A model generated the notes under the pieces. It saw only the letters and a list, made by a program, of their open reading frames with translations, did not search any database and was not told the origin of the DNA. Of a DNA stretch of 64,000 nucleotides, positions 1 to 64,000 are shown piece by piece. The position numbers were made by a program, and so were the translations under genes. Location: NCBI GenBank assembly GCA_903916675.1, contig CAIWXQ010000018.1, positions 62,001 through 126,000 on the forward strand. The letters are read 5' to 3'. Position 1 is the first letter of the stretch. Every line of letters begins with the position of its first letter. This DNA is from an uncultured bacterium (GTDB lineage: Bacteria > Verrucomicrobiota > Kiritimatiellia > RFP12 > CAIWXQ01).

Positions 1-935
1 GCCAGGAGGCGCCGGAGCTCTCGCGCCGGTTCACCCACCTACTGACCCGCATGCTGGCCAAGGAGCCCAAGGACAGGCCACGGGATTGGAAGGCCGTGCT
101 CGAGTGCATCCGCTGCGTGCGCACGAACCGCCCCTTGCCAGGCGAGGCACCGCACCCCGGCGCCAGCACGATCTTTCTGGTTGCAACGGAGTCGGAGTCC
201 GCTGCGGACCTGATCGTTCCCGATCGCGGCTGGTACGGGACACGTCTAGTCTTCGTGATTCTCCTGCTGCTGACGGGCGGGCTTGCTGCCTGGTGGTTCA
301 CGCAGGGAAAGCCTGCCGATCGAAAAGCGCCGCGCCCGCTGCTGCGTAAACTGCCGGTCTCCGTTGCGTTGCCGGCGAAGCCCACGCCGCCGCAGCCTGC
401 GCCGGTTGCGCGGCACCAGGTCACCCCCGCGGAACAGGAGGCCATGGCACAGGTGGCCCGCGTCCTCTTGCGCGATGGCGTGGAGACCGCCAGCCGGCAG
501 GCCGCGGAAATCGCCGCGCAGCACGCCGCGTGGGGCGCGGACAGCGACTTCGCCGCACTGCAGAAGCTGCTGGTGCAGGCCAGGGCCGCGGAGCAGGCGG
601 CACTTGACACCTTCACGGCGGACAAGGGGAAGCCGTTCGCCCTTTCCCTCCGGAAGCAGTCGGTGAGCGGCACGATCGGAGACATGGCTGAGGGGCGCGT
701 ACATCTCGTGGTGCCGGGCAATGACGAGCAGACGTTCACGCTGGACGACCTGGGTGTCGGCGAGCGCCTCCGGCGGCTCAGCTGCGCGGGGGACGGCAGC
801 GCGGGCGCCGCGATCCTCGAGGCTGTCTGGGCTTGCCGGGCGCACGACTCCGCGTCGGCTCGCGCCACCCTCTCCTCAATCCCGCCGCCCAGCGGCCCGA
901 TCTTCCTGCGGGTCATCGACGAGCCGCAGCCGTAA
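1..935 (+). CDS. C-terminal part of a membrane-anchored Ser/Thr protein kinase (5' end outside window)
   Basis: The frame is open from base 3. The visible N-terminal part (RRFTHLLTRMLAKEP then KDRP) matches the end of the kinase catalytic domain, subdomain XI, where the conserved Arg of the KDRP motif sits. After the kinase end come a proline-containing linker and one membrane span (LVFVILLLLTGGLAAWWF, coded near 247-300). A 200-residue Ala-rich extracytoplasmic region of unknown fold follows. This is the usual plan of bacterial Hanks-type kinases: cytoplasmic kinase, one span, sensor. The catalytic core lies upstream and cannot be checked. The 3' end overlaps the converging ygiQ gene by 23 bases. 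Identification rests on a short motif plus topology. Confidence 0.72.
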   Translation, partial: QEAPELSRRFTHLLTRMLAKEPKDRPRDWKAVLECIRCVRTNRPLPGEAPHPGASTIFLVATESESAADLIVPDRGWYGTRLVFVILLLLTGGLAAWWFTQGKPADRKAPRPLLRKLPVSVALPAKPTPPQPAPVARHQVTPAEQEAMAQVARVLLRDGVETASRQAAEIAAQHAAWGADSDFAALQKLLVQARAAEQAALDTFTADKGKPFALSLRKQSVSGTIGDMAEGRVHLVVPGNDEQTFTLDDLGVGERLRRLSCAGDGSAGAAILEAVWACRAHDSASARATLSSIPPPSGPIFLRVIDEPQP

Positions 936-2619
936 GCGCATCCTTCTGTGCCTGCCGGGCGCGCGCGCCCTTCTCGACGAAAAGCGACTGCCCCGTTTCG
1001 GGGTCGCGTTCGGTCCAGTACATGGCCGTGGACCAGGTGGAAGGCGTCGGCGTGAAGACCTGTACCTGCTCGGGGAGCAACCCCAGCTCGCGTGCGGCAA
1101 ACTGCCGTACGTGCTGCATCTGTGCCTCTGTGCACCCAGGGTGCGCGGCGATAAAGTAGTAGGTCAGGAACTGCTTCAGCCCGCGCCGGGCGCTGGCTTC
1201 CAGGAAGCGCGCACGGAACGCCAGCAGCTTCTTCACGCCCGGCTTGCGCATGAGTTGCAGCACGGACTCCTCGCTGTGCTCGGGCGCAAGCTTGAGCTGT
1301 CCGGAAACATGATGCGCGACGAGCTCTTCCAGGTATTCCTGCCCGTGCGCACGGTCCGCCAGGACCATGTCGTGCCGCAAGCCGGAGGCCACGAACGCCT
1401 TGCGCACGCCGGGCAGGGCGCGCAGCCGCCGCAGCAGCGCGGTCTGCGGCCGATGGTCCACCGCCAGGTGCGGACAGATGTCGGGAAAGAGGCAGTGGCG
1501 GTTGGGGCAGGCGCCGCGAGTGGCGGCGCGTGCGCAGGCGATGCCGTACATGTTGGCGGTCGGGCCGCCGACGTCGGCGAGGATGCCACGGAACTTCGGG
1601 TGCCGCGCGAAGCGCGCGGCCTCGGCCATGATCGCATCCGCGCTGCGCGAGACCACCTGCCGCCCCTGGTGCATGGCAATGGCGCAGAAGGCGCACTCGC
1701 CATAGCAGCCGCGGTGTGTCGTGAGGGCGAAGCGGATCGTGTCCAGCGCCCGCACCGGGCCGCGTGCCGCGTCGTGCGGGTGGACGTCGAGTTCGAAGGG
1801 AAGGGCATGCAGGCGGTCCAGCTCCGCGGAGTCCGGCAACGGCGCGGGCGGCTGGTGTACGAGCCAGCGTGTGCTGTGCCGCTGCGCCAGCGGTTTCGCC
1901 GTGACGGGGTCCTGATTGGCGGCAAAGAGACGGAACATCTCCAGGAAGGCCGCACGCGCAGAGTCCACGCGGCCGGCCACCTCTTCATAGGCGGGGAGCA
2001 CGATTGCGTCCACGGGTGCGTCCTTGGCGGCGAAGCAGATGCCGCGCAGGTCGTGCCAGTCGCGACCGTCGCGCAGGCGGCGCGCGAGTTCCAGCACGGT
2101 GGCTTCGGCCATGCCGTAGACGAGCAGATCGGCCTTGGCGTCGAAGAGCAGGGCGCGGCGGACGGTGTCGGACCAGAAGTCGTAGTGCGCGATCCGGCGC
2201 AGGCTGGCTTCGATGCCGCCGAGTGCGATCGGCGCGCAGGGGCGGAAGGCGCGGCGGATCAGGTTAGCGTATGCGAGGCAGGCGCGGTCGGGGCGGCGAT
2301 CGTTGACGCCGCCGGGGGTGAAGTCGTCCTCGCGGCGTTTGCGGCCGGTGGCGGTGTAGTTGGCGACCATCGAATCCACGCAGCCGGCCGTGACGCCCCA
2401 GAAGAGGCGCGGCGCGCCGAGGCGGGCGATGTCGGCAATGGTTTGCGTGTCCGGCTGCGCGATCACTCCGACGCGGAAGCCGGCAGCCTCGAGGCTGCGG
2501 CCGATGAGCGCGACACCGGAGAAGGGCGAGTCGAGGTAGGCGTCGCCGGAGACAAGGATCACGTCCAGCGCTTCCCATCCGCGCGCCGTCATCTCCGGCC
2601 GTGTGGAGGGGAGGAACAT
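913..2619 (-). CDS. ygiQ: YgiQ family radical SAM protein
   Basis: 568 residues, within the range of the YgiQ/UPF0313 family (usually somewhat longer). The N-terminal half has the family's start (ALDVILVSGDAYLDSP, then GVTAGCVDSMVANYT). The radical SAM cluster motif CX3CX2C is at C305, C309 and C312 in THRGCYGECAFC. Such proteins bind a 4Fe-4S cluster and SAM; the substrate of YgiQ is not established. The gene starts three bases after the queF stop, so the two are probably co-transcribed. Its last codons overlap the end of the converging kinase gene. Confidence 0.9.
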   Translation of the reverse strand: MFLPSTRPEMTARGWEALDVILVSGDAYLDSPFSGVALIGRSLEAAGFRVGVIAQPDTQTIADIARLGAPRLFWGVTAGCVDSMVANYTATGRKRREDDFTPGGVNDRRPDRACLAYANLIRRAFRPCAPIALGGIEASLRRIAHYDFWSDTVRRALLFDAKADLLVYGMAEATVLELARRLRDGRDWHDLRGICFAAKDAPVDAIVLPAYEEVAGRVDSARAAFLEMFRLFAANQDPVTAKPLAQRHSTRWLVHQPPAPLPDSAELDRLHALPFELDVHPHDAARGPVRALDTIRFALTTHRGCYGECAFCAIAMHQGRQVVSRSADAIMAEAARFARHPKFRGILADVGGPTANMYGIACARAATRGACPNRHCLFPDICPHLAVDHRPQTALLRRLRALPGVRKAFVASGLRHDMVLADRAHGQEYLEELVAHHVSGQLKLAPEHSEESVLQLMRKPGVKKLLAFRARFLEASARRGLKQFLTYYFIAAHPGCTEAQMQHVRQFAARELGLLPEQVQVFTPTPSTWSTAMYWTERDPETGQSLFVEKGARARQAQKDALTAAARR

Positions 2620-2622
2620 GGA

Positions 2623-3048
2623 TCAGGCCGGATGGGTGGCGGTTACGACAAGAGCGATGCCGCCGCGGGCGGTGAAGTGGCCGGTGACCGTGGCGCGGCG
2701 CGGCTGGCAGCAGGCGACAAGGTCGTCGAGGATGCGGTTGACGATCGTCTCGGCGAAGCACCCTTGGTTGCGGAAGGAGCCGAGGTAGAGCTTGAGCGAC
2801 TTGCTCTCCACGCAGTACCGGCGCGGCCAGTAGTCGATGGCAATGTGCGCGAAGTCGGGCTGGCCCGTGACTGGGCAGAGCGAGGTGAACTCGGGGCAGT
2901 CGAAGGTGATCTGATAGGCGCGCCGGGGTGACGGGTTGTGGAAGGCCTCGAGGCGGGCCTGGTCGGGCGAGGGGGGGGGTGGCTGCGTGCCGCCGCCGAG
3001 GAGGGTCAGGCCGTGCGCGGCAAGAGTGCGTCGGGAGGGGCGTTTCAT
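2623..3048 (-). CDS. queF: NADPH-dependent preQ0 reductase (7-cyano-7-deazaguanine reductase)
   Basis: 141 residues when started at the ATG at 3048; a longer open frame to 3108 has no family similarity. This is the short, unimodular QueF class. The nucleophilic cysteine is C58 in CPVTGQPDF, the nearby acid is D65, and the NADPH-binding motif ESKSLKLYLGSFRN begins at E81. QueF reduces the nitrile of preQ0 to the amine of preQ1 in queuosine biosynthesis. No other queuosine gene is in the window. A Pro/Gly-rich stretch (GGGTQPPPPSPDQ) near residue 20 is unusual for the family. A GAGGA-like sequence lies upstream of the chosen start. Confidence 0.93.
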   Translation of the reverse strand: MKRPSRRTLAAHGLTLLGGGTQPPPPSPDQARLEAFHNPSPRRAYQITFDCPEFTSLCPVTGQPDFAHIAIDYWPRRYCVESKSLKLYLGSFRNQGCFAETIVNRILDDLVACCQPRRATVTGHFTARGGIALVVTATHPA

Positions 3049-3135
3049 GGCGGCGATTATCCTCGCGCCGGAGCCGACGTCAAGCGCCGACGCGCAAGAA
3101 CTATACACGACGCCAGAAATTCTTGCGGCGGTTCA

Positions 3136-3189
3136 GGTAGGGACGCCTCTCCGAGGCGTCCGCGGACGGCTCGGAGAGCCATCCCTACC
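3136..3189. repeat. 54-bp double-hairpin repeat, copy 1
   Basis: Outer arms GGTAGGGAC and its imperfect complement ATCCCTACC enclose two inner hairpins, (GGAC)GCCTC-TCC-GAGGC(GTCC) and GGCTC-GGA-GAGCC, joined by the palindrome GTCCGCGGAC. The same 54-bp design recurs at 37475 and 47815. Here the element lies between queF (minus) and the prepilin gene (plus). Copies differ by compensated changes in the hairpin arms, which argues that secondary structure is selected. Confidence 0.9.
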
Positions 3190-3249
3190 TGTGCGGAAAA
3201 CGCAAGTCCTTATGACGGACGCATCGCCCCGGCCAAAAAACAGTTGCCC

Positions 3250-3277
3250 TTGCCTGACGGGCGTGCAACAATAATAA
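3250..3277 (+). promoter_or_regulatory. possible sigma70-type promoter of the prepilin gene
   Basis: TTGCCT at 3250 and TAATAA at 3272 are separated by 16 bases, in an AT-richer stretch about 70 bases upstream of the prepilin start. A small hairpin (TGCCT / AGGCA) follows in the leader. Only sequence resemblance supports this. Confidence 0.3.
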
Positions 3278-3344
3278 CAACTCCTGCCTAAAAAGAGGCA
3301 GTGCGCCGAAGGCAAACAGGAATTCTTTAGCAAGGAGAGAGCAC

Positions 3345-4073
3345 ATGATCCTGCGGAAAAAAGGGTTCACGCTGATCGAAATGATGGTTGTGATCGCGAT
3401 CATTGCGATTCTGGCTGCCGCGCTCTTCCCGGCGATTCAAGGCGCCATCAACACGGCCAAGGCCAGTTCATACAAGCAGAAGGGCCGCGGAATCTGGGTC
3501 GGCATTGTGTCGGCGAACGCGGACCGCGAACCGATCGGTAAACAGCCATTATGGCCGGGCAACGGCTCGCAGGACATAAAGAATGGAGCCGGGGTCGTGT
3601 TCAACCCGACCAACTCGCTGTCGACCGACTACTTTCAGGGCCTGATGGTGTGCGATGCCAGCGGGAAACCGGTGTCAGACACATCGATGAGCTACGTTTC
3701 CGACCTGAACCCCACCCTGCTGGGCGGGCTGGACTGGCCGGCCCTGGCGGACGGCACCTTCCCCTCAACCGGAGCAAACAACATGTGGAACATGCTTGCG
3801 GTCTCGGACGCCTCGCCGTCTGGCGATTCTTTCCTGATCTCACGTAACTTTGGGATCCCTGCATGGACCCCTAAATCTTCCGTCTCTGTTGCCACGGTCA
3901 ATACGACGAATGTGACCCTGAACAGCGCTTCCAGCCTCGGTCAGACCCGCGCCATCTGGGTGACGCGTGGCGGCGGGTGCATCGACCAGAAGAAGCTATA
4001 CCTCGCGGGCACTGCAATGTTCGCCTCGACCAACTCCTACACTTTCATTACGGCGGCGGCGACGCTCCCGTAA
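3345..4073 (+). CDS. type IV pilin-like / type II secretion pseudopilin precursor
   Basis: 242 residues. The N-terminus is a class III prepilin signal: short basic leader MILRKKG, then FTLIEMMVVIAIIAILAAALF with the conserved Glu at +5 of the mature protein. A prepilin peptidase would cut after the Gly and methylate the Phe. The rest is a globular domain of about 200 residues, common in large numbers in PVC genomes, with unknown specific role. A strong AAGGAG ribosome site lies at about 3331. The gene stands alone between a possible promoter and a clear terminator, so it looks monocistronic. No pilus assembly genes are nearby. Confidence 0.85.
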   Translation: MILRKKGFTLIEMMVVIAIIAILAAALFPAIQGAINTAKASSYKQKGRGIWVGIVSANADREPIGKQPLWPGNGSQDIKNGAGVVFNPTNSLSTDYFQGLMVCDASGKPVSDTSMSYVSDLNPTLLGGLDWPALADGTFPSTGANNMWNMLAVSDASPSGDSFLISRNFGIPAWTPKSSVSVATVNTTNVTLNSASSLGQTRAIWVTRGGGCIDQKKLYLAGTAMFASTNSYTFITAAATLP

Positions 4074-4100
4074 CGTCAGGTCTGCGATGATTTCTGTTCG

Positions 4101-4137
4101 ATCGGCGTCCTCCCCTGGGGGACGCCGATTCGTTTTT
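4101..4137 (+). terminator. intrinsic terminator after the prepilin gene
   Basis: A perfect 10-bp stem ATCGGCGTCC / GGACGCCGAT with a 9-base loop is followed by TCGTTTTT. It begins 27 bases after the prepilin stop codon. Confidence 0.85.
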
Positions 4138-4288
4138 CAGCAGCGAGATAACGGCTGCGGATCTCCCATTGCTGAACGGGCAGGTGGTCTCTTGGCCGGG
4201 TTCTCATCTCGGCGCGCGAGGAACCGCGCGCCCGTCCTTTGCCCCTGACTTCTGGCACCTGTAGTTTATTTGCGGTATTGTTCTCCGT

Positions 4289-6520
4289 GTGATTGCCCAT
4301 GTGACAGTGGACGTAGCGGTCGACCGCCTCTTCGACTACCTCGTGCCGGACTGCCTGCGCGACCGCGCAGTTCCCGGCGCGCGGGTCCGCGTGCCGTTCG
4401 GACGGCGGACGATCACGGGATACGTGGTGGAGGTGGTCGATCAGGTGGATCGGACAGATCCGACTGATCTGCTGGGAATGGCCATTGCGCCGCGGCCGCT
4501 GAAGAGCATTCTCTCCATTGTCGGCGCAGACCCGTTTCTCACCGGACCGGTTCTGAAACTCCTGCAATGGCTGGCGGATTACTACTGTGCGCCGCTGGAG
4601 GCCGCCATCCGCAGTGCGCTGCCGGCGCCGGTGCGCGCTGCCGGCGCGCGTCCGAAGGAACAGTTGTTCGTGGAACTGCCGGATCGCAAGGGCACAATGG
4701 GCCCGAAGTTGACGCCGCGCCAGATCGAGATCCTGGCGCAAATCCGCCAAGTCAACGGCGGCTGGGCCGCCGCGCTTTGCCGCGAATTGTGCTGCACTCC
4801 CGAATTGCTGCGCAAGCTGGCAACGGCCGGCGCGATTGTTCTTGAGCCGCGGGTCCTGCGGCGCGATCCGCTGGCTAACCGCACGGTGCTGCCGACCCGG
4901 CCGCTGCTGCTGATGCCGGAGCAGGCTGCGGCGCTGGCGCAGGCAAAAGCCTTGTGCGATGCGGCTGAATCGCGCCCGCTGCTGCTGCTGGGCGTCACCA
5001 ACAGCGGCAAGACCGAGGTCTACCTGCAGGCGATTGCGCACGTGCTGGCGCAGGGGCGCGGGGCCATCGTGCTGGTGCCGGAGATTGCGCTCACGCCGCA
5101 GACGGTCCAGCGCTTCGCAGGGCGCTTCGGATCGCAGGTGGCGGTGCTGCACAGCGCGCTGAGCGACGGCGAGCGGCACGACGAATGGCACCGTATCCGC
5201 ACAGGCGAGGCGCGTGTGGTGGTCGGCCCGCGCTCCGCAGTCTTTGCGCCGCTCCCCCGGCTGGGGCTGATCGTCGTGGATGAGGAGCACGAGCCGAGCT
5301 ACAAGCAGGACGAGGCACCCCGCTACCACGCGCGCGATGTGGCGGTCATGCGCGGCCGCATCGAGCGCTGCGCCGTGATCCTCGGCTCCGCCACGCCGGC
5401 CATGGAGAGCTGGCAGAACGCGCAAGCCGGCAAGTACCTTTTGGCGCGCATGTCCTGCCGGGTGGACAATCGCCCGCGTCCCGCCGTGCGCATCGTGGAC
5501 ATGCGCATCGAGGCGGCCAAAGCCGGGCATGTGCAGGTCTTTTCGACCGCGTTGCTCGACGCCATTCAGGACCGGCTGTCGCAGGGCGAGCAGTCGATCC
5601 TCTTCCTCAACCGCCGCGGCTATGCCGCCGCGCTGATCTGCCCGCGCTGCGGGCATGTCGAGACCTGCGAGGCCTGCAACCAGGCCTTCACCTACCATCA
5701 GGCCGACACCTGCTTGCGCTGCCACACCTGCGGCGCCTTCCGGCAGGTGCCGACTGCTTGCCCCGACTGCGGCGATCCGGCGTTCAAATACCAGGGATTC
5801 GGCACGCAGCGCGTGGAGGCGATCCTCCAGAAATGCTTCCCGCAGGCGCGCATCGGGCGCCTGGACGCGGACATCACGGCGCGGCGGCACAGCCACGACG
5901 AGGTGCTGGGCGCCTTTCGCACCGGACGCACCGACATCCTGCTCGGCACGCAGATGATCGCCAAGGGGCTGCATTTCCCGAGCGTGACGCTGGTGGGGGT
6001 GGTGGCGGCGGACATGAGCCTGCATCTGCCGGACTTTCGCGCGGGCGAACGGACCTTCCAACTTCTGGCGCAGGTCTCCGGCCGCGCGGGGCGGGGCGAC
6101 CTTCCCGGCGAGGTCATCATCCAGACCTACACGCCCGGCCACCCGGCGGTGATCGCGGCTGAGACTGCGGACTTCGAGACCTTCGCAGCGGCAGAACTGG
6201 CCGACCGCCGCAGCATTGGGTTTCCTCCGTTCATGAAGCTGGCCTGTCTGACGCTGCGCGGCCCAGCCGAGGCGCGGGTGGCGATGTTCGCCTGCAAATT
6301 GGCCGAACGCATCTTGGCGCATGCTGCCGCCGGCCTGTCAGTCACCGACGCCCTGCCGGCGCCGCGCGCCAAGGCCAAAGGCGAGTTTCGTTACCAGATC
6401 CTGCTGCGCGCCGCCACGATGCGGCAGATTCAGCCGCCGCTGCGGCAGGCGGTGGCGGAGACGAAACTTCCAGCGGATATGGCGCTGGCGATTGATGTGG
6501 ACGCCGTGAACATCCTGTAG
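4289..6520 (+). CDS. priA: primosomal protein N' (replication restart helicase PriA)
   Basis: 743 residues, full length. The N-terminal DNA-binding domain opens with VIAHVTVDVAVDRLFDYLVP. The helicase core has Walker A GVTNSGKTEVYL at about residue 235 and the DEEH box near 331. The zinc region follows at about 450, with paired cysteines in CPRCGHVETCEACNQ and CLRCHTCG. The C-terminus carries the GRAGRGDLPGEVIIQTY motif. PriA recognises stalled forks and reloads the replicative helicase. The start chosen is GTG at 4289, which gives the usual PriA N-terminus. No strong ribosome site is visible. A different gene lies on each side. Confidence 0.96.
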   Translation: MIAHVTVDVAVDRLFDYLVPDCLRDRAVPGARVRVPFGRRTITGYVVEVVDQVDRTDPTDLLGMAIAPRPLKSILSIVGADPFLTGPVLKLLQWLADYYCAPLEAAIRSALPAPVRAAGARPKEQLFVELPDRKGTMGPKLTPRQIEILAQIRQVNGGWAAALCRELCCTPELLRKLATAGAIVLEPRVLRRDPLANRTVLPTRPLLLMPEQAAALAQAKALCDAAESRPLLLLGVTNSGKTEVYLQAIAHVLAQGRGAIVLVPEIALTPQTVQRFAGRFGSQVAVLHSALSDGERHDEWHRIRTGEARVVVGPRSAVFAPLPRLGLIVVDEEHEPSYKQDEAPRYHARDVAVMRGRIERCAVILGSATPAMESWQNAQAGKYLLARMSCRVDNRPRPAVRIVDMRIEAAKAGHVQVFSTALLDAIQDRLSQGEQSILFLNRRGYAAALICPRCGHVETCEACNQAFTYHQADTCLRCHTCGAFRQVPTACPDCGDPAFKYQGFGTQRVEAILQKCFPQARIGRLDADITARRHSHDEVLGAFRTGRTDILLGTQMIAKGLHFPSVTLVGVVAADMSLHLPDFRAGERTFQLLAQVSGRAGRGDLPGEVIIQTYTPGHPAVIAAETADFETFAAAELADRRSIGFPPFMKLACLTLRGPAEARVAMFACKLAERILAHAAAGLSVTDALPAPRAKAKGEFRYQILLRAATMRQIQPPLRQAVAETKLPADMALAIDVDAVNIL

Positions 6521-6565
6521 CCGGAAACGGACGGGAAATGGCCGCTTCCGGGCGCGTTTCCATGT

Positions 6566-6594
6566 TTGCGCCCGACGGGCGGATTCGCTATCAT
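6566..6594 (+). promoter_or_regulatory. probable sigma70-type promoter
   Basis: TTGCGC at 6566 and TATCAT at 6589 have the optimal 17-base spacing, followed by an AT-rich discriminator. The expected transcript would have a leader of about 100 bases before the gene at 6705. Confidence 0.42.
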
Positions 6595-6704
6595 ATTTTT
6601 TACGCCGATTGGTTGGCGCGATGCGCATTCCGTGCTTGCCTTTGCGCGGATTTGCGGCTACCACTTATGGAACGGTTCATGGAAGGCAGAAGGAGTCGTC
6701 ACAC

Positions 6705-7208
6705 ATGAAGAAGTTGCTTTCGAGTCTGGCCCTTGTGGGAGCCCTGACAACCGGCGTGCTGGCGCAGGATATCTGGCCGCTGGACATCTCCATGTTCGAT
6801 TGGATCGCCCGTCCGACCGAGGTCGTCGGCCTGCGCGTGGGCGTGCCCTACGGGTTCAACAGCGCGGTCACCGGTTTCGACGTGGGCCTCGTTGGCCAGT
6901 CACAGCATGCCTGGGCCTTTCAGGTCAACGCCTTCTACAGCTGCGTCAACGACACCATGGGTGGCCTGCAGGTCGCCAGCGTGAACTATGCCGGTCACCT
7001 GACGGGCATACAGGTCAGCCTTTGGAATACCGCGCAGACCATGAACGGCCTTCAGGTCGGCGTGATCAATCTGGCGGATCAGGTCGAAGGGTTTCAGATC
7101 GGCCTCATTAACCGCACGGAACTGATGCACGGCTACCAGATTGGCCTGGTCAACGTCATCCGCGAGTCGCCGGTGCCGTTCGCGCCGGTTGTCAACTTCA
7201 TGTTCTGA
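6705..7208 (+). CDS. small secreted protein with glycine/asparagine pentapeptide-like repeats
   Basis: 167 residues from the ATG at 6705, which has an AAGGAG site at 6690. A signal peptide (MKKLLSSLALVGALTTGVLAQ) is clear. The mature part contains a periodic GLQVG-type pattern (GGLQVASVNYAG, GIQVSLWNTAQ, GLQVGVINLADQ, GFQIGLINRTE, GYQIGLVN) with a step of about 16-18 residues. This periodicity resembles the LA_2272 type of surface-repeat proteins and suggests a beta-solenoid or small barrel at the cell surface. Function is unknown. It has its own promoter and terminator and so looks monocistronic. A longer frame upstream to 6609 is unlikely to be translated. Confidence 0.75.
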   Translation: MKKLLSSLALVGALTTGVLAQDIWPLDISMFDWIARPTEVVGLRVGVPYGFNSAVTGFDVGLVGQSQHAWAFQVNAFYSCVNDTMGGLQVASVNYAGHLTGIQVSLWNTAQTMNGLQVGVINLADQVEGFQIGLINRTELMHGYQIGLVNVIRESPVPFAPVVNFMF

Positions 7209-7236
7209 CCGGGTCCGTAAACCCCGTTTCGCGAAG

Positions 7237-7274
7237 CGGCCGTGAACCCGTGTTGGGCTCCCGGCCGTTTTTTT
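7237..7274 (+). terminator. intrinsic terminator
   Basis: CGGCCG at 7237 pairs with CGGCCG at 7262, and ACCC/GGGT-type pairs lie inside. Seven T residues follow. It ends six bases before the start of the next gene, so transcripts are separated despite the tight packing. Confidence 0.85.
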
Positions 7275-7279
7275 CTGCC

Positions 7280-8503
7280 ATGAAAATCAAGCCCTTCGCC
7301 GCCCTTTGTCCCGCGCCGGCGCGCGCTGCTAGTGTCGCCGCCCTGCCGTACGACGTCATGGATACCTCCGAGGCCCGCACGTTGGCGGCCGGCAATCCGG
7401 ACAGCTTCCTGCGCGTCTCGCGCCCTGAGATCGATCTGCCGGCCAGCATCGACATCCATGACGATGTTGTCTATGCGCAGGGGGTGAAGAACCTCCGGGA
7501 TTTCCAGGCGCGCGGCGTGCTGATCCGCGAGCCGGGCGAGCGCCTCTACATCTACCGGCAGGTCATGGGCGCGCATAGTCAGACCGGCCTCGTCACCTGC
7601 TGCCACATCGACGACTACGCCCAGGACGTCATCCGCAAGCACGAGAAGACGCGCAAGGACAAGGAGGATGATCGCACCCGCCATTGCCTGGAGCTAAACG
7701 CCAACTCCGGGTTGGTTTTCCTGACCTACCGCGGCGTTGCGGCCATCGACTGCCTCGTGGCGCAAACCATTGCCGGCGTGCCGCTCTACGACTTCACCGC
7801 TGTGGACGGCATCCGCCACACGGTCTGGCGCGTGGCTGGTGCGGCCGAGCCATGGATCCAGGCCTTTGCCGCAGTCCCCTGTTGCTACGTGGCGGACGGC
7901 CACCACCGCGCCGCCGCCGCGGCCCGCGCCGGCCGCATGCGCCGCGAGTCCAATCCAAAGCACACCGGCTGCGAGGAGTACAACTGGTTCCTTGCGGCGC
8001 TTTTCCCCGCTGCGCAGCTCCGCATCCTGCCGTACAACCGCTGCGTGAGGGATCTCAACGGCCTCTCGCCGGAGGCTTTCCTGCAGCAGGTTGGCCGCAT
8101 CTTCACGTGCGAGCCTGCGAGCGCCGCCGAGCCAGCCGGCCCGCGCCAGGTGCACATGTACTTCGCCGGCCGCTGGTATCGCCTGTCGTGGCCCGAGGTT
8201 GTCGGCGGCGATCCGGTCGGCCGCCTCGATGTGAGCGTGCTGCAGAACCGCCTGCTGGCCTCCGTGCTCGGCATCGACGACCCGCGCACCAGCCAGCGCA
8301 TCAGTTTTGTGGGCGGCATCCGCGGCACCAGCGAACTCGTCAAGCGCGTGGACTCCGGACGCGAGGCCGTGGCGTTCTCCCTGTATCCAGTCAGCGTGGA
8401 CCAGATGATGGACATCGCTGATGCCGGCCAGATCATGCCGCCCAAGAGCACCTGGTTCGAGCCCAAGCTGCGCTCTGGACTGCTGGTGCATACCTTGGAG
8501 TGA
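7280..8503 (+). CDS. DUF1015 family protein
   Basis: 407 residues from the ATG at 7280 (MKIKPFAALCPAP). The family's landmarks are present: AALPYDVMDTSEAR near the N-terminus, LRVSRPEIDLP, YIYRQVM, and the central YVADGHHRAAAAAR motif. The C-terminal part contains FVGGIRGTSELVKRVDSG and FSLYPVSVDQMMDIADAGQIMPPKSTWFEPKLRSGLLVH. DUF1015 proteins are widespread, about 400 residues long, and lack a firm biochemical role; they are often found near serine biosynthesis genes in other genomes. Here no such partner is adjacent. The stop codon falls at the edge of a palindromic repeat. Confidence 0.9.
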   Translation: MKIKPFAALCPAPARAASVAALPYDVMDTSEARTLAAGNPDSFLRVSRPEIDLPASIDIHDDVVYAQGVKNLRDFQARGVLIREPGERLYIYRQVMGAHSQTGLVTCCHIDDYAQDVIRKHEKTRKDKEDDRTRHCLELNANSGLVFLTYRGVAAIDCLVAQTIAGVPLYDFTAVDGIRHTVWRVAGAAEPWIQAFAAVPCCYVADGHHRAAAAARAGRMRRESNPKHTGCEEYNWFLAALFPAAQLRILPYNRCVRDLNGLSPEAFLQQVGRIFTCEPASAAEPAGPRQVHMYFAGRWYRLSWPEVVGGDPVGRLDVSVLQNRLLASVLGIDDPRTSQRISFVGGIRGTSELVKRVDSGREAVAFSLYPVSVDQMMDIADAGQIMPPKSTWFEPKLRSGLLVHTLE

Positions 8504-8606
8504 GAAGTAACCGGTAATCAGTAAGCAGTGATCAGCCGAGTTTGTATCGTTGCCCGACACTGCTGACTGCTTACTGATCACTGCTTACTGATCACTGGTC
8601 ACTCTC
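8504..8606. repeat. palindromic repeat of the CAGTAAGCAGTGATCAG family
   Basis: The left arm (AACCGGTAATCAGTAAGCAG, then TGATCAG) is repeated in inverted form on the right (CTGCTTACTGATCACTGG and a further CTGCTTACTGATCA unit). The loop is about 45 bases. A related but diverged copy lies at 37922-37995. The element fills the whole gap between the DUF1015 gene and acylphosphatase. Confidence 0.85.
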
Positions 8607-8612
8607 GCATCC

Positions 8613-8885
8613 ATGCCCTCTGCTTGCAATATTCGCATCACCGGTCAAGTGCATGGCGTCGGCTTTCGCCACACCTGCTGCCGGCAGGCGCGCCTCCTGG
8701 GCGTAACTGGCTGGGTGCGCAATGCCGCGGACGGCACTGTTGAGATTCACGCCGAGGGGATGGCGTGCGCGGTCGAGGCGCTGATTGCCTGGTGCCACGA
8801 CGGCCCATCCGGTGCCCATGTGCGCGACGTGCAAACCAACCCCGCGGCAGAAACCAAGGCCGTGACGTTTGACGTGAGATTCTGA
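8613..8885 (+). CDS. acyP: acylphosphatase
   Basis: 90 residues, the normal size. The family signature GQVHGVGFR gives the phosphate-binding loop and catalytic Arg (R19); the catalytic Asn is N37 in VRNAADGTVEIHAEG. The enzyme hydrolyses acyl phosphates such as acetyl or carbamoyl phosphate. It runs in the same direction as the DUF1015 gene but is separated from it by a palindromic repeat, so co-transcription is uncertain. No ribosome site is obvious. Confidence 0.92.
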   Translation: MPSACNIRITGQVHGVGFRHTCCRQARLLGVTGWVRNAADGTVEIHAEGMACAVEALIAWCHDGPSGAHVRDVQTNPAAETKAVTFDVRF

Positions 8886-8998
8886 CGGAACAGTTCTGGA
8901 ATCAGGAACATCCTGACGCGGTTCTGGAATTCAGGAAAATCGTCCTTACCACAATCGAACAGCTCACGCAGCCGACAGCCGCGGCAGCCTCTGTGCGC

Positions 8999-9955
8999 TC
9001 AGTTCCCCTCTATGTCCTGAACTCCGTACACCCTCCGCGCATTCGCTTCGGTCACGGACGCGATCTCTTCCGTCGCAGCTCTCCGCAGCTTTGCCACGGC
9101 ATTTGCAACCAACGGCAGGTTTCCTGGGTGATTGAGTTCTTGCGGAATCGGCAATGCGGGATGTGGGACGCGGGATGCGAGATCGTCAACCGCTGAACCG
9201 CTGAACCATTGAACCGCGGAAGCACGAACTCCCGGCAGCAGATCCGGCGCATCGGTCTCGATCAAGAGCCTCTCCGCAGGCGTGGCTGCGGCCGCGGCGC
9301 GTACGCGTTTCGCCGCAGGGTTGCAGACATTGCCGGCGAAGGAGACGAATCCGCCCATGGACACGATCTCGCGCAGGATTTCCTCTGAGCCGCCGAAGGC
9401 ATGCGCCACAAAGCCGGGGAGGTGCGGCACAAAAGGGCGGAGTGTCTCGAGCCATTCGCCCCAGGCACGCGCGCCATGGCACACCACCGGGCGGTGCAAC
9501 CGCACGGCCAGCTCGAGCTGCGCCTGCAGCACCTGCCGCTGGAGATCACGCGGCGGATTGTCGCGAACGCCATCCAGACCGATCTCGCCGACGGGTGCGG
9601 CGGGATATTGCACAAGCAACTCTTCCAGTTGCGCCAGCCAATTCGCAGGCAGATTGCCTGCATACCACGGGTGCACACCGAAAGCGGGTAGAATGCGGAA
9701 TGTGGAAAGCGGAGTGCGGAGTGCTGCGGCTGTAGTATGCAAAGCAGGCGTGGCATGTAAAACGCGCGGAACGGCTCTCAATTCCACACTGCGCACTCCG
9801 CGTTCCGCGCTCAACCGCCGGACCTTCTGCCAGTCGCTTACAGAGCTGCCGCAGCAACATACGCCGGAGACGCCGGCAGTTAGGGCGGCGGCGACGACGG
9901 CATCGCGACAAGCATCGAAGCGCTCGTCCTGCAGATGGCAGTGGGCGTCGAACAT
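8999..9955 (-). CDS. TatD family metal-dependent hydrolase with two repeat-derived insertions
   Basis: 318 residues from the ATG at 9955 (MFDAHCHLQDERFD). The metal-binding motifs are present: HCH at the start, GEIGLD in the middle, PVVCHGA, and ETDAPDLLP before the C-terminal helix ending in TEANARRVYG. TatD enzymes are 3'-5' exonucleases or related hydrolases with a TIM barrel. Two stretches have no counterpart in the family: about 38 residues before FGVHPWYAG and about 30 residues between ETDAPDLLP and NHPGNLPLV. Both coincide with dispersed repeat DNA and keep the frame. The protein may still fold, because both inserts fall in expected loop positions. The gene may also be decaying. Confidence 0.85.
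   Translation of the reverse strand: MFDAHCHLQDERFDACRDAVVAAALTAGVSGVCCCGSSVSDWQKVRRLSAERGVRSVELRAVPRVLHATPALHTTAAALRTPLSTFRILPAFGVHPWYAGNLPANWLAQLEELLVQYPAAPVGEIGLDGVRDNPPRDLQRQVLQAQLELAVRLHRPVVCHGARAWGEWLETLRPFVPHLPGFVAHAFGGSEEILREIVSMGGFVSFAGNVCNPAAKRVRAAAAATPAERLLIETDAPDLLPGVRASAVQWFSGSAVDDLASRVPHPALPIPQELNHPGNLPLVANAVAKLRRAATEEIASVTEANARRVYGVQDIEGN
9136..9225. repeat. repeat inserted in frame near the 3' end of the tatD-family gene
   Basis: On the coding (minus) strand this stretch is made of iterated GGTTCA(G/A)-type units (GGTTCAATGGTTCAGCGG and onward) followed by TCCCGCATCCCGCGTCCC. It encodes roughly WFSGSAVDDLASRVPHPALP, which no TatD protein has at this point. Reading frame is preserved on both sides. 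Confidence 0.7.
9688..9815. repeat. palindromic repeat inserted in frame in the middle of the tatD-family gene
   Basis: The left arm GAATGCGGAATGTGGAAAGC continues GGAGTGCGGAGTGC. It is matched in inverted orientation by CACTGCGCACTCCGCGTTCC on the right. It encodes about 38 extra residues (including VRSVELRAVPRVLH) between the DWQKVRRL helix and FGVHPWY. Confidence 0.78.
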
Positions 9956-10067
9956 GGACGGAGAGAGAGTTCGGTGTTCCCGTTGGGTGGACAACAGAAT
10001 CATGAAGTTCGATTGCCGGCTGTGGCCACAACTTCGACATTCGGAGTTCGATATTCTGCGGTTCTCG

Positions 10068-10967
10068 CTATCTGGCGCCGCCCAGCGTTTTACGGTAATG
10101 GGCGCGTTCGAATCCCGCGCGGCTGCCGAAGCCGACCGTACGCATGGCACCGCGAAACTCGCTCACCTGCCGGTGGCCCTTGTGGGCCAGCCATTCCCTG
10201 AGGCCAGTAAGGATTTCGCCGGCGGGATTGGCGTCGGGGCGCAGGTAGAGGGCAGAACAGGGGCAGACCACCGTGGCGCCGACGAGCAGCGCCTGGATGG
10301 CGTCGTCTGCCGTGTGTACGCCGCCGGTCAGCGCGATGTCGATGTCGAGATGGTCGCGCAGGATGGCTGTCCAGCGCAGCGGCAGGCGCAGATCCTTGCT
10401 GGCGGAGAAGTTGGCGTTGTAGCGCAGGTGGCCGGTCTCGATGTTGATGTCGGGCTGCATGAAGCGGTTGAAGAGCTCGACGCCCTTGGCGCCGGCCGCC
10501 TGCAGGCCGCGGCAGAAGGGGATGAGCGCGGTGTAGAAGGGGCTGATCTTCACCACCACCGGCAGGCGCGTGGAGGAGGCCACCTGCCGTACGAGTTCGA
10601 GCTGGCACGCCTCGATCGACGCGGAAGTTTCGGACGCGTCCTCGGGAATGTCGTAGAGGTTCAGCTCAATCGCGGCTGCGCCGGTAGCCTCGATCTCTTT
10701 GGCGAACAGACCCCATTTCGCGTGTGAGTGGCAGTTGACGCTGGCGATGACGGGGATGGAGACCGCCTGGCGGATGGCCTGCAGGTTCTCCAAGTGGGCG
10801 GTGCCTACGCTCGGCAACTCCTCCTCAAAAATCGAACGAGAGACCAGGGCGGCGAACCCCATCTCCTCCAGCTTGCGGGCGCTTTCCGGTGTGCCAGTCA
10901 GGCTGCAGCTGGCGGCGACCAGCGGGTTCTTGAGCGTGAGGCCGAGGTAGGAGGTGGTCAGGTCCAT
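10068..10967 (-). CDS. dihydroorotate dehydrogenase-like flavoprotein
   Basis: 299 residues starting MDLTTSYLGLTLKNPLVAASC, the typical opening of class 1 DHOD-like TIM barrels. Other matching parts are IPVIASVNCHS, AAAIELNLYDIPED, LPVVVKISPFYT, GAKGVELFNRFMQPD and the phosphate-binding end of the barrel IALTGGVHTADDAIQALLVGA. FMN binding is expected. Members of this branch are annotated only as dihydroorotate dehydrogenase-like; the true substrate is not settled, and no other pyrimidine gene is nearby. The tatD-family gene follows on the same strand after 112 bases. Confidence 0.85.
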   Translation of the reverse strand: MDLTTSYLGLTLKNPLVAASCSLTGTPESARKLEEMGFAALVSRSIFEEELPSVGTAHLENLQAIRQAVSIPVIASVNCHSHAKWGLFAKEIEATGAAAIELNLYDIPEDASETSASIEACQLELVRQVASSTRLPVVVKISPFYTALIPFCRGLQAAGAKGVELFNRFMQPDINIETGHLRYNANFSASKDLRLPLRWTAILRDHLDIDIALTGGVHTADDAIQALLVGATVVCPCSALYLRPDANPAGEILTGLREWLAHKGHRQVSEFRGAMRTVGFGSRAGFERAHYRKTLGGAR

Positions 10968-11106
10968 GGCGCGTTCATCCTATTGGCCCGGGGTGCGAAC
11001 CCGGCGGCCGGTTGGGCCGGGCCCGCAGCGCCCAGCCAGCGCGCCTCGGAAAGCCTGCGGGACTCCGAGGGTTGCACAAGCGAACTGTATGTGACATCTT
11101 AGGGCG

Positions 11107-11448
11107 GTGTCAAACGTGGAGAGTGATCGCTTGATCTATCGACAGCCATCCTTTGGGGAGCGGATCGTCCTGGCCTGTGGCGTGGCGCGGCGCTTGCTGC
11201 TGCACCTGTTCCGGCCTGGCCGGATCCGTGCCAGTCATGCACTGCGCCAAGGCGCCTGTCGGCGGTGCGGCGCCTGTTGCCGCCTGGTGACGACCTGTCC
11301 GTACGTGTGCGAGGAGCAGGGCATGACCGCCTGCAGCCGCCACAAGCGGACGCGCCTGCCGAACTGCGTCAATTTTCCGATTGATCGCCGGGATCTGGCC
11401 GATCGTGATCGCGTCGCGCCGCATGAGCCGTGCGGATTCTCGTGGTAA
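11107..11448 (+). CDS. small cysteine-rich protein, YkgJ-like cluster
   Basis: 113 residues from a GTG start at 11107; a second GTG nine bases downstream is equally possible. A basic, partly hydrophobic N-terminal helix (FGERIVLACGVARRLLLHLF) precedes a cysteine cluster: CRRCGACCRL, then CPYVC, TACSRHKRTRLPNCVNFP and a final C in HEPCGF. CxxCxxCC with later cysteines and a following CxxFP resembles the YkgJ family, thought to bind zinc or an iron-sulfur cluster. Function is unknown. It is divergent from the dihydroorotate dehydrogenase-like gene and converges on the PTS EIIA gene. Confidence 0.7.
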   Translation: MSNVESDRLIYRQPSFGERIVLACGVARRLLLHLFRPGRIRASHALRQGACRRCGACCRLVTTCPYVCEEQGMTACSRHKRTRLPNCVNFPIDRRDLADRDRVAPHEPCGFSW

Positions 11449-11490
11449 TTGACGCTGCTGCCCGCTGGATTTGCCGCGGCAGGGAATCGC

Positions 11491-12006
11491 TCACATGTGG
11501 CCAAGCGGTGCCGGCTGGACGTGCAGTGAGGTTTCCACACGGCCGAACGCGGCGAGAATTTCCGCTGCGGGCAGTTGGCGTGAGAGTGCGTCACGCGTCT
11601 CCGCGTTCTGCAGGATCCGACTAAGGTGCGCCAGCAGGCGCAGGTGGTGGCCGGGATCGCGGCTCAGGATCACGAACAGCGTCCGGACCGGGAGTTCGTC
11701 CGGGGCATCGAAGTCGACCGGCTGTTCGAGAAACGAAAGGGTCAGGATCGATTCGGGCATCTGCAGCGTGGCCGTGCTTTGCGGATGGGGGAGGGCAATG
11801 CCGTCGCCGATGCCGGTCGATGCGATCTCCTCGCGCCGCAGGATTTCCTCGATGACGCGGTCGCGGCTCACGTTTTCCGGCAGGCGCATACGATCTACGG
11901 CAGCAATCAGAGCGCTGGCCTTATCGCTGCCGGGAACGCCATAAAAAATTCCACCCCGGGTTAACAGAGTGGTGACGGGGCACAGGTCCACAGAGTCCAT
12001 GCGCAT
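11491..12006 (-). CDS. PTS EIIA (PtsN/fructose-type) domain protein
   Basis: 171 residues, one EIIA type-2 domain. The phosphorylatable histidine is H74 in GIGDGIALPHPQ, and the C-terminal helical part LLAHLSRILQNAETRDALSR matches the family. Such stand-alone EIIA proteins act as phosphorylation-dependent regulators (PtsN-like) or deliver phosphate to a sugar permease. No EIIB, EIIC, HPr or EI gene is visible here, so a regulatory role is the simpler inference. It lies 27 bases downstream of the U32 peptidase gene on the same strand and may be co-transcribed. Confidence 0.88.
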   Translation of the reverse strand: MRMDSVDLCPVTTLLTRGGIFYGVPGSDKASALIAAVDRMRLPENVSRDRVIEEILRREEIASTGIGDGIALPHPQSTATLQMPESILTLSFLEQPVDFDAPDELPVRTLFVILSRDPGHHLRLLAHLSRILQNAETRDALSRQLPAAEILAAFGRVETSLHVQPAPLGHM

Positions 12007-12033
12007 GTAGTGTCCACGAAAAGCGGGGGGGCG

Positions 12034-14610
12034 TCAAGTGGCTGGCCGGGTGCGCGGCAGGCCGGGCAGGTTGGGCGGCGACCAGAGAAAATCGGTGCGG
12101 AACCAGCGTACGCTGTTGCGGCGCAGGACCGGCAGCGCAGCGGCTTGCGAGAAGGATTCCTCCGCGACCGTCACCCAGCGGTTGTCGAGCCGGTGGACCA
12201 CCAGCCGTCCGCCGCGGCGGTTGACTAATCTCCAGGGAGGCGGGCGTTCGCTGGCTACCATTGGCGGCGTTTCGGAGAGGAAGAGCGGCGTGTGCTGCCA
12301 GGCCAGCACCTCGACTTCCGGGCCTTCCTGACTGGCGAACGAGGCGATGTTCTCTTCCGTATCCTCGGGTGCGGCCACGGCGCGCGCTATGCCCAGTTCG
12401 GCCAGCAGGCCGCGGGCGGCGTGGTTCAGGCCATAGAGCGACCAGTCGGCCGTGAGGTGCAGTGGTTCGCGGGTCGCATCGCGCAGCATCTGCCAGCCGC
12501 CCAGACCGGCGCACTCCCACTGCCGCCAGCCATCCGCCAGCAGTGCGGCGATCGTTGTGCGCAGCACCTCTTCCTCCGGTTGACGCGTCACGGCCGGCAA
12601 CGCCAGCCGCAGCCGTGCACGTGGCGCCAACTGCAGCCAGGCTTCCAGTTGGGCGCGAACCGCATCAATGGCCTGATGCCCCAGATAAAGGACGATCTCG
12701 TCCGCCGTGGCCAGCGCTTCCACCGGCGGCAGCGCGAGGTCAACCTTGACCGTCCAGTGCGCAGCCTCGGATTTCGGCGCGACAGGTTCGCCGGCTCGTT
12801 CCACGATGCCGAATGCGGCGCAGGCAGCGGTGCGCCGCGCTTGCCGCGCCGCATCCCATTGCGTGCGGAGCGCGTCGAACAGCTGGCGCCGCGCCTCGTT
12901 CAGCACGGAAACGGGAACGAACAACCCCTGCGGATCGTCCAGTTCGAGCGTTGCCACCTGCCACGGGGTGTCGCCGGAACGCTCGAGCGCACGTCGGAGC
13001 GCAGCTACGGTCTGCTCCGGCTGGCGTGCGGAAGAGAGAGACAATGCGGAGGAGAATGTGGCGGAAATTGCAGGGGCTGGGACACAGTGGGCACGGACGG
13101 GGGTTGGGACACAGAGGTCACTGAGGGGAGATGAGGGCATAGAGGGATTTTGATCCGCGGCAGGCAGCATTCTCTGTGTGCTCATCTCCGCTCGGTGTTC
13201 ACTGTGTCCTGCGCATGTACCTGTCTCCGGCGTATCTGCCAGCACCGTGGCAATGAGCGTCATCCCGTCCGGCCGCAGGGTGGCCTGCACGCGCACCGGC
13301 CGTGTGAAGCGGCAGTCGGTGGGGCGTGGCAGCGTCGCCTGGTAGTGGCGGCGCACGGCCTGCGAGGCGGAGCAGAAGACCGTGGTGCCGTGTGGAATCT
13401 CGGGGATTTCGCCGTCGTCGGGCAGCCGGACCTCGACGGCGTTCCCGGCCGGCACGGAGATCTCGAGGCGGCTGGCGCCGGCGCGACGCAGCGCGTCCAC
13501 GGCGAAGCCGAACGGTTTGCCGCCGCGCGCGGGGTCGATCTGCAGGCCGTCGTGTTTTTCGAGCGCGCGCCGTGTTGTAAAGCGCAGCCAGCGTCCGCCG
13601 CGCGTGTCATGCGTCACGGCATCCGCCGTGCCGATGGGCGCGCCGCGGTGGCCGACGGCCGCGGCGTCGATGATCTTCTCGGCTGGCGTCTCGCGGCTGG
13701 CGGCATAGAGCTGCGTCCAGGGGCGGCTGAAGATGGTCTGCAGGTCCTGCACGCGCGCGACTTCCTCGCTTGGCGGCAGGGTTCCATCGAGCTTGCGGCG
13801 GTAGTAGTCGGTGACGCAGGCAACATAGCAGGCATTCTTCATGCGCCCCTCGATCTTGAGGCTGGCAATGCCGCCGGCAATCAACTCCGGCGTCAGCGGC
13901 GCGAGCGCAAGGTCGCGCATGGAGAAGGGGAACGCGGTGGTCGGGGTGGCGGGGCGGTCGTGCGGGGCGGCCGTGGCGAATGGTTCGCGGCAGCAATAGG
14001 CGCAACGGCCGCGGTTGCCGCTGCGGCCGGTTTGCCGGGCCGAGAAGAGGCAGAGTCCGCTGTAGGAATAGCAGAGCGCGCCATGCACGAAGACCTCAAC
14101 CTCGATGCCCGCCTCGCGGCCGATGCGCGCGGCTTCGGCGAGCGTCAGCTCGCGCGCCAGCACGACGCGGCGGAAGCCTAGCCCGGCCAGGGCGCGGGCA
14201 CCGGCGAGATCGTGCACGGCCAATTGCGTGCTGGCGTGCAGGCGCAGGCGCGGGAAGCAGCGGCGGGCGATGAGCAGGATGCCCAGATCCTGCACGATCG
14301 CTGCATCCACGCCGAGGTCGTCGAGTTCCTCCAGCGTCTCGATGGCGTCGGCCAGCTCGCGCTCCAGAATCAGCGTGTTGAGCGTGACGTAGACGCGGCG
14401 CGGCCGCGGCAGCGCATGGGCATGCGCCACCAGCCGGCGGAGTTCCTCCGGCGTGAGATTGACGGCCTCGGCGCGCGCTGAAAAGCGGCGTAGTCCGGCG
14501 TAGACGGCATCTGCGCCGTAGTGCAGCGCGGCGCAGGCGGCGGCAAAATCACCGGCCGGCGCCAGCAATTCAGGGCGCGCGGGAGGCGGAATGGACGAAA
14601 CGGTGGGCAT
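12034..14610 (-). CDS. U32 family peptidase (DUF3656-containing) with an in-frame repeat insertion
   Basis: 858 residues from the ATG at 14610 (MPTVSSIPPPARPELLAPAG). The U32 catalytic-type domain occupies the first 330 residues: ELLAPAGDFAAACAALHYGADAVYAG split over two strands, VEVFVHGALCYSYSGLC, then the cysteine-rich RGRCAYCCREPF and SLKIEGRMKNACYVACVT. The C-terminal half is the DUF3656-type extension of YhbU/RlhA-like proteins, which in E. coli take part in 23S rRNA hydroxylation. Between VLADTPE and ARQPEQTV an extra 50-60 residues rich in Ser, Pro and Thr are encoded by a palindromic repeat (13077-13225). Frame is kept across it. An upstream extension to 14847 lacks family similarity. 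Confidence 0.88.
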   Translation of the reverse strand: MPTVSSIPPPARPELLAPAGDFAAACAALHYGADAVYAGLRRFSARAEAVNLTPEELRRLVAHAHALPRPRRVYVTLNTLILERELADAIETLEELDDLGVDAAIVQDLGILLIARRCFPRLRLHASTQLAVHDLAGARALAGLGFRRVVLARELTLAEAARIGREAGIEVEVFVHGALCYSYSGLCLFSARQTGRSGNRGRCAYCCREPFATAAPHDRPATPTTAFPFSMRDLALAPLTPELIAGGIASLKIEGRMKNACYVACVTDYYRRKLDGTLPPSEEVARVQDLQTIFSRPWTQLYAASRETPAEKIIDAAAVGHRGAPIGTADAVTHDTRGGRWLRFTTRRALEKHDGLQIDPARGGKPFGFAVDALRRAGASRLEISVPAGNAVEVRLPDDGEIPEIPHGTTVFCSASQAVRRHYQATLPRPTDCRFTRPVRVQATLRPDGMTLIATVLADTPETGTCAGHSEHRAEMSTQRMLPAADQNPSMPSSPLSDLCVPTPVRAHCVPAPAISATFSSALSLSSARQPEQTVAALRRALERSGDTPWQVATLELDDPQGLFVPVSVLNEARRQLFDALRTQWDAARQARRTAACAAFGIVERAGEPVAPKSEAAHWTVKVDLALPPVEALATADEIVLYLGHQAIDAVRAQLEAWLQLAPRARLRLALPAVTRQPEEEVLRTTIAALLADGWRQWECAGLGGWQMLRDATREPLHLTADWSLYGLNHAARGLLAELGIARAVAAPEDTEENIASFASQEGPEVEVLAWQHTPLFLSETPPMVASERPPPWRLVNRRGGRLVVHRLDNRWVTVAEESFSQAAALPVLRRNSVRWFRTDFLWSPPNLPGLPRTRPAT
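13077..13225. repeat. ACACAGAG-family palindromic repeat inside the U32 peptidase gene
   Basis: The left arm GGGACACAGTGGGCACGGAC with GGGGAGATGAGGGCATAGAG is matched in inverted orientation by CTCTGTGTGCTCATCTCCGC and GTTCACTGTGTCCTG. The same GGGACACAGAGGGCACAGAG core occurs inside lipA (39276) and at the right edge of the window (63945). Confidence 0.85.
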
Positions 14611-14906
14611 ATCCGGCAATCCGTCGGCGGAGTTGATTCGCCGGTCATCAGCATACCGTTTCCGGCGGGTGTTGTCCCGCCGGTTCGATTCGGCCAAAAA
14701 TATGCCGTTTTTGCTGATGTTTCGTGCCAACTTCTGACGGCGTGCGGCTGGGACGTGCGGCGGCAACGCGCGCCGGATTGCGGGAGAAAAAAGGATTTTC
14801 CCTGGCCGCATCTTTTTTTTATTGCATTTTCCCAATAACTGCGGCACATTCGCACCAACCGTGGGATATTTCTCACTGCACTGAAACGTTGAAAGGAGTC
14901 AAGGAT

Positions 14907-15206
14907 ATGGCTACCGCGAAGAAGGCCCCGAAGACCAAGTCTCAGATTCTGAGCGCTGTTGCCGAAGCGGCCGGCATCACAAAGAAGCAGGCGAAGGAGG
15001 CCATCGAAGCGCTTCTCGCCATTGCTTACGTTGGCGCGAAGGACAAGAAGGGTTTCATGATTCCTGGCTTGGGCAAGCTGATCAAGGTGCAGCGCAAGGC
15101 GCGCATGGGTCGCAACCCGGCCACGGGCGAGGCGATCAAGATTCCGGCTAAGACGGTCGCGAAGTTCCGTCTGTGCAAGGCCGCCAAGGAAGCGGTCCTG
15201 AAGTAA
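14907..15206 (+). CDS. HU/IHF-type DNA-binding protein
   Basis: 99 residues from the ATG at 14907, with an AAAGGAG site 8 bases upstream. The N-terminus is an Ala/Lys-rich lead (MATAKKAPKTKSQIL), followed by the HU dimerisation helices (VAEAAGITKKQAKEAIEAL) and the beta-arm region with the diagnostic GRNPATGEAIKIPAKTVAKF. HU bends DNA and compacts the nucleoid. The gene is monocistronic: its upstream region is AT-rich and a strong terminator follows. An in-frame extension to 14724 has no ribosome site. Confidence 0.95.
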   Translation: MATAKKAPKTKSQILSAVAEAAGITKKQAKEAIEALLAIAYVGAKDKKGFMIPGLGKLIKVQRKARMGRNPATGEAIKIPAKTVAKFRLCKAAKEAVLK

Positions 15207-15226
15207 GCTGTCGAATCGGTTTACAG

Positions 15227-15269
15227 GAGATGGCCGCGACGCCTCGTGTGTTGCGGCCATTCTCTTTTT
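15227..15269 (+). terminator. intrinsic terminator after the HU gene
   Basis: GAGATGGCCGC pairs with GCGGCCATTCTC (one bulged base) and is followed by five T residues, 20 bases after the HU stop codon. Confidence 0.88.
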
Positions 15270-15338
15270 CTGCGAGGGGGCGCGGTTCAACGGCACGGCC
15301 GGCTGTTGGATCTGAGCGCTTCGGGCGGGAAACACCCC

Positions 15339-15938
15339 ATGCGGATTTACGTGGATTTCGACGACGTGCTGTGTGAGACCGCCCAGGCGCTCTCCCGCCT
15401 GGCGCGTGCGATGTTCGGCCGCGACGTGCCGTTCGAGCGGATCCACGACTTCGACCTGCAGAAAGCCTTCGCGCTGGAACGCGCGCAGTACGAGGCGCTG
15501 ATGGAACGCGCCCACGAAACGGAATTCCTGCTCGCTTTCCCGCCTATGCCCGGCGGCGTCGACTGCCTGCGTGCCTGGCAGGCACGGGGACTCGAGGTTG
15601 CCATTGTGACCGGCCGACCGGCCGCCACCCACCGCGCCAGCCGCGCCTGGCTGCAGCGGCACGGACTCGATGCGTTGCCGGTGATCTTCGTGGACAAATA
15701 CAGCCGCGGCCATCCGTCGCCGGCGGATGCGCCGCCGACCCTGTCGACTGCCGCCCTGCTGCGCGATCCGTTCGACGTGGCGATCGACGATTCTCCCGTC
15801 GCGCTCGACGCGCTGCAACAGCGCGCCGCCGGGCGCACAATCGTCTTCGACCGCCCCTGGAACCACGCCTACGACTGCGCCAGCCCCCGCATCGCGCGCT
15901 GTTGCGGTTGGGGCGATGTCGCCCGCGCGGTGGCGTGA
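15339..15938 (+). CDS. HAD superfamily phosphatase, NT5C/5' nucleotidase type
   Basis: 199 residues from the ATG at 15339. The HAD motif I is MRIYVDFDDVLCET, with the nucleophile and acid at D6 and D8. Motif II is the VAIVTGRP strand. Motif III/IV is in VAIDDSPVALDAL near residue 150. The spacing and the VDFDDVLCET opening fit the NT5C-like 5'(3')-deoxyribonucleotidase or YorS-type branch, though the substrate cannot be read from sequence. It sits between HU, whose terminator isolates it, and a parvulin on the same strand. Confidence 0.78.
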   Translation: MRIYVDFDDVLCETAQALSRLARAMFGRDVPFERIHDFDLQKAFALERAQYEALMERAHETEFLLAFPPMPGGVDCLRAWQARGLEVAIVTGRPAATHRASRAWLQRHGLDALPVIFVDKYSRGHPSPADAPPTLSTAALLRDPFDVAIDDSPVALDALQQRAAGRTIVFDRPWNHAYDCASPRIARCCGWGDVARAVA

Positions 15939-16119
15939 GATTTCGCCCCCCGAAACCACAAATGGACGAACGCCCCCCGCAACGTTTGGAGGGCACTCCA
16001 CCGGGCGCGTCAGCCGCACACCTTCAGAAATCGGAACGCTGCGGGTCTGTGGTTTTGCGGTTCTTTGGCCTCTTTTTTGCGCTTCGCACCGCCGCATCCA
16101 GCGATTACACTCTCGCCCC

Positions 16120-17022
16120 ATGACCAACGCATACCCCACCATCACCATCCATGGCCAGGTATTGCCGCCCGAGGCCATCGAGTTCGAGCTCGGCCGGCTC
16201 GTCAAGTTCTACAGCCAGCATCTGCCGGAAGAACAGGTGCGCGCGCAACTGCCGACGCTGCGCGAACGCGCGGTGGAGCAGGCCATCGGCGCGCGGCTGC
16301 TGTTCGACGAGGCGGCGCGGCAGAACCTCCCCGTGCCTGACGCGGAGGTGGACGAGCGGCTCGCGCAGATGAAGAAGCAGGTCGGCGGCGCGAAGAAATT
16401 CGAGACGCTGCTGCAGCGGCAGAAGCTGACAGAAGCTGCGCTGCGAGACCAGATCCGCGCTGGCCGCCGCGTGGACAAGCTGATCGAGCAGACCGTGGCG
16501 GGTGTGCCGGAGCCGACCGAGGCGGAGATGCGCGCGCATTTTGCCGCTCACGAGGCGGAGTACATCCGGCCTGAGCGCGTGCAGGCGCAGCACATCTTGG
16601 TGGGGTCGAAGGGGACCGGCAAGGAGGCGCGCGCCGCCGCCCAGGCCAAAATCACGGCGATTCGCGAGCGCGTGCAGGCCGGGAAGTCGTTCGCCGACGA
16701 GGCGGCTGCGCACTCCGAATGCCCGAGCGGCCGCGAATCCGGCGGCAGTCTCGGCTGGTTCGGCCGCGGCATGATGGTGCCGGCGTTTGACACCGCCGCA
16801 TTCAGCCTGGCGGTCGGCGAGATCAGCGAGATCGTCGAGACGCAGTTCGGTTTCCACATCATCCAGAAGACTGGCCACGAGGAGCAGACGACCACGACGT
16901 TCGAGGATGCCCACGAGTCGGTCCGCGATTTTCTTCGCCATGCCAAGCGCGGCGCCGCGCTCTCCGCCTTCGTGGCCGAATTGCGCCGCAAGACGCCGGA
17001 CATTCGTGTGGAAGGCCGTTAG
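16120..17022 (+). CDS. parvulin-type peptidylprolyl isomerase (PpiC/SurA-like)
   Basis: 300 residues from the ATG at 16120. A helical chaperone-like N-terminal half (including LPEEQVRAQLPTLRERAVEQ) precedes a PpiC domain from about residue 153: VQAQHILVGSKGTGKEAR, FADEAAAHSECPSGRESGG, LGWFGRGMMVPAFDTAAF, and VETQFGFHIIQKTGHE. No signal peptide is visible, so the protein is likely cytoplasmic, or exported by a leader not evident here. The stop codon TAG is formed by the first bases of a repeat (GTTAGGCTG) that fills the gap to ruvA. Confidence 0.9.
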   Translation: MTNAYPTITIHGQVLPPEAIEFELGRLVKFYSQHLPEEQVRAQLPTLRERAVEQAIGARLLFDEAARQNLPVPDAEVDERLAQMKKQVGGAKKFETLLQRQKLTEAALRDQIRAGRRVDKLIEQTVAGVPEPTEAEMRAHFAAHEAEYIRPERVQAQHILVGSKGTGKEARAAAQAKITAIRERVQAGKSFADEAAAHSECPSGRESGGSLGWFGRGMMVPAFDTAAFSLAVGEISEIVETQFGFHIIQKTGHEEQTTTTFEDAHESVRDFLRHAKRGAALSAFVAELRRKTPDIRVEGR

Positions 17023-17220
17023 GCTGATAGACTATAAGCTATTGGTTGCAGGGGCAACAGGCGCCAGTCGCCAATCTCATCGGCGTCGGCGTCGGTATCG
17101 CGATCGGGATCGAAAGAAGGCGGCGCAGTCACAGAAGGCGTAAGTCCCTTGGCGCTTTTCCCCTAACAGCCTTAACCCCTACAGCCTACCAGCCTAAGAA
17201 GAATCCTACCGGCTTCCTAG
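17020..17220. repeat. composite repeat between ppiC-like gene and ruvA
   Basis: The left part GTTAGGCTGATAGACTATAA is mirrored on the right by inverted TTAGGCTG/GTAGG units (CCCTAACAGCCTTAACCCCT, ACAGCCTACCAGCCTAAG). In the middle lies an ATCGG-type tract (GGCGTCGGTATCGCGATCGG). Both converging genes end within the repeat: TAG of the parvulin gene at 17020 and TAG of ruvA at 17206. Related TTAGGC/CTAGG sequence occurs at 37400-37440 and at the 3' end of nikR. Confidence 0.75.
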
Positions 17221-17793
17221 CGCTTGTTTCAGAAGTGCTTTGGTGTCGGAGGCGTTGGCACCTGCCTCGAGTGCGGCCTGCACCATCTTGCGCGCCTGGT
17301 CCTGCGGGAAGCCGAGCGCCGCGAGCGCCAGGATGGTGTCGCGCAGGGTGGCATTGCCACCCGCGGCAGCGCGGCCGGCGAGCGCCTCGACTGGGTCGAT
17401 CTTGTCGCGCAGCTCCACGACGATGCGCTCGGCGGTTTTCTTGCCGACGCCGCGGACGCCGGACAGGCGCTTGCAGTTTCCCTCAGCGATGGCGGCACGC
17501 AGTTCCGCGACGCTGAGGCCGCTGAGCACGCCCAGCGCAAGCTTGGGGCCGATGCCGGAGATGCCGATCAGCAGCTCGAACATGCGGCGCTCCTCCTCGG
17601 TGGCGAAGCCGCAGAGGAGCTGGCCGTCCTCACGGATGTGGTGATGGACCAGGAGACGGCAGCGCTCGCCGATGGCGGGGAGGCGGTCGTAGGTGCCGAG
17701 CGGGATCAGCACGGCGTAGCCGACGCCCTGCACATCGAGCACCACGGAGGTGGGGTGTTTCTGGTCCAGGATGCCGTTGAGGAACGCGATCAT
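17206..17793 (-). CDS. ruvA: Holliday junction branch migration protein RuvA
   Basis: 195 residues, near the family's usual 200. Domain I is the OB fold (MIAFLNGILDQKHPTSVVLDVQGVGY). Domain II carries two helix-hairpin-helix motifs (LIGISGIGPKLALGVLSG and LSGVRGVGKKTAERIVVEL). Domain III is the C-terminal three-helix bundle that contacts RuvB (ALAALGFPQDQARKMVQAAL). The start at 17793 has an AGGGAGAG ribosome site lying in the ruvC stop region, so ruvC and ruvA are co-transcribed and probably coupled. The last residues (SR) and the stop are encoded by repeat sequence. ruvB is not in the window. Confidence 0.96.
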   Translation of the reverse strand: MIAFLNGILDQKHPTSVVLDVQGVGYAVLIPLGTYDRLPAIGERCRLLVHHHIREDGQLLCGFATEEERRMFELLIGISGIGPKLALGVLSGLSVAELRAAIAEGNCKRLSGVRGVGKKTAERIVVELRDKIDPVEALAGRAAAGGNATLRDTILALAALGFPQDQARKMVQAALEAGANASDTKALLKQALGSR

Positions 17794-17804
17794 GCGGACT
17801 CTCC

Positions 17805-18329
17805 CTAGATGGGTTCCTGCGCGCCGAGCGCGGCCGCGCGGATGCGGTTGTGCAGGTGGCAGATGGCGAGTGCAAGTGCGTCGGCGGCGTCCTCTTGCGG
17901 CAGCTCGGGCAGGTTGAGGATGGAGCGCACCATGTGCTGGACCTGCGTCTTCTCGGCGCCGCCGCGGCCGACCACCGCGAGCTTGACGCGCCGCGGTTCG
18001 TACTCGAACACCGGCACGCCCAGCCGCGCGCACTGTGCGAGCACGGCGCCGCGCGCATGACCCAGCAGCAGCGTGGTGCGGACGTACTTGGCGAAAAAGA
18101 CGCCCTCTACTGCCACGACATCGGGGCGGTGCGCGGCAATGAGCTCCGCAATGCCGTCCTCGATCGCCAGCAGACAGGCGGAGAGGGGACGGCGGGCCGG
18201 ATTGGCGAGCGTGCCGTGGTGGATGGCGGTCAGCCGGCTGCCGGCAGCCTCGACCACGCCGACGCCGGTCGAGCGCAGCGAAGTGTCCACGCCCAAAACG
18301 CGGCAGGTGCGCGGGACGACATTCTGCAT
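17805..18329 (-). CDS. ruvC: Holliday junction endonuclease RuvC
   Basis: 174 residues, full length. The four catalytic acids are recognisable: D15 in RVLGVDTSLRSTG, E75 in VVAVEGVFFAKY, and D147 and D150 in PQEDAADALALAICH. RuvC resolves Holliday junctions made during recombinational repair. Its stop codon lies 11 bases before the ruvA start. The promoter side contains a long palindromic repeat shared with the divergent DUF2752 gene. Confidence 0.96.
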   Translation of the reverse strand: MQNVVPRTCRVLGVDTSLRSTGVGVVEAAGSRLTAIHHGTLANPARRPLSACLLAIEDGIAELIAAHRPDVVAVEGVFFAKYVRTTLLLGHARGAVLAQCARLGVPVFEYEPRRVKLAVVGRGGAEKTQVQHMVRSILNLPELPQEDAADALALAICHLHNRIRAAALGAQEPI

Positions 18330-18394
18330 GCCGCCAGTGTCGGCGCTGGGCGCACGGGTGTCAAGCGCCGGTGAAGTTGCCTTCGGTCAAGCGG

Positions 18395-18505
18395 AACACG
18401 AAAAGGGAGAAGGGGGCGAAGAGCACGAAGGATTATTTTGCACGCGAAACGCGCGGCAGAAACCCTTCGTGCCCTTCCCCCCATTTTCTTGTTCTTCGTG
18501 TCCGG
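18395..18505. repeat. CGAAG-family palindromic repeat
   Basis: The left arm (ACACGAAAAGGGAGAAGGGG, then GAGCACGAAGGATT) is mirrored by AACCCTTCGTGCCCTTCC and TTGTTCTTCGTGTCC. The total length is about 111 bases. It sits between divergent ruvC and the DUF2752 gene. Members of the family also lie at 26031, 26986, 45240 and 61097. Confidence 0.85.
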
Positions 18506-18543
18506 ATTGCATCGCCGTGTCGCGCCGGTGTAGAGTTGCTGGC

Positions 18544-18954
18544 ATGCGATGGGGTCACCAACCGTCCCGTTGGGGCGATGTGGAGTGCGTGTCAGCGCTC
18601 TTCCTGACGTTTGCTGCAGTGGTGGCGCTGCCTGTGCTGACGTGGCTGCCTGGCGGCGTGCCACGGTGTCTGCTCAAGGCATGGACCGGCATTCCGTGCT
18701 TCACGTGCGGAGGATTTCGCGCATTACAGGCCTTGCTGGCCGGTGAAGTGGCCGCCGCGTTCCGTCTGCAACCACTGCTGACCCTGCTGGCGGCTGCGGC
18801 TGCGGCGTGGTGCGGATATGGCGTCACAGGCCCCCTGCTGAAAATTCCGCGCGTCCGCGTACGTCTGGCACGACGGGAGAAGGGCTTGCTTGCGGCGGGC
18901 GCGGCGCTTCTGGTCCTGTTGAACTGGACATACCTGCTGGTCGATGGGCGGTAG
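18544..18954 (+). CDS. DUF2752 family membrane protein
   Basis: 136 residues from the ATG at 18544. The family signature is the cysteine motif GIPCFTCGGFRALQALLAGEVAAAF just after the first hydrophobic segment, with a preceding CLLKAWT. Three membrane spans are predicted by eye (residues about 17-37, 75-97, 112-131). DUF2752 proteins are small inner-membrane proteins of unknown role. The gene is followed 68 bases later by the acyl-CoA ligase. Confidence 0.82.
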   Translation: MRWGHQPSRWGDVECVSALFLTFAAVVALPVLTWLPGGVPRCLLKAWTGIPCFTCGGFRALQALLAGEVAAAFRLQPLLTLLAAAAAAWCGYGVTGPLLKIPRVRVRLARREKGLLAAGAALLVLLNWTYLLVDGR

Positions 18955-19022
18955 TTGTGCGGCGGGGAGATTCCGGCAAAAGATACTGGGCATTTTCATC
19001 GGCGGATGGCATCATTTGGCAC

Positions 19023-20753
19023 ATGACAACCGAAACGGGTCCGACCATCCGGACGATGTTCGATGCCACGGTGCGGAAAGCGTCCGAAGCCCTGGCAATA
19101 CAGTTCTGCCGCGACGGCGCGTGGGTCAGCCGTTCCTATCAAGAATTCGACGACCGCGTCCGCCGTGCGGCGGAAGGGATTGGCCGCCTGGGGATCGAGC
19201 CAGGGGTCGATCACGTCGGCCTTCTGCTGGAGAACAGCCCGGCCTGGCTGGAGATCTATCTGGCCCTGGCAGGCGCCGGGGTGACGGTGGTGCCGATCGA
19301 TCCGCGGTTGCGGCCGCCGGAAATCGCGTTCATCCTGGGCGACGCCCGTGTTGTAGCGCTCTTTGCGGGCAGCCGCCACCGCGAGGGGCTGGCGGAGATC
19401 CTGCCGTCCCTCCCGCAGTTGCGCAACCTGATCCTGGTGGACGACGCGACGGCGGCAGGCGCTCCTTGCGCCGGCCGTCCCTGTCAGGATTATGAGACCG
19501 CGCTGGCGCAGGCGGCGGTTCCGGCGTCCGGCGCGTGGTTCGACCGGCATCGGCCAAACCCATCGGCTGTGGCATCGATCATCTATACCTCCGGCACCAC
19601 GGGCAAGCCCAAGGGGGCGATGCTCACGCACGCCAACTTCTGCGCGGACATCGACGGCTGCTTTGCCATCATCACGGACCTGGATTCAGCCGACCGCTTT
19701 CTCGTGGTGCTGCCGCTCTTCCACTCCTTTTCCTTCACCGCCAACTTCCTGATGCCGATCAGCCGCGGCAGCAGCATGCATTTTGTCGAGAGCCTGAGGT
19801 CCGTGGCGGACGATTTCCGGCGGCTGGAGCCGACGGTGGTTATGGCCGTGCCGTTGCTGATCGAGAAGATCTACGACCGGATTGAGGCAGGGATTCGCAC
19901 GCATGCCTTCGCCCGTCTGCTGCTGCGGCTTGGGTTGGGGCGCTTGGTGGGGACGAAGGTGCGCCGGTCGCTGGGTGGTCGGCTGCGGTTGCTGCTGGTC
20001 GGTGGCGCGCCGTGTCCGATCCGGGTGCTGTTGGGGTTCCGGCGCCTCGGGATCGTCATCATCGAAGGGTACGGGCTTACGGAAGCGTCACCGGTGGTTA
20101 CCCTTTCTCGGCCGGACGACGTGCGCCCCGGCACCATCGGCTACAAGCTGCCGAACATCGATGTGCGTCTGGTGGACCTCGACGTGAGCGGCGTCGGCGA
20201 GTTGCAGGTTCGCGGGCCGATCGTGATGAAGGGCTACTATCGCAACGAGGCCGCCACGGCCGAGGCATTCGACGGTCCCTGGCTGCGCACAGGCGACCTG
20301 GCGGCCATCGACGCGGCTGGCTACATCACCATCCGCGGGCGGCGCAAGGCGCTGATTGTCAACCGCGAGGGGAAGAACATCTATCCCGAAGAAGTCGAGC
20401 TGTGCATAGCGCGCAGCCCCGAGGTGTACGACGTCGTGGTAGTCGGCTACCAGGGCGGGGGTGAGACTGGCGAGAAAGTCGGCGCGATCCTGGTGCCGAA
20501 TCTGGAGGTGATCAAGGCGCGGAACCACGGCGCGGAGCCGCCGTGGGACGAGGTTGTGGCCCGGGTGCGGCAGGCGGCGCAAGAGCAGTGCCGGGACCTG
20601 GCGGACTACAAGCATCCGCGCAAGATCGAGTTGCGGCGCGAGCCGCTCGAGCGAACCTCCACCCAGAAGGTCCGGCGCTGCGTCTACCAGGGGCAGCTCG
20701 ATGTTCGCCTGGCCGGGCTGGGAACCAGCCCGGATTTATGCGATAATGAATAG
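19023..20753 (+). CDS. AMP-dependent synthetase/ligase (long-chain acyl-CoA or acyl-ACP ligase type)
   Basis: 576 residues from the ATG at 19023. The adenylate-forming core motifs are intact: IIYTSGTTGKPKGAMLTH at about residue 185, YGLTEASPVV, WLRTGDLAAIDAAGYITIRG and the hinge RRKALIVNREGKNIYPEEVE. The C-terminal lysine region is in RTSTQKVRRCVY. The overall length and the MKGYYRN motif fit long-chain fatty acid ligases. The M6 metalloprotease starts directly after its stop (TAGATG), so the two genes can share a transcript. A perfect 9-bp hairpin lies in the last codons (20713-20733). Confidence 0.9.
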   Translation: MTTETGPTIRTMFDATVRKASEALAIQFCRDGAWVSRSYQEFDDRVRRAAEGIGRLGIEPGVDHVGLLLENSPAWLEIYLALAGAGVTVVPIDPRLRPPEIAFILGDARVVALFAGSRHREGLAEILPSLPQLRNLILVDDATAAGAPCAGRPCQDYETALAQAAVPASGAWFDRHRPNPSAVASIIYTSGTTGKPKGAMLTHANFCADIDGCFAIITDLDSADRFLVVLPLFHSFSFTANFLMPISRGSSMHFVESLRSVADDFRRLEPTVVMAVPLLIEKIYDRIEAGIRTHAFARLLLRLGLGRLVGTKVRRSLGGRLRLLLVGGAPCPIRVLLGFRRLGIVIIEGYGLTEASPVVTLSRPDDVRPGTIGYKLPNIDVRLVDLDVSGVGELQVRGPIVMKGYYRNEAATAEAFDGPWLRTGDLAAIDAAGYITIRGRRKALIVNREGKNIYPEEVELCIARSPEVYDVVVVGYQGGGETGEKVGAILVPNLEVIKARNHGAEPPWDEVVARVRQAAQEQCRDLADYKHPRKIELRREPLERTSTQKVRRCVYQGQLDVRLAGLGTSPDLCDNE

Positions 20754-23594
20754 ATGTTCCGATTCGGGCAACAGAGCTCCCGGCGGTTGCTGTGCGCGGT
20801 GCTGCTGGCAGGCGGCATGATTTTCCCGGCGCGTGCCGCGCCGTTCGACCGAACATTTGTGTTCACGCAGCCGGACGGGACAATCATCCAACTGCATGGT
20901 CGGGGCGACGAATACGCCGCCATCTTCGAGACGACGAACGGCTATGCCGTTGTGTTCAACCACGTCACCGGCGCCTACGAATACGCGCGGCGTAACGCGG
21001 CCGGCGACACCTTGGAGTCGACGGGCGCTGTCGCGGGGAAGGATGACCCCGTTGCAGTGGGTTTGCTGCGGCACGTGCGCATCGACGCCGCCGCCCGGCG
21101 CGCCCAGACGCATGCCCGCTGGCAGTGGAAGGATCAGACGACCGGCCGCTCCGATCGCTGGCGGGCGCGCAGGGAGGCCCTGCGCGCGGCGGCAGGACCG
21201 GCCGAGGCTGCCTCGACATCAGTGGTCGCGACCGCTGCTGCGATCACGCTGTCGCCGCCGGTGGCCACGACCATCGGGTTCAAGCAGGGGCTCTGCCTGC
21301 TGGTGGATTTTAGCGATGCAACCGGCACCGTGTCGCAGGCCGAGATCGCCAACTTCTGCAACAGCGACAACTACACCGGGTTTCACAACAACGGGTCGGT
21401 TAAAAAATATTTTCAAGACGTCTCAAACCACCTGCTGACCTATTCCAACGTGGTGACTGCCTATGTCCGCGTGCCGTACCCCAAGAGCTACTACAACAAC
21501 ACAAGCACAGATTGCGGAACGGCGGCCAACAACCTGATCTACGACGCCATCGCCGCGCTTCGCGCGCTGCCCGGCTATGCCACGACCATCCAGCCGGCCC
21601 TGGCCGGGCTGACCGCGGACAGTTCCTCCAACGTCGTGGCCTGCAACGTATTTTTTGCCGGCAACGACAGCGGCGTCTGGGATTATGGCCTCTGGCCGCA
21701 TTCGTGGGTGCTGTCCGACGTGGGCGCCCAGGCGCTGTGGTCCGGTGGCAAGAAGATCTGGAACTACCAGATTTCGAACATCGGTTCGTCACTCGAATTG
21801 GGAACATTCTGCCACGAGAACGGCCACATGCTCTGCGACTATCCCGATCTCTACGATTACGGTTCCGACTCGGAGGGCGGAGCCGGCGCGTTCTGCCTGA
21901 TGGGCTACGGCCTCACGTATGGCTCGAACCCTGTGCAGATCTGTGCCTATCTTAAGCGTGCGTCCGGTTGGGCCGTGACCACCGACCTGACCGCTGGCAG
22001 TGTGCAGGCGGCGACGCTCAGCGCCTCGGCCGGGACGAATTTCAACCATTTCTACCGCGTGGTGAAGGCTGGCACGCCGACCGAGTATTTCCTGCTGGAG
22101 AACCGGCAGCAGACCAGTCATGACGCGTGGTTGCCCGCCGCCGGCATCGCCGTCTGGCACATCGATGAACTGGGCGATCGCGACAATCAGAGTCTGCTGA
22201 CGAACAGTGCGCATGCCAACTACGAAGTGACGCTGGTGCAGGCCGACAACCTCTGGCACTTCGAGAACAACGTGAACACCGGCGATGCCAACGACCTGTA
22301 CTACGCCGGAAACACGGCTGTCGGCTACGCCAACCGGATCGACGACACGACCGGGCCTTCCTCCGGCTGGTGGGATGGCAGCCGCTCGGGACTGATCGTC
22401 TGGGGGTTTGGTGCTCCGGCAGCGGACATGACCATCAACATGGTCTGCTGGTTGCCGCCGCAGGTGATCCTGGACCACACGACCTTGAGCTACGAGGAGT
22501 GCCTGCCGGCAAACGGCTTCATCGATCCTGGCGAACGGGTCACGCTCGACTTTGCCCTGCGGAACGCCGGCGGCTCTGACGCTTCGAACGTCGTGGCCGA
22601 CCTGCTGCCGGGCGGCGGCGTGAATCTTCCGGGTGGTTCCTGCAGCTATGGCACGTTGCCGGCCGGCGGGAAAGCCGTGACACAGTCGTACTCCTTCCTG
22701 GCCGGCGGCAGCATCGGCAGTAACCTGACGGCCACGCTGCGCGTGCGCTATGACGGTGGCGGGACTGACATGGTCTCCGCCGTGTACACATTGGGGCAAC
22801 TGGTGATGGTGACGAACAGCTCCCAGAATTTCGACAGCGTCACCGCGCCGGCCCTGCCGGCTGGATGGACGACCACGAAGAGCGGGGTGCAGTCGTACTG
22901 GACCACCGTGGCTTCCGGCAGCGACAGCGCGCCCAACGCGATCTTTGCACCCGATCCGGCCGGCGTTGGCGAGAGCGACCTGCTCAGCCCATCGATCTCC
23001 ATTACCACGGCCGCCGCCCAGCTCAGTTTCCGCAACCGGTATCAGATGGAAAGCAGTTACGATGGTGGTGTGCTGGAGATCAGCCTCAACGGCGGCGCGT
23101 TTGCCGACATCCTTTCCGCCGGCGGCAGTTTTGTCAGCAACTGCTACAATGGATCGATCTCCCCCTCGTACCAGAATCCGCTCTTCGGCCGCACGGCCTG
23201 GACCGGCAATTCCGGCGGCTATCTTACGACCATTGCAACCCTGCCTGCTGCGGCCAAGGGGCGCAACGTGCAGTTCAAGTGGCGCTGCGGCTCGGATAAC
23301 AGCATTGCGGGCGCAGGTTGGTGGATCGATACGGTGAGCGTGAGCGAGCCGACCTATGTGACGGCGGTCTGCACGTCGGCACCGGCGATTGCCTGCACGG
23401 CCATCACCAACGGCCAGATCACCCTGACGGTCAGCGGCGGTGGCGGACCGACCTTTGTTGTGGAGACCTGCACGAACTTGCTGAACCCCATCTGGAATGC
23501 CAGCACCAACACGGTAATGACGCTGCCGTTCATCTGGAGCGACACGAACGCGGCTGCTCCGGCCCGTTTCTATCGCGTGCGCCGCGGGCCTTGA
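20754..23594 (+). CDS. secreted M6-family metalloprotease
   Basis: 946 residues. A signal peptide ends near AGGMIFPARA. A prodomain-like part (TNGYAVVFNHVTGAYEYARR) is followed by the M6 catalytic domain with the zinc motif H354-E-N-G-H358 in FCHENGHMLCDYPDLYDYG, and an Asp/Met-turn region (GAFCLMGYG). Downstream are a CARDB-like segment (GFIDPGERVTLDFALRN, about residue 585), a MAM/LamG-like domain with paired hydrophobic strands, and a tail ending WSDTNAAAPARFYRVRR, a motif seen in PVC secreted proteins. Role: extracellular protein degradation, inferred. It begins at the base after the acyl-CoA ligase stop. Confidence 0.88.
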   Translation: MFRFGQQSSRRLLCAVLLAGGMIFPARAAPFDRTFVFTQPDGTIIQLHGRGDEYAAIFETTNGYAVVFNHVTGAYEYARRNAAGDTLESTGAVAGKDDPVAVGLLRHVRIDAAARRAQTHARWQWKDQTTGRSDRWRARREALRAAAGPAEAASTSVVATAAAITLSPPVATTIGFKQGLCLLVDFSDATGTVSQAEIANFCNSDNYTGFHNNGSVKKYFQDVSNHLLTYSNVVTAYVRVPYPKSYYNNTSTDCGTAANNLIYDAIAALRALPGYATTIQPALAGLTADSSSNVVACNVFFAGNDSGVWDYGLWPHSWVLSDVGAQALWSGGKKIWNYQISNIGSSLELGTFCHENGHMLCDYPDLYDYGSDSEGGAGAFCLMGYGLTYGSNPVQICAYLKRASGWAVTTDLTAGSVQAATLSASAGTNFNHFYRVVKAGTPTEYFLLENRQQTSHDAWLPAAGIAVWHIDELGDRDNQSLLTNSAHANYEVTLVQADNLWHFENNVNTGDANDLYYAGNTAVGYANRIDDTTGPSSGWWDGSRSGLIVWGFGAPAADMTINMVCWLPPQVILDHTTLSYEECLPANGFIDPGERVTLDFALRNAGGSDASNVVADLLPGGGVNLPGGSCSYGTLPAGGKAVTQSYSFLAGGSIGSNLTATLRVRYDGGGTDMVSAVYTLGQLVMVTNSSQNFDSVTAPALPAGWTTTKSGVQSYWTTVASGSDSAPNAIFAPDPAGVGESDLLSPSISITTAAAQLSFRNRYQMESSYDGGVLEISLNGGAFADILSAGGSFVSNCYNGSISPSYQNPLFGRTAWTGNSGGYLTTIATLPAAAKGRNVQFKWRCGSDNSIAGAGWWIDTVSVSEPTYVTAVCTSAPAIACTAITNGQITLTVSGGGGPTFVVETCTNLLNPIWNASTNTVMTLPFIWSDTNAAAPARFYRVRRGP

Positions 23595-23713
23595 TCGCGC
23601 ATTCGCGCCGGGGAGACAGACCGCAGTCCGGCATCGACAAGAAGGCAAATCAGATTATGATACGGGCGTTCTGGAAATCCCGTCCCCCGCGAACAGGCAA
23701 TCAGGAGAGAGTC

Positions 23714-25258
23714 ATGCACGGTGCGCACAGTCTCGTACAAACGTTGGCCGACAATGGCGTCGAGGTCTGCTTCGTCAACCCGGGCACCACCGAGTCCCAT
23801 CTGCTCGACGCCTTCGAGCAGGTAAAAACCATCCGGCCCATTCTCGGCCTGTTCGAGGCCGTCTGCACCGGCGCGGCCGATGGCTACGCCCGCATGACCG
23901 GCCGTCCGGCCGCCACCGTCATGCACCATGGCGCCGGTCTGTCCTACGGCATTCCCAACTTGCACAATGCCAAGCGGGCGCGCAGTCCGGTGGTGAATAT
24001 CGTGGGCGACAATACTACGGCGCACTTGAAGTTCGATCCGCCTCTGGCTTCCGACATCGAGGCGCTGGCCCGCACCGTGGGCTGGGTACGCACCTGCCGC
24101 AGCGCGGCGGACACCGGCGCGACCGCGGCAGCGGCTCTGGCTGCTGCCCGTTCGTATCCCGCGCAGATTGCGACCATTGTGCTGCCGGCCGACTGTGCCT
24201 GGGATGAAGGCGGCGTGCCGGCGCGCGTCGCCCCGCCGGCGGCGCGGGCCAGGCCCGCTGCCGATACCGTGACTGCTGTCGGCCGCGTGCTCGCCAGCAA
24301 GGAGCCGACCATCCTGTATCTGGGCGGGGAAGCCCTGACGGAGAAAGGGCTCCGGCTCGCCGGCCGCATTGCCAAGGCCACGGGGGCCCGGGTCATGGCC
24401 AATCGCGTGAACCCGCGCACGCAGCGCGGTGCCGGTCGTCTGATCATTGAGCGCCTGCCCTATCAGCCGGCCGCGGCGCTGAAGATGGTAGGCGACGCCC
24501 GGCACATGATTCTGATCGGCGCGCGCGCCCCGATCTCCTTCTACGCCTGGCCGGGACAGACGCGCAGCCAGCTCTACCCCGAGCATTGCCAGGTGCAGGT
24601 ACTGGCCGACGAAGCGGCCGACAGCGTCGCTGCTCTGGAGGCGCTGGCCTCCGAAGTTCGGGCCACCGAGGCCTGCCTTCCGGTGGACGAGCGCCGCGTG
24701 CCGCCACTGCCGTCCGGGGAACTCACCCTGGAGAGACTCTGGCAGTCGTTGAACCACCTGATGCCCGAGCAGTCCATCATCTCGGACGAGGGGATCTCCT
24801 CAAGCCGCATGGGCGGCGAATGGACCATGGGCGCAGCGCCGCACGACTGGCTGAATCTCAGCGGCGGGGCCATCGGCCAGGGGATGACCGTGGCCACCGG
24901 CGCGGCCGTGGCCTGTCCGGGGCGCAAGGTTTTCTCGGTGCAGAGCGATGGCGCCGGCGTGTTTGCCCCGCAGGCGCTGTGGACGCAGGCTCGCGAGAAG
25001 CTGGACGTGGTCACCATCATCTTTGCGAACCGCTCATACAAGATTCTCCAGGCCGAATTCAAGACAGCCATGGGCAGTGATCCGGGTCCGCGGGTCAAGG
25101 CCCTGCTGGATCTGCACAACCCTCATCTCGACTGGGTGCAGCTGGCCCAGGGGTTCGGTGTCGCGGCGACACGCGCCACCACAGCCGAAGAGTTCAACCG
25201 GCAGCTCGCCGCAGCCATCCAGGGCAGCGGTCCGCATCTGATCGAGGCGCTGATCTAA
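23714..25258 (+). CDS. thiamine pyrophosphate-dependent enzyme, acetolactate synthase large-subunit-like
   Basis: 514 residues from the ATG at 23714, with an AGGAGAGA ribosome site. The N-terminal Pyr domain has VNPGTTESHLLDAF and the catalytic glutamate E48 in GLFEAVCTGAADGYARM. The C-terminal PP domain carries the TPP-binding motif as SDGAGVFAPQ through to NRSYKIL (canonical form GDG-N). The GTTESH start and AGLSYGIPNLHNAKRARSPV are typical of the ilvB-like group that is distinct from true acetolactate synthase; the substrate is uncertain. No regulatory subunit follows. The first G of GDG is replaced by S. Confidence 0.85.
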   Translation: MHGAHSLVQTLADNGVEVCFVNPGTTESHLLDAFEQVKTIRPILGLFEAVCTGAADGYARMTGRPAATVMHHGAGLSYGIPNLHNAKRARSPVVNIVGDNTTAHLKFDPPLASDIEALARTVGWVRTCRSAADTGATAAAALAAARSYPAQIATIVLPADCAWDEGGVPARVAPPAARARPAADTVTAVGRVLASKEPTILYLGGEALTEKGLRLAGRIAKATGARVMANRVNPRTQRGAGRLIIERLPYQPAAALKMVGDARHMILIGARAPISFYAWPGQTRSQLYPEHCQVQVLADEAADSVAALEALASEVRATEACLPVDERRVPPLPSGELTLERLWQSLNHLMPEQSIISDEGISSSRMGGEWTMGAAPHDWLNLSGGAIGQGMTVATGAAVACPGRKVFSVQSDGAGVFAPQALWTQAREKLDVVTIIFANRSYKILQAEFKTAMGSDPGPRVKALLDLHNPHLDWVQLAQGFGVAATRATTAEEFNRQLAAAIQGSGPHLIEALI

Positions 25259-25445
25259 ATTGGTGCGCCCGCGCGGCTCTTTCCTCCGGAACAGAGCTGC
25301 CAGGCAATCACCCCTCCTCGGATGGAGTGCGGATTGATTTTTCGAAAGAAGTTTCTGCCGGGCTGCCGGTGAATAACGCAGTGGCGGCACAATAAACAGC
25401 CAGCGTTGTGCGTTTTCTAGCTGTTATCCATGCAGGAGAAGAGCC

Positions 25446-25958
25446 ATGACCGCGCAACGATTTTCCCGGATGGTGGTTCTCGCCGTATTGGGTGGCAGTC
25501 TGGTTCTGCTGTCAACAGCGGCTTCGTCTGGCACCGTTTCGTCAGGTGCCTCCCAGAACACGACGACGGTCACAACTTATATTTACACGCCAGTGGAACA
25601 TCTGTTTACGGGGACCGTGACCACCTACGATGCAGCGGCACAGACTCTCACGATCAGCGGACACATTCCGTTTCACCGCGAGACAGTCGAGAAGGTTGTG
25701 TCGCGGGGCACGCCGGCGCCTAAGGACACGAAGCCGTCGGTCAAGGACGCGGCCGTAACTTTTCACGTGCCCGCTACCTGCACCGTCGTGCTGACCAACA
25801 AGCCGACAGCCCATTTGACAGATTTGCAAAGCGGCCTTGCGGTCGACGTTGAATACCAGAAAGTCGTCTCCAACGGCACCACGAATCTGGTGGCCAGCAC
25901 CATCCGTTCGCAGGCCAAGCATCCGTACGACACGCTGGAAAAGGCGGCGAAGAAATAA
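25446..25958 (+). CDS. small secreted protein of unknown function
   Basis: 170 residues. A signal peptide is evident (MTAQRFSRMVVLAVLGGSLVLLSTAASSG). The mature part is Thr/Val-rich and alternates polar and hydrophobic residues (FTGTVTTYDAAAQTLTISG, AVTFHVPATCTVVLTNK, LQSGLAVDVEYQKV), which suggests a small beta-barrel similar to OB-fold or DUF5666-like periplasmic proteins. I do not recognise a family with certainty. A GGAGAAG ribosome site lies 7 bases before the ATG. Confidence 0.75.
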   Translation: MTAQRFSRMVVLAVLGGSLVLLSTAASSGTVSSGASQNTTTVTTYIYTPVEHLFTGTVTTYDAAAQTLTISGHIPFHRETVEKVVSRGTPAPKDTKPSVKDAAVTFHVPATCTVVLTNKPTAHLTDLQSGLAVDVEYQKVVSNGTTNLVASTIRSQAKHPYDTLEKAAKK

Positions 25959-26030
25959 AATGGTGTGCGGCGGATTCAGGGGGCCAGGGTAAGTTTGGCA
26001 ATCGGATAGCCGTAAAATTGGGGCAAATGC

Positions 26031-26154
26031 GGACACGAAGAGGGAAGAAGGAATCACAAAGAAAAGGAAGGCATGTTGTTGTTTTCGACGCAGCAAGGCG
26101 GCGCCAATGCCGCACTTCGTGCTCTTCCGCGATCCCTTCTCGACCTTCGTGACT
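26031..26154. repeat. CGAAG-family palindromic repeat
   Basis: The left arm GGACACGAAGAGGGAAGAAG is mirrored by GCACTTCGTGCTCTTCCGCG and CCCTTCTCGACCTTCGTG. The element lies in the gap between two converging genes. Confidence 0.8.
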
Positions 26155-26189
26155 GATTCAGCTGCGGCCACACGGTTTCTTATGTTGCT

Positions 26190-26975
26190 CTAGCCGCCCC
26201 ACCTGTACTGCCGGTGGTCGTGGATGTGGCGGGTGTGGGTGTGGATCAGGTTGTTGGCTTCCAACAGGTCATGGTTGGTGAGAATCTCCTCTGGCGTGCC
26301 GCTGGCAGCCAGGCGACGGTCTTGGCCAAAGACGTACACCACGTCGGCGATGTCCGCCAGGATGTGCAGGTCGTGCGTGGCGATGACCATCGTGCGCCCC
26401 TGATGCACGGCGTCGTGTAGCCGTTCGATCAGGTGCGTGGCGGTGCGCGGGTCGAGCCCGGCCGTGGGTTCGTCCAGCAGCAGCACCTCGGGCTCGATGG
26501 CCAGCGCCGTGGCAAAGGCGACCTTGCGCTTTTCGCCCACACTCAGCCGGTGCGGTGGACGATCCAGCAGCGCCTCCAGGTGAAATTCCTGTGCGAGCGC
26601 CTCAACGCGGCGCTCGATGGTGGCAGCATCGATCCCGAGCTGCAGCGGCCCGAAGGCGATGTCCTCGCGCACAGTCGGGCAGAAGAGCTGCACGTCGGGG
26701 TTCTGAAAGACGAGCCCCACGCGGCGGCGGAAGTCGAGCGCGAAGGCTTCGTCCTGCAACGCGGCCTCGGTCAGCTCCTGCCCGGCGAAACGGATGCTGC
26801 CACGTTGCGGAAAAGCCAGCCCGTCCAGCAGGCTCAGCAGCGTGGATTTTCCCGAGCCGTTCGCGCCAATCAGCGCCACGCGCGTACCGGTTTCGATTGT
26901 TAGGTCCACGCCGCACAGCGCCGGGACACGGCCCGGATAGGCGTAATGAACATCGCGGCATTCGAATAGGGTCAT
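26190..26975 (-). CDS. nikO: ATP-binding subunit of a nickel/cobalt ECF-type importer
   Basis: 261 residues. It is an ABC ATPase of the CbiO/NikO type: Walker A GANGSGKST at 37-45, Q-loop VFQNPDVQLF, signature LSVGEKRKV at 144, Walker B VLLLDEP at 164, and the H-loop ATHD. The C-terminus is His-rich (HTHTRHIHDHRQY), which fits metal handling. It energises uptake with the NikQ and NikM subunits encoded upstream on the same strand. A palindromic repeat of about 150 bases separates it from nikQ, which may affect its relative expression. Nickel rather than cobalt is inferred from the linked nikR. Confidence 0.92.
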   Translation of the reverse strand: MTLFECRDVHYAYPGRVPALCGVDLTIETGTRVALIGANGSGKSTLLSLLDGLAFPQRGSIRFAGQELTEAALQDEAFALDFRRRVGLVFQNPDVQLFCPTVREDIAFGPLQLGIDAATIERRVEALAQEFHLEALLDRPPHRLSVGEKRKVAFATALAIEPEVLLLDEPTAGLDPRTATHLIERLHDAVHQGRTMVIATHDLHILADIADVVYVFGQDRRLAASGTPEEILTNHDLLEANNLIHTHTRHIHDHRQYRWGG

Positions 26976-26985
26976 GAATTCCTCG

Positions 26986-27137
26986 TTTCACCGCGAAGGA
27001 CGCGAAGGCGCGCGAAGGGGGTAGGTTGGGTGGTTCCGTACAACACGTTGCATGCCGGCTTTCAGCACTTCTGCGGCAACCATCTCGACATCCATTCTTA
27101 TCACCTTCGCGTTCCTTCGCGTCCTTCGCGGTAAAAA
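26986..27137. repeat. CGAAG-family palindromic repeat inside the nickel transport operon
   Basis: The left arm TTTCACCGCGAAGGACGCGA (continuing AGG) is mirrored almost perfectly by TTCGCGTCCTTCGCGGTAAA. The element fills the gap between nikQ and nikO. Confidence 0.9.
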
Positions 27138-27148
27138 CAGGCCTGTAT

Positions 27149-27991
27149 TTATCGCAAGGTAGTTAGCGCTAAGCACACAAATGTTACACAAGCCAGCCAC
27201 ACCCAGTCCCGTGGTTGCGTGCGAAACCGGTCCAACGTCATGGGTTCGCCGCGGAAGCCGCGCGCGAGCATGGCGCCGTAGACCTGCTCGTTCAACGCGC
27301 AGGAGCGCGCCCAGAGCTGGCCGATGTTCCAGGCCACGACGCGCCGCCCCTGCCAATGATGGAGCCGCGCGCCGGACCGGCTGCGGATGGCGAGGTAGGT
27401 GTGCTCCACCAGTTCGACGAACAGGTAGATGTAGCGGTGGCAGATGCCGAGGATCATCACGAAAATCTGCGGCACGCCGAACGCCCGCAGCGCCTTCAGC
27501 AGCGCGGCGTGGCGGGTGGTCAGGCTCAGCAGCACTGCCAGCGAGACCGACACAGTCACGCGGCCGACGAAAAAGATTGCCGCTCGGAGGCCGGGCTGTG
27601 TGATGTGGAAGATGCCGACGGATGCGGCAATCTTTCCGGGCGACACGAAGCTGAAGAGCGCCGGGATTGCAATGGCCAGGGAGAACAACGGGATGAACAC
27701 CCACGTGCGCACGAGGAAGAAGCCGAGGCGCAGACGGGACAGCACGGCCAGCAAGGGGCAGACCAGGTAAAGCATGCCGAGCACAGGGAGTGTCCGGGCG
27801 AACATCGTTGCCAGCAGCAGAAACAGCACGCTCGCGAGTTTGACGCGCGGATCGAGTGCTTGCAGCAGGCCGGGCAGTGAGGCCGTCTCTTCTGCGAAGA
27901 CCGCCTCCTTCAAGAACGTAAGCGCGCCCCGGATGGAGCGGGCCACAAAATCGCCGGCCAGACCGGAGCCTCGTCGCCTCTTATCGCACAT
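27149..27991 (-). CDS. nikQ: energy-coupling transmembrane subunit of the nickel/cobalt importer
   Basis: 280 residues from the ATG at 27991. The CbiQ/NikQ family landmarks are ALDPRVKLASVLFLLL near residue 47, several membrane spans, and the two coupling motifs near the C-terminus, AIRSRSG and GAMLARGFRGEPMTL. These Ala-Arg-Gly motifs contact the NikO ATPase. The start codon overlaps the stop of the preceding small subunit by one base (TGATG), which indicates translational coupling. Confidence 0.92.
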   Translation of the reverse strand: MCDKRRRGSGLAGDFVARSIRGALTFLKEAVFAEETASLPGLLQALDPRVKLASVLFLLLATMFARTLPVLGMLYLVCPLLAVLSRLRLGFFLVRTWVFIPLFSLAIAIPALFSFVSPGKIAASVGIFHITQPGLRAAIFFVGRVTVSVSLAVLLSLTTRHAALLKALRAFGVPQIFVMILGICHRYIYLFVELVEHTYLAIRSRSGARLHHWQGRRVVAWNIGQLWARSCALNEQVYGAMLARGFRGEPMTLDRFRTQPRDWVWLACVTFVCLALTTLR

Positions 27992-28326
27992 CAGTCTCCC
28001 TTCTTCGCGAGGAGCCTCCCCAACAGCCATGTGATGCCAACGATCAGGGCGACTCCCAGAACGGCAGACACGATATAGGCGACGCTCAGATGTGTCATCC
28101 CCTTTTCTTCCCACCCTTTGAAGGCGTAGTCAGGCATGGGAGCTTTCCAGAGTTCCCCCAGTCTGGACAATCCCTGCGGGACGTACCCGATCATCTTCTG
28201 GAATTCGTCGGCACTCCACTCGCCCCAGGCGCTTCCGGCCTTGAATTGGTCCGGCAGGATCAGACCCAGTGGCGAAAGGATCACGAGCACTCCCAAACCG
28301 ATCCAGCATTTGGTCATGGTCTTCAT
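27991..28326 (-). CDS. small membrane subunit of the nickel/cobalt importer (NikN/PDGLE-like)
   Basis: 111 residues with two membrane spans (residues about 8-24 and 82-104) flanking a periplasmic loop. The segment SPLGLILPDQFKAGSAWGEW after the first span resembles the PDGLE-type accessory subunits that replace CbiN in some nickel/cobalt importers. In NikMNQO systems this subunit is needed with NikM for substrate binding. The start overlaps the nikM stop by four bases (ATGA) and its stop overlaps the nikQ start. The assignment rests mainly on position and topology. Confidence 0.8.
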   Translation of the reverse strand: MKTMTKCWIGLGVLVILSPLGLILPDQFKAGSAWGEWSADEFQKMIGYVPQGLSRLGELWKAPMPDYAFKGWEEKGMTHLSVAYIVSAVLGVALIVGITWLLGRLLAKKGD

Positions 28327-29006
28327 GCGCGTTCCTCCTGACCGAGTAGTTCCGGCTCATGTTTCTGGAGATACTTCACCACCAGCGCTGTGACGACTGC
28401 CTCCACCCAGCCGAAAATCAGCAGATGTTCGCCAACCATGGCTGTCACGGAGATCTTGATGCCATAGGGACAATACAGCGCTTGCCCTTCCGCCGTGTGG
28501 TGGAAGAACGGTTGCAGGCCGAACTCTACGCCGGCAAACAGCGAAGCCGCGACAATCCCCACGTACCCGGCAATGCCGGCGGCGATGACCCTGCGTTTCG
28601 AGCCCCGCGGCGCCCCATGTCCAATCAGGCGATACACGCCATATCCGACAACCGGCAGCACCACGGCCATGTTGAAGCAGTTGGCGCCGAGGGCCGTGAT
28701 GCCGCCGTCGCCGAACAACAGTGCCTGGATCGACAGCGCCACCGTAATCGCAATCATGGCTGCCCACGGACCGAGCAGGATGGCAACCAACACCCCGCCG
28801 ACTGCGTGCCCGGTCGAACCGCCGGGGATGGGCACGTTGAACATCATCACCACGAAACTGAACGCCGCGCCGATGGCCAGCAATGGAACCTGCTTCGTCC
28901 GCAACGTCTTCTTGACGATGCGTGAGGCGGCGATCCACAGCGGGAGCATGACCGCATACAATGCGCCACTGGTGGGCGGACCGAGATAGCCGTCGGGAAT
29001 GTGCAT
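28323..29006 (-). CDS. nikM: substrate-binding membrane subunit of the nickel/cobalt importer
   Basis: 227 residues. The N-terminus MHIPDGYLGP is the hallmark of CbiM/NikM: after Met removal or directly, the N-terminal residues including His2 form the metal site. Other family segments are FNVPIPGGSTGHAVGGVL and ALLFGDGGITALGANCFNMA, and about seven spans are predicted. The gene follows nikR on the same strand after 215 bases containing an ATCGG-type repeat. Confidence 0.93.
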   Translation of the reverse strand: MHIPDGYLGPPTSGALYAVMLPLWIAASRIVKKTLRTKQVPLLAIGAAFSFVVMMFNVPIPGGSTGHAVGGVLVAILLGPWAAMIAITVALSIQALLFGDGGITALGANCFNMAVVLPVVGYGVYRLIGHGAPRGSKRRVIAAGIAGYVGIVAASLFAGVEFGLQPFFHHTAEGQALYCPYGIKISVTAMVGEHLLIFGWVEAVVTALVVKYLQKHEPELLGQEERA

Positions 29007-29040
29007 TCCGGGTCAATCCTTTGACAATACTTGCAAATGG

Positions 29041-29164
29041 ATCGGAGTCGGGATCGCTATCGGAATTGGGGTCGATGCCTGTGGAATGCGGATGGCATGC
29101 GCTTTCCCAGTTGCAGGGCAGCCGCTTTTCGATCCCGATTCCGATAGCGACCTCGACCCCGATG
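29041..29164. repeat. ATCGG-family palindromic repeat between nikR and nikM
   Basis: The left arm GGAGTCGGGATCGCTATCGG (then AATTGGGGTCGATG) is mirrored by GATCCCGATTCCGATAGCGA and CCTCGACCCCGATG. Related tracts lie at 17085-17118 and 59252-59308. Confidence 0.88.
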
Positions 29165-29221
29165 CGGCGGGGTGGCTTGGGTCATGGAAAAATTGAGCAT
29201 GTTACCCACATTCGCAGGACT

Positions 29222-29698
29222 CTATAGACTGTAGGTATGCCTGACAGCCTTCAGTCTTCGGCCTACTAGCCGCCTAAATTCGTTGCCAGTGGTGGTGACG
29301 GTCAGCTTGCCGTGCTTGACACCCTTGGCGGTGACGAGCCGATCCGCGAGGTGGCGCACGACGTCGGCGCGGCCGCGCACAGCCAGCACCTCCATGCAGG
29401 TGTGATGGTCGAGGTGGACGTGCAAAGTGGCAATGATGATGTCGCCGTGGTCGTGCTGGATGTCGGTCAGCAGCGCCTGAATGTGGGGCTGGTGGTGGTC
29501 GTAGACCAGCGTGACGGTCCCGGCGATCGGCTGGTCGCCGGCTTCGGCGTGCCACTCGACCAGGCGGTTGCGCACAAGGTCTGCGACGGCCTGCGAGCGG
29601 TTGGCATACCCCTTGGCCCGGACAAAGGCGGCGAACTGCCGCGCCAGCGCGACGGGCATGGAAAGACTGAAGCGGGTGAGGGTGGGCGACTTTTTCAC
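29222..29698 (-). CDS. nikR: nickel-responsive transcriptional regulator NikR with a repeat-derived C-terminal extension
   Basis: 158 residues from a GTG at 29698. The N-terminal ribbon-helix-helix is TRFSLSMPVALARQFAAFV. The metal-binding domain keeps the square-planar nickel ligands: H82 in QHDHGD, H93 and H95 in TLHVHLDHH, and C101 in TCMEVLAV. NikR normally ends soon after the KHGKLTVTTTG strand. Here about 18 further residues (EFRRLVGRRLKAVRHTYSL) and the stop codon are encoded by TTAGGC/CTAGTAGG-type repeat DNA. The gene heads the importer operon and has an autoregulatory operator directly upstream. Confidence 0.93.
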   Translation of the reverse strand: MKKSPTLTRFSLSMPVALARQFAAFVRAKGYANRSQAVADLVRNRLVEWHAEAGDQPIAGTVTLVYDHHQPHIQALLTDIQHDHGDIIIATLHVHLDHHTCMEVLAVRGRADVVRHLADRLVTAKGVKHGKLTVTTTGNEFRRLVGRRLKAVRHTYSL

Positions 29699-29704
29699 GG
29701 TGGT

Positions 29705-29736
29705 CGGTGTTACGACTTAATATAATAGTAACACCG
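29705..29736 (-). promoter_or_regulatory. putative NikR operator
   Basis: A perfect 9-bp inverted repeat CGGTGTTAC / GTAACACCG is separated by 14 AT-rich bases. The half-site GTGTTAC is of the type reported for NikR outside the enteric bacteria. It lies 7 bases upstream of the nikR start and covers the -10 box of the promoter at 29725-29753. Confidence 0.8.
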
Positions 29737-29753
29737 AGATGCAGGAGCGTCAA
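29725..29753 (-). promoter_or_regulatory. sigma70-type promoter of the nikR-nik transporter operon
   Basis: Read on the minus strand, TTGACG (29753-29748) and TACTAT (29730-29725) are separated by exactly 17 bases. The transcript would begin near 29718, giving a leader of about 20 bases. The -10 box lies within the NikR-type inverted repeat, so binding would block RNA polymerase. Confidence 0.75.
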
Positions 29754-29835
29754 GGATGACAGGCACCAGCGAGGTGTCAGGCGGCAAGAAAGCGGCAGAT
29801 GTCTTTGTCCGCAGGGAGCGATCAGGGCTGGCGAG

Positions 29836-32800
29836 TTACACGTTCGCTTCGGCACGTTCCATCCACGATTCGACCAGGTGGTAGATCACTGGGAGTACCA
29901 CGAGGGTGAGGACCATGGACGACAGCAGTCCGCCGAGGACGACCGCCGCGAGCGGGCGCTGGATCTCCGAACCGCTGCCCGTGGCGTAGAGCATGGGCAC
30001 CAACCCGAGCAGCATCGCCAGCGCCGTCATCAACAGGGGGCGGAACCGGAGGGCGCATCCCTTTCGGACCGCCTCCGCGGTGGTGAGTCCCTCACGGCGC
30101 AGTTGGTTGAAGAAGGCAACCAGCACGACACCGTTGCCCACGGCCGTGCCGAAGAGGGCGATGAAGCCGATGGCAGCCGAGACGCTGAGGTTGATCTTGA
30201 ACAGGACCATGGCGAGAATGCCGCCCACTAGGGCGAACGGGAGGTTGGCGAAGACCATGAGTGCGCTGCGGATCGTGCCCAGCCCGGAGAAGAGCATGAG
30301 GAAGATCAGGCCCACAGAAACCGGCACGACAATGCCGAGCCGCTTCATGGCGCGCTGCTGGTTTTCGAACTGGCCGCCGTATTCGAGGAAGTATCCGGTC
30401 GGAAGTGTGGCGGCCATGGATTTGACCCGCTGCTGAACCTCCGCCACGAAACTGCCCATGTCCCGGCCGCGGATGTTGCACTCCACGACCACGCGCCGCA
30501 TCCCCTTCTCGCGGCTGATCTGGGCCGGGCCCTCCACCTGCTGAATGCGAGCAAGTTGCGCCAGCGGAACACGGGTGCCATCCGGAGAAGTCACCAGTAG
30601 TCTTTCCAGCGCAGCGATGTTGGCGCGGTCCTTCTCGGGGTAGCGCGCGACCACCGCAAAGCGCATCTGTCCTTCGATGACGGTGGTGGCGACCTTGCCG
30701 CCAACGGCGGTTTCGATCAGGTCGTTGATGTCGGCGACATTGATCTTGTGGCGCGCGATGGCCTTGCGGTCTACGACGATCTGAACCTGGGGCGCGCCGG
30801 AGATCTGTTCGACCTTTACGTCCTCGGCGCCGCGGATGCCACCCATGATCGCGGCGATGCGGTCGGCCTGCGGTTTGAGCATCTCCAGGTCCGGGCCGAA
30901 GATTTTCACGGCCAAGTCGCTCTTGACGCCGGAGATCAGCTCGTTCACGCGCAGCGCGATCGGCTGCGAAAACGAGAGGCGCACGCCGGGAATGGCGGCG
31001 AGTTCCTCCTTCATGGCCGCGACAAGTGCCTCCTTGGTGCGACCGGTCTTCCACTCCTTCTCCGGGTGGAGCATGATGACGAGGTCGTTCTGTTCAGGTC
31101 CCATGGGGTCCTCGGAGATCTCGGCGCGGCCGGTCTTGGTGACAATGGTCTTGATCTCGGGGAATTTGGAAAGGCGTTGCTCCATGGCGGTGCCGACAGC
31201 CACGGAACCATCCAGGGAGGCAGAGGGGAGGCGCACCACGTTGATCGCAATGGCGCCCTCGTCCAGTTGGGGCAGGAACTCGGTTCCCAGGAACGGCACC
31301 AGCGCCAGGGTGGCGCATAGGACGGCCACGGCCAGGCCCACGGTTGCCCAGCGGAACCGCAGTGCCAAGGCGAGTACGGGTTCGTACAGCCGCTTCAGGA
31401 TGCGGATGGAGAAGTTGTCGCGCGTGGTCTTGTGGCCGTGCAGGAAGAAGGAACAGAGCACGGGGATGATCGTGAGTGCAACCAGCAGCGACCCCAGAAG
31501 GGCGAAGCACATGGTCAGCGCCAGCGGCCGGAACATCTTGCCCTCCATCTGTTCCAGTGTGAACAATGGCAGGAAGACAATGATGATGATCAGGATGGCG
31601 AAAATGACCGGTCGGGCCACCTCGCCTACCGCCTCCTGGATGATCAGCATTCGCGGCGTACCGGAATTGCGGCGCTCGGTGAGATGGCGGGCGATGTTTT
31701 CGGCGACGACAATGGAGGCATCCACCACCATGCCGATGGCGATGGCCAGGCCGCCGAGGCTCATGAGGTTGGCGCTGACGCCCTGCCAGCCCATCATGAT
31801 GAAGGTGAAGAAAGCCGTGAGCGGGAGCGAGAGGGCCACGATCAGGGCGCCGCGGAAGTTTCCGAGGAGGACGAAGAGGACAAGCACCACAAAGAAGGCG
31901 CCTTCCTTCAGGGCGTTGCCAACCGTGGCAATGCAGGCCTGAATCAGGGATGTGCGGTCGTAAAAAGGCTTGATGTGGACGTCCTTGGGCAGGCTGGCTT
32001 GAATGGCGGGCACTGCCTTCTTGACACTGTCCACAACCAGCTGCGAGTTGGCGCCGCGCAGCATGATAGCCATGCCGGCAACGGTTTCGCCGCGGCCATC
32101 CTGCGTCACCGCGCCCTGCCGGGTCTGCGGGCCGATCCGCACATCCGCCACGTCCTTGAGGAAGACGGGGGTGCCGTCCTTGGCGAGCAGGACGATGTCC
32201 TGGATATCCTCGATGCTGGTGATCATGCCCACGCTGCGCACGTAGGCCTGTTCCCAGTCCGTGACGATGAAGTTGCCGCCCGCGTTGGCATTGTTGCGTT
32301 CCAGGCCTCCCAGCACATCCTGAAGGGTCAGGTTGTACTTCTGCAGGCGCGCGGGGTCCACGAGCACATGGTACTGTTTGACAAACCCGCCGAAGCTGTT
32401 CACCTCGTTGACGCCTGTGATGGTGCGCAGTTGGGGCGCGATCAGCCAATCCTGGATCGTGCGCAACTCCATGGTGGATCGGCGGTCGCTTTCCATGGTG
32501 TACTGGTAGATTTCACCCAGTCCGGTGCTGATGGGGCCCATTTCGGGCTCCACGCCTGCGGGAAGTTGTTCTCGTGCAGCCTGCAGTCGTTCGAACACCA
32601 GTTGGCGGGCGAAGTAGATGTCGACATCGTCCTCGAACACGACAATGACCTGCGACAGGCCAGCCTTGGACATCGAACGAATCTGACGGACCTTGGGCAG
32701 GCCCTGCATGGAGAGTTCGACGGGAAACGTGACGCGTTGTTCGACGTCCACGGAAGCGAGTCCGGGAGCGTCGGACAGAACCATCACCTGCACGTTGGTG

Positions 32801-32922
32801 ACGTCCGGGAAGGCATCGATGGGCAGCGCCTTCCAGACCAGGATGCCGGCGATCGTCAGGACCACGAAGGCCATGACGACCAGTAGCCGCTGTGTAAGGA
32901 TGAACTTGATGAGTTGTTTCAT
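29836..32922 (-). CDS. heavy-metal efflux RND transporter, CzcA/CusA family
   Basis: 1028 residues. The N-terminus (KFILTQRLLVVMAFVVLTIAG, then LPIDAFPDVTNVQV) and twelve predicted spans with two large periplasmic loops are those of the HME-RND group. The proton-relay span reads GGLAIAIGMVVDASIVVAEN, with one Asp and the downstream Glu. This is closer to CusA than to CzcA, which has a second Asp in the span, so the metal cannot be named safely. The gene is last in a three-gene operon: outer-membrane factor, adaptor, pump. Gaps are 23 and 28 bases. It exports metal across both membranes using proton motive force. Confidence 0.92.
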   Translation of the reverse strand: MKQLIKFILTQRLLVVMAFVVLTIAGILVWKALPIDAFPDVTNVQVMVLSDAPGLASVDVEQRVTFPVELSMQGLPKVRQIRSMSKAGLSQVIVVFEDDVDIYFARQLVFERLQAAREQLPAGVEPEMGPISTGLGEIYQYTMESDRRSTMELRTIQDWLIAPQLRTITGVNEVNSFGGFVKQYHVLVDPARLQKYNLTLQDVLGGLERNNANAGGNFIVTDWEQAYVRSVGMITSIEDIQDIVLLAKDGTPVFLKDVADVRIGPQTRQGAVTQDGRGETVAGMAIMLRGANSQLVVDSVKKAVPAIQASLPKDVHIKPFYDRTSLIQACIATVGNALKEGAFFVVLVLFVLLGNFRGALIVALSLPLTAFFTFIMMGWQGVSANLMSLGGLAIAIGMVVDASIVVAENIARHLTERRNSGTPRMLIIQEAVGEVARPVIFAILIIIIVFLPLFTLEQMEGKMFRPLALTMCFALLGSLLVALTIIPVLCSFFLHGHKTTRDNFSIRILKRLYEPVLALALRFRWATVGLAVAVLCATLALVPFLGTEFLPQLDEGAIAINVVRLPSASLDGSVAVGTAMEQRLSKFPEIKTIVTKTGRAEISEDPMGPEQNDLVIMLHPEKEWKTGRTKEALVAAMKEELAAIPGVRLSFSQPIALRVNELISGVKSDLAVKIFGPDLEMLKPQADRIAAIMGGIRGAEDVKVEQISGAPQVQIVVDRKAIARHKINVADINDLIETAVGGKVATTVIEGQMRFAVVARYPEKDRANIAALERLLVTSPDGTRVPLAQLARIQQVEGPAQISREKGMRRVVVECNIRGRDMGSFVAEVQQRVKSMAATLPTGYFLEYGGQFENQQRAMKRLGIVVPVSVGLIFLMLFSGLGTIRSALMVFANLPFALVGGILAMVLFKINLSVSAAIGFIALFGTAVGNGVVLVAFFNQLRREGLTTAEAVRKGCALRFRPLLMTALAMLLGLVPMLYATGSGSEIQRPLAAVVLGGLLSSMVLTLVVLPVIYHLVESWMERAEANV

Positions 32923-32949
32923 GACAAGGTTCTCCGGAGGACGGTGGGA

Positions 32950-34263
32950 TTAATCCGCGCAGCCCGCTCCCATCTTGGAACGCAGCACGTCGGACTTGAG
33001 AACAAATGCGCCCTGCGAGACGATGGTCTGGCCGGGCACAAGACCGGTCAGAATCTCGACACCTTCGGCGAACTCGCGGCCCTTGGTGACGTTGACGCGC
33101 AGGTAGTAGTCGTCCTTCATGTGGGTGAAGACGAAGTCCGTCCCCTCATCGGACAGGATCGCGGTCCGCGGAACGGCCAGCACCTCTTCGCCGGTGCTCA
33201 CGAGAATGCGCCCCTGGCAAAACATCCCCGGAAGCAGGCGGCGGTCGCGATTGTCGACAACTGTGCGCACAGGAACTGTGCGTGTGGATTCGTCGATCAC
33301 CGCGCCAACGTGGTTCATCTGGCCGCGGAATACCGTGCCCGGAAAGGCCGGGACGAGGATCTCTGCGGGGAGACCTTCGGGGGGGCGCTTCGTCAATAGA
33401 AGAGCCAGGTCACGTTCGTACACGCCGGCCCACATCCAGACGCTGTCGAGGTCGGTAACACTCATGACGTCCTTGCTGGGATCGGTAAGCTCCCCCACAA
33501 CGGCGTGCTTCTCGATGACAGTGCCGTCCATGGGGGCGCGCACGGCGAGTGCGCCACTGACGGTGTTGTGGTTGGTGTGAGTCGCCGCGGCGATTTCCTC
33601 CTCGGAAACGCCGAGCGCATGGAGACGTTGTTCAGCCGCCTTGCGGGCGGTTTGATATTCCTGGAAGCGCATCTGCGCCTCAATCATCTCGCTTTCGGCG
33701 CCGATCTTCTGTTCGTAGAGTCCCTTTTCGCGCTGGAACGTCTTTCCCGAGAGGGTTTCAAGGGTGGTGTTGCGTTCGTAATCGCTGATGGCCTGGCCGA
33801 GTTCGACGCTCTCGATCGTGAAGAGAATATCGCCCTTCTTGACCTCGGCGCCGATGTCGACGTTGACGGTGCGGATCACGCCGGGAATCCTGGGGCTGAC
33901 GTGCACGGCGGCATTCTCGTTCCTTCGGATTTCGCCGGTGACGTTGATCGCCGTTGTCATGCGGCGGCGTGTGGCCGTGGTGATCAGCACGAGGCCGGTG
34001 TGAGAACCCTCGGTCGCCTTCACGAGTTTGGGGTCCAGTTTGACGACGCCGACCTCGTACCGGCACTCGGCGCATTCGATCGTCAGTCCATGCGGGCACT
34101 TGTCCTGCATGACCTGTTCGACGGTCAAGGAACCCACAGCGCGTTCCTGTTCCTTCTCGCCTTCGTTACGCTTCGCGGCGGATTCCTTGCCGCAACCGGC
34201 GACGCCCCAGATGCCCAAGGCGGCAACACACGCAAACAATCTGATGCTGACTTGCTTCGACAT
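32950..34263 (-). CDS. RND efflux periplasmic adaptor lipoprotein with N-terminal heavy-metal-binding motif
   Basis: 437 residues from the ATG at 34263, which has GGAGA at the proper distance; the upstream ATG at 34290 lacks this. A lipobox VAGC ends the signal peptide, so the protein is probably membrane-anchored. Near residue 60-75 is a Cys/His motif CPHGLTIECAECRYEVGVVK, typical of the metal-binding domain that precedes some CzcB-type adaptors. The barrel-sandwich hybrid (ISPRIPGVI-like, here VHVSPRIPGVIRTVNVDIGAEVKKG split) and coiled hairpin follow. It links the RND pump to the TolC-like channel. Confidence 0.9.
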   Translation of the reverse strand: MSKQVSIRLFACVAALGIWGVAGCGKESAAKRNEGEKEQERAVGSLTVEQVMQDKCPHGLTIECAECRYEVGVVKLDPKLVKATEGSHTGLVLITTATRRRMTTAINVTGEIRRNENAAVHVSPRIPGVIRTVNVDIGAEVKKGDILFTIESVELGQAISDYERNTTLETLSGKTFQREKGLYEQKIGAESEMIEAQMRFQEYQTARKAAEQRLHALGVSEEEIAAATHTNHNTVSGALAVRAPMDGTVIEKHAVVGELTDPSKDVMSVTDLDSVWMWAGVYERDLALLLTKRPPEGLPAEILVPAFPGTVFRGQMNHVGAVIDESTRTVPVRTVVDNRDRRLLPGMFCQGRILVSTGEEVLAVPRTAILSDEGTDFVFTHMKDDYYLRVNVTKGREFAEGVEILTGLVPGQTIVSQGAFVLKSDVLRSKMGAGCAD

Positions 34264-34286
34264 GGTGGTTTCTCCGTAGGTTTGTT

Positions 34287-35621
34287 TCATTTGTTGTCAG
34301 ACGCGGACAGTGTGCCGCCGATAAGTCTTTCCAGCTCGGTTAGGGCCTGATGCACCGACACCAGGGTTTCGAGATACTCGGTTTGCCCGTCAAAAAGGGT
34401 GCGACGCGCATCGAGAAGGTCCAGATAGGTATACTTGCCCTGGGCGTAACCGGATTGGACGGCATCGAAGACGGTCTTGGAGCGTGGGAGCACGTCGTTC
34501 TTGAGTGTCGTACTCCGCCGAAGTGCAGTTGCGAAGATCTGATAGGCCTCCGTGAGTGCCGCGGTAGCGTCGAGTGCCGCGGCGCGACGTTGGTTTTCGG
34601 CCTTTTCGACGAGGATGACGGCTTCATGCACCCGGCCCTGATTGCGATCAAACAGGGGCAGCGGCACGGAAATACTGGCCACGAAGGCATGGCTGTCCAT
34701 ATCGGAGAAGCGACGTACGCCCCCGCCAATCGTGACATCCGGCAGGCGCGCGGCCTCCTCCTGGGCCAGGACGGCCTTTCGCTGTTCGACTTCCGTTGCC
34801 CAACGCGACAGGTCCGGGTTGGCCGACAGACGACCCGTCAGGGTTGGCAGGTCAGAAACTGCGGGGAGTACGAAGAGGTCTCCGCGCACGCGTTCGAAGC
34901 GCGGGGTTACTGTCCCCCACATAGCGGACAACCGGATCCGAGCAGTTTGAAGAACCTGTTGCGCGCTATCGAGGAGCGTCTGTTGTTGCGCCAGGAGTAT
35001 TCGAGCCTTTTCCTCGTCCATGGGCGAGGCGCGGCCGGCGCGCACTCGTTCCGCCACGGCCTTGACGAAAGCATCGGCAAGTGCGCACGATTCGCGGGCC
35101 AGTGCCAGGCGTTCCTGGGCACCCTGCACGGCGACGAACCGGTGGGAGGTCTCCGCCCGGATATCCAGGCATCTTGCCTCGAAGTCGAAAACCGTGAGTT
35201 GCCGGTCGGCCTCGGCAACGCGCAGGCGCTTGCTGCGTTTGCCCCCGAGTTCCAGTCGTTGCTCGAGTTGCACTGTGTATTCGGCGGCATCGAATCCGCT
35301 GACCTCCTTGCGTCCACCGAAATTGGCCGCTTCCACCGACAGGTCTGGATTCGGTCGCAAACCCGCTTGGGTAACGCGGCCATCGGCGGCATGCATGTCC
35401 AGGTTGGCTGTTTGGATGCCAGGATGTCGTGCTTGCGCAAGGTTGATCGCTTCCGCAAGCGACAGGTCGCCAGCGGGTTCATTTGTGAGACTGGCCGCGT
35501 ATCCTGTGAGTGTCGCCCCAAGACAGAGGCAGACAAGAAACAGGGGTGCGTTTCCGTAGTGAGGGAGACGGATCGTCATCCAAACTACCAATGGAAGGCG
35601 GGGAGAAAAGCGTTTATTCAT
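34287..35621 (-). CDS. TolC-family outer-membrane channel of the metal efflux system (CzcC-like)
   Basis: 444 residues from the ATG at 35621, preceded by AAGGAG. A signal sequence (FLVCLCLGATLTGYAAS) is followed by two repeated OEP domains: LSLAEAINLAQARHPGI with LEQRLELGGKRSKR, and a second copy around LSRWATEVEQRKAVLAQEEA with SISVPLPLFDRNQGR. The LELGGKR and PLFDRNQG motifs are typical of CzcC/CusC-like members. It is the first gene of the efflux operon; a small Cys-rich membrane protein is encoded just upstream on the same strand. Confidence 0.9.
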   Translation of the reverse strand: MNKRFSPRLPLVVWMTIRLPHYGNAPLFLVCLCLGATLTGYAASLTNEPAGDLSLAEAINLAQARHPGIQTANLDMHAADGRVTQAGLRPNPDLSVEAANFGGRKEVSGFDAAEYTVQLEQRLELGGKRSKRLRVAEADRQLTVFDFEARCLDIRAETSHRFVAVQGAQERLALARESCALADAFVKAVAERVRAGRASPMDEEKARILLAQQQTLLDSAQQVLQTARIRLSAMWGTVTPRFERVRGDLFVLPAVSDLPTLTGRLSANPDLSRWATEVEQRKAVLAQEEAARLPDVTIGGGVRRFSDMDSHAFVASISVPLPLFDRNQGRVHEAVILVEKAENQRRAAALDATAALTEAYQIFATALRRSTTLKNDVLPRSKTVFDAVQSGYAQGKYTYLDLLDARRTLFDGQTEYLETLVSVHQALTELERLIGGTLSASDNK

Positions 35622-35786
35622 AAGACTCCTTCTTGAACCAGTACGGTATGACGGGCAGGCCGTGCAGACTGGGGGCAGGTGCGGTGGCGGAGACAAGACG
35701 GCGCAGTTCCGCCGGGCGGATAGCGCACGGGTGTCCGGCCGGAACCGGTAATGCGCGGCTGACGCCGCGATGACCGTCGGCGCGGT

Positions 35787-36107
35787 CTAGGCAGTGGGCG
35801 GACGGAAGATGTCCGCGACCAGCAGCAGATCGGGTGGCGCGCGGTGCAGTGGGAAGACCAGCTCGTTCGCTTTGTCTATGTTCGGCATGGCGCAGGAGGC
35901 GTGAAAGGGGGTGGGCAGATGACAGAGGCAGGCGCAGTCTGCGGAATCGCATTCGTTCGCGCAGTCATCCGTCGTTCCGGTCGTGGACAGGAACGCCAGC
36001 GTCAGGACCAGCAGGCACAGGAAGGCAGAGGTTACAGCGACCAGAAGCCGCTTTCCTGCCTGCCTGGCAACGGATTTGGCAAAAGAGGTGGCGTGGTCCA
36101 AACGCAT
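35787..36107 (-). CDS. small Cys-rich membrane-anchored protein upstream of the efflux operon
   Basis: 106 residues with one hydrophobic segment (KRLLVAVTSAFLCLLVLTLAFL) followed by an acidic cysteine cluster DDCANECDSADCACLCHLP and a hydrophobic C-terminal part. The topology and the metal-ligand-rich motif suggest periplasmic metal sequestration or sensing for the adjacent efflux system; this is inference. No known family is recognised. The start at 36107 has no obvious ribosome site. It is divergent from the Nudix gene. Confidence 0.6.
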   Translation of the reverse strand: MRLDHATSFAKSVARQAGKRLLVAVTSAFLCLLVLTLAFLSTTGTTDDCANECDSADCACLCHLPTPFHASCAMPNIDKANELVFPLHRAPPDLLLVADIFRPPTA

Positions 36108-36224
36108 GGCCGAGAAGCTACCACAGGGATGGGGTCATGTCCAGTTGGCACCGATCTGAAGAGTTCCAGATACGAATACACTTTGCGGCTGGCATCCGCC
36201 ACCGGCGCGCGCTACGCTTTTCCC

Positions 36225-36683
36225 ATGAAGCACAGCAAGCATCGCATGGAGATCCTGGCGCGTGGCGTGTGCGTCGTGAATGGGCAGTTGCTCCTCTGCC
36301 ACAGCCGCGACGCAACGAACACGTATCTGCCGGGCGGACACGTCGAATTCCGCGAACCGGTTCGCGCGGCGCTGGAGCGCGAGATCGCGGAGGAGCTGGG
36401 GTTGCGCGCAAAGGCCGGAAAATTTCTCGGGTGCGTGGAGCATGTTTTCCGCCAAAAGGGCGTGTGGCACACGGAGATCAACCTCGTGTTTGCGCTGCGA
36501 ATCCCGGGTTTGCGGCCCGACGCGCCGCCGCCCGCGCAGGAGGAGTGGATCGAGTTTCGCTGGACGCCGCTGGCGAGACTGCGGCAGGCAAAACTGGAGC
36601 CGGCGGCGCTGGTCTTGCACCTGCCACGCTGGCTGCGTGGCGCGCCGGGGTTTGCCGGAACCGAGGAGGGCTGGCGCACCTAG
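36225..36683 (+). CDS. Nudix hydrolase
   Basis: 152 residues from the ATG at 36225; a second ATG at 36246 is possible. The Nudix box (GX5EX7REUXEEXGU) is GGHVEFREPVRAALEREIAE followed by ELGL and is complete. The WIEFRWTPLARL segment after it matches ADP-ribose/NTP pyrophosphohydrolases of the general type. The specific substrate cannot be assigned. Its closest neighbours are the efflux operon (divergent) and a rhodanese gene in the same direction, with a repeat-rich gap of 256 bases between. Confidence 0.87.
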   Translation: MKHSKHRMEILARGVCVVNGQLLLCHSRDATNTYLPGGHVEFREPVRAALEREIAEELGLRAKAGKFLGCVEHVFRQKGVWHTEINLVFALRIPGLRPDAPPPAQEEWIEFRWTPLARLRQAKLEPAALVLHLPRWLRGAPGFAGTEEGWRT

Positions 36684-36699
36684 CAGCCCGTTGGAAACC

Positions 36700-36880
36700 G
36701 GCTCGGACGGCGCCTCGCCCTCCATGAATTTGAGGAATCGCTCTTTTTGGAGGGCGGCGCGCTGTCGCCGCCGCATGACTCAGCGCCGGCAGGCGGATCG
36801 TTGGAGGGGCGCCGGCCTCGGCGCCCGCGGGATGGCAATCCACATGCGCATGGACGCGGCGGTCGGGGCCGACCGCCCTC
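36700..36880. repeat. cluster of GC-rich hairpins in the Nudix-rhodanese gap
   Basis: Several short perfect hairpins occur in a row, each next to a GGAGGGCG or CCCTCCA motif. Examples are GGGGCGCC-ggcct-GGCGCCC at about 36806 and GGCGGTCGG-gg-CCGACCGCC at 36858-36877. The (G)GAGGGCG flanks recur at 36718 and 36749. No gene is seen here. Confidence 0.6.
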
Positions 36881-36939
36881 CAGAAGATGCGCTGCCCGCC
36901 TTGACGTTTCCGCCGCAAAAGGCCCATCATGGAAGCCGC

Positions 36940-37398
36940 ATGAGAACATGGGCTGCAATTTTCCCCTTGGTCGTCTTCGGCCTTGCCGCGCAGGCACAGG
37001 AAGCGAAGATATCCGCGACCAATCCGCCGGCGGCGGCGGTTGTTGCGGCGACCAATGCGCCAGTTCGCGTGATTCCCGCCGAGATTCTGCATGAGCTGCT
37101 GCGGCTGACGAACGACTTCGTGCTGATCGATGTCATGGCACCTCTCTATTACCAGGATTTCCACATCAAGGGCGCCATGTCTATCCCGGAGCCGGAGCTG
37201 GCGGAGACGGTGCGCGACTGGCCGCGCGGCCGCCGGATCGTGGTCTACTGCCTCGACAAGGAGTGCGACACCAGCCGCGTCGCGGCCCGCGCGCTCATGC
37301 TCATGGGGTTCAGGGACGTGCTGCAGTACGAGGGTGGCAAGCGCGAATGGCGCGACAAGAAGTTCGAAGCCGTGGGCAAGGGGAAGCTGCTGGATTGA
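36940..37398 (+). CDS. secreted single-domain rhodanese-like protein
   Basis: 152 residues from the ATG at 36940. The signal peptide is MRTWAAIFPLVVFGLAAQAQ. The rhodanese domain spans the rest: FVLIDVMAPLYYQDFHIKGA, PEPELAETVRDWPRGRRI, and the active loop VVYCLDKECDTSRVAARALM with its catalytic cysteine, then GFRDVLQYEGGKREWR. It would act in the periplasm in sulfur transfer or as a phosphatase-like binding domain. Upstream in-frame sequence to 36280 is not part of the gene; it overlaps the Nudix gene. Confidence 0.85.
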   Translation: MRTWAAIFPLVVFGLAAQAQEAKISATNPPAAAVVAATNAPVRVIPAEILHELLRLTNDFVLIDVMAPLYYQDFHIKGAMSIPEPELAETVRDWPRGRRIVVYCLDKECDTSRVAARALMLMGFRDVLQYEGGKREWRDKKFEAVGKGKLLD

Positions 37399-37474
37399 GG
37401 GGCAAGGCTGTTAGGATGAAGCCTGTTAGGCTGCTAGGTTATGCGTCCTCCCGCTTTCCACAGAGGCTTGCCGG

Positions 37475-37528
37475 GGTAGGGACGGTTCTCCGAACCGTCC
37501 GCGGACGCCTCGGAGAGGCGTCCCTACC
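37475..37528. repeat. 54-bp double-hairpin repeat, copy 2
   Basis: Same architecture as the copy at 3136: perfect outer arms GGTAGGGAC/GTCCCTACC, inner hairpins GGTTC-TCC-GAACC and GCCTC-GGA-GAGGC, and central GTCCGCGGAC. It lies between rhodanese and the DUF192 gene. It is identical to copy 3 over all 54 bases. Confidence 0.92.
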
Positions 37529-37574
37529 CGGGTCATGGTATGCATATCTGTAAGATACAATCAGGCAAACAACC

Positions 37575-37937
37575 ATGACAACCTGGCAAATCCTTCACAA
37601 CAGCAAGGTCTGGGTCCAACACGTCGAGGTTGCCTCGAGCATGTTCGCCCGTATGCGCGGCCTGATCGGTCGGCGCGAATTGCCGGCTGGGCACGGTTTG
37701 CTGATCGAGAATTGCGGCTCGATCCACACAATCGGCATGCGCTTCCCGATTGACGTGGTCTTCCTCGACCGCGACTGGCGCGTGCGCCGCATCTGCCGCC
37801 ACGTGCCGCCCGGCCGGCTGATGGTCTGGTGCGGCTGGCTCGGCCTGCGCGCGCTGGAGGTCGCCAGCGGCTGGTTGCCTCTGGACGGCGTGGAGGTCGG
37901 TGCGAAGATGGAGTGGCAAGAAGCCAGTGAACAGTAA
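37575..37937 (+). CDS. DUF192 family protein
   Basis: 120 residues. DUF192 landmarks are VASSMFARMRGLIGRRELPAG near residue 20, the IHTIGMRFPIDVVFLD core, and GWLGLRALEVASGWL. These are small secreted or cytoplasmic proteins of unknown function; this copy lacks a signal peptide. The last residues (EASEQ) and the stop codon are encoded by the left arm of a CAGTAATCAG-type palindrome whose right arm closes the converging thioesterase gene. Confidence 0.9.
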   Translation: MTTWQILHNSKVWVQHVEVASSMFARMRGLIGRRELPAGHGLLIENCGSIHTIGMRFPIDVVFLDRDWRVRRICRHVPPGRLMVWCGWLGLRALEVASGWLPLDGVEVGAKMEWQEASEQ

Positions 37938-37995
37938 TCAGTGAGCAGTGGCCAACGACGGAGTCTCTGCACTGCTCACTGGTTACTGGTTACGC
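37922..37995. repeat. palindromic repeat supplying both stop codons of converging genes
   Basis: CCAGTGAACAGTAATCAGTG with AGCAGTG pairs with CACTGCTCACTGGTTACTGG; the loop is about 20 bases. The TAA of the DUF192 gene (37935) is in the left arm, and the TAA of the thioesterase gene (37990, minus strand) is in the right arm. It belongs to the same family as 8504-8606. Confidence 0.85.
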
Positions 37996-38757
37996 CCACT
38001 TCGTCCGTGCCAACGCCAGCACGGTCTGATCACCCGCACGAAGGATGCGGTGGAGGATGGCGCCATTCTCCGCAGGTGCGGCCTGTGTAAGCACGGTGTC
38101 GCCGTGTTCTGCGCCCTGGCGGTAGAGAATTTCCAGCTCCGTGAGGCGGCGACCGGAAACGGCTTTTGCGGGGAACGGCTCGAAGAGCCACTCGACGTAG
38201 CGCGCGTTGTTGACGTGATGGTTCAGATCGAGGTCGCTGCGCCGCACGGGGAGTGTGGCAGACCAGGCAGGGCACGTGAGTTCCGGCAGGCGCGTATCGT
38301 CCGGCAACAGAGCTGGTGGCTGGTTTTGCGGGACAAACGGTGCGAGGTTCTCCGGCACGCGGCAGATGCGGCGCGAGGCAAGGTTGACGTAGAGCCATTC
38401 GCTGGAAGCGCGCAGCAGTTCCGCGCCGCCGGCGTCGCGCGCAATGAACTCGCGCAGGGCGATCAGCCGGCCGCGCACGCCGGCTGGCCAGGTCTGGATT
38501 GTGACCGTCTCGCGCCAGGCGGGCTGGCGCAGCAGGCGTACGCGCAGCCGGGAGAGCATCCAGGTATGGCCGTGTTGCTGCAGCGTGGCAATGTCGAACC
38601 CTAGGTGCCGCGCATGGTTCCCCGCGGCCTCCTGCAGGTAGTCGCAGAGCATGGCCGGGCCGGCGCAGCCGGATGCGTCCATCTCGTAGGCGCGCACAGT
38701 GAAGGGTTCGTGCCAGATGCGCTGGATGGGATTAATAGGCATTGGTTGTCGTCTCAT
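37990..38757 (-). CDS. acyl-ACP thioesterase family protein
   Basis: 255 residues, a double hot-dog protein. The first hot-dog has GCAGPAMLCDYLQEAAGNHA and WMLSRLRVRLLRQPAW; the second has the catalytic-type segment RRSDLDLNHHVNNARYVEWL, where Asp, Asn and His follow the FatA/FatB-like bacterial pattern. The enzyme releases free fatty acids from acyl-ACP. An alternative start is ATG at 38742. No lipid gene is adjacent. The acyl-CoA ligase at 19 kb could act on its product, but no linkage is seen. Confidence 0.88.
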   Translation of the reverse strand: MRRQPMPINPIQRIWHEPFTVRAYEMDASGCAGPAMLCDYLQEAAGNHARHLGFDIATLQQHGHTWMLSRLRVRLLRQPAWRETVTIQTWPAGVRGRLIALREFIARDAGGAELLRASSEWLYVNLASRRICRVPENLAPFVPQNQPPALLPDDTRLPELTCPAWSATLPVRRSDLDLNHHVNNARYVEWLFEPFPAKAVSGRRLTELEILYRQGAEHGDTVLTQAAPAENGAILHRILRAGDQTVLALARTKWA

Positions 38758-38881
38758 GGTAGCGTCGGCTGTATCAGCCGCCGTCGGCGTGTGACATACG
38801 CGCCGCTACCAATCTGCCGCAGACATCTGCAGTAGCACCAGATGATTGCAGAACCGCGATTGAGAGTCTAGTGTAGGCGCA

Positions 38882-39913
38882 ATGTCGAGTGACGAAAAGA
38901 ACGTGCCGGCCCTTTCCAAGCCCGCCTGGATCCGCGTGCGGGCGTCGGAAGGCGGGGCGTATGCGGAGACGCTCAGCCGCCTGCGCAGCCATCGGCTGCA
39001 CACGGTCTGCGAGGAGGCGCTCTGTCCGAACCGCGGACACTGCTGGTCGCACGGACGCGCCACGATCCTGATCCTGGGCGACCGGTGCACGCGGCGCTGC
39101 CGGTTCTGCCACGTGGACAAGCGCGAAGTGTTGCCGCCGGATCAGGACGAGCCGGCGCGCGTGGCTGCGGCAGTGGCTGCCAGCGGCCTGCGGGAGGTGG
39201 TGCTGACGTCCGTGACGCGCGACGATCTGCCCGATGGCGGCGCAGCGCTCTGGGCCGAGACGATCCGGCGCGTGAGTCAGATAGATGTGGCAGGGACACA
39301 GAGGGCACAGAGGAATACTGAGGGCACTGAGGCTCCAGCGGGCACTTGCAGTCCTTTCGGCCTGCAAGGCCGCCCGCTTCCTCAGGGTGCGCAATCTTCC
39401 TCTGTGATCTCTGCGTCCACCCCACTGTCTACTGCTCGCATCCTCGTCGAGGTGCTGGTGCCGGATTTCGGCGGGTGCGCGGCAGCGGTGCGGCTGGTGT
39501 GCGAGTCGCGGCCGGCGGTCTTCGGCCACAACCTCGAGACTGTGTCGCGTCTCTACCCTGCGGTGCGGCCGGAGGCTGACTACGCGCGGTCGCTGAACGT
39601 GCTGCGAATTGCCGCCCGGTCCGGGCTGATCACCAAGACCAGCCTCATGCTTGGCATGGGCGAGACGCGTGAGGAGATTGAGCAGACGCTGCGCGACGCC
39701 CGCGCGGCCGGCGTGCGCATCCTGTATTGTGGACAATACCTGCAGCCCACGCGCGAACATCTGCCTGTAGCGCGCTACCTGCCGCCTGCCGAGTTTGCTG
39801 AGATCGGCGAAGTGGCGCGACAAATTGGCTTCGACTTCGTCGCCAGCGCGCCGCTCGTGCGCAGTTCCTACCATGAGGAAGGGCAGTCTGCTTTTGTGCG
39901 GCAGGCGCGGTAA
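38882..39913 (+). CDS. lipA: lipoyl synthase with an in-frame repeat insertion
   Basis: 343 residues. Both cluster motifs are intact: the auxiliary cluster CX4CX5C at C43, C48 and C54 (CEEALCPNRGHCW) and the radical SAM motif CX3CX2C at C69, C73 and C76 (CTRRCRFC). The C-terminal serine motif region is RSSYHEE. LipA inserts two sulfurs into octanoyl groups on lipoyl domains. Between TIRRV (residue 131) and ILVEVLVPDF (residue 187) the usual 7-10 residue loop is replaced by about 55 residues coded by a palindromic repeat (39276-39436). The frame and all catalytic motifs survive, so the protein may be active. lipB is not in the window. Confidence 0.93.
   Translation: MSSDEKNVPALSKPAWIRVRASEGGAYAETLSRLRSHRLHTVCEEALCPNRGHCWSHGRATILILGDRCTRRCRFCHVDKREVLPPDQDEPARVAAAVAASGLREVVLTSVTRDDLPDGGAALWAETIRRVSQIDVAGTQRAQRNTEGTEAPAGTCSPFGLQGRPLPQGAQSSSVISASTPLSTARILVEVLVPDFGGCAAAVRLVCESRPAVFGHNLETVSRLYPAVRPEADYARSLNVLRIAARSGLITKTSLMLGMGETREEIEQTLRDARAAGVRILYCGQYLQPTREHLPVARYLPPAEFAEIGEVARQIGFDFVASAPLVRSSYHEEGQSAFVRQAR
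39276..39436. repeat. ACACAGAG-family palindromic repeat inside lipA
   Basis: The left arm includes GGGACACAGAGGGCACAGAG and GAATACTGAGGGCACTGAGG. The right arm is its complement (CCTCAGGGTGCGCAATCTTC, CTCTGTGATCTCTGCGTCC). A central stem GCGGGC/GCCCGC with CTTGCAG/CTGCAAG completes a near-continuous palindrome of about 160 bases. Confidence 0.9.
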
Positions 39914-39951
39914 GAACCGTTTTCAACGAACATCCAAGGGAAAATCAGAGG

Positions 39952-42072
39952 CTGTTCATCAAGGCGATTCGTTACCTTCTCGCGATTGCGGCCCTGGTCG
40001 GCTTGTTGTGCTGGCTGCTGTCAATGGATTGGCCGCACCCGGCAAAGCGCCAACCTGGCGGACAGACTGCGCGCGCCGCGCAGTCTGCGCCGGTCAAGTT
40101 CGGCACGATTGTGCGCTCATCAGTTGCAGCCGCTTCTTCCGCCGCAGTGCTGCCGGGTCCGGTCTGGCATCCGTGCCGCTCTCCGGGGCTGGAGACCTCC
40201 GCGGGTTGCGGGCAGCCGATTCTGGTGAAAACGGACCGGATGGAGCCGGGCACGATGGAGTTGACCTATGCCCTGCCTGCGCCGGTTGTGATGGCGAGTG
40301 TTGCCGCGTCGGCAGAAGATGCGGGCTGGGAGCGGGTGCGGCTGGCCAATGCGCCGTTACTCGGGCGGGTGGGCGCGCCTGTGCTGCCGGTTGTGCCGGT
40401 GCGGCTGATTGTGGCGCACGGGTATGAGGTGGAGAGCGTGGAGGTTGTGCGCGAACGGCCCATGACGCTGCCGGGAGCGCACCGCATCGAGCCGCGGCAA
40501 CCACCAGTGCCGATAGTGCTGGGCGCCCGGTCGAAATCCGCGCCGCCGGATCCAGCGATTTATCTTTCTGACGAACCGTATCCTGCTCTGACGCACACGA
40601 TGATCGGTGTCCAGAAAAAGCGCGGGATGTCCATCCTGATTCTAAACCTGCATCCGGTGGCCTATCATCCGGCCAGCGGGAGGGTGGTGTGGTATGAAAT
40701 GCTCACGCTGAAAGTGAAAGCCGGGCCGGTAGCGCTTCGCAAGGGGTCGTTGCCGTATCGGCCCGACCCGATCCGCCCCCTCACGGAAGGCACGGAGAAC
40801 CCGGAGATGCTCGCCGCGGGCGGGTATGCGCTGCTGGCAGGCGGCGGCGTGGAGCCGCTGGGGAGCCTGTGCCGCGCCGGGGTCACCAACCAGTACGTGG
40901 TGGTGACGAGCGCGGCGATCGCGAAGGCAACCACGGATGTGACGATCCGGGACCTGGTGGCACACAAGCGGGCGCGGGGGATCAGCGCGGCCATCGTAAC
41001 GATCGAGGACGTGCTGTCCGGCTACCTCGGCGTGGACAATGCCGAGAAACTGCGCAATTTCATCACGGATGCCTACAGCCTGTGGGGCACCGACTATGTT
41101 CTGCTGGGCGGGGACGTCAATGTAATCCCTATGCGGTGCCTGTGGACCCGCTGCCTGGACGAAGGCACCACCTGGTACGAGGATCAAATTCCATCGGATC
41201 TCTATTTCCAGTGTCTGGACGGCAGCTTCAACTCGAACGGCAACGACAAATGGGGCGAGGAGACCGACGGCCTGAACGGAACCGACGTGGACCTGATGGC
41301 GGAGGTGTACATCGGCCGGGCATCGGCCGGGAATGATGCGGAGATGGCTAACTTTGTCTACAAGACGCTGGCCCACGAGAATGAAAGCAGGGACGCCGTC
41401 CACCTGCGCACCGCGCTTATGGCCGGGGAATACCTCGGGCCGTATCCCAACTGCTACGGCGACGACCAGATGGAGGAGATTGTGCAGGGATCGAGCCTGT
41501 GGGACTATACAACCATGGGATTTGTGGCGAATCCACGCCTGCAACTGACCCGGCTGTACGACCGGCAGCGCGTCTGGTCCGGCAACGACATGATCAACGC
41601 GCTCAATTCTAATGCGTATGGCATTGTCAACCATCAGGGGCACGCCAATGCGGCTTATGACATGCGGATCGGCAATGGAAATGTGGACGCGCTGACCAAC
41701 ACGCAGGCCTTCTTTGCGTATTCGCAGGGGTGTGATTCAGGAGCGTTCGACACCGACTGCATCGCGGAGCATTTCACGACCGCCACGCGGTACGGCGCCT
41801 ATGCGGTTGTCTTCAACTCCCGCTACGGTTTTTTTTACTCGCAGAACACCGACGGTCCAAGTCAGCACCTGCACCGTTCCTTTTGGGACGAGCTGTTCCG
41901 GCATGGCATCCAGAACCTCGGCGTACTGAACGCGAAAAGCCACGAGGACAATATCTGGGCGCTGGGCGAAACCGAGATCCGCTGGTGCATGTACGAAACC
42001 AACCTGTTGGGCGACCCGGAGACGCCGCTGAACACGCCGCAGGATGCCGCGTTTGCGATCATGATCCTGTGA
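39952..42072 (+). CDS. secreted C25 (gingipain-type) cysteine protease
   Basis: About 706 residues. The pro-region is followed by the C25 catalytic domain: QYVVVTSAAIAKATTDVTI, VTIEDVLSGYLGVDNAEKLR, YVLLGGDVNVIPMR, catalytic His in VNHQGHANAAYD (coded at 41641) and catalytic Cys in FFAYSQGCDSGAFD (coded at 41731). The domain ends at LLGDPETPLNTP and almost no sequence follows. The signal peptide (LFIKAIRYLLAIAALVGLLCWLLS) begins upstream of the first TTG (40003) and has no ATG or GTG. CTG at 39952, with AAGGGA about 10 bases before it, is the best start, but this is uncertain. It follows lipA by 38 bases. Confidence 0.85.
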   Translation: MFIKAIRYLLAIAALVGLLCWLLSMDWPHPAKRQPGGQTARAAQSAPVKFGTIVRSSVAAASSAAVLPGPVWHPCRSPGLETSAGCGQPILVKTDRMEPGTMELTYALPAPVVMASVAASAEDAGWERVRLANAPLLGRVGAPVLPVVPVRLIVAHGYEVESVEVVRERPMTLPGAHRIEPRQPPVPIVLGARSKSAPPDPAIYLSDEPYPALTHTMIGVQKKRGMSILILNLHPVAYHPASGRVVWYEMLTLKVKAGPVALRKGSLPYRPDPIRPLTEGTENPEMLAAGGYALLAGGGVEPLGSLCRAGVTNQYVVVTSAAIAKATTDVTIRDLVAHKRARGISAAIVTIEDVLSGYLGVDNAEKLRNFITDAYSLWGTDYVLLGGDVNVIPMRCLWTRCLDEGTTWYEDQIPSDLYFQCLDGSFNSNGNDKWGEETDGLNGTDVDLMAEVYIGRASAGNDAEMANFVYKTLAHENESRDAVHLRTALMAGEYLGPYPNCYGDDQMEEIVQGSSLWDYTTMGFVANPRLQLTRLYDRQRVWSGNDMINALNSNAYGIVNHQGHANAAYDMRIGNGNVDALTNTQAFFAYSQGCDSGAFDTDCIAEHFTTATRYGAYAVVFNSRYGFFYSQNTDGPSQHLHRSFWDELFRHGIQNLGVLNAKSHEDNIWALGETEIRWCMYETNLLGDPETPLNTPQDAAFAIMIL

Positions 42073-42109
42073 GGAGTATCCGTCGGACGCAATGGGCGTG
42101 CGCCGTGCT

Positions 42110-43444
42110 CTACATCCCCAGCCATGTGAACACGGCGTAGCCAGCGAGGGAGAAGAGCAGGACCAGCAGCGTCGGGAGGGCGAGGAGCCGGTAGACGCCG
42201 CGGAAGGGCGCTTGGAAGTATTCCCGGCTGAGCAGCAGGCAGAGGTGTACGGGCGAGAGCAACAGCCCCACATAGCCGCAGCCGTACGCCAGGAAGAGCG
42301 TGGCCAGCGGTGTGAGCCCCGAGTCGGGCGCGTGCATCAGCGTGATCACGAACGGGAAGGCCGTGCCGATGAATCCCACGGCGAGACCGGTGACGAGCCC
42401 CGCCACGAACGGCAGGAGCATGACGGCGAGCATGGCCGGCACGTGCGCGGCGTTGAGCTGATGCGCGGCCCCGCCCAGCAGGCCGGAGCAATCCAGCAGG
42501 TGCTTGAAGAGCATCACGCCGATCAGCGAGAGGAAGACGCCGAGCGAGCGCTTGTTCGTTGTGGCAGTGCCGAAGGTTGACGGCCACCAGCAGGTGGCGT
42601 GGGTACGGCGCGCGGCGCGCAACTCATCCGCGAAGACGATCCCCATCGCGACAGCCAGGCCGAGGATGGCGGGGAGCAGCTTGGTGGCGGCCGTGGCCGG
42701 ACCGCGCCACGGACCCGGCAGCAGAGGAAGTAGAAAAATCGCGGCCAGCACGGTCACCAGCGGCGCCAGCACGATGGCTTGGCGACCCTGCGAGGGCGGC
42801 AAGGCCGAGAGGTCCACCTGCAGTTCGCGTCGGTGCGGGCGGACCAGCAGCAGGTAGCCAACCAGCACGGCCCACGGCGTATAGAGGAACTGCACTGCGG
42901 TGAAGCGGCTCACGTTCAACTGAAAAAGCGTGGCAGCCAGCATGACGCCGGGGTAGAGCGGCCACCAGTATTCCCAGAGGTGGCGGAACCAGTAGTTCAC
43001 CACGGTCTTCCAAGCCGGGTCGCGCTGCGCGGCCATCTGCTCCACGAACGGCGCGGAAAAGCGCGCGCCCGCTGGCATGGGCACCAACCCGATCACGGCC
43101 GGCAGGGCCATGATGGAGACCATGCGGCCATGGCTGCCGCCGAGGCGCACAGTGAGGTTGAGCAGCTCGTCCGCGTTCTCCCGGGCGGTCATGAAGCGTG
43201 CGACTTCCAGGATCAGCAGCGTCATGAGCAGGAGCATCCAGAGCTCTGTGTCCAGAAAGCCGCCGCCTAGGTCCCTGATTGTCTGGAGCACCCCTCTGCC
43301 GGCCCACAGGTCCAGCAGCACGCCGCCAGCCAGCAGCGCCAGTTCGAGCGTCACGCGCAGCCGCAGGGCCAGGAGCAGGCCGGAGAAGACCAGCGCAATC
43401 TTGAGGATGGCGGGAAGGTGAAATAAATAGTCAAAGACGGGCAT
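42110..43444 (-). CDS. DUF401 family integral membrane protein
   Basis: 444 residues with about 11 hydrophobic spans. Family-like parts are ELWMLLLMTLLILEVARFM, the GLVPMPAGARFSAPFV loop near residue 120 (re-entrant GxxPMPxGA motif), and VAGLVTGLAVGFIGTAFPF in the second half. The internal repetition of GLxPMP-like and GLxTGxxxGFxG motifs resembles anion/GntP-type permeases, so transport is likely, with unknown substrate. A hydrophilic segment rich in Arg, Thr and Cys (RAARRTHATCWWPSTFGTAT) between two halves is unusual. Confidence 0.85.
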   Translation of the reverse strand: MPVFDYLFHLPAILKIALVFSGLLLALRLRVTLELALLAGGVLLDLWAGRGVLQTIRDLGGGFLDTELWMLLLMTLLILEVARFMTARENADELLNLTVRLGGSHGRMVSIMALPAVIGLVPMPAGARFSAPFVEQMAAQRDPAWKTVVNYWFRHLWEYWWPLYPGVMLAATLFQLNVSRFTAVQFLYTPWAVLVGYLLLVRPHRRELQVDLSALPPSQGRQAIVLAPLVTVLAAIFLLPLLPGPWRGPATAATKLLPAILGLAVAMGIVFADELRAARRTHATCWWPSTFGTATTNKRSLGVFLSLIGVMLFKHLLDCSGLLGGAAHQLNAAHVPAMLAVMLLPFVAGLVTGLAVGFIGTAFPFVITLMHAPDSGLTPLATLFLAYGCGYVGLLLSPVHLCLLLSREYFQAPFRGVYRLLALPTLLVLLFSLAGYAVFTWLGM

Positions 43445-43492
43445 GGGAGTGTAAGGAAATCAGAATTCGGAATCGTGGACAAGCTTGCCACG

Positions 43493-45178
43493 TCATGCCG
43501 GCTGGGCAGGATCGGCTGCTGGCGCCTCGGCGGGTGGCGTGGCAGGTGTCGGCTCGGGTTGCTGTGCCGGTTCGGCCGCTGGCGGCTCCTGGGCGCAGCC
43601 TTCTGTTTGCTTCTCGTCCGGTTTCTGGCCTCCGACCTCCGACCTCTGGCCTCTGCCCTCTGGCCTTTGCCCTCTGGCTTCTGGTTTTTGTCCGCCGCGC
43701 TCGCCCGGCAGGTAGCGGAAGGCGGGGTGTTCCATCGGCGGGCAGAGGACGCCATTGTAGTACTCGATGATGTGCGCCTTCTCGACCAGCGTGTTCAGCT
43801 GGGTGGCGAGGTGGGCGCTGCGCGCCTCGTCGCCGCCGGCGAGCGTGGCAAGCAAGTCCTGACGGGTGCAGCCGGGTTTCTGGTTGACGTATTCGAGGAC
43901 CTGGCGCAGGTCAGCCACGACGTGCGTGGCGTCGAGCGCCGTGGGGACGTGCGCGACGGTGAACTCCGGACCGCGCTCGTTGTGGGCGCGGAAAAGGTGC
44001 AGCGAGCGGTGGCGGAATGCGCCGCGCAGTGCGAAGAAGAGCGAGGCGGGGAAGCGCAGTTCGCGGTCCATGGCCTCGCGCACGGTTGCCAGCAGCCGCG
44101 CGCTGGGGGTGCGGCGCACGGCGCCGGCCGGGCAGACGAGGTGCCTGGCGGCGAGGATCTGCTCAGGGAGGATCTCGCGCTGGAAGATGGCTTCTGCAGC
44201 CGCGCGCTCCAGGGGTGGACCGAGCGGCTCTTCCATGGGTGTGGCAGCGGGAGCGCCTTCGGCCGGCACTGGGGCCTCGGCGTCCGGTGTTGGCGCGGTG
44301 GGCGTCCCGGCTGTTGCGACAGGATGCTTGCGGCGGTAGACCGTCTTCTTGCGGCACGATTCCTTCCACTGGTTGATGGCCTCCGGGTCGCGCACCATTT
44401 CGATGCGGGCGCGGTAGGCATCGGCCCCCATGTGGGCGAAGCGGGTACGGAGCAATTCCTGCACACGGGTGGCGTAGCTGTGGTGGTTGGGCGGGCCGAG
44501 GAATTCTCCGCTGAGGCCGCAGCGGGCGACGCAGACGAAGTTGCCGGCCGGCGGGTCGGTCTCGATCTCGGAGGCGTCGAAGAAATCGCCCAGGTGTGTG
44601 GCGAGCACGTGCGTGCGGATCTCCGCCTCGCTCAGCGCGGGGAGGCCGCAGACCTTGCACTGGAAGAGCGGAACGGCCGCATCCTTGGCCGACTCGACGC
44701 GGATCTGGTAGGCATTGTCGTTGTCGAGGAAAAGGCGGGCGATGTCGCGCAGTGGATAGGCGCGGTGGGTGGCCTGGATCTTGCGGATCACGCCGCCCAG
44801 CGCCTTCTGGTCCGGCAGCACGCGGACTTCGAGCGGCAGCGGCGGCAGTTGCTCCTCGCGGACGGGGCGGAATTCGCGGCGCGGCTCGTCTGGCTGTCGG
44901 CGGTCCCGGCGGAAATCGGGGGAGGATGGCGCGCCGCGCGGAGCGGGGCGGGGACGTCGGTCACGGCGATTGTCGTCGCGGTCGCGCCGGAAGTCGCGTC
45001 CGCTGCCAGAGCGGCGGGAATCGTCGGCGCCGCCGCGGGGATCTTCGGCATAGCGCCGGTGATGGATCTCGGGCGACTTCCGCGCCCAGGCTGGAGCCAG
45101 CTCGAATTCGAGCGATAGCAGCGATGAGGCGTCGCCGGCATCGTCCGAGGCGGGCGTGAGTTCTTCCCCTGTTTGCAT
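43493..45178 (-). CDS. unknown protein with Arg/Asp-rich linker and Cys/His motifs; repeat-derived C-terminal tail
   Basis: 561 residues from the ATG at 45178. Visible parts: a short acidic N-terminus; an Arg/Asp/Pro-rich disordered linker (residues about 40-115, FRRDRDDNRRDRRP); a C2H2-like pair FQCKVCGLPALSEAEIRTHV then TH; a second Cys pair FVCVARCGLSGEF with HH; and a C-terminal winged-helix-like part (DLRQVLEYVNQKPGCTRQDL). The tail (GQKPEARGQRPEGRGQRSEV) comes from a purine-rich repeat, followed by a Pro/Ala-rich end. The combination suggests nucleic-acid binding, perhaps RNA; this is inference. I recognise no named family. Confidence 0.7.
   Translation of the reverse strand: MQTGEELTPASDDAGDASSLLSLEFELAPAWARKSPEIHHRRYAEDPRGGADDSRRSGSGRDFRRDRDDNRRDRRPRPAPRGAPSSPDFRRDRRQPDEPRREFRPVREEQLPPLPLEVRVLPDQKALGGVIRKIQATHRAYPLRDIARLFLDNDNAYQIRVESAKDAAVPLFQCKVCGLPALSEAEIRTHVLATHLGDFFDASEIETDPPAGNFVCVARCGLSGEFLGPPNHHSYATRVQELLRTRFAHMGADAYRARIEMVRDPEAINQWKESCRKKTVYRRKHPVATAGTPTAPTPDAEAPVPAEGAPAATPMEEPLGPPLERAAAEAIFQREILPEQILAARHLVCPAGAVRRTPSARLLATVREAMDRELRFPASLFFALRGAFRHRSLHLFRAHNERGPEFTVAHVPTALDATHVVADLRQVLEYVNQKPGCTRQDLLATLAGGDEARSAHLATQLNTLVEKAHIIEYYNGVLCPPMEHPAFRYLPGERGGQKPEARGQRPEGRGQRSEVGGQKPDEKQTEGCAQEPPAAEPAQQPEPTPATPPAEAPAADPAQPA
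43615..43692. repeat. purine-rich tandem repeat within the 3' end of the preceding gene
   Basis: On the coding strand, units of CAGAGG(T/G)C(A/G) are iterated: GGCAGAGGCCAGAGGTCGGA and neighbours, about eight times in 75 bases. Translation in frame gives the GQRPEGRGQRSEVGGQ tail. Such CAGAGG-type repeats are otherwise intergenic. Confidence 0.8.
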
Positions 45179-45239
45179 TGGGTATACACTGTAGCGGGAG
45201 CTGGTCTGGCGGGTCAATCCCGCAATAAGCGGGTTGGCG

Positions 45240-45356
45240 GGACGCGAAGAAGCGGAAGAAGTCTGGGGAGAGCGCGAAGGGCGGCTTTGCGCGCCGTCCG
45301 GCGCGCGGTACGAAGGCCTTCGTGTTCTTCCACCTTTCTTCTCTTGCTTCGTGTCC
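45240..45356. repeat. CGAAG-family palindromic repeat
   Basis: The left arm GACGCGAAGAAGCGGAAGAA (then GAGCGCGAAGGGCGG) is mirrored by GTACGAAGGCCTTCGTGTTC and TTCTCTTGCTTCGTGTCC. It lies between divergent genes, so the promoters of both must be placed around it. Confidence 0.85.
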
Positions 45357-45435
45357 AAATGCCGCCAAATTTTTGCATTGTTCCCCCGGCGGAACGCGCT
45401 ATTCTTCTGCTGAAATCGCGGCGGGAGGAAAAGGT

Positions 45436-46581
45436 ATGGTCGGCACAACGACGCTGAAGCGGCTGGTGCGGCAACACGGCACTCCCCTGCTGGTCGTGGA
45501 TCACGACGAGCTGCGGCGCAACTACGCCACCTTCCGCAAGTATCTGCCCCGCGTGCAGGCGTATTTCGCGGTCGAGGCGCTCTCCGACCCCGCGGTGGTC
45601 GAGACGCTGTTCAAGGCCGGCGCGAGTTTCGACGTGGCCTCCTTGCCGGAATTCCGGATCGTTCATCAGTTCATCCAGGACTTGCCGGCCCCGGAGCGGC
45701 AGGATTGGATCTGGGACAAGATCATCTACGCGCATCCGATCAAAGCCGAATCCACGCTGCGCGAGCTCGACCCCTACAAGCCGCTGGTGACCTACGATAA
45801 CTCCGACGAGATCCAGAAGATTGCGAAGCACGCGCCGCACGCCGGCCTGGCGCTGCGCATCAAGGTTCCCAACACCGGCGCCATGGTGGAGCTCTCGTCC
45901 AAGTTCGGCGCCGCGCCGGGCGAGGCGGTGGACCTGATCCTCGAGGCCGACCGCGCCGGGTTGACGGTGGAGGGGATCAGTTTCCACGTCGGCAGCCAGA
46001 CCACGAACTTCGAGAACTTTGTGCAGGCCATCAACCTCGCGGCCAGCGTGTTCGAGGAAGCCCGGGCGCGTGGCTACACGAAGATGAACCTGCTGGACAT
46101 CGGCGGCGGATTCCCCGCGCCATACGACAAGAGCGTCAAGCCGTTCCGCGCGCTGGCGCGCAAGATCAATGCCGAGCTCGACCGTCTTTTCCCGAAAGAC
46201 GTGCAGATTCTTGCCGAGCCGGGTCGTTTCCTGGTAGCCACGGCGGGAACGGCAGTGTCGTCCATCATCGGCAAGGCCGTGCGCGACGGCAAGCGCTGCT
46301 ACTACATCGACGACGGCGTCTATCATACCTTCTCCGGAATTCTCTTCGACCACTGCGTCTACCACTTTGATGCGATCGGCAGGCAGGGGCCGAAGGAGAT
46401 CTGCACCGTGTTCGGCCCGACGTGCGACGCGCTGGACGTGGTCTCCATGTCCGAACATCTGCCGGCCAACCTCGCGCGCGGCGACCTGCTCTACAGCCGC
46501 AACATCGGCGCCTATAGCGTCGCCTCGGCCACCTGCTTTAACGGCTTCCCGCCGGCGAAAATCGTGCATGTGAACCGGTAG
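45436..46581 (+). CDS. ornithine/lysine decarboxylase-like fold III protein lacking the PLP lysine
   Basis: 381 residues from the ATG at 45436, normal for group IV decarboxylases. Intact motifs are ISFHVGSQTTNFENF, LLDIGGGFP, ILAEPGRFLV, the active-site cysteine C330 in VFGPTCDALDVV, and GAYSVASATCFNGFP. The Schiff-base lysine, which should be in AVKANSDP, is replaced: the sequence reads YFAVEALSDP, with E47 (GAG at 45574-45576). If real, the protein cannot form the internal aldimine and should lack decarboxylase activity. The base call needs checking. A perfect terminator follows. Putrescine from an active enzyme would feed the carboxyspermidine pathway at 61-64 kb. Confidence 0.85.
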   Translation: MVGTTTLKRLVRQHGTPLLVVDHDELRRNYATFRKYLPRVQAYFAVEALSDPAVVETLFKAGASFDVASLPEFRIVHQFIQDLPAPERQDWIWDKIIYAHPIKAESTLRELDPYKPLVTYDNSDEIQKIAKHAPHAGLALRIKVPNTGAMVELSSKFGAAPGEAVDLILEADRAGLTVEGISFHVGSQTTNFENFVQAINLAASVFEEARARGYTKMNLLDIGGGFPAPYDKSVKPFRALARKINAELDRLFPKDVQILAEPGRFLVATAGTAVSSIIGKAVRDGKRCYYIDDGVYHTFSGILFDHCVYHFDAIGRQGPKEICTVFGPTCDALDVVSMSEHLPANLARGDLLYSRNIGAYSVASATCFNGFPPAKIVHVNR

Positions 46582-46582
46582 G

Positions 46583-46608
46583 AAGCGGCTCGCGAGCCGC
46601 TTGCTTTT
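46583..46608 (+). terminator. intrinsic terminator after the decarboxylase-like gene
   Basis: A perfect 20-base palindrome AAGCGGCTCG/CGAGCCGCTT begins one base after the stop codon and is followed by GCTTTTCG. Confidence 0.85.
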
Positions 46609-46712
46609 CGTAATTGCTAGATCACCCACGGCGGTGGATTCTGGACAGCGCCCCCGCTGTTTGCTACGTTCCGATTGATTGACAATTTGGCGTTCGAACC
46701 ACGGAGGATGGC

Positions 46713-47771
46713 ATGAGTTCGGTGAAGCTGGGAATCGTCGGTTGCGGAGTGATCGGGCAGATCCACCTGAAGATGGCGAAGCAGGTTGCTGGCTGCGAGG
46801 TGGTCGCCGTGGCGGACCTGCGGGCGGACATGGCCCAGAAGACTGCCGCGGACTTTAAGATTCCGGCCTGGTACGATTCCGGCGAGAAGCTGCTGGCGGA
46901 CAAGAACGTGGAAGCCGTGGTGCTCGCCATGCCCACCTTTGCCCGCACGGACCTCGCGCCCAAGACCCTCCAGGCTGGCAAGCACCTGCTCCTGGAAAAA
47001 CCGCCGGCGATGAATGCCGGCGAGCTCGAGAATCTCCAGCGCCTGCAGGGTAAACTGCTGGTGGCCTGCTGCACGTCCCGGCACCGCTTCCTGGCCAGCG
47101 CGGCCAAGGTGGCCGAGGTTGTTGCCTCCGGCGTGCTTGGGTCGATCCGCGTGGTGCGTGTCCGCGCCGTTACCTCCGGCGGGAAGCCACCGGCCAATCC
47201 GCCGCCGGTCTGGCGGTTGAGCAAGAAACTCAATGGCGGCGGTATTTTCTCGAACTGGGGGTGTTACGACATGGATTACCTGCTGGGCGTGACCGGCTGG
47301 AAGCTGCAGCCGGAGACCGTGCTGGCCCAGACCTGGACGATCCCCGCGCCGTTCGCTTATCACGCCGCGCCCGGTTCGGATGGCGAGACGCACTGCGTCG
47401 CGCTGATCCGTTGCGCCGGCGGGGAGGCGATCACCGTCGAGCGCGGCGAGTTCATGGCTTCCGCCGCGGATCGCGCGTGGCAGATTACCGGCACGCACGG
47501 GTCACTTCACATGGACCTGATCCCCGGCACGCCGAACAAGGTGATCTTGGACAAGGCCGTTTCCGGGCAGGGCGTCGTGACCGAGACAGTCTGGGAAGGC
47601 AATGAAGAATGGGACGACGTGCATCGCGGCGCGATGCGCGACTTTGTCGAATCCCTGCAGAGCGGGCGCCAGCCGGCGACGGGCTTGAAGGAAGCGCTGG
47701 TCTTGCAGAAGATCAGCGATGCCGTGTTCGCTTCTGCGGCCAGCGGCGCGGCGGTCAAGATCGAGCGTTAA
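46713..47771 (+). CDS. Gfo/Idh/MocA family oxidoreductase
   Basis: 352 residues. The Rossmann motif is LGIVGCGVIGQIHLKMA. The family's EKP motif is LLLEKPPAMNAGELENL, which places the conserved Lys for catalysis. The C-terminal beta-sheet domain follows with GGGIFSNWGCYDMDYLLGV. A GGAGG ribosome site precedes the ATG. Such enzymes oxidise or reduce sugars or inositols using NAD(P). The substrate is not predictable from the context. Confidence 0.9.
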   Translation: MSSVKLGIVGCGVIGQIHLKMAKQVAGCEVVAVADLRADMAQKTAADFKIPAWYDSGEKLLADKNVEAVVLAMPTFARTDLAPKTLQAGKHLLLEKPPAMNAGELENLQRLQGKLLVACCTSRHRFLASAAKVAEVVASGVLGSIRVVRVRAVTSGGKPPANPPPVWRLSKKLNGGGIFSNWGCYDMDYLLGVTGWKLQPETVLAQTWTIPAPFAYHAAPGSDGETHCVALIRCAGGEAITVERGEFMASAADRAWQITGTHGSLHMDLIPGTPNKVILDKAVSGQGVVTETVWEGNEEWDDVHRGAMRDFVESLQSGRQPATGLKEALVLQKISDAVFASAASGAAVKIER

Positions 47772-47814
47772 GCAAACCTACAGAGGCTTACACAAGTAGG
47801 TAACCGGTTGTTCG

Positions 47815-47868
47815 GGTAGGGACGGTTCTCCGAACCGTCCGCGGACGCCTCGGAGAGGCGTCCCTACC
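47815..47868. repeat. 54-bp double-hairpin repeat, copy 3
   Basis: Identical to copy 2 at 37475 over the full 54 bases. It is placed 43 bases after the Gfo/Idh stop codon. The motif CAGAGGCTT occurs a few bases upstream of both copy 2 and copy 3. Confidence 0.92.
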
Positions 47869-48007
47869 GATTGGATCCTGTTGCGTATATTCACACGCCT
47901 CAATAGATCGAAGTCTCGTTCGGGGAAGACGGCGCTGCCATGAAGTGCTGTGGGCACCACGACTGAGCATTATTAGAAAGTATAAGATTGTTCGCGGGGA
48001 AGAGAAG

Positions 48008-48535
48008 ATGGTGATCCGAAAAGCCCAACCCGCAGATGCCACATACATGGCGGACGCCTGTATCCAGGTGGCGTGCTTCATGCGCCAGGGTGCGGTGGAC
48101 AAGTACATCCTCGGCTTTCCGGACGCGGTGAACGAAGATATACTGAGATGGGCGTCGAGCTTTGTCGCAGCCGACAAGAGGGTCGCTTTTGTCGCAGAAG
48201 CAGCAGGAGGGGCGTGTATCGGCTGCATCTTCGGCAAAATCGAGGAGAGCAACATGCCCCTGTCGGTTCCCGGAGAAGTCGGCACGATTTCGGTCTGCTG
48301 GGTGGAATCGGATCACCGGAGGTCGCGAGTCGGACGAGCGCTTCTGGCCGAGATCGAGAACTGGTTTCTGGCTCGGGGCATTCGCCATCTGGAAGTCGCG
48401 TTCATGGCGAGGAACGAGACGGCCAGAAAAATGTGGACCCGTCTCGGGTTCTCGCCCTTCAGAGTCTTTGCCTGCAAAGAGATCGGCGAACAAACTTCTG
48501 CAGGCAATCGCCTACAGGCGCCGCCTGATGCGTAG
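48008..48535 (+). CDS. GNAT family N-acetyltransferase
   Basis: 175 residues from the ATG at 48008, with a GGAAGAG site upstream. The GNAT core is visible: beta-strand GTISVCWVESDHRRSRVGRA, in which the R/Q-x-x-G-x-A pyrophosphate loop is HRRSRVGRAL, then EIENWFLARGIRHLEVAFMA and RNETARKMWTRLGFSPF. The acceptor substrate is unknown. The preceding 120 bases are AT-richer than the surroundings, and the gene is flanked on both sides by repeats, which may mark a recently acquired segment. Confidence 0.87.
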   Translation: MVIRKAQPADATYMADACIQVACFMRQGAVDKYILGFPDAVNEDILRWASSFVAADKRVAFVAEAAGGACIGCIFGKIEESNMPLSVPGEVGTISVCWVESDHRRSRVGRALLAEIENWFLARGIRHLEVAFMARNETARKMWTRLGFSPFRVFACKEIGEQTSAGNRLQAPPDA

Positions 48536-48593
48536 CGATATTCCGCACGCAGCCAGGTAGGGTGGATCCGCCGCACAAATAAGCTTCTCCAAT

Positions 48594-48810
48594 CGAACCG
48601 CAGAACAGCAGAGTGCTGATTGTTGAAGTAAAATTTCAACACTCTGCGGTTGGGTGTTCGTCACTCTGAGGTTCGCGTGTAGATATCCCTGTGCTGGCGC
48701 ATCTCTTGGTTGAACCCGATTTCGACGAGCGAACCGTAGAACAGCAGAGTGCTGATCGTTGAGGTAACACTTCTGAACTCTGCGGTTGGTTGATCGGCAA
48801 TCTGCGGTTC
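48594..48810. repeat. two direct copies of an 80-bp palindromic repeat
   Basis: Copy one starts at 48594 and copy two at 48730. Both contain GAACCG(C/T)AGAACAGCAG, AGTGCTGAT(T/C)GTTGA and CTCTGCGGTTGG, and end with a second CTCTG(A/C)GGTTC or ATCTGCGGTTC. The ends pair as GAACCGCAGA/CTCTGCGGTT. Together with 48826-48895 they fill the gene-free stretch 48536-48963; no coding sequence is supported there. Confidence 0.85.
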
Positions 48811-48825
48811 CCTGGGTCCGGGTCG

Positions 48826-48895
48826 GGGCTGCCGCGGGGACGCGTCGCCCTACTGCTGGAGGCAGAGTAGGCCGGCGCGTCCCCGCGCCGAGCCC
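48826..48895. repeat. 70-bp GC-rich hairpin repeat
   Basis: Arms of about 30 bases: GGGCTGCCGCGGGGACGCGT (then CGCCCTACTGC) pairs with GCGCGTCCCCGCGCCGAGCC preceded by GCAGAGTAGG. A truncated left-arm copy (GGGGCTGCCGCGAGGACGCG) lies at 48928. The right end CGCGCCGAGCCCAA recurs at 59140, after the phosphoketolase fragment. Confidence 0.85.
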
Positions 48896-48963
48896 AAGAG
48901 AAGGAAGAACCGAACGCTGGAAATTTGGGGCTGCCGCGAGGACGCGGCGCCCTGCCTTTGCGG

Positions 48964-50139
48964 CTATACGATCGCCCCGTAGGCTGCAGTCTTTACCTGG
49001 TCCATCAGCGTGTACCGCCCTTTCGGCAGGTGCTGGAGCATGAGCAAGACGATCGTCTGCTCGGAGGGGTCGATCCATACCTGGGTGCAGGAAGTGCCGC
49101 CCCAGCCATATTCGCCGACAGACCCCAGTTGCTTGCCTTCGCCCAGCGTGCGGAGCACCGAAACGCCCAGGCCGAAGCCGAATCCACGGCCGGCCGCCTG
49201 CATGGCCGGATGCCCGGCGGGCAACTGATCGGCGGTCATGAGGGCCACGGTCTTGCGGCCCAACAGTCGCACGCCGTTCCATGCGCCGTCGTTCAGCAGC
49301 GCCAGCGCGAAGCGCAGGAAGTCGCTGGTCGTGGAGACCAGTCCGCCGCCGCCGTTCTTAAACACTCGCTTCTTCAGATACCCCTGCGCGGCTGGAGCTG
49401 TGGCCAGAACCAGTTCTTTCCGGTCGTTCGTCGTGTAGACCTGTGCCAGCCGGCCGGCCTTTTTAGGCGGAACCCAGAAGTCCGTGTCCGTCATCCCCAG
49501 CGGCTGGAAGATGCGGCGCTGCAGGAACGAATCGAACGGCTCGCCGCTGACCACCTCGACGAACCGGCCCAGCACGTTGGTGGCCGCGCTGTATTCCCAC
49601 TGCACCCCCGGCTGCCGCTCGAGCGGCAGCTTGCACAGCTCCCGCACGAATTTCTCCTGCGTCCATCCCTCGTCCCGTGCCTGCATGACCAGGTCGTAGC
49701 CCAGTCCCGCGGTGTGCGTCAGCAGGTCGTGGACCGTGACGTCCCGGCGGAGCGGCACGGGCTTCCGGTTGGCCCCCGGTCGTGGTGCCACCTTCAGCTT
49801 GCCGAACTCCGGGATCCACTTTTTGACCGGATCGGCCAGCAGGAAGTGCCCCTCTTCGAAGAGCATCAGGACCGCCACGCTGGTGACGATCTTGGTCATC
49901 GAATGGATGCGGAAGATTGTGTCCTCCCGCATGGGCCGCCGGTTTTCCACGTCGGCATAGCCGAAGCACTCTCGGTATGCCAGTCCTCCACGGCGCACCA
50001 CGGTGACGATGCCGCCAGCGACCTGCTGGGCTGCCATGGCCCGCTGCATCACATCGCCGATGCGCGCCAGCCTCGTTGCGTCAAGCCCCACCGACTCCGG
50101 CGGCACCCGCCGCACCGGCCATTTCATTGCACGTTTCAT
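48964..50139 (-). CDS. serine hydrolase of the beta-lactamase/esterase family
   Basis: 391 residues. The class C-like SxxK motif is S80-M-T-K83 in FRIHSMTKIVTSVAVL; the tyrosine motif is Y183-S-A in WEYSAATNVL. The KTG-box equivalent near the C-terminus is GEYGWGGTSCTQVWIDP. No signal peptide is visible, in contrast to true beta-lactamases. The family includes esterases and D-aminopeptidase-like enzymes. The 3' end abuts the repeat-rich region. The next gene on this strand ends 40 bases before its start. Confidence 0.87.
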   Translation of the reverse strand: MKRAMKWPVRRVPPESVGLDATRLARIGDVMQRAMAAQQVAGGIVTVVRRGGLAYRECFGYADVENRRPMREDTIFRIHSMTKIVTSVAVLMLFEEGHFLLADPVKKWIPEFGKLKVAPRPGANRKPVPLRRDVTVHDLLTHTAGLGYDLVMQARDEGWTQEKFVRELCKLPLERQPGVQWEYSAATNVLGRFVEVVSGEPFDSFLQRRIFQPLGMTDTDFWVPPKKAGRLAQVYTTNDRKELVLATAPAAQGYLKKRVFKNGGGGLVSTTSDFLRFALALLNDGAWNGVRLLGRKTVALMTADQLPAGHPAMQAAGRGFGFGLGVSVLRTLGEGKQLGSVGEYGWGGTSCTQVWIDPSEQTIVLLMLQHLPKGRYTLMDQVKTAAYGAIV

Positions 50140-50178
50140 GTCAGCTTCCCTGTGCCCAGCCCGCGGTCCCGACGGCGC

Positions 50179-52047
50179 TCACTCCTCCACCAGGATGCGT
50201 TGCCGGATCAGTTTCCAGCCTGAGCCATTGCGCTGGATGCCGCCCAGATCCGTTCCGACATAGCCTTCGTCGTTGAGCAGTTCGTTGATGGGATAGCCGG
50301 TGATGCCGCCGCAGGAATGAACATGGTAGGCGCCCGGAGTGTCCTGGCAGATTTTGCAGGGGAACCGCGGGTCCTTGTCATCAAGGAGAAAATGCCCGAA
50401 GCCGATGAACCCGTCGTCGCAGGATCGTTCGGAGCCGTCGTCGAAGACCATGCCGTAAAAGCCCCAGGCATTGGGCTTCTTCGACTTCACCTCCACGCTG
50501 CGGTGACAGGTTTCGCCGTTGCGGCTGTTGAGGTTCTCGGAGAACTCGATATCGGACGTGCCGGAGCGGGCGGCATATTCCCACTCGGACTTGGAGGGTG
50601 CACGGATCGCCTTGCCGGGGTTCAGTTTCTGCAGCGCCTGGACGTAGGCGGCGAACATCTCGCAGGACATGTTGCAGGCCGCGCCGTCCGGGTTGTTTTT
50701 CGGATTCCGGGTCTTGTCACCTGTAACCGCCGCATATTCCGAGTTGAGAATTGGGTGGTCCGCCAGGTAGAACCCCTTGGCGAACGTCACCATGTGCTGC
50801 TGGCCTTCCTGCCAGTGCACGTTTTGCGCCAGGGAATTTCCCATGTAGTACTTTCCTGCCGGCACGTAGATCAGGGTGTCGGTCAGGGTATCGGTCAGCT
50901 TGATGGTCAGCCCGGGCTTGATTGGCAGTTTCACAAGGGGCACTTCCGGCCCGGCCGTGATGCGGTCCGGATAGGTCGGTCCCTCGTATTCCCCGAAGGC
51001 GGTGACGGTCAGATACTTTTTACCGTCCTGCTCGTGAAGGGTTCCCGTGACGGTCAGGGGGTGCCCGTGTCCGTAGCATTCCTCCCGCCAGGCCCGCTGC
51101 GCCAGGGGGCCATCCAGATAATACAGCAGGCGTTTCTTGAACTGGTTCTCCAGCGCCAGGGCGGCGTCGGCATCGAGGCTGGGGCCGGGGTGATAGTCGG
51201 CCCAGATTTTTTCCACTTCCGCCTTCACCTCGGGCGGCCCGTCAAAGGCAATCAGGAAGATGTAGCGGTCCTTCTCCCACTCTGGGCCCGCGCGCAGGTG
51301 GGCGTTGTTCATCCGTATCCCCTTGAGGGTCACCACGGGTCCTGTCGGCGGAGGCGCGACCGGCGGGGTGACGATGTCTTCGGTGTGCCCCTTGCGCGTG
51401 TAGACCGTGACCTGGTCAATGGTCAGGATGCACCCCCAGGAGGCGAGCGCGATCTCGCCGCAACGCGGGTCCACAATCGGCCGGTCGTCCACATAGGTGC
51501 ACGCCGGGGCGCCGTTCACCGACACACGGATCCGGTTTTCCAGTCGTTCCGTCACGATCGTGAACGTCTTGCCGGCTTCCTGGCGCAGTTGCTTGTTGAC
51601 GGTGGCTTCGATGACCTTATTTTCCTTCTTCATCAGGCTGCAGGTGTTGCTCCGCGTGCCGAACTGGAACAGGTATCCGGAGGCCGGCTCCATGGCGTAG
51701 GTGTTCAGGCCCAGGGAGCAGCTCAGATACTCCGGTTTTTCCTTGGTCATGACCGAACCGATGACCTCGACGCGGTAGCTTCTGGGAAACGACATGGCGT
51801 GCAGAATGGCGGCGGTCCGCCGGCGCTTCGACTCGGGCAGCAGAACCAGTTTTCCGCCCTCGATCTTCATGTCGCCATAGCAGCTGTACCAGTCGTCATT
51901 CGAGAGTTTGGCATCGCTGAAGTCGGACTGGTAGGCGACCACCCATTCGCCAACAGGGGCGGGTTGGTCGGCTGCGCCGTATGAGTTGCTGCTGGAACCG
52001 AGCAGAACGGCAATTGCGACGGTTGCAAGCGAGAGAAACGTCTTCAT
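50179..52047 (-). CDS. secreted protein with ConA-like/DUF1080-type domain and a formylglycine-generating-enzyme-like domain
   Basis: 622 residues from the ATG at 52047, with AAAAGGAG just before it. A signal peptide MKTFLSLATVAIAVLLGSSS is followed by a jelly-roll-like domain (residues about 30-215: WVVAYQSDFSDAKLSNDDWY, YLFQFGTRSNTCSLM). A middle region starts at VVTLKGIRMNNAHLRAGP. The FGE/SUMF1-type domain runs from about residue 400: VPAGKYYMGNSL, FYLADHPILNSEYAAVTGD, IRAPSKSEWEYAARSG. Many FGE-like proteins are not sulfatase activators; here the catalytic Cys pair is not certain, and a surface carbohydrate or peptide role is more likely. An upstream in-frame extension is not coding. Confidence 0.8.
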   Translation of the reverse strand: MKTFLSLATVAIAVLLGSSSNSYGAADQPAPVGEWVVAYQSDFSDAKLSNDDWYSCYGDMKIEGGKLVLLPESKRRRTAAILHAMSFPRSYRVEVIGSVMTKEKPEYLSCSLGLNTYAMEPASGYLFQFGTRSNTCSLMKKENKVIEATVNKQLRQEAGKTFTIVTERLENRIRVSVNGAPACTYVDDRPIVDPRCGEIALASWGCILTIDQVTVYTRKGHTEDIVTPPVAPPPTGPVVTLKGIRMNNAHLRAGPEWEKDRYIFLIAFDGPPEVKAEVEKIWADYHPGPSLDADAALALENQFKKRLLYYLDGPLAQRAWREECYGHGHPLTVTGTLHEQDGKKYLTVTAFGEYEGPTYPDRITAGPEVPLVKLPIKPGLTIKLTDTLTDTLIYVPAGKYYMGNSLAQNVHWQEGQQHMVTFAKGFYLADHPILNSEYAAVTGDKTRNPKNNPDGAACNMSCEMFAAYVQALQKLNPGKAIRAPSKSEWEYAARSGTSDIEFSENLNSRNGETCHRSVEVKSKKPNAWGFYGMVFDDGSERSCDDGFIGFGHFLLDDKDPRFPCKICQDTPGAYHVHSCGGITGYPINELLNDEGYVGTDLGGIQRNGSGWKLIRQRILVEE

Positions 52048-52085
52048 CCGGGTCTCCTTTTCCTGCTGCAAGCAGCTAAAAAGGC

Positions 52086-52113
52086 AATATAGCTTCTTGC
52101 GGCATTGGCCAAA
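52086..52113 (-). promoter_or_regulatory. possible promoter of the FGE-domain gene
   Basis: Read on the minus strand, TTTGGC and TATATT are separated by 16 bases, about 40 bases upstream of the start codon at 52047. Confidence 0.32.
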
Positions 52114-52331
52114 AGTCAAATCCGGGCTGGGCGGCGATGCAGAGGCCCGGGCCTGGTGCGGACCGGAAGAGCAATTGTGCGGAACTCCCATGGAGGAGAG
52201 GTGCGGAAGGCGGCGCGTTCTCCGCGCCGGATCAGGAGCCGGTGTCGAACGCCACCGAGGCTGGCAGCCGTGGCCTTCGCAGCCGGAGACCATGTTCAAA
52301 GAACGAAAACGGGGTGCAGGAACACCGGGTG

Positions 52332-55300
52332 ATGATACAATTACCGCCAATCAGACCAAATAGCCCGCGACGTTCGTGGGCCGCAGGGCAGATGGAAGCG
52401 TTTCGGCTCAATAATGCAATGCACCCCCTCCCGACAAAGACATGGATCAGCGGGCTGGCGATTGGCGGAATCGTTGGAATTAGTATCGGCGCAAGAGTCG
52501 CGGCCGCCGCAGTTGCGAGCATCAGAAAGCGGTTTTCTCTTGCTCAATTTCCTGTTGCTCTCCGGGCCGCCACTGCGGCGCTTCTGGCCGGCACTGCCGT
52601 CGCGGCCGGCACCAACTTCTCCGCCATGGCCTGGACCGCCAGGGGGCCGGGTGGCGGCGGCGCCATGTATGCGCCCGCCATCAGCCCGTTTAACCACCAG
52701 GTGCTTTTCACGGGTTCGGACATGAACGACAGTTTCCGCAGTGACGACGGCGGTCTTCACTGGGTTACGCATAACTTTCTCACGCAGATGCAGGGCTACA
52801 AGAACACGTCGGGCGTCCAGTTTACCAGCGATTCCAACGTCATGTATTGCGCGAGCGGTTCCCGTAAAACCGTCAACGGCGGGAAGACGTGGGCTGTCAT
52901 GCCCGGCGCGGGCGGCACGTGGGGTCTGTTTGCGGACGGCAACGGTACCAACCGCGTGATCGAATCCTCCTACGACAACCTCTACTATTCCAGCAACGGT
53001 GGCAACACCTTCTCGCAGATCTACACGGGCGTCGCCATGAATGTCGGCGGTGCCTACTTCAACGGCCCGCAAATCTTTATCGGCACCAGTTCCGGCCTGC
53101 TCGTCTCCGTGAATAACGGCACCAACTTCACACTATCCGGCATCAGCGGCATCCCGGCCAACCAGTACATCGCCACGTTTGCCGGGGGCACCGGGGGCGG
53201 TACGACGCGGCTGTTTTGCGTGACCTTCGATAATTTCTCGGACGGCATGTTCGGTTGGTGTTCCCAGCATTACATGGGCGTCTACCGGCTCGACTATGGC
53301 ACCGGGACATGGGTCATGGTGACCAACGGAATCAACCGGGCCGGTGGCGATCAACCGGTCTACGTGGCCATGGCCACCAATGACATCCAGACCGTGTATC
53401 TGGGCGGCTCCGAGAGCCAGGGCGCGCCCCTCGTGATGCTCAGCACGAACGGCGGCAACTCGTGGGCGCAGGTGTTTAAGACCGCCCACAACGCGAACAT
53501 CGCCACCGGCTGGGAGGGTGACGATTTCAGCGGCAACTGGAACTGGGCGGACTGGGGATGGGATCAGTTCGTGTTGGGGCTTGGCGTCTCTCCGGGCGAC
53601 AGCAGGTATGCGGTCATTACTGGTCTTGGATTCCTCCACATCACGACCAACAGCGGCGCCTCCTGGACCCAGGCATACGATGTCACTGCGGATCAGAACC
53701 CGACGAACTCGCCAACCATCCGCAACAAGAGTTATCAGGGGAACGGCCTCGAGGACACCTCCTGCTGGTGGCTGCAGTGGATGTCCAGCAACGAGCTCTT
53801 CGCCTGCTTCACCGACATCCACGGCATGCTCAGCACCAACGGCGGCGTCTCCTGGATGAGTCCGTCCACCCTGAGCTACAACAGCACGTACAAGGCGGCG
53901 CGGAACCCCGCCAACGGCTACGTCTACGCGGCGGCCTCCAGCGTGCACGACATCTACGTGAACTACATGAGCGACGGCCGGATTGACGGCGGCACCGGCG
54001 AGGCCCTCTACTCCAGCGACAAGGGCCGGACCTGGCAACGGCTGCACAACTTCACCAAGCCGACAATCGATCTGTGCCTCGACTCCGTCAATACCAACCG
54101 GATGTATGCTGCCGTGGTCAATTACGGCAATTCGCTGGGCGGCATCTATGTGACCAGCAACATCAATCTCGCTGCGAGTTCGACGTGGACGAAACTGGCC
54201 GCCCCCCCGCGCACAGAGGGTCACCCGCTCGACATCGTGGCCCTCAACGACGGCACGCTGGTTTGCACGTACTCGGCCCGTACGGACTCGAACGGCTACC
54301 GGGCGAGCTCGGGGGTGTTTGTGAGCACGAACGGCGGATCTTCCTGGGTGGACCGCAGCCTCACCAACATGTACTACTTCACGAAGCACCTCACGGTCGA
54401 CCCGCACGATCCCGGCCAGAACACCTGGTACGTCGGCGTGTTCAACACGCTGTACTGGAATGACCAGAACACCGGGCTCTATCGGACCACGAATCGCGGC
54501 GTGTCCTGGAGCAATCTTACGGCACGGGCCGACTTCCCCGTTGAAAGCTGCACCGTTGACCCGTCTGATTCGAACACGGTCTATCTAGCCACCGGCGCAA
54601 ATGGTCTCTGGTACACCACCAACGCTTTTGCCGCGACGCCGCTCTTCCTGCAGGCCACGAACTATCCATTCTGCTTCCCGACCCGCGTATACTTCAATCC
54701 GTACAATGCGAACGAAACCTGGACTACCAGTTTCGGAAACGGGATGAAGTCGGGATTGCTGGGAGCGTCCTCCGGCACGACCTGCACGCTGACAACGACG
54801 TTGGCGGGGACAGGCGCGGGGAGCATTGGTCTGAACCCGTCCGGCGGGGTGTATGCGCAAGGGACGGTGGTGGCGCTGACCGCAACGGCGGACCCAGACA
54901 GTACGTTTGGGGGCTGGAGCGGGGCATTGTCGGGCGCGCAGAACCCGGCCAGCCTGACAATGGACGCGGATCACGCCGTTACAGCGACCTTCACGCGGAA
55001 GACCAACACGATCACGGCCACGGCGGGGGCACACGGGAGCATCGCGCCGTCGGGTGCGGTGAGCGTCGTGTACGGCGGTTTACAGACCTTCATGCTGGCG
55101 CCCGACAATGGCTACGAGATTGCCTCCGTGGTGGTGGATGGGGGTTCGATGGGCGTGGCGGGCACGTACACGTTCACGAATGTGATCGCGGGCCACACGC
55201 TTGCGGTCAGCTTCCAGCAGTTGACGAATTCCCCGGCGATCACGAGCCCGTCGGCGGCGACCGGGACCGTAGGCGCGGTGTTTAGTTACGTCATCACGGC

Positions 55301-57251
55301 CGATCATAACCCGACAGGGTTTGCCGTCTCCGGTCTGCCGGCGGGGCTGACACTGGACGCAGCCAATGGCACGATTTCCGGCACGCCCGCCGCGGGCGGC
55401 ATGACCAACGTCACGATCTTGGCCACGAACGCCTTTGGCGCGGACGCATGCACGCTGACGCTGGTCGTCAACAGCACGATCACTGCCACGGCGGGTGCGA
55501 CCGGGAGTATCGCGCCGTCGGGGAGTGTGTGGGTGAGCGGTGGGGCGTCGCAGGCGTTCACGATTACGCCCGGCGTCTGGTATGCGATCGCAGGCGTGCA
55601 GGTGGACGGGGTCTCTGCGGGCGTGGTTTCGTCGTATGGTTTCACGAACGTGACGACGAATCACACGATTGCGGCGTCCTTTGTGGCGCTGCTGGCACCG
55701 TTGGGCACGCCGCTGTGGTGGCTGGCGCGGCACGGCTATACCAACAACGAACTGGCGCTGGACCCCAACGGCGTCCCGGTCTGGAAAGACTACCTGACCG
55801 TAACAGACCCCAACACCCCGGGCTCCGGGGCTTCCTACAACATCGTCCCGTACGCCGAAGGGTTCGAGAACCTGGCAGGATGGGGCGGCGGCTACACGAA
55901 CGTGATCAACGCCATGGGGTGGTCCGGTGTGCCCGGCATGGCCCTGTCGCAGATCATCAACCTGCCGTATACCTACACGGCGACCAATCTGCCGTTGCCG
56001 GCCCTCTCGCACACCAACGTGCTGCTGGTGAACGAGCAGGGAACCATTCTGACCAACAGCTTCGGCCCCGGTTTCGACATGAGCAACGCCGTGGTCTACC
56101 TGGACCTGATGGCGCAGTTCGTGCCGATCCCCGGGGTGCCGGCTACCCTCACGGCCACGGACAGTGGGCGCAAGGGCAGCCTCTACGCCAACTCCAACCT
56201 GCAGTTGACGGTCTATCACGGCGTGGCCGCGCAAAACGGATCGCTGCTCAGCAACACCTGCGATGCCACCTCCCGGCTGCTCCCCTCGGGAACCTGGCAC
56301 CGGGTGACCTGGGCGATCGATGCGACCTCCACCAACCCGGCCAACGCGCTGGCCATGTTCCAGCTGCGCCTGGACGGGCTCTTGGTCACTCACCCGAACG
56401 CGTATGACGACACCTGGAAGGTCCAGTTCCAGAGATTCGGCACCCTGCCGGCCACCAGCGCCACCGGGACGTGGTTCCGGCTGGCGACCACCAATGCCGT
56501 GGCCAAGCTGCTGACCGCGCTCTGCTGTTTCGGCATGGGGTATCTGGACGACGTGGCAATCACGACGAACAACCCGTTCGGCGTCGTGTCCGGGCCGTAT
56601 CTGCTGATCGTCTCCAGCAGCGGCAATGGCAGCTCCTCGCTGGGCGCCGGGCCGTATGTCGCGGTGACACTGGCCGCCGGGGCCAGCACGCAGATCGTGT
56701 ACACGGCAGCAGACTGGAACCGTATATCGACCCTGGCGTCCAATGGCGTATCGCTGATCGATGCTGTCAGCGCACAAAGCTACACGCAGACGGTCCTGGG
56801 CCTCAACGCGGACCTCAGCAATGCGGTGGCGTTCGCGCTGGCCACGCCCGTGCAGACAGGCTACACCAACGTGCCGACCGCCTGGCTGACCAACTGGACG
56901 CAGGGGTCTGTGCAGGCTGCTGCCGGTCTCGACAGCTTCAGCCTGCACGATAAGTACGTGCTCGGCCTTGACCCGACCTCGTCCAACAGCTACACGCTGG
57001 TGATCGAGGGGTGTGCGCCGGCTGGCAGCAACATCGTGGTCCGGCTGCGCCGCGATGTCACCGGGGCCCTGGCGAACGGCGGCATGAACGGCTACCTGAT
57101 CCTGCAGGCGGCCAACTCACTGACCAGCGCCTTCACCAACCTGCCGGCCGTGATCCTGACCGGAAACGACGCGTTCGATGACACGGGCCACCGCAACTAC
57201 ACCAACGCCGTGGACAACCCCCGCAAGTTCTACAAGGCTGTCGTGCAGTAG
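52332..57251 (+). CDS. giant secreted protein: Asp-box beta-propellers, InlB-like and Ig-like repeats, LamG-like domain
   Basis: About 1639 residues. A signal-like helix (RKRFSLAQFPVALRAATAAL) lies near residue 65, so the real start may be downstream of 52332; ATG at 52392 and 52419 are alternatives. The first 800 residues hold at least nine Asp-box/BNR motifs (SDDGGLHW, TVNGGKTW, SSNGGNTF, STNGGNSW, TTNSGASW, STNGGVSW, SSDKGRTW, STNGGSSW, TTNRGVSW), as in sialidase or GH74-type propellers. Two InlB-type B-repeats (SIGLNPSGGVYAQGT, GSIAPSGAVSVVYGG), a He_PIG Ig-like domain (FAVSGLPAGLTLDAANGTIS) and a third B-repeat follow, then a LamG-like region and the tail NAVDNPRKFYKAVVQ. Glycan binding or degradation is inferred. 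Confidence 0.83.
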   Translation: MIQLPPIRPNSPRRSWAAGQMEAFRLNNAMHPLPTKTWISGLAIGGIVGISIGARVAAAAVASIRKRFSLAQFPVALRAATAALLAGTAVAAGTNFSAMAWTARGPGGGGAMYAPAISPFNHQVLFTGSDMNDSFRSDDGGLHWVTHNFLTQMQGYKNTSGVQFTSDSNVMYCASGSRKTVNGGKTWAVMPGAGGTWGLFADGNGTNRVIESSYDNLYYSSNGGNTFSQIYTGVAMNVGGAYFNGPQIFIGTSSGLLVSVNNGTNFTLSGISGIPANQYIATFAGGTGGGTTRLFCVTFDNFSDGMFGWCSQHYMGVYRLDYGTGTWVMVTNGINRAGGDQPVYVAMATNDIQTVYLGGSESQGAPLVMLSTNGGNSWAQVFKTAHNANIATGWEGDDFSGNWNWADWGWDQFVLGLGVSPGDSRYAVITGLGFLHITTNSGASWTQAYDVTADQNPTNSPTIRNKSYQGNGLEDTSCWWLQWMSSNELFACFTDIHGMLSTNGGVSWMSPSTLSYNSTYKAARNPANGYVYAAASSVHDIYVNYMSDGRIDGGTGEALYSSDKGRTWQRLHNFTKPTIDLCLDSVNTNRMYAAVVNYGNSLGGIYVTSNINLAASSTWTKLAAPPRTEGHPLDIVALNDGTLVCTYSARTDSNGYRASSGVFVSTNGGSSWVDRSLTNMYYFTKHLTVDPHDPGQNTWYVGVFNTLYWNDQNTGLYRTTNRGVSWSNLTARADFPVESCTVDPSDSNTVYLATGANGLWYTTNAFAATPLFLQATNYPFCFPTRVYFNPYNANETWTTSFGNGMKSGLLGASSGTTCTLTTTLAGTGAGSIGLNPSGGVYAQGTVVALTATADPDSTFGGWSGALSGAQNPASLTMDADHAVTATFTRKTNTITATAGAHGSIAPSGAVSVVYGGLQTFMLAPDNGYEIASVVVDGGSMGVAGTYTFTNVIAGHTLAVSFQQLTNSPAITSPSAATGTVGAVFSYVITADHNPTGFAVSGLPAGLTLDAANGTISGTPAAGGMTNVTILATNAFGADACTLTLVVNSTITATAGATGSIAPSGSVWVSGGASQAFTITPGVWYAIAGVQVDGVSAGVVSSYGFTNVTTNHTIAASFVALLAPLGTPLWWLARHGYTNNELALDPNGVPVWKDYLTVTDPNTPGSGASYNIVPYAEGFENLAGWGGGYTNVINAMGWSGVPGMALSQIINLPYTYTATNLPLPALSHTNVLLVNEQGTILTNSFGPGFDMSNAVVYLDLMAQFVPIPGVPATLTATDSGRKGSLYANSNLQLTVYHGVAAQNGSLLSNTCDATSRLLPSGTWHRVTWAIDATSTNPANALAMFQLRLDGLLVTHPNAYDDTWKVQFQRFGTLPATSATGTWFRLATTNAVAKLLTALCCFGMGYLDDVAITTNNPFGVVSGPYLLIVSSSGNGSSSLGAGPYVAVTLAAGASTQIVYTAADWNRISTLASNGVSLIDAVSAQSYTQTVLGLNADLSNAVAFALATPVQTGYTNVPTAWLTNWTQGSVQAAAGLDSFSLHDKYVLGLDPTSSNSYTLVIEGCAPAGSNIVVRLRRDVTGALANGGMNGYLILQAANSLTSAFTNLPAVILTGNDAFDDTGHRNYTNAVDNPRKFYKAVVQ

Positions 57252-57293
57252 CAGCGGTCTTTTCGACAGTAGCCTTGCAGAATCGGTTTTCTT

Positions 57294-57384
57294 GCCGAAC
57301 GACAGACCTGTGCTGCCGCTGCCTCATCGGCCCATCGAATCCATCGGCCACTGGCAGCGGTTAGCACCAGTGGTTGGTTGGGGC
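57294..57384 (-). other. attC-like recombination site 2
   Basis: Read on the minus strand it begins GCCCCAACCAAC and ends CTGTCGTTCGGC. The inner arms TGGTGCTAACCGCTGCC and GGCAGCGGCAGCACAGG pair imperfectly with unpaired bases, as in integron attC sites. The core triplets AAC and GTT are at the expected ends. It begins one base after the last base of the stop codon of the gene at 57386-57772. Confidence 0.6.
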
Positions 57385-57385
57385 C

Positions 57386-57772
57386 TCAACTTATTCTTGA
57401 TAAGCTTTTTAACTCCGCGTGACACCCGGCACCATTGAGAAGAAGCAAGACCGTCAGAATGGTCCACCACATGTAGAACCGTTGTCTCCTTCTCATCACT
57501 AAAGTGGTCATTGTCAGAGCAAAATAGATAAGCCATCCAGCAACCAATATCCCGTATTCAGTACCCTGTTTGGTCCATGCAGAAATGACCCCAAAAAGGC
57601 CGAATGGAAACAACGGAAGATATCCGACAGCCCGTGGGTCCGGACACGCAATCAGTAATCCCGCAAGCCACGCTGCGAGAACCATGAGCAGTTTTTGTCG
57701 TGCCCGAACATCGCTCGGGCGCCGTGGGACAGGCCCGGCATAAACACCAAGAAACTCTTCCGCTTCAGACAT
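57386..57772 (-). CDS. small membrane protein of unknown function (probable cassette gene)
   Basis: 128 residues with three hydrophobic spans: LLMVLAAWLAGLLIACP (about 28-44), YLPLFPFGLFGVISAW (about 50-66) plus GILVAGWLIYFALTMTTLVM (about 72-92), and MWWTILTVLLLLNGAGC near the C-terminus. No family is recognised. It starts one base after the stop of the preceding small gene, so the two form a pair within one cassette. Local GC is lower than the flanks. Confidence 0.6.
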   Translation of the reverse strand: MSEAEEFLGVYAGPVPRRPSDVRARQKLLMVLAAWLAGLLIACPDPRAVGYLPLFPFGLFGVISAWTKQGTEYGILVAGWLIYFALTMTTLVMRRRQRFYMWWTILTVLLLLNGAGCHAELKSLSRIS

Positions 57773-57773
57773 A

Positions 57774-57959
57774 TCAACCTCGGCGGTACAGATTGATCAA
57801 AAAAAAGAACCACGACGAATACATTAGCGTTGTTCCAATGAATGAAACAATCATCCTGGGGTTTTGTCCAACATGCCCCCACGGATAGTTGATGATATTG
57901 ATCGCAAATGCAGCGGCAATCCCAACCGTGGTGATTAGGGTAATCTGCTTAAGTGTCAT
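57774..57959 (-). CDS. 61-residue membrane protein of unknown function (probable cassette gene)
   Basis: The start is the ATG at 57959 with AGGGAG seven bases before it; a longer frame to 57980 would run through the recombination-site core. Two spans are visible: LITTVGIAAAFAINIINYPW and MIVSFIGTTLMYSSWFFFLI, ending in LYRRG. The size, twin spans and location directly after a GTTGGGG core are typical of orphan integron cassette products. No specific function can be proposed. Confidence 0.6.
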   Translation of the reverse strand: MTLKQITLITTVGIAAAFAINIINYPWGHVGQNPRMIVSFIGTTLMYSSWFFFLINLYRRG

Positions 57960-57971
57960 GTTTCTCCCTTT

Positions 57972-58038
57972 CTGCCCCAACGACAGGCATCATGCGACGG
58001 CGCGGTCAGCGACGGCGCATGCATGCCTTGGTTGGCAG
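57972..58038 (-). other. attC-like recombination site 1
   Basis: Read on the minus strand it begins CTGCCAACCAAGGCATGCAT and ends GATGCCTGTCGTTGGGGCAG. The arms AAGGCATGCATGCG and CGCATGATGCCT pair with one or two extrahelical bases. The left end is one base after the TAA of the gene at 58040. The right end (GTTGGGG) is directly followed by the ribosome site of the next gene. It shares the CCAACCAA and CTGTCGTT elements with the site at 57294. Confidence 0.65.
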
Positions 58039-58039
58039 T

Positions 58040-58351
58040 TTAGTATCGTTTCCATGCACGCGGCAAGTCAGGGTCATCGGATAACAATGACACTCGGAAT
58101 GCTTTGTCGACCACGACCTTGGTTGCATGTTCTCGCAGCACCTGTTGGTGGGGGCCTGGTCCTATCCATTCCTTTAACCCGAAGAGTGTCCTGTCAGCAT
58201 CTCGAAAGAGGAGTGCTGTGTACGATTCTGAATCCGTCCTGTCGGTGCGCCACTCACACAGGACAGCGAAAAGCCATGAATGCTTGCGATCTTTACGAGC
58301 TAACCCTTTCGGTTTCACCTCTCGCCAATATCCATGTCCCTGATATTTCAT
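58040..58351 (-). CDS. 103-residue orphan protein (probable cassette gene)
   Basis: The start is the ATG at 58351, with AGGATG as a ribosome site and a GTTGGCA core-like heptamer 10 bases upstream. The protein is soluble and mixed in charge (KYQGHGYWREVKPKGLARKD, HSWLFAVLCEWRTDRTDSE, LFGLKEWIGPGPHQQVL) and ends PRAWKRY. I recognise no family. The attC-like site 57972-58038 follows immediately at its 3' end, as expected of a cassette. Confidence 0.6.
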   Translation of the reverse strand: MKYQGHGYWREVKPKGLARKDRKHSWLFAVLCEWRTDRTDSESYTALLFRDADRTLFGLKEWIGPGPHQQVLREHATKVVVDKAFRVSLLSDDPDLPRAWKRY

Positions 58352-58493
58352 CTTTTCATCCTGCCAACGTCTGTGTAGTTCTCTGCGGCTTTTGCTGGAA
58401 GATCCAGACCAACAGCGTGACGATACACCCCAAAAATGCAACCAGTCAAACCATTCTCGGGCACTGAACGCAGGTATTCGTGGGAATTGACCA

Positions 58494-58606
58494 GATTAGG
58501 CCGCGGAGTCCTAATCACTGCCGCGACTGCAGCGCAATAGCCGAAAATGCGCTCTCGAATGCGCCTTCTCATCGGCTTTTCCGGGATTAGGTCGCGGCGG
58601 CCTAAT
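58494..58606. repeat. 113-bp element bounded by inverted ATTAGG hairpins
   Basis: Each end is a hairpin: GATTAGG-(9)-CCTAATC at 58494-58516 and ATTAGG-(9)-CCTAAT at 58586-58606. The two hairpins are inverted relative to each other. Between them is another imperfect hairpin, AGCCGAAAATGCGC / GCGCCTTCTCATCGGCT. It looks like a small non-coding mobile unit. No gene is seen in 58455-58784 apart from this element and AT-rich sequence. Confidence 0.75.
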
Positions 58607-58784
58607 TATTTGCTAAGAAAATAGGTTTTGTAGTTTGCTGGCCTGCAAAATGTTGTGGGAAATGAACACTCGGGTGTCTCGTGTCACACCCCAGAATTGT
58701 CCGATTTGCCCTTTCGCCTGCTTTCGGCATCTGCGATAGTGGCGGCATCACGATTGACGCCGGCTGTTGACTGGAGGCCTTGGC

Positions 58785-59129
58785 ATGACGACGCGAACGC
58801 TCTCTCCGGAACTGCTGCGCAGAATGGACGCCTACCCGTGGCTGATCCACCGCCTGACGTACCGCCGCGCCAACCACCCCAACATCCACGTCCGCGGCTA
58901 CAAGGAGGAGGGGACCATTACTACGGCGTTCGACATGACAGTGCTCAACGACATGGACCGCTTCCACCTCGCCATGGACGCCATGGACCGCCTGCCGCAG
59001 CTCGGCGACGCGCGCGTTTATTGGAAGCAGCAGCTCCAGGAGAAGCTGGTCGAGCACCGGCAGTACATCGCCGCGAACGGCCAGGATCTGCCGGAGATTC
59101 GGAACTGGCAGTGGGGCGGGAAGCGGTAA
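58785..59129 (+). pseudogene. phosphoketolase C-terminal domain fragment
   Basis: 114 residues that match only the C-terminus of xylulose-5-phosphate/fructose-6-phosphate phosphoketolase: PWLIHRLTYRRANHPNIHVR, GYKEEGTITTAFDMTVLNDM, DRFHLAMDAMD, and LPEIRNWQWGGK at the end. A complete enzyme has about 800 residues and no remainder is found upstream. The fragment begins with a good GGAGG site eight bases before the ATG, so it could be translated, but alone it lacks the TPP-binding domains. Either a deletion remnant or a captured domain; a remnant is more likely. Confidence 0.8.
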
Positions 59130-59251
59130 GGACAATCCACGCGCCGAGCCCAAAGGATGGGACCCGCCGGGCACGTTGGCTGACGCACGGCTGGGGCGCG
59201 GATCGGGCCGCCCGGGTCGCGCAGGATTCCGCCCCCGTCTGTGGCGATATT

Positions 59252-59308
59252 TTCGGGGTCGGAATCGGTATCGGGGTCGACAACAATACCGATTCTGAAA
59301 TCATTCCA
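59252..59308. repeat. ATCGG-family repeat
   Basis: GGGGTCGGAATCGGTATCGG is followed by the short inverted part ATACCGATTCTGAAATC. It relates to 29041-29164 and 17085-17118. It ends just before the MFS transporter stop. Confidence 0.75.
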
Positions 59309-59322
59309 GCTTCCGGACGTCG

Positions 59323-60981
59323 TCACGGACGTTCCATGAAGCGTATAAATGCGATGTACCCTGCCAGCAGCGTCGCCTGCAGCGCAAGCTGGACGCCGAA
59401 CAGCCCTGCGGCGTGCAGATTCCCAGACTGCCAGTGCGCCACGCCGAATGCCATGCTGGCCGCCATCGCGCCACAGGCTGTGAGCCCATGCACGGTCAGC
59501 AACCCGCGCCGCACCCCGCCGTCTGGGCGAGGTGGCAGAGCCTCGAGCCGGCAGTCGCCCTCCGGCGGCTGGTAGCCTTCTGCGCCTCCCAGCCGTTTCC
59601 ACACGCGGAACCCGCGGTAGTGGAAGACGAAGGCGATGACTGTGAAGGCGCCGCTCCAGAGGAAGAGGAAGCGGTAGGCGTACTGGTCGGTCGTCGTGAA
59701 CAGCCGCACGCCATCCACGAACAGGCCGGCCAGCAAGCCGCCGATCATGGTGCAGATCGAGCGGATCAGCGACTGGGCGCCGCAGAACTGGCCGTAGCGT
59801 TCGCGCGGGAACAGCAGCATTTGGCGCGGTGAAGCTGCCACGATGTTCAATGCCTGGCTGAATACGCCGAACGGCAGCACGGCGAGCGCGGTCCAGAAAT
59901 AGAAATTGGCTGAAGGTGGATCGGTAAACGCCCAGATCCAGTTGTTAAAGGCCAGAAACGCGCCCATCGCCGTGCCATAGGCTAGCACGCGCACCGGGTT
60001 CCAGCGGTCCACCAGGATGCCGGCAAACACCATCGCCGCCGCTGCGACCCACAGGGAGATGGCGCTGAGCTTGCCGAACTGGTCCGGCGTCAGTCCCAGC
60101 GAGAACGAGAAAAACATGCCGAAGCTTCCGGTGATCGTCCCGCCGATGCCGACAAACGCCGTATACAGAAACAGGTCCCAGTAAAAGCGGCTCGAATAGC
60201 ATTCCCGCGCGAATGTCTGGATGTCGCGCCGCAGGCTCGGCGCCTGGCCGGAGTCGTCGAGCGGCGGGTACGTGCGTTCCTTCACTCGCAGGCACATCAG
60301 CCCGAACCCCGCGACGTACAACACCGCCGCGCCGAGGAAGATTTCCCGCATGTGGCTGGTTGCGAACCGGAAGACGAAGAAATAATACAGGCCGCTGCTC
60401 AGGGCGCCCACGGTGCGGAACCAGCCCATGAACCGCCCCAGGTAGGCCGTCGGCACGACGTCGTTGAACAGATACCAGTAGACCGAAGACACGAACATGT
60501 TGAACAGGTCGAAGCAGCCGGCAAACACCGCGAGTAGAACGATGATGACCGATGTCTGGTGGATCGTTCCGCCCGCGAAAAAGGAATGGTGCAGCCAGCG
60601 GCCGATGTCGTCGCTGAAACCGATCAGGATCAGCGAGACAGCCAGAAAGGGCATGGTGGCGAGGATGAAGGGGATGCGCCGCCCCCAGCGGCTGCGATAG
60701 CGGTCGCTCTTGAAGCTGACCCACGGGCAGATGGTCGTGTTGAACACGCCCGGCAGAGTCGATAGGATCAGGCCGATCGTCCAGTTGGGGGAAGACAGCT
60801 CCTTCAGCTTGAGGGGGAGGATGGACGGCACGACGGCCTCCATCAGGGTGAAGCAGAAGTCTCCCCAGAGCAGCCAGGCGAAGATCACGAGCAACCCGCG
60901 CCGCGTGTAGATTAGATTTCCACAGCGGATCGTTGGCGTTTCGCCGCTCATGTTCGATGGTTCCGGTGTCATCTGCGACAC
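59323..60981 (-). CDS. MFS transporter (sugar porter-like)
   Basis: 552 residues with about 14 hydrophobic spans. The cytoplasmic loop after span 2 reads SFKSDRYRSRWGRRIPFILA, the MFS motif A variant (D-R-x-R-x-x-G-R-R) typical of GPH/sucrose-type porters. The second half repeats it weakly (FAGILVDRWNPVRVLAYG). The C-terminus has two extra spans after a soluble linker (GGAEGYQPPEGDCRLEAL). The start is GTG at 60981, with ATG at 60972 or 60951 as alternatives. Substrate unknown; a glycoside or sugar is plausible. Confidence 0.88.
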   Translation of the reverse strand: MSQMTPEPSNMSGETPTIRCGNLIYTRRGLLVIFAWLLWGDFCFTLMEAVVPSILPLKLKELSSPNWTIGLILSTLPGVFNTTICPWVSFKSDRYRSRWGRRIPFILATMPFLAVSLILIGFSDDIGRWLHHSFFAGGTIHQTSVIIVLLAVFAGCFDLFNMFVSSVYWYLFNDVVPTAYLGRFMGWFRTVGALSSGLYYFFVFRFATSHMREIFLGAAVLYVAGFGLMCLRVKERTYPPLDDSGQAPSLRRDIQTFARECYSSRFYWDLFLYTAFVGIGGTITGSFGMFFSFSLGLTPDQFGKLSAISLWVAAAAMVFAGILVDRWNPVRVLAYGTAMGAFLAFNNWIWAFTDPPSANFYFWTALAVLPFGVFSQALNIVAASPRQMLLFPRERYGQFCGAQSLIRSICTMIGGLLAGLFVDGVRLFTTTDQYAYRFLFLWSGAFTVIAFVFHYRGFRVWKRLGGAEGYQPPEGDCRLEALPPRPDGGVRRGLLTVHGLTACGAMAASMAFGVAHWQSGNLHAAGLFGVQLALQATLLAGYIAFIRFMERP

Positions 60982-60987
60982 ATTTAC

Positions 60988-61042
60988 AACTGTAGCCGCG
61001 ACCGCTGGTCGCGGACCGCGGTCAACGCCCGCGGCTACAGTT
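60988..61042. repeat. 55-bp palindromic repeat with GTAGCCGCG arms
   Basis: Outer arms AACTGTAGCCGCG/CGCGGCTACAGTT are perfect. An inner hairpin CCGCGACC-gct-GGTCGCGG and a central ACCGCGGT palindrome follow. The layout (outer stem, inner hairpin, GC-rich palindromic centre, 55 bases) parallels the 54-bp element, but the sequence is unrelated. Confidence 0.85.
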
Positions 61043-61096
61043 GAGTTGCGGGCGCTAGGGCAAGTTCAACAATCGTGTAACCGCATCAACAACTTC

Positions 61097-61234
61097 CACC
61101 GCGAAGGACGCGAAGACCGCGAAGGGAGACTGGTGGTTGATGCAAGACGCATGACGTTCGCGGGGAACACCGAATCCCAGTGAGCTTTGCATTCAACCAC
61201 AAAAGGCATTTTCCTTCGCGCACCTTCGCGGTGA
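61097..61234. repeat. CGAAG-family palindromic repeat
   Basis: The left arm CCACCGCGAAGGACGCGAAG is mirrored by CCTTCGCGCACCTTCGCGGT. It lies between the MFS gene and the end of the carboxynorspermidine synthase gene, which diverge in distance from it; no coding sequence is supported inside. Confidence 0.85.
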
Positions 61235-61276
61235 GAATCTCCCGATGTTGTCGCTAATTGTCTCCGTAACGAGACA

Positions 61277-62722
61277 TTACGACTTCGCCTTAGCCTTCTT
61301 CTTCGCCGTGGCTTTGCCCTTGGGTGCGGGCCTGGCTTTCTTCGTTGCAGCTGCCTGCTTTGCGGCGCGGAGCAATCCCTTGGCCTGCGCCTCGCGGTCG
61401 AGCGCGATGCGCGGGTTGGCTGCGGAGACGATGCAGCAGGCAATGGACTCGGCCAGTTCGACCTCGAGCGGGCGCACCGCGCCGTCGAAGGACTCCTTGC
61501 TGCCGGGCTTGATTTCTTTCACCTCGGTCGGCAGGCCGATCTTGTTGAGCAGGGCGATGAACGGATCCGGGTCGAGTTCCTCGACATTGACCATGGTCTT
61601 CGGGTCCCAGATGCCCTTGGCCACAAGGATAGCGGCTGCCACCGGCGGGACGCCGGCGGTGTAGCTGATCCCCTGCGAGCCGACTTCGAGGAATGCCTGC
61701 TTGTGGTCCGATACCTGGTAGATAAAGACCTCGCGCTTCCTGCCATTCTTCCACCCCTTCACGAAGTTGCCGATGCAGGTGTTGCCCGTGTAGTTCGGGG
61801 CGAGCGTCTGCGGGTCGGGCAGCAGCGCGCGCACGACCTTGAGCGGCACCACGTCCTGGCCCGTGGCCAGCTTCACGGGGAGGTGGTTCAGGAAGCCGAG
61901 CGTGCGCAGCACGGTAAAGACGTTGATGTAGTGGTTGCCGAACCCCATCCAGAAACGGATGCTGTTGGCGTCGATGTTCTTTGAGAGCGAGTGCAGTTCG
62001 TCGTGTCCATTCAGGTAGACCGGGCACTGTCCGGCCACCGGGAAGTCGTAGACGCGCTTCACGGAGTGAGTGGGGTACTCCTTCCACTTCCGGTCGATCC
62101 AGGTCCAGACCTTGATAAACTCGCGGAAATTGATCTCCGGGTCGAAGTTGGTGGCGAAGTATTTGCCGTGGCTGCCTGCGTTGACATCCAGAATGTCGAT
62201 GGTGTCGATCTTGTCGAAATAGTGCTTCTGCGCCAGCGCGCAGTAGGCGTTGACCACGCCGGGGTCGAATCCCACGCCGAGGATGGCGGAGAGCCCCTGC
62301 GCGGCGCAGCGCGCCTTGCGCTTCCACTCGTAATTGGCGTACCAGGGCGGGGTCTCGCAGACCTTGTCCGGATCCTCATGGATGGCGGTGTCGAGGTAGA
62401 CGGCGCCGGTCTCAAGGCAGGCCTCGAGCACGGACATGTTGATGAAAGCCTGTCCGAGGTTGAGGACGATTTCGGAGCCGGTCTCGCGGATCAAGCGGGC
62501 TGTGGCCGGGATATCAAGACAGTCGATCTGCCGCGAGTAGAGCTGCTTCGACGGATCCTTGAGGTGCCCCATCTTCCGGACGCTCTCGATGATCGCGTCG
62601 CACTTGGCCTGGGTGCGGGAGGCGATGCAGATGTCACCCAGAATGTCGTTGTGCATGGCAGCCTTGTGCGCGGCCACGTGCGCGACGCCGCCCGCGCCGA
62701 GGATCAACAAATTCTTCTTCAT
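61277..62722 (-). CDS. carboxynorspermidine/carboxyspermidine synthase (saccharopine dehydrogenase-like)
   Basis: 481 residues from the ATG at 62722. The NAD(P)-binding start is LLILGAGGVAHVAAHKAAMH. Other family segments are IVLNLGQAFINMSVLEACLE, YLDTAIHEDPDKV, LGVGFDPGVVNAYCALAQ and DVNAGSHGKYFATNFDPEIN. These match the LYS9-like synthases that condense putrescine or diaminopropane with aspartate semialdehyde. The C-terminus is a Lys/Ala-rich tail (KKARPAPKGKATAKKKAKAK) not required in the family. The decarboxylase gene lies 46 bases upstream on the same strand, so the pair forms a two-gene polyamine operon. Confidence 0.92.
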   Translation of the reverse strand: MKKNLLILGAGGVAHVAAHKAAMHNDILGDICIASRTQAKCDAIIESVRKMGHLKDPSKQLYSRQIDCLDIPATARLIRETGSEIVLNLGQAFINMSVLEACLETGAVYLDTAIHEDPDKVCETPPWYANYEWKRKARCAAQGLSAILGVGFDPGVVNAYCALAQKHYFDKIDTIDILDVNAGSHGKYFATNFDPEINFREFIKVWTWIDRKWKEYPTHSVKRVYDFPVAGQCPVYLNGHDELHSLSKNIDANSIRFWMGFGNHYINVFTVLRTLGFLNHLPVKLATGQDVVPLKVVRALLPDPQTLAPNYTGNTCIGNFVKGWKNGRKREVFIYQVSDHKQAFLEVGSQGISYTAGVPPVAAAILVAKGIWDPKTMVNVEELDPDPFIALLNKIGLPTEVKEIKPGSKESFDGAVRPLEVELAESIACCIVSAANPRIALDREAQAKGLLRAAKQAAATKKARPAPKGKATAKKKAKAKS

Positions 62723-62768
62723 GGCAGACCTTTCTTGCGGCTCCCGGATCTGTTTTCCGAGGCTTTTC

Positions 62769-63878
62769 CTACGACAGACTTGCAACAAAATCCTTATACC
62801 CGAACTCCCGCACCACGTCTACTTTCCCGCTCATCCGCTTCACGACAATCGCCGGCATGGGCATGCCGTTGAACCAGTTCTTCTTGACCATGGTGTAGCC
62901 GGCGGCGTCGCCGAAGCGCACGAGGCGTCCGGGCTTGAGGGGTGTCTTGAGGCTGTACTCGCCGAATACGTCGCCGGCCAGGCAGGAGCGGCCGGCGATG
63001 ATGACCTTGTGCGGGCCAGTCGCGCTCGGCACCACGAGGCGGGTATTCATGCGGTACAGGAGCACGTCGAGCATGTGCGCTTCGGTGGAGGCATCGACAA
63101 TGGCGATGCTGACCTTGTTGTGGACCACATCGAGAACCGTGGTCACCAGCTCGCCGGCACCCGTGATGGCGGCCTCGCCAGGTTCCAGGTAGACCTGTAC
63201 GCCATGTTTCCGGCTGAACGCCTTGAGCTTGGCACAGAAGGCGTCCAGCGGGTAGCCGGGCTTGGTAAAGAAGAGGCCGCCGCCGAGGCTGACCCATTCC
63301 AGCTTCGCCAGCAGATCACCGTATTTTTTGCCGATGCGGTCCAGATGGCTGGCGAAATTGGAATAATCGTCGTTCTCGCAGTTGAAGTGGAACATCACGC
63401 CGCGGATAAGGCTCGCGGCTTGGCGCAGCGCGGCGCTGTCGCGCACGCCGAGGCGGGAGTGTTTGCGGGCGGGATCGGCGAGGTCGAAGTGGGAATAGCT
63501 GAAGCCGGGGTTTATACGTACGCCGAGGTTGCAGCCGCGTGTCTCCGGGGCAAAGGCGCAGAGTTGGGAGAGCGAGTTGAAGATGATCTTGTCCGCGTAC
63601 CGCCGCAGCTCGCGGATGTCGGCGCGGTTCCAGCCGACGCTGTAGGCATGTGTCTCGCCGCCGAACTTCCGGTTCCCGAGGCGCGCTTCGTACACGCCGC
63701 TGCTGGTGGTGCCGTCCAGGTATTGCCGCATGAGGTCGAAGACGCACCAGGTCGAGAAGCATTTTAGCGCCAGCACGGACTTGGCGCCGGAACGCTCGCG
63801 CACGCGGCGGATGATCTTCAGGTTCCGCAGCAGCTTGCGCTCGTCGAGCAGATAGTAGGGCGTGGCAATGGCAGGCAT
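62769..63878 (-). CDS. nspC: carboxynorspermidine decarboxylase
   Basis: 369 residues, typical length. The PLP lysine is K39 in SVLALKCFSTW. Other motifs: RINPGFSYSHFDLADPARKH, SLGGGLFFTKPGYP, VYLEPGEAAITGAG and the Cys-containing AGRSCLAGDVFGEY. It decarboxylates carboxynorspermidine or carboxyspermidine to norspermidine or spermidine. It is the first gene of the operon with the synthase. Its intact lysine contrasts with the Glu found in the related decarboxylase-like protein at 45.4 kb. Confidence 0.94.
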   Translation of the reverse strand: MPAIATPYYLLDERKLLRNLKIIRRVRERSGAKSVLALKCFSTWCVFDLMRQYLDGTTSSGVYEARLGNRKFGGETHAYSVGWNRADIRELRRYADKIIFNSLSQLCAFAPETRGCNLGVRINPGFSYSHFDLADPARKHSRLGVRDSAALRQAASLIRGVMFHFNCENDDYSNFASHLDRIGKKYGDLLAKLEWVSLGGGLFFTKPGYPLDAFCAKLKAFSRKHGVQVYLEPGEAAITGAGELVTTVLDVVHNKVSIAIVDASTEAHMLDVLLYRMNTRLVVPSATGPHKVIIAGRSCLAGDVFGEYSLKTPLKPGRLVRFGDAAGYTMVKKNWFNGMPMPAIVVKRMSGKVDVVREFGYKDFVASLS

Positions 63879-63944
63879 GCGGCAGTGTTACACGATTCCG
63901 GCGGCAGGGGGCAAGCCGAATGCGACGCTGGGGGCATGAAGAAG

Positions 63945-64000
63945 CGTCAGGGACACAGAGGGCGCAGAGGAAAACTGAGAACACAGAGGGGAAGTTGGCG
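63945..64000. repeat. ACACAGAG-family repeat, left arm at window edge
   Basis: CAGGGACACAGAGGGCGCAG with AACTGAGAACACAGAGGGG matches the left arms of the copies inside lipA and the U32 peptidase gene. The right arm would lie beyond the window. Confidence 0.8.

Follow-up and report, generated by a model that had tools for sequence, protein, structure and literature searches.

A dispersed palindromic repeat, read in frame within four protein genes of a Kiritimatiellae/Lentisphaerae-type genome, with probable Rickettsia palindromic element-like behaviour

The palindrome located in the U32 peptidase gene of the window (the whole stretch of 64,000 nucleotides analysed in this study) is one of about 75 element sites recognized in the host genome by pattern and covariance model, nearly all of which were inspected in context. 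The family is most probably a short, non-autonomous palindromic repeat of the MITE/REP-like kind that is dispersed through the genome and behaves like the Rickettsia palindromic elements (RPEs). Taken together, our analyses indicate a real and apparently undescribed palindromic family, RPE-like in action though not proven an RPE. Its host is a high-GC Kiritimatiellae/Lentisphaerae-type MAG of 2.48 Mb and 87% completeness. The copies and genes referred to most often are as follows.

Window 12034-14610, minus strand: host gene encoding a collagenase-like U32 family peptidase that carries DUF3656; its start is probably the ATG at 14610, and the longest open reading frame extends to 14847
Window 13107-13209 (103 bp), no strand assigned: core palindromic element in the U32 peptidase gene, made of a short centre between two inverted arms of CACAGAG boxes
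Window 13080-13098, plus strand: degenerate extra half-arm GGACACAGTGGGCACGGAC adjoining the core, a half-site match with 3 mismatches at C18:75080
Window 38882-39913, plus strand: lipA (lipoyl synthase), TIGR00510 326.8 bits against a cut-off of 310
Window 39294-39418, no strand assigned: second window copy, in frame in lipA and adding 49 residues, from LipA aligned to relatives
Window 63951-64000, no strand assigned: third window copy, running past the window end (C18:125951-126061), model match of 100 bits
C8:50150: copy in frame in the UvrC gene
C8:53472: copy in frame in the gene of an RlmL-like rRNA methyltransferase

The palindrome at window positions 13080 to 13209, half-arm included, is imperfect and belongs to the ACACAGAG family. 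Its core is marked by half-site matches at C18:75107 (+) and 75191 (-), corresponding to window 13107 and 13191, and by a covariance-model match over C18:75107-75209 (86 bits). Folded as single-stranded DNA, the palindrome reaches -42.7 kcal/mol compared with -27.3 +/- 3.1 for shuffles (z = -5.0). Chance does not account for it, since ACACAGAG occurs six times in the window against an expectation of 1.28, and GGACACAGAGNNCACAGAG, with up to three mismatches allowed, gives 156 matches genome-wide against six for a reversed control pattern. The open reading frame from 12034 to 14847 (minus strand, 937 residues) stays open throughout the palindrome, and an alignment with 30 relatives revealed about 50 residues that only this protein has; the loop of the same-genus relative at this place is shorter and unrelated. 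The half-arm at 13080-13098 lies within these private residues and is translated with them, and it may be what remains of a second copy or a nested one. The first-pass annotation, which had described an in-frame palindrome in this gene from the letters alone, was correct on that point; its length of about 150 bases was somewhat generous for a repeat of about 100-130 bp, and the 50-60 Ser/Pro/Thr-rich residues that it expected to be added in frame are indeed added, nearer 50 in number and rich in Pro, Ala and Ser (8 P, 7 A, 6 S and 4 T of 53).

The flanking protein is a recognizable member of its family, with Pfam matches to Peptidase_U32 (PF01136, E 9.9e-67) and to DUF3656 (PF12392, E 6.8e-13), the latter beginning at profile position 48, directly after the insert. 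An AlphaFold model of the product of 12034-14568 has a mean pLDDT of 85.1 with values below 50 at residues 446-495 of the insert, which is accordingly predicted by the model to form a disordered loop between the strands at 435-442 and 502-508.

Copies of the family were gathered with a pattern search, BLAST and a covariance model, after which stretches of sequence were inspected. Each arm has the layout GGACACAGAG-NN-CACAGAG-N6..8-GAG-NN-CACAGAGG, the CACAGAG boxes being spaced at about 9.5 bp and separated by hypervariable 2-bp spacers, while the outer end of the arm is weaker (TACAMGGGTTT). Inverted arms about a variable centre are present in all 46 full copies (83-226 bp), which have no coding capacity of their own, as is typical of MITEs. 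The copy in L147 contains another, nested within it. One match, at L172:24293, proved to be a chance half-site within a gene and was left out of the copy set.

According to gene calls made with a home-made dicodon caller, only four of 71 copies lie in genes, against a coding fraction of 81% (binomial p ~ 1e-43). The rest, all intergenic, sit at a median distance of 11 bp from 3' ends; for 5' ends the median is 93 bp (p = 5e-9). They are typically 0-30 bp beyond a stop codon, a closeness to gene 3' ends that is characteristic of REPs. About seven genes even terminate within an arm, on a stop that the arm provides (mostly TGA), and gain tails such as DTEGTEES and DTETTERR. The acyl-carrier-protein gene, for example, ends within the region of the copy at 63951-64000 with the tail LDTETTERR. 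In this protein, as in cysE and the CCA-adding enzyme, the family profile is essentially complete ahead of the tail, indicating that these are insertions at 3' ends and not broken genes.

Such tight placement past stop codons, together with a strong hairpin, would be expected of a structured RNA or transcription terminator behind genes, of which the in-gene copies would be accidents. This reading is nevertheless quite unlikely. The stem is without a T-run after it and no terminator was called, divergent neighbouring genes flank 17 of the 67 intergenic copies that were scored, and no Rfam family was matched at gathering level, the only hits being sub-threshold chance matches to plant microRNAs. 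Moreover, the arms pair no better than in shuffles and show no covariation beyond them, with spacers that vary independently, and therefore conservation seems to act on the DNA sequence of the boxes and not on an RNA structure.

Four copies of this dispersed palindromic repeat lie inside genes, namely those of the U32 protein, LipA, UvrC and the RlmL-like methyltransferase. All four are in frame, adding loops of 30-50 residues to these unrelated conserved proteins, and at all four sites orthologues in relatives are free of the element, as has been described for RPE-type insertions. No gene broken by a copy was found among the copies genome-wide, so that four in-frame insertions compare with zero frame-breaking ones; in this respect the likeness to RPEs that had been suggested from the sequence fits in behaviour. 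Three apparent broken genes were rejected. At L148 an ATCase gene is followed by a gene that lacks a family match and has its own start, at L142 Dxr is followed by an M50 protease and at L297 an EamA-like protein by HipA, the partners in the latter two cases being of different families.

The claim of a second in-frame copy in the same 64 kb was also upheld, at window 39294-39418 in lipA. LipA aligns with its relatives on both sides of the insert with a 49-residue gap between, lipoyl synthases in the PDB match it as two pieces that flank the insert, and residues 145-184 have pLDDT below 50 in the AlphaFold model, from which the LipA insert too is predicted to be disordered. The empty lipA site of the same-genus genome was examined for a target-site duplication and was too diverged to define one. 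The UvrC protein of the same-genus genome has a loop extension that is unrelated to the element, and an extension of the RlmL loop is also seen in some relatives, showing that both loops tolerate changes in length. The uvrC gene has been hit twice, with one copy inside it (C8:50150) and the end of the gene within another (C8:50723, L151). That two of the in-frame copies fall in a single 64-kb window is local luck, given that the whole 2.48-Mb genome has only four.

Whether such copies are tolerated or are selected for being translatable was left undecided in the first-pass annotation. In this genome the evidence points to tolerance with purging, and survivorship of harmless insertions, and not selection for translated copies, given the strong depletion of copies from genes. 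On length alone, four in-frame insertions out of four have p ~ 0.012, a value that is confounded by purifying selection, which explains the result without any preference on the part of the element. Copies would persist where they do little harm, either in the narrow space behind a stop codon or, on rare occasions, as an in-frame insert within a protein's surface loop. Persistence in frame is possible because the boxes hold almost no stop codons, and a copy of suitable length may then be read through as a hydrophilic disordered loop. Harmful copies have presumably been purged, and the host proteins bearing inserts probably still work. The expectation that all six frames of the consensus lack stops did not hold: in the purine arm, a TGA (in the ATGAG box) closes one frame, and the mean number of open frames in the 46 full copies is 3.17 of six, compared with 1.61 in shuffled versions.

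The latter excess, a doubling over shuffled sequence, would also suit a translation-adapted family, that is, a mobile peptide module whose copies are favoured for being translatable. We regard that as unlikely, as copies are depleted from the genes of this genome, their lengths are evenly spread modulo 3 (14/17/15) instead of being multiples of three, the four intragenic insertions are read in different frames, and intergenic copies share the openness, so translation need not maintain it. Sister families in other genomes offer better, still indirect, support for an effect of translation. Related genomes carry the same boxes in shorter palindromes, and the intragenic share rises with the mean number of open frames, from 0 of 37 copies in the AT-rich G040 (about 2.1 open frames), through 4 of 71 in this genome (3.2), to 17 of 37 sampled copies in frame within called genes in G006, G014 and G019 (about 4.7); in G037, with a mean of about 4.4, two of five sampled copies are in frame in called genes. 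The host genes of sister copies include those for AraC-type regulators, GH5 and rhamnosidase proteins and CTP synthase, the last with an insert that is missing from solved structures. In an AGCCACARAG subfamily, all of about 10 distinct host genes share one reading frame (HKDFVNSVSFVA), even though a further frame (LCELCVLC) is open too; this frame bias could, however, reflect avoidance of Cys-rich peptides. It should also be considered that the sister copies were sampled by model matches and that several are orthologous and hence not independent. An intragenic share that follows openness across genomes, with a preferred frame, is therefore offered as a lead, and tolerance with purging is retained as the reading for the genome surveyed here.

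Three boxes in a row were found in 26 of 195 genomes across the phylum, with essentially no control matches. One might tentatively envisage CACARAG boxes at about 9 bp as a large, patchy palindromic superfamily in Verrucomicrobiota, some lineages of which have versions compatible with translation in a preferred frame, so that a mobile peptide (HKEHKDFVNSVSFVAK) would be added again and again to regulators, glycosidases and CTP synthase; we hold this wider picture to be possible and somewhat doubtful. One gene of G014 carries a tandem pair and a third copy, all in frame (L302:2503-2671 and L302:4153-4210). Near-identical short elements with matching flanks were observed in MAGs of different families (G006 versus G014/G019), at L295, L304, L305 and L320 and again at L300, L311 and L325, for which recent transfer, close kinship and bin contamination are alternative explanations. 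A seemingly split NDK gene in G040 (L281) consists of two NDK-like stretches with no element inside and was rejected.

That the element is mobile we infer from its dispersal, its nesting and its absence from relatives. One form of such mobility would be that of a classical REP, with a REP-associated tyrosine transposase (RAYT) as its mover. The intragenic REPs of Opitutus terrae, which belongs to the same broad superphylum, keep close to 3' ends (<20 bp), in many cases provide the stop codon and sometimes lie inside ORFs, including excinuclease genes (PMC3733652), in agreement with the placement, donated stop codons and in-frame intragenic copies of the present family, and several relatives possess RAYT-type Y1 genes. 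This origin is quite unlikely all the same. No Y1 transposase (PF01797) was found in this genome at its 87% completeness, with positive controls matched, nor in G003, G026 and G032, all of which bear box arrays, and none of 12 Y1 loci in relatives has a CACARAG array beside it. The terminal consensus, approximately TACAMGGGTTTGGACACAGAG, lacks a GTAG or CGTC tag, and the element is 3-5 times longer than the tagged REPs. The closest relative among the genomes compared, G001 of the same genus, has eight Y1 transposase matches and hardly any element copies, the reverse of this genome.

Compared with MITEs such as ERIC and the Coxiella QMITEs (reviewed in PMC10969869), the family under the preferred reading is likewise composed of short non-coding inverted repeats without a transposase of their own, mostly intergenic and occasionally fused in frame, but its arms consist of boxes in tandem instead of a simple terminal inverted repeat. 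No insertion sequence whose ends match was identified as a parent, the transposase search having covered the Y1 family, and no match was obtained for plasmid carriage. A candidate autonomous parent at L157, where half-sites lie 1.5 kb apart, was dismissed as the stretch between them holds no called gene.

Rickettsia provides the best-known in-frame palindromes, which have also been reported for Wolbachia, and intragenic REPs have been recorded in a few genomes. The literature search conducted in this study returned nothing on palindromic repeats in Kiritimatiellota. RPE-1 and the other Rickettsia elements (Ogata et al., 2000; Ogata et al., 2002), as summarised in PMC10969869, share with the present family a multicopy palindrome of roughly 100-150 bp that has entered various unrelated housekeeping genes in frame and adds tens of residues to their products. 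They differ in sequence and architecture, there being CACAGAG box arrays and a high-GC host here, and the host is a Verrucomicrobiota-group MAG and not an intracellular alphaproteobacterium. Given the differences in phylum and architecture, homology is not expected, and the two are likened by behaviour and not by sequence. They differ as well in intragenic share, which is only four of about 75 copies here, compared with nearly half as reported for R. conorii; a large intragenic share was seen solely in the sister families of G006, G014 and G019. With this low share, and with neither a GTAG/CGTC tag nor a RAYT, membership in either RPEs or REPs is unproven. An unrelated palindrome with the same behaviour in a distant phylum, and sister families whose intragenic share appears to follow stop-freeness, allow the old question of whether such repeats are selfish translatable passengers or are selected for translation to become testable across genomes.

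Other repeats were also observed in the window. A second palindrome family (GGTAGGGACG...CGTCCCTACC, about 55 bp) has three copies, two of them identical, at 3135-3189, 37474-37528 and 47814-47868, and bears GTAG- and CGTC-like ends as tagged REPs do. Two direct repeats of 90 bp with CTCTGCGGTT motifs lie 136 bp apart at 48585-48810. Inverted arms of ACCGCGAAGGACGCGAAGG, an array of a 9-bp unit in palindromic arrangement, occupy 26981-27141 and perhaps represent a related design with another box.

Follow-up and report, generated by a model that had tools for sequence, protein, structure and literature searches.

A palindromic repeat of about 150 bases is inserted in frame within lipA, the only lipoyl synthase gene found in the genome of an uncultured member of the Kiritimatiellia. 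In our reading, to which we assign a probability of roughly 0.83, the insert, a selfish palindrome of MITE-like or REP-like type, is translated into a disordered loop and the enzyme still works; we infer translation of the insert and LipA activity from sequence comparison and a structure model. The gene and its insert lie in a window of 64,000 nucleotides, the whole stretch of DNA that was analysed, and comprise the following features:

38882 to 39913, plus strand: lipA, lipoyl synthase of 343 amino acids with the in-frame insert (TIGR00510 score above cut-off, PDB matches, catalytic residues)
39275 to 39439, plus strand: insert segment, 165 nt compared with 18 nt in a relative of the same genus, which makes lipA longer by 147 nt net (49 codons) (DNA and protein alignment)
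39278 to 39434, no strand assigned: full extent of the imperfect palindrome, with its weaker outer arms (self-complement alignment, DNA fold)
39294 to 39332, plus strand: left arm, family consensus GGACACAGAGGGCACAGAGG...TGAGNNCACAGAGG
39333 to 39379, no strand assigned: middle part of the repeat, which is a hairpin of its own (AGCGGGC...GCCCGCT) and differs between copies
39380 to 39418, minus strand: right arm, an inverted copy of the left arm

As stated in the first-pass annotation of this DNA, the reading frame, the six cluster cysteines and the C-terminal motif survive the insertion. The frame runs over 343 codons without a stop or frameshift, C43, C48, C54, C69, C73 and C76 of the two cysteine motifs are all kept, and R327-S-S-Y330 (RSSY) is intact. 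With 326.8 bits the product exceeds the cut-off of the TIGR00510 lipA equivalog profile (310.25 bits), the match being split into two stretches around the insert; likewise, M. tuberculosis LipA (5exi) can be aligned only to residues 8-135 and 189-331. Both flanks of the insert are, as judged from codon comparison with the congeneric genome, under purifying selection (dN/dS of 0.128 before and 0.120 after the insert), a ratio that spans the whole time since the split of the two genomes and in which a very recent loss of function would stay invisible. The same genome encodes GcvH and one LplA/LipB-family protein, hence LipA has a likely substrate. No second, intact lipA was found in this 87%-complete assembly. 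As a correction to the label "essential-type" enzyme, the gene is not universal: LipA is patchy in the order, with matches in 15 of 59 genomes, of which one is weak.

The segment 39276-39436 had been described as a near-continuous palindrome, and the statistics bear this out. Its self-complementarity score is 30, compared with a mean of 8 over 1000 shuffles, none of which exceeded 15, and its DNA fold has a z-score of -4.8. Among 3192 stepped segments of 161 bases in the window, the one at 39281 ranks second for self-complementarity. The core of the palindrome (39294-39418) has the arms GGACACAGAGGGCACAGAGGAATACTGAGGGCACTGAGG and CCTCAGGGTGCGCAATCTTCCTCTGTGATCTCTGCGTCC, and pairing extends through weaker outer arms as far as 39278 and 39434. 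Neither a phage or plasmid match nor an Rfam match (structured RNA or intron) near the gathering score was obtained for the insert segment.

Other palindromes occur in the window as well. The top self-complementarity score belongs to a third palindrome at 26981-27141, whose arms are of the CCGCGAAGGACGCGAAGG type and also follow a 9-nt unit. A second, unrelated family of near-perfect palindromes (GGTAGGGACG..CGTCCCTACC) is present at 3135-3189, 37474-37528 and 47814-47868, two of its copies being identical over 55 nt, and two direct repeats of 90 nt each (48585-48674 and 48721-48810, 81% identical) contain inverted segments of the GAACCGCAGA type.

The insertion site lies between TIRRV and ILVEV. 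In the one other genome compared from the same genus, LipA is 82% identical on both sides of the insert and the site is empty, as it is in every other LipA compared. The 37 other LipA matches, which comprise 21 distinct sequences, all have a spacing of exactly 31 residues from VTRDDL to E-L-PDF; here it is 80, i.e. 49 more, in agreement with the earlier estimate of about 50 extra residues; the consensus of a wider, mostly actinobacterial set (n=34) has the same motif spacing as the other LipAs. No target-site duplication is visible at lipA, where the ancestral segment of 18 nt is too diverged to be placed.

An AlphaFold2 model built with 33 LipA relatives reached a mean pLDDT of 81 and TM-scores of 0.85-0.91 (by target length) with solved LipA structures, whereas residues 141-184 remained below a pLDDT of 50. 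The fold is thus predicted to be preserved, with the insert as a disordered loop between helix 121-132 (followed by a short helix 137-140) and strand 188-192. In TIM-type barrels, radical-SAM active sites are located at strand ends from which the helix-to-strand side faces away. Translation of the repeat into about 50 residues of LipA is the best reading of kept frame, purifying selection on the flanks and a predicted intact fold.

It is conceivable that the insert has recently inactivated lipA, leaving a young pseudogene that merely looks intact, while lipoylation proceeds by scavenging through the LplA/LipB-family protein. Such a protein is indeed encoded, and most genomes of the order are without lipA, which shows that the clade tolerates losing it. 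We nevertheless consider this unlikely, given that 343 codons are without stop or frameshift, that the catalytic residues are all kept, that dN/dS is low on either side of the insert, and that the repeat is found in frame in other conserved genes too.

The repeat belongs to a dispersed family. A search of the own genome, a draft of 48 contigs, with the element yielded 62 matches, and the arm pattern occurs 78 times in forward and 78 times in reverse orientation, compared with 4 and 2 occurrences of a reversed control pattern. This amounts to about 70 repeat footprints with 42 two-armed copies, drawn from the genome stretches around repeats, an approach that may miss weak copies. Taken over 145 arm matches, the consensus reads roughly TACA(A/C)GGGTT-GGACACAGAGGGCACAGAGGGAGATGAGCACACAGAGG; the arms are in effect a 9-nt unit, NNCACAGAG, plus spacers. 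Interiors are variable, and the arms also differ between copies. The congener is nearly devoid of the arm pattern (3 and 1 matches), and related arms are patchy over order and phylum (52 of 289 genomes), the own genome being the richest in arm matches among those searched. The simplest reading of this distribution is that the repeat expanded after the split from the congener. The family is best explained as a putative non-autonomous palindrome of 80-200 bp, MITE-like or REP-like. Short units with terminal inverted repeats and of non-coding type, as in MITEs, are represented by the arms of the 42 two-armed copies; the MITE assignment is not firm, and we infer mobility as the source of the copies.

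Contrary to the earlier view of an otherwise intergenic family, further copies are located within conserved genes. In the window, these and an additional copy are:

12037 to 14898, minus strand: U32-family peptidase frame with DUF3656, 954 codons from stop to stop, with a copy in frame (Pfam PF01136 and PF12392; segment missing from relatives)
13080 to 13209, minus strand: second full intragenic copy in the window, inside the U32-peptidase gene
63951 to 64000, plus strand: further family copy, intergenic, running past the right edge of the window

Outside the window, uvrC harbors a full copy in frame (L195:5066-5184) between RRY and LPDLVLVDGG, and a gene for an RlmL-like methyltransferase has a half copy in a length-variable loop (L195:8460-8499). 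Orthologues of the uvrC, U32-peptidase and RlmL-like genes in relatives are without the repeat segments. In the congener, which yielded no match to the RlmL-like gene, uvrC and the U32 gene each have their own, different extension near the insertion site, which suggests that these are tolerant loops. Read in frame, the right arm gives SSSVxSxST in both lipA and uvrC, whose reading differs from SSPLSDLCVPT in the U32 gene and from PLRPLCP in the RlmL-like gene; accordingly, several frames of the repeat are used. In uvrC (L195:3664-5664; G000 C8:48747-50747), the copy lies inside the RNase H domain, and the frame ends 25 nt into a second copy (L195:5639-5758), such that its C-terminal residues are also repeat-derived.

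The remaining copies are mostly intergenic. Frames reading through copies were listed and scored for codon usage, and part of them was scanned against Pfam and NCBIfam. Of the frames with a coding signal that reach a copy, 17 end at most 14 nt before it and 6 inside it, stops inside a copy usually being located about 25 nt from the copy edge. Among 12 same-strand cases, a non-exhaustive set, no gene was found to be split by a copy, as the frame upstream ends either close to the element or within it. Many copies in the stretches L184-L234 start at most 14 nt past a stop codon or provide the stop codon, a pattern that might reflect a function at the ends of transcripts or no more than selection against copies elsewhere. 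Long frames over other copies were rejected as copy-bearing genes: five of the frames scanned, a set that included L219, L192, L215, L228, L225 and L211, have no Pfam match spanning the element, the Pfam match of the L219 frame belongs to the downstream gene, and the L188 and L218 frames look, by inspection, like run-ins to a downstream gene start.

With regard to why frames stay open, 130 of 252 frames of the 42 two-armed copies are open, compared with 68.6 expected after shuffling. As the arms are stop-poor and one length in three is a multiple of three, roughly one in six insertions would be readable (~0.17 per copy). If reading were irrelevant, the chance that all three full intragenic copies are readable would be about 0.005, a value biased by the fact that open frames were the search target. 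This bears on the alternative that the palindrome is transcribed but not translated, either because ribosomes bypass it, as they do the palindromic elements of Magnusiomyces mitochondria, or because it is removed from the RNA. A strong hairpin at a site otherwise constant in length would suit this explanation, and bypassed palindromes are known from yeast mitochondria (cited in PMC6649704). However, bypassing would work without an open frame and at any length, and the three full intragenic copies are all open and divisible by three in length; this and the low chance value, even with its bias, make the alternative very improbable, and for RNA removal no intron family was matched.

An assembly error is even less to be expected. 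Although a metagenome-derived draft with a repetitive family invites such errors, misassembly through a dispersed repeat joins different loci, whereas the two halves of lipA belong to one gene, ordered and in frame, as do those of uvrC and of the U32-peptidase gene; moreover, the element is short and its arms differ between copies. Finally, the fact that the insert stays open in the sole lipA could be taken to mean that the added loop was put to use and kept by selection, e.g. for H protein contacts or regulation, but we give this hardly any credence since the loop is found in no other genome, is predicted to be disordered, and the corresponding peptides in other genes derive from different frames.

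By analogy, the lipA repeat family would work like several known cases. Closest in kind are the Rickettsia palindromic elements (RPE; Ogata et al. 2000, 2002), which, according to the review PMC2229807, are about 105-146 bp long, stop-poor, located between genes as well as in frame in conserved genes, and empty in relatives; 19 reading frames were given in the first RPE report, and a guanylate kinase bearing an RPE is active. Wolbachia palindromic elements (WPE) are stop-free and lie in frame in conserved genes, among them addA, addB and priA (PMC4224334). The family described here shares this organization: dispersed stop-poor palindromes of about 100-150 bp in many copies, with copies in frame in several conserved genes (lipA, uvrC, the U32 peptidase and, as a half copy, the RlmL-like gene) whose sites are empty in relatives. 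The likeness is one in kind, drawn from the published descriptions of RPE and WPE. Unlike RPE, our repeat resides in another phylum and a GC-rich genome, has arms built on a 9-nt CACAGAG unit and is intragenic in few of about 70 copies, and the hosts of WPE are intracellular symbionts.

The bacterial MITEs ERIC, YPAL and the 107-bp Correia element, which may be fused in frame to genes (PMC2229807), are similar in that they are inverted repeats about 100-200 bp long, have open frames and are mostly intergenic and at times intragenic; they differ from the lipA repeat, for which no target duplication is visible at the insertion site and a search of the Y1 family gave no parent transposase. REP/REPIN sequences with RAYT (PMC3733652) are likewise dispersed palindromes, many near gene ends, but the lipA repeat is longer than single REPs, and we do not file the family as REP/RAYT because the 87%-complete assembly gave no match to the Y1 (RAYT) transposase (PF01797). 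In nematomorph mitochondria, inverted repeats are read as protein (PMC6649704), yet those coding palindromes are perfect, encode conserved residues and are not inserted dispersed repeats. An in-frame palindrome case has also been noted in Methanocaldococcus (cited in PMC2996958). No published description of the arm sequence was recognisable in the open-licence literature, and the palindrome family, from the Verrucomicrobiota, is apparently undescribed, no earlier report having been found for this phylum.

Under our preferred reading of a translated selfish palindrome, the repeat would have multiplied in this lineage and inserted in the helix-to-strand loop of LipA before the strand ILVEV. Since the net gain of 147 nt equals 3 x 49 and the arms are stop-poor, the lipA frame would stay open, and the repeat would be transcribed and translated with lipA to give a disordered, exposed loop that does not alter the active site. 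Selection would remove insertions that are out of frame or at an intolerant site, and the survivors would be intergenic copies, copies shortly after stop codons and those in a small number of tolerant loops.

Rickettsia and Wolbachia are the main known sources of in-frame coding palindromes, and scattered cases have been described in enterobacteria, Neisseria and an archaeon. The Kiritimatiellae family, together with its nearly repeat-free congener, offers a before-and-after system for the passage from selfish DNA to protein, and the tolerance of LipA for 49 residues is directly testable, as this enzyme has solved structures and a standard complementation assay. More tentatively, and at odds we regard as rather low, a stop-poor palindrome of 9-nt units that is readable in about half of its frames may keep supplying new protein segments outside the Rickettsiales, even in a length-constant loop of LipA, which would make protein-coding palindromes, no longer peculiar to intracellular symbionts, a general route to new loops.

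Follow-up and report, generated by a model that had tools for sequence, protein, structure and literature searches.

Clusters of attC sites lacking an integron-integrase, or CALINs in the terms of the extracts of PMC9024848 and PMC9668308, are abundant elements, and 2,961 of them are counted in the set of PMC9024848. Three routes to such clusters are given in the excerpted text of PMC8618304, namely, off-target insertion by a distant integrase, loss of intI, and rearrangement, and the same text reports integrons for Verrucomicrobiota. In the literature searched, we found no study of integrons in the Kiritimatiellales-like group, which appeared only in listings from work on airborne resistomes and sewage.

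The 64,000-nucleotide stretch of DNA analyzed here (the window) comes from an incomplete draft genome, probably of this group, 2.48 Mb in 48 contigs and 87% complete. At positions 57294 to 58368, we find a CALIN: two attC sites and two head-to-tail integron gene cassettes with no integrase nearby, a reading to which we give a probability of about 0.9. It bears out the sequence-only reading, which had described an integron-like array with no integrase in view. The evidence is sequence analysis of a draft genome, from which recombination is something we infer. The array lies in intergenic DNA, flanked by a large secreted-type gene (plus strand, ending at 57251) and a shrunken phosphoketolase gene (plus strand, starting at about 58785), and its parts are as follows.

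58420 to 58449, minus strand: possible promoter-like site TTGACT-18-TATCGT, 9 of 12 consensus bases, upstream of cassette 1
58362 to 58368, minus strand: 5' core GTTGGCA, left edge of cassette 1 and junction with chromosomal DNA
57981 to 58367, minus strand: gene cassette 1, 387 bp, from the TT of its 5' core to the G of the next core (bounds from core positions)
58040 to 58351, minus strand: ORF1, 103 amino acids, orphan, with its ATG at 58351
57975 to 58037, minus strand: attC1 (R''-L''-L'-R'), 63 nt, R' GTTGGGG
57300 to 57980, minus strand: gene cassette 2, 681 bp, two genes
57774 to 57959, minus strand: ORF2, 61 amino acids, small membrane-like protein (by eye); a longer frame from a TTG is also listed
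57386 to 57772, minus strand: ORF3, 128 amino acids, membrane-like protein (by eye)
57294 to 57383, minus strand: attC2, 90 nt, R' GTTCGGC

Two attC sites and two cassettes

With filters off, a covariance model ranked attC1 (36.5 bits, E 5e-6) and attC2 (31.6 bits, E 6e-5) as the two best matches in the window, each spanning all 71 model positions and the pair lying about 0.6 kb apart by model position, while the third-best match reached 17.0 bits. Read on the minus strand, attC1 runs TGCCAACCAAGGCATG...GATGCCTGTCGTTGGGG and attC2 runs CCCCAACCAACCACTGG...CAGGTCTGTCGTTCGGC, with the ends CCAACCAA and CTGTCGTT(G/C)GG common to both. The two attC-like sites with shared ends reported in the sequence-only reading are thus present, as are two further details of its description: when the box is counted as 8 bases, each site starts one base past a stop codon (TAA 58040-58042 and TGA 57386-57388), and the GTTGGGG core of attC1 continues into CAGAAAGGGAGAAACATG, a ribosome site ahead of the ORF2 start at 57959.

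Set against RYYYAAC / GTTRRRY, the boxes of attC1 (TGCCAAC / GTTGGGG) and attC2 (CCCCAAC / GTTCGGC) retain AAC and GTT and deviate in part of their outer bases. Comparable deviations, GTTCGGC included, are seen in attC sites beside integrases of the class. In both sites the spacers measure 5 / 6, and an additional G follows the third L'' position. On the strand opposite the genes, attC1 folds at -24.2 kcal/mol, compared with -12.8 (sd 2.1) for shuffled sequences, and attC1 is the only one of the two for which that strand is the stronger fold. Against the CALIN reading counts the imperfection of attC2, which has one L-box mismatch, an R' (GTTCGGC) that departs from GTTRRRY, and a fold that is no better than many shuffles (z of -1.2 and -1.5). 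As judged from sequence, both sites are predicted substrates, probably still usable by a resident IntI.

A home-made layout scan was too weak when used alone, giving 21.7 for attC2 and 25.6 for attC1, a score reached 4 times in 60 shuffled 64-kb strands, and the covariance model was used instead. Its sources were 20 integrase-adjacent stretches, taken from elsewhere in the class, together with four class 1 plasmid regions, all scanned for a common layout to which class 1 attC sites also conform. The model holds 36 aligned sites and 15 base pairs, with 11 class genomes contributing 33 sites, 2 plasmid records the other 3, and the genome under study none; the training sites were chosen by hand from a scan whose layout had been derived from sites of that genome, attC1 included. 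The extrahelical G was considered as a mark of the clade and rejected, since G occupies this position in 47 of 94 model matches, and the others have T (26), C (20), or a gap (1). A search of positions 56800 to 59200 with Rfam gave no match up to an E value of 1.

The cassette boundaries come from a signature of the closed circle. In a circular cassette, R' and R'' at its ends form one paired attC, so that after insertion the 5' core complements the cassette's own R''. Cassette 1 matches itself in this way at 8 of 8 bases (GTTGGCAG), compared with 5 within the standing site, and cassette 2 also does so at 8 of 8 (GTTGGGGC, its 5' core), compared with 3 within the standing site. On the minus strand of the window, 11 of 5,308 GTT/AAC pairs lying 200 to 800 bases apart reach 8, and both real pairs are among the 11. 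The full self-match therefore sets the number of cassettes at two, with lengths of 387 and 681 bp, and identifies GTTGGCA at 58362-58368 as the true left edge of the array. An attC ending at that left-edge core gave no model match with filters off. The sequence-only reading was accordingly right that three small minus-strand genes are present and that a third core precedes the first of them, although the last two genes share a single cassette and GTTGGCA is a real 5' edge rather than something core-like.

The same signature recurs elsewhere. Beside the integrase on contig C40, own core and own R'' match at 7, 8, and 7 bases in all three cassettes, and on contig C31 at 8 and 8 in the two that can be tested. 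In eight arrays from the class, most cassettes have a self-match of at least 7, and the cases at 3 to 6 include pairs spanning a site that the scan had skipped. Values of 8 and 2 were found in an array on contig C11 whose last attC is without its GTT and AAC.

Cassette genes and neighboring DNA

Pfam has no family for ORF1, ORF2, or ORF3, NCBIfam has no credible one (best E value 0.023, far below the cut-off of that family), and the proteins of ORF1 and ORF3 had no match in a plasmid collection. A single-sequence AlphaFold model of ORF1 was set aside as uninformative (mean pLDDT of 47). Conserved synteny of these genes across the clade, which would speak against a mobile array, was not seen. 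The ORF1 protein was found in 1 of 345 class genomes, its own, and the ORF3 protein in 4 of 345, its own included, with the sole close match (67% identical) in G294, a genome of the same order and another family, where it lies in other surroundings.

In G294, the homologue is a two-gene module that also holds a frame homologous to ORF2, with 72% DNA identity over 551 bp; homology starts 14 bases inside cassette 2 and also ends inside it. At this locus (L194, 6530-7250), attI-like sequence stands ahead of the module and shares 81% identity over 75 bp with the attI regions of two relatives; the model matches no attC there, no integrase lies beside the module, and the G294 genome (56% complete) has no integron integrase over the cut-off. 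This locus is the relic of a decayed integron. Such a pattern would be expected of a mobile cassette present both in a decayed integron and in the window.

In 500-base windows, GC content is 0.49 to 0.53 between 57250 and 58749, compared with 0.58 to 0.66 around it. The array does have lower GC than its flanks, as the sequence-only reading had noted; since the low stretch extends about 380 bases past the array on the upstream side, GC is no clean mark of its limits. That upstream intergenic DNA (58369-58784, minus strand) carries inverted CCTAATC / GATTAGG motifs. The possible promoter-like site within it stops some 50 bases short of the left edge, and the two such sites in the region are hardly above the 1.4 expected from shuffles.

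The phosphoketolase gene beyond (58785-59129, plus strand) lacks its middle. About 17 residues, presumably those of a phosphoketolase N terminus by their resemblance to one, stand in frame with the last 97 or so of the C-terminal domain. The C-terminal part, to which the tool alignments are confined, is 56 to 75% identical to full-length proteins of three relatives, and the remnant is the genome's only XFP_C match. Its missing middle is either a real deletion or an assembly fault. The idea that the array had split the phosphoketolase gene in two was dropped, as the gene remnant apparently still has its own start and is missing its middle instead. Farther on lies an MFS-type transporter gene (59323-60981, minus strand), to which five other places in the genome show weaker paralogy. 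This flanking transporter did not lead to an empty site, as a relative at an E value of 1e-30 turned up in just 1 other of 115 genomes of the order.

Resident integrases and the origin of the array

A TIGR02249 search of the genome gave two matches over the curated cut-off of 265, at 379.1 bits on C31 and 359 bits on C40; none of 14 control genomes had a match over that value. Neither lies on the contig of the array, C18, whose 246,801 bases hold no integron integrase over the cut-off. The two resident integrases are 66% identical to each other, and the C40 enzyme shares 42% identity with both class 1 IntI1 and an integron integrase from a plasmid. R244, H375, R378, H401, and Y410 (C40 numbering), which we take to be the catalytic residues, are common to all four proteins. 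Among named proteins, the nearest to the C40 integrase, at 75% identity, belongs to an uncultured Lentisphaerae bin, and Kiritimatiellales supply several of those that follow, which makes the host a probable member of that group. Both resident integrases (L017, 8426-9730, and L019, 3709-5010) are longer than IntI1 by an N-terminal extension of roughly 100 residues. The same extension is found in a Thiodictyon plasmid integrase, and the C31 copy differs from the C40 copy at its very start.

Upstream of each resident integrase, on the opposite strand, stand three attC sites, at 37.7, 33.4, and 31.9 bits on C31 and 32.3, 30.2, and 24.7 bits on C40. Over about 129 kb of other sequence from the genome, these six integrase-adjacent sites thus span 24.7 to 37.7 bits, and the best score in background stretches with no known integron features (L018, L020, L021, and L022) was 18.6 bits. 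Besides the two integrons, the places bearing attC sites are C18 (two sites), C11 (two), C21 (one), and perhaps C14 (one). On C11, an integrase-less array (22162-23255, minus strand; L172, 10162-11255) has attC sites of 37.0 and 29.2 bits about 1 kb apart and adjoins a recO-like gene, named by eye; its last attC has decayed, with GTC in place of GTT. The single match on C21 (61136-61196; L171, 9136-9196) scores 31.3 bits, and the single, possible match on C14 (L173, 5818-5879) scores 23.8 bits. As the whole-genome run scored 150 of 4,290 candidates and missed the window's own two sites, this list is a lower bound. It is a doubtful suggestion, for now, that resident integrases acting in trans have scattered the lineage's cassette pool over the chromosome rather than keeping it in one array.

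For the array in the window, we put the odds at about even that an IntI placed it in trans. Cassettes would have been excised as circles from an array of the same or a related cell, and an IntI encoded elsewhere would have inserted them here, with a folded single-stranded attC recombining at G/TT with a non-attI, attG-like target. The upstream junction does not detectably resemble the attI regions of C31, C40, and two related integrons, and a junction with neither an attC nor attI similarity favors off-target insertion over local loss of an integrase. At the other end, the 3' core GTTCGGC resembles a cassette core more than it does a random target, and an originally longer array is therefore possible.

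That same core may instead be the start of a lost cassette in the relic of a third integron, one that lost its integrase and attI at this very site. Such loss is a route to CALINs described in the extracts of PMC8618304 and PMC9024848, and G294 displays decay of this kind, with its attI-like stretch and module, no attC, and no integrase over the cut-off. Upstream of 58368, however, we saw no attI-like sequence or remnant of intI, and the next gene in that direction is the phosphoketolase gene; we regard in-place loss as a reasonable contender that falls short of even odds. A piece broken off one of the two resident integrons and moved by rearrangement or transposition is quite unlikely: each of them still has its three attC sites and this route to CALINs is proposed in the excerpted text of PMC8618304, yet the left edge of the array coincides precisely with the G of a cassette core, just where IntI recombination would leave it, and no insertion sequence was noticed at the junctions. 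The two sites could also be chance hairpins or other repeats, such as terminators or REP-like elements, beside ordinary small genes, as the fold of attC2 and the layout scan of shuffled strands might suggest. Covariance scores well above those of any other place in the window, exact self-matches in both cassettes, and integron integrases in the genome make this explanation almost certainly wrong.

Comparison with known systems

On the question of how stranded arrays come about, this locus offers a clean case: a small integrase-less array, confirmed from raw sequence in a poorly studied Kiritimatiellales-like group, in a genome with resident integrases that could mobilize it. Integron integrases occurred in 103 of the 288 class genomes examined, a measure of how common these systems are in the class.

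The locus shares its attC layout and cassette structure with the sedentary chromosomal integrons represented by the C31 and C40 arrays and differs from them in having no intI or attI: a complete integron would have both beside the array, and here no integrase exceeds the cut-off on C18 and the 5' edge is not attI-like. Cassettes inserted at attG sites (Loot et al. 2024, as related in the extracts of PMC12444791 and PMC12901181) are similar in their non-attI place, G/TT upstream edge, and distant integrase, and differ in that here we infer the insertion and found no empty site. In the extracts of PMC9024848 and PMC9668308, CALINs comprise two or more attC sites separated by less than 4 kb, in one orientation, and with no adjoining integrase, and all of this is true of the window array. 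The two sites here compare with an average of almost 6 in the extracts of PMC9024848, and there is no difference in kind. Stranded cassette arrays are already known and common, and the array in the window is a further CALIN.
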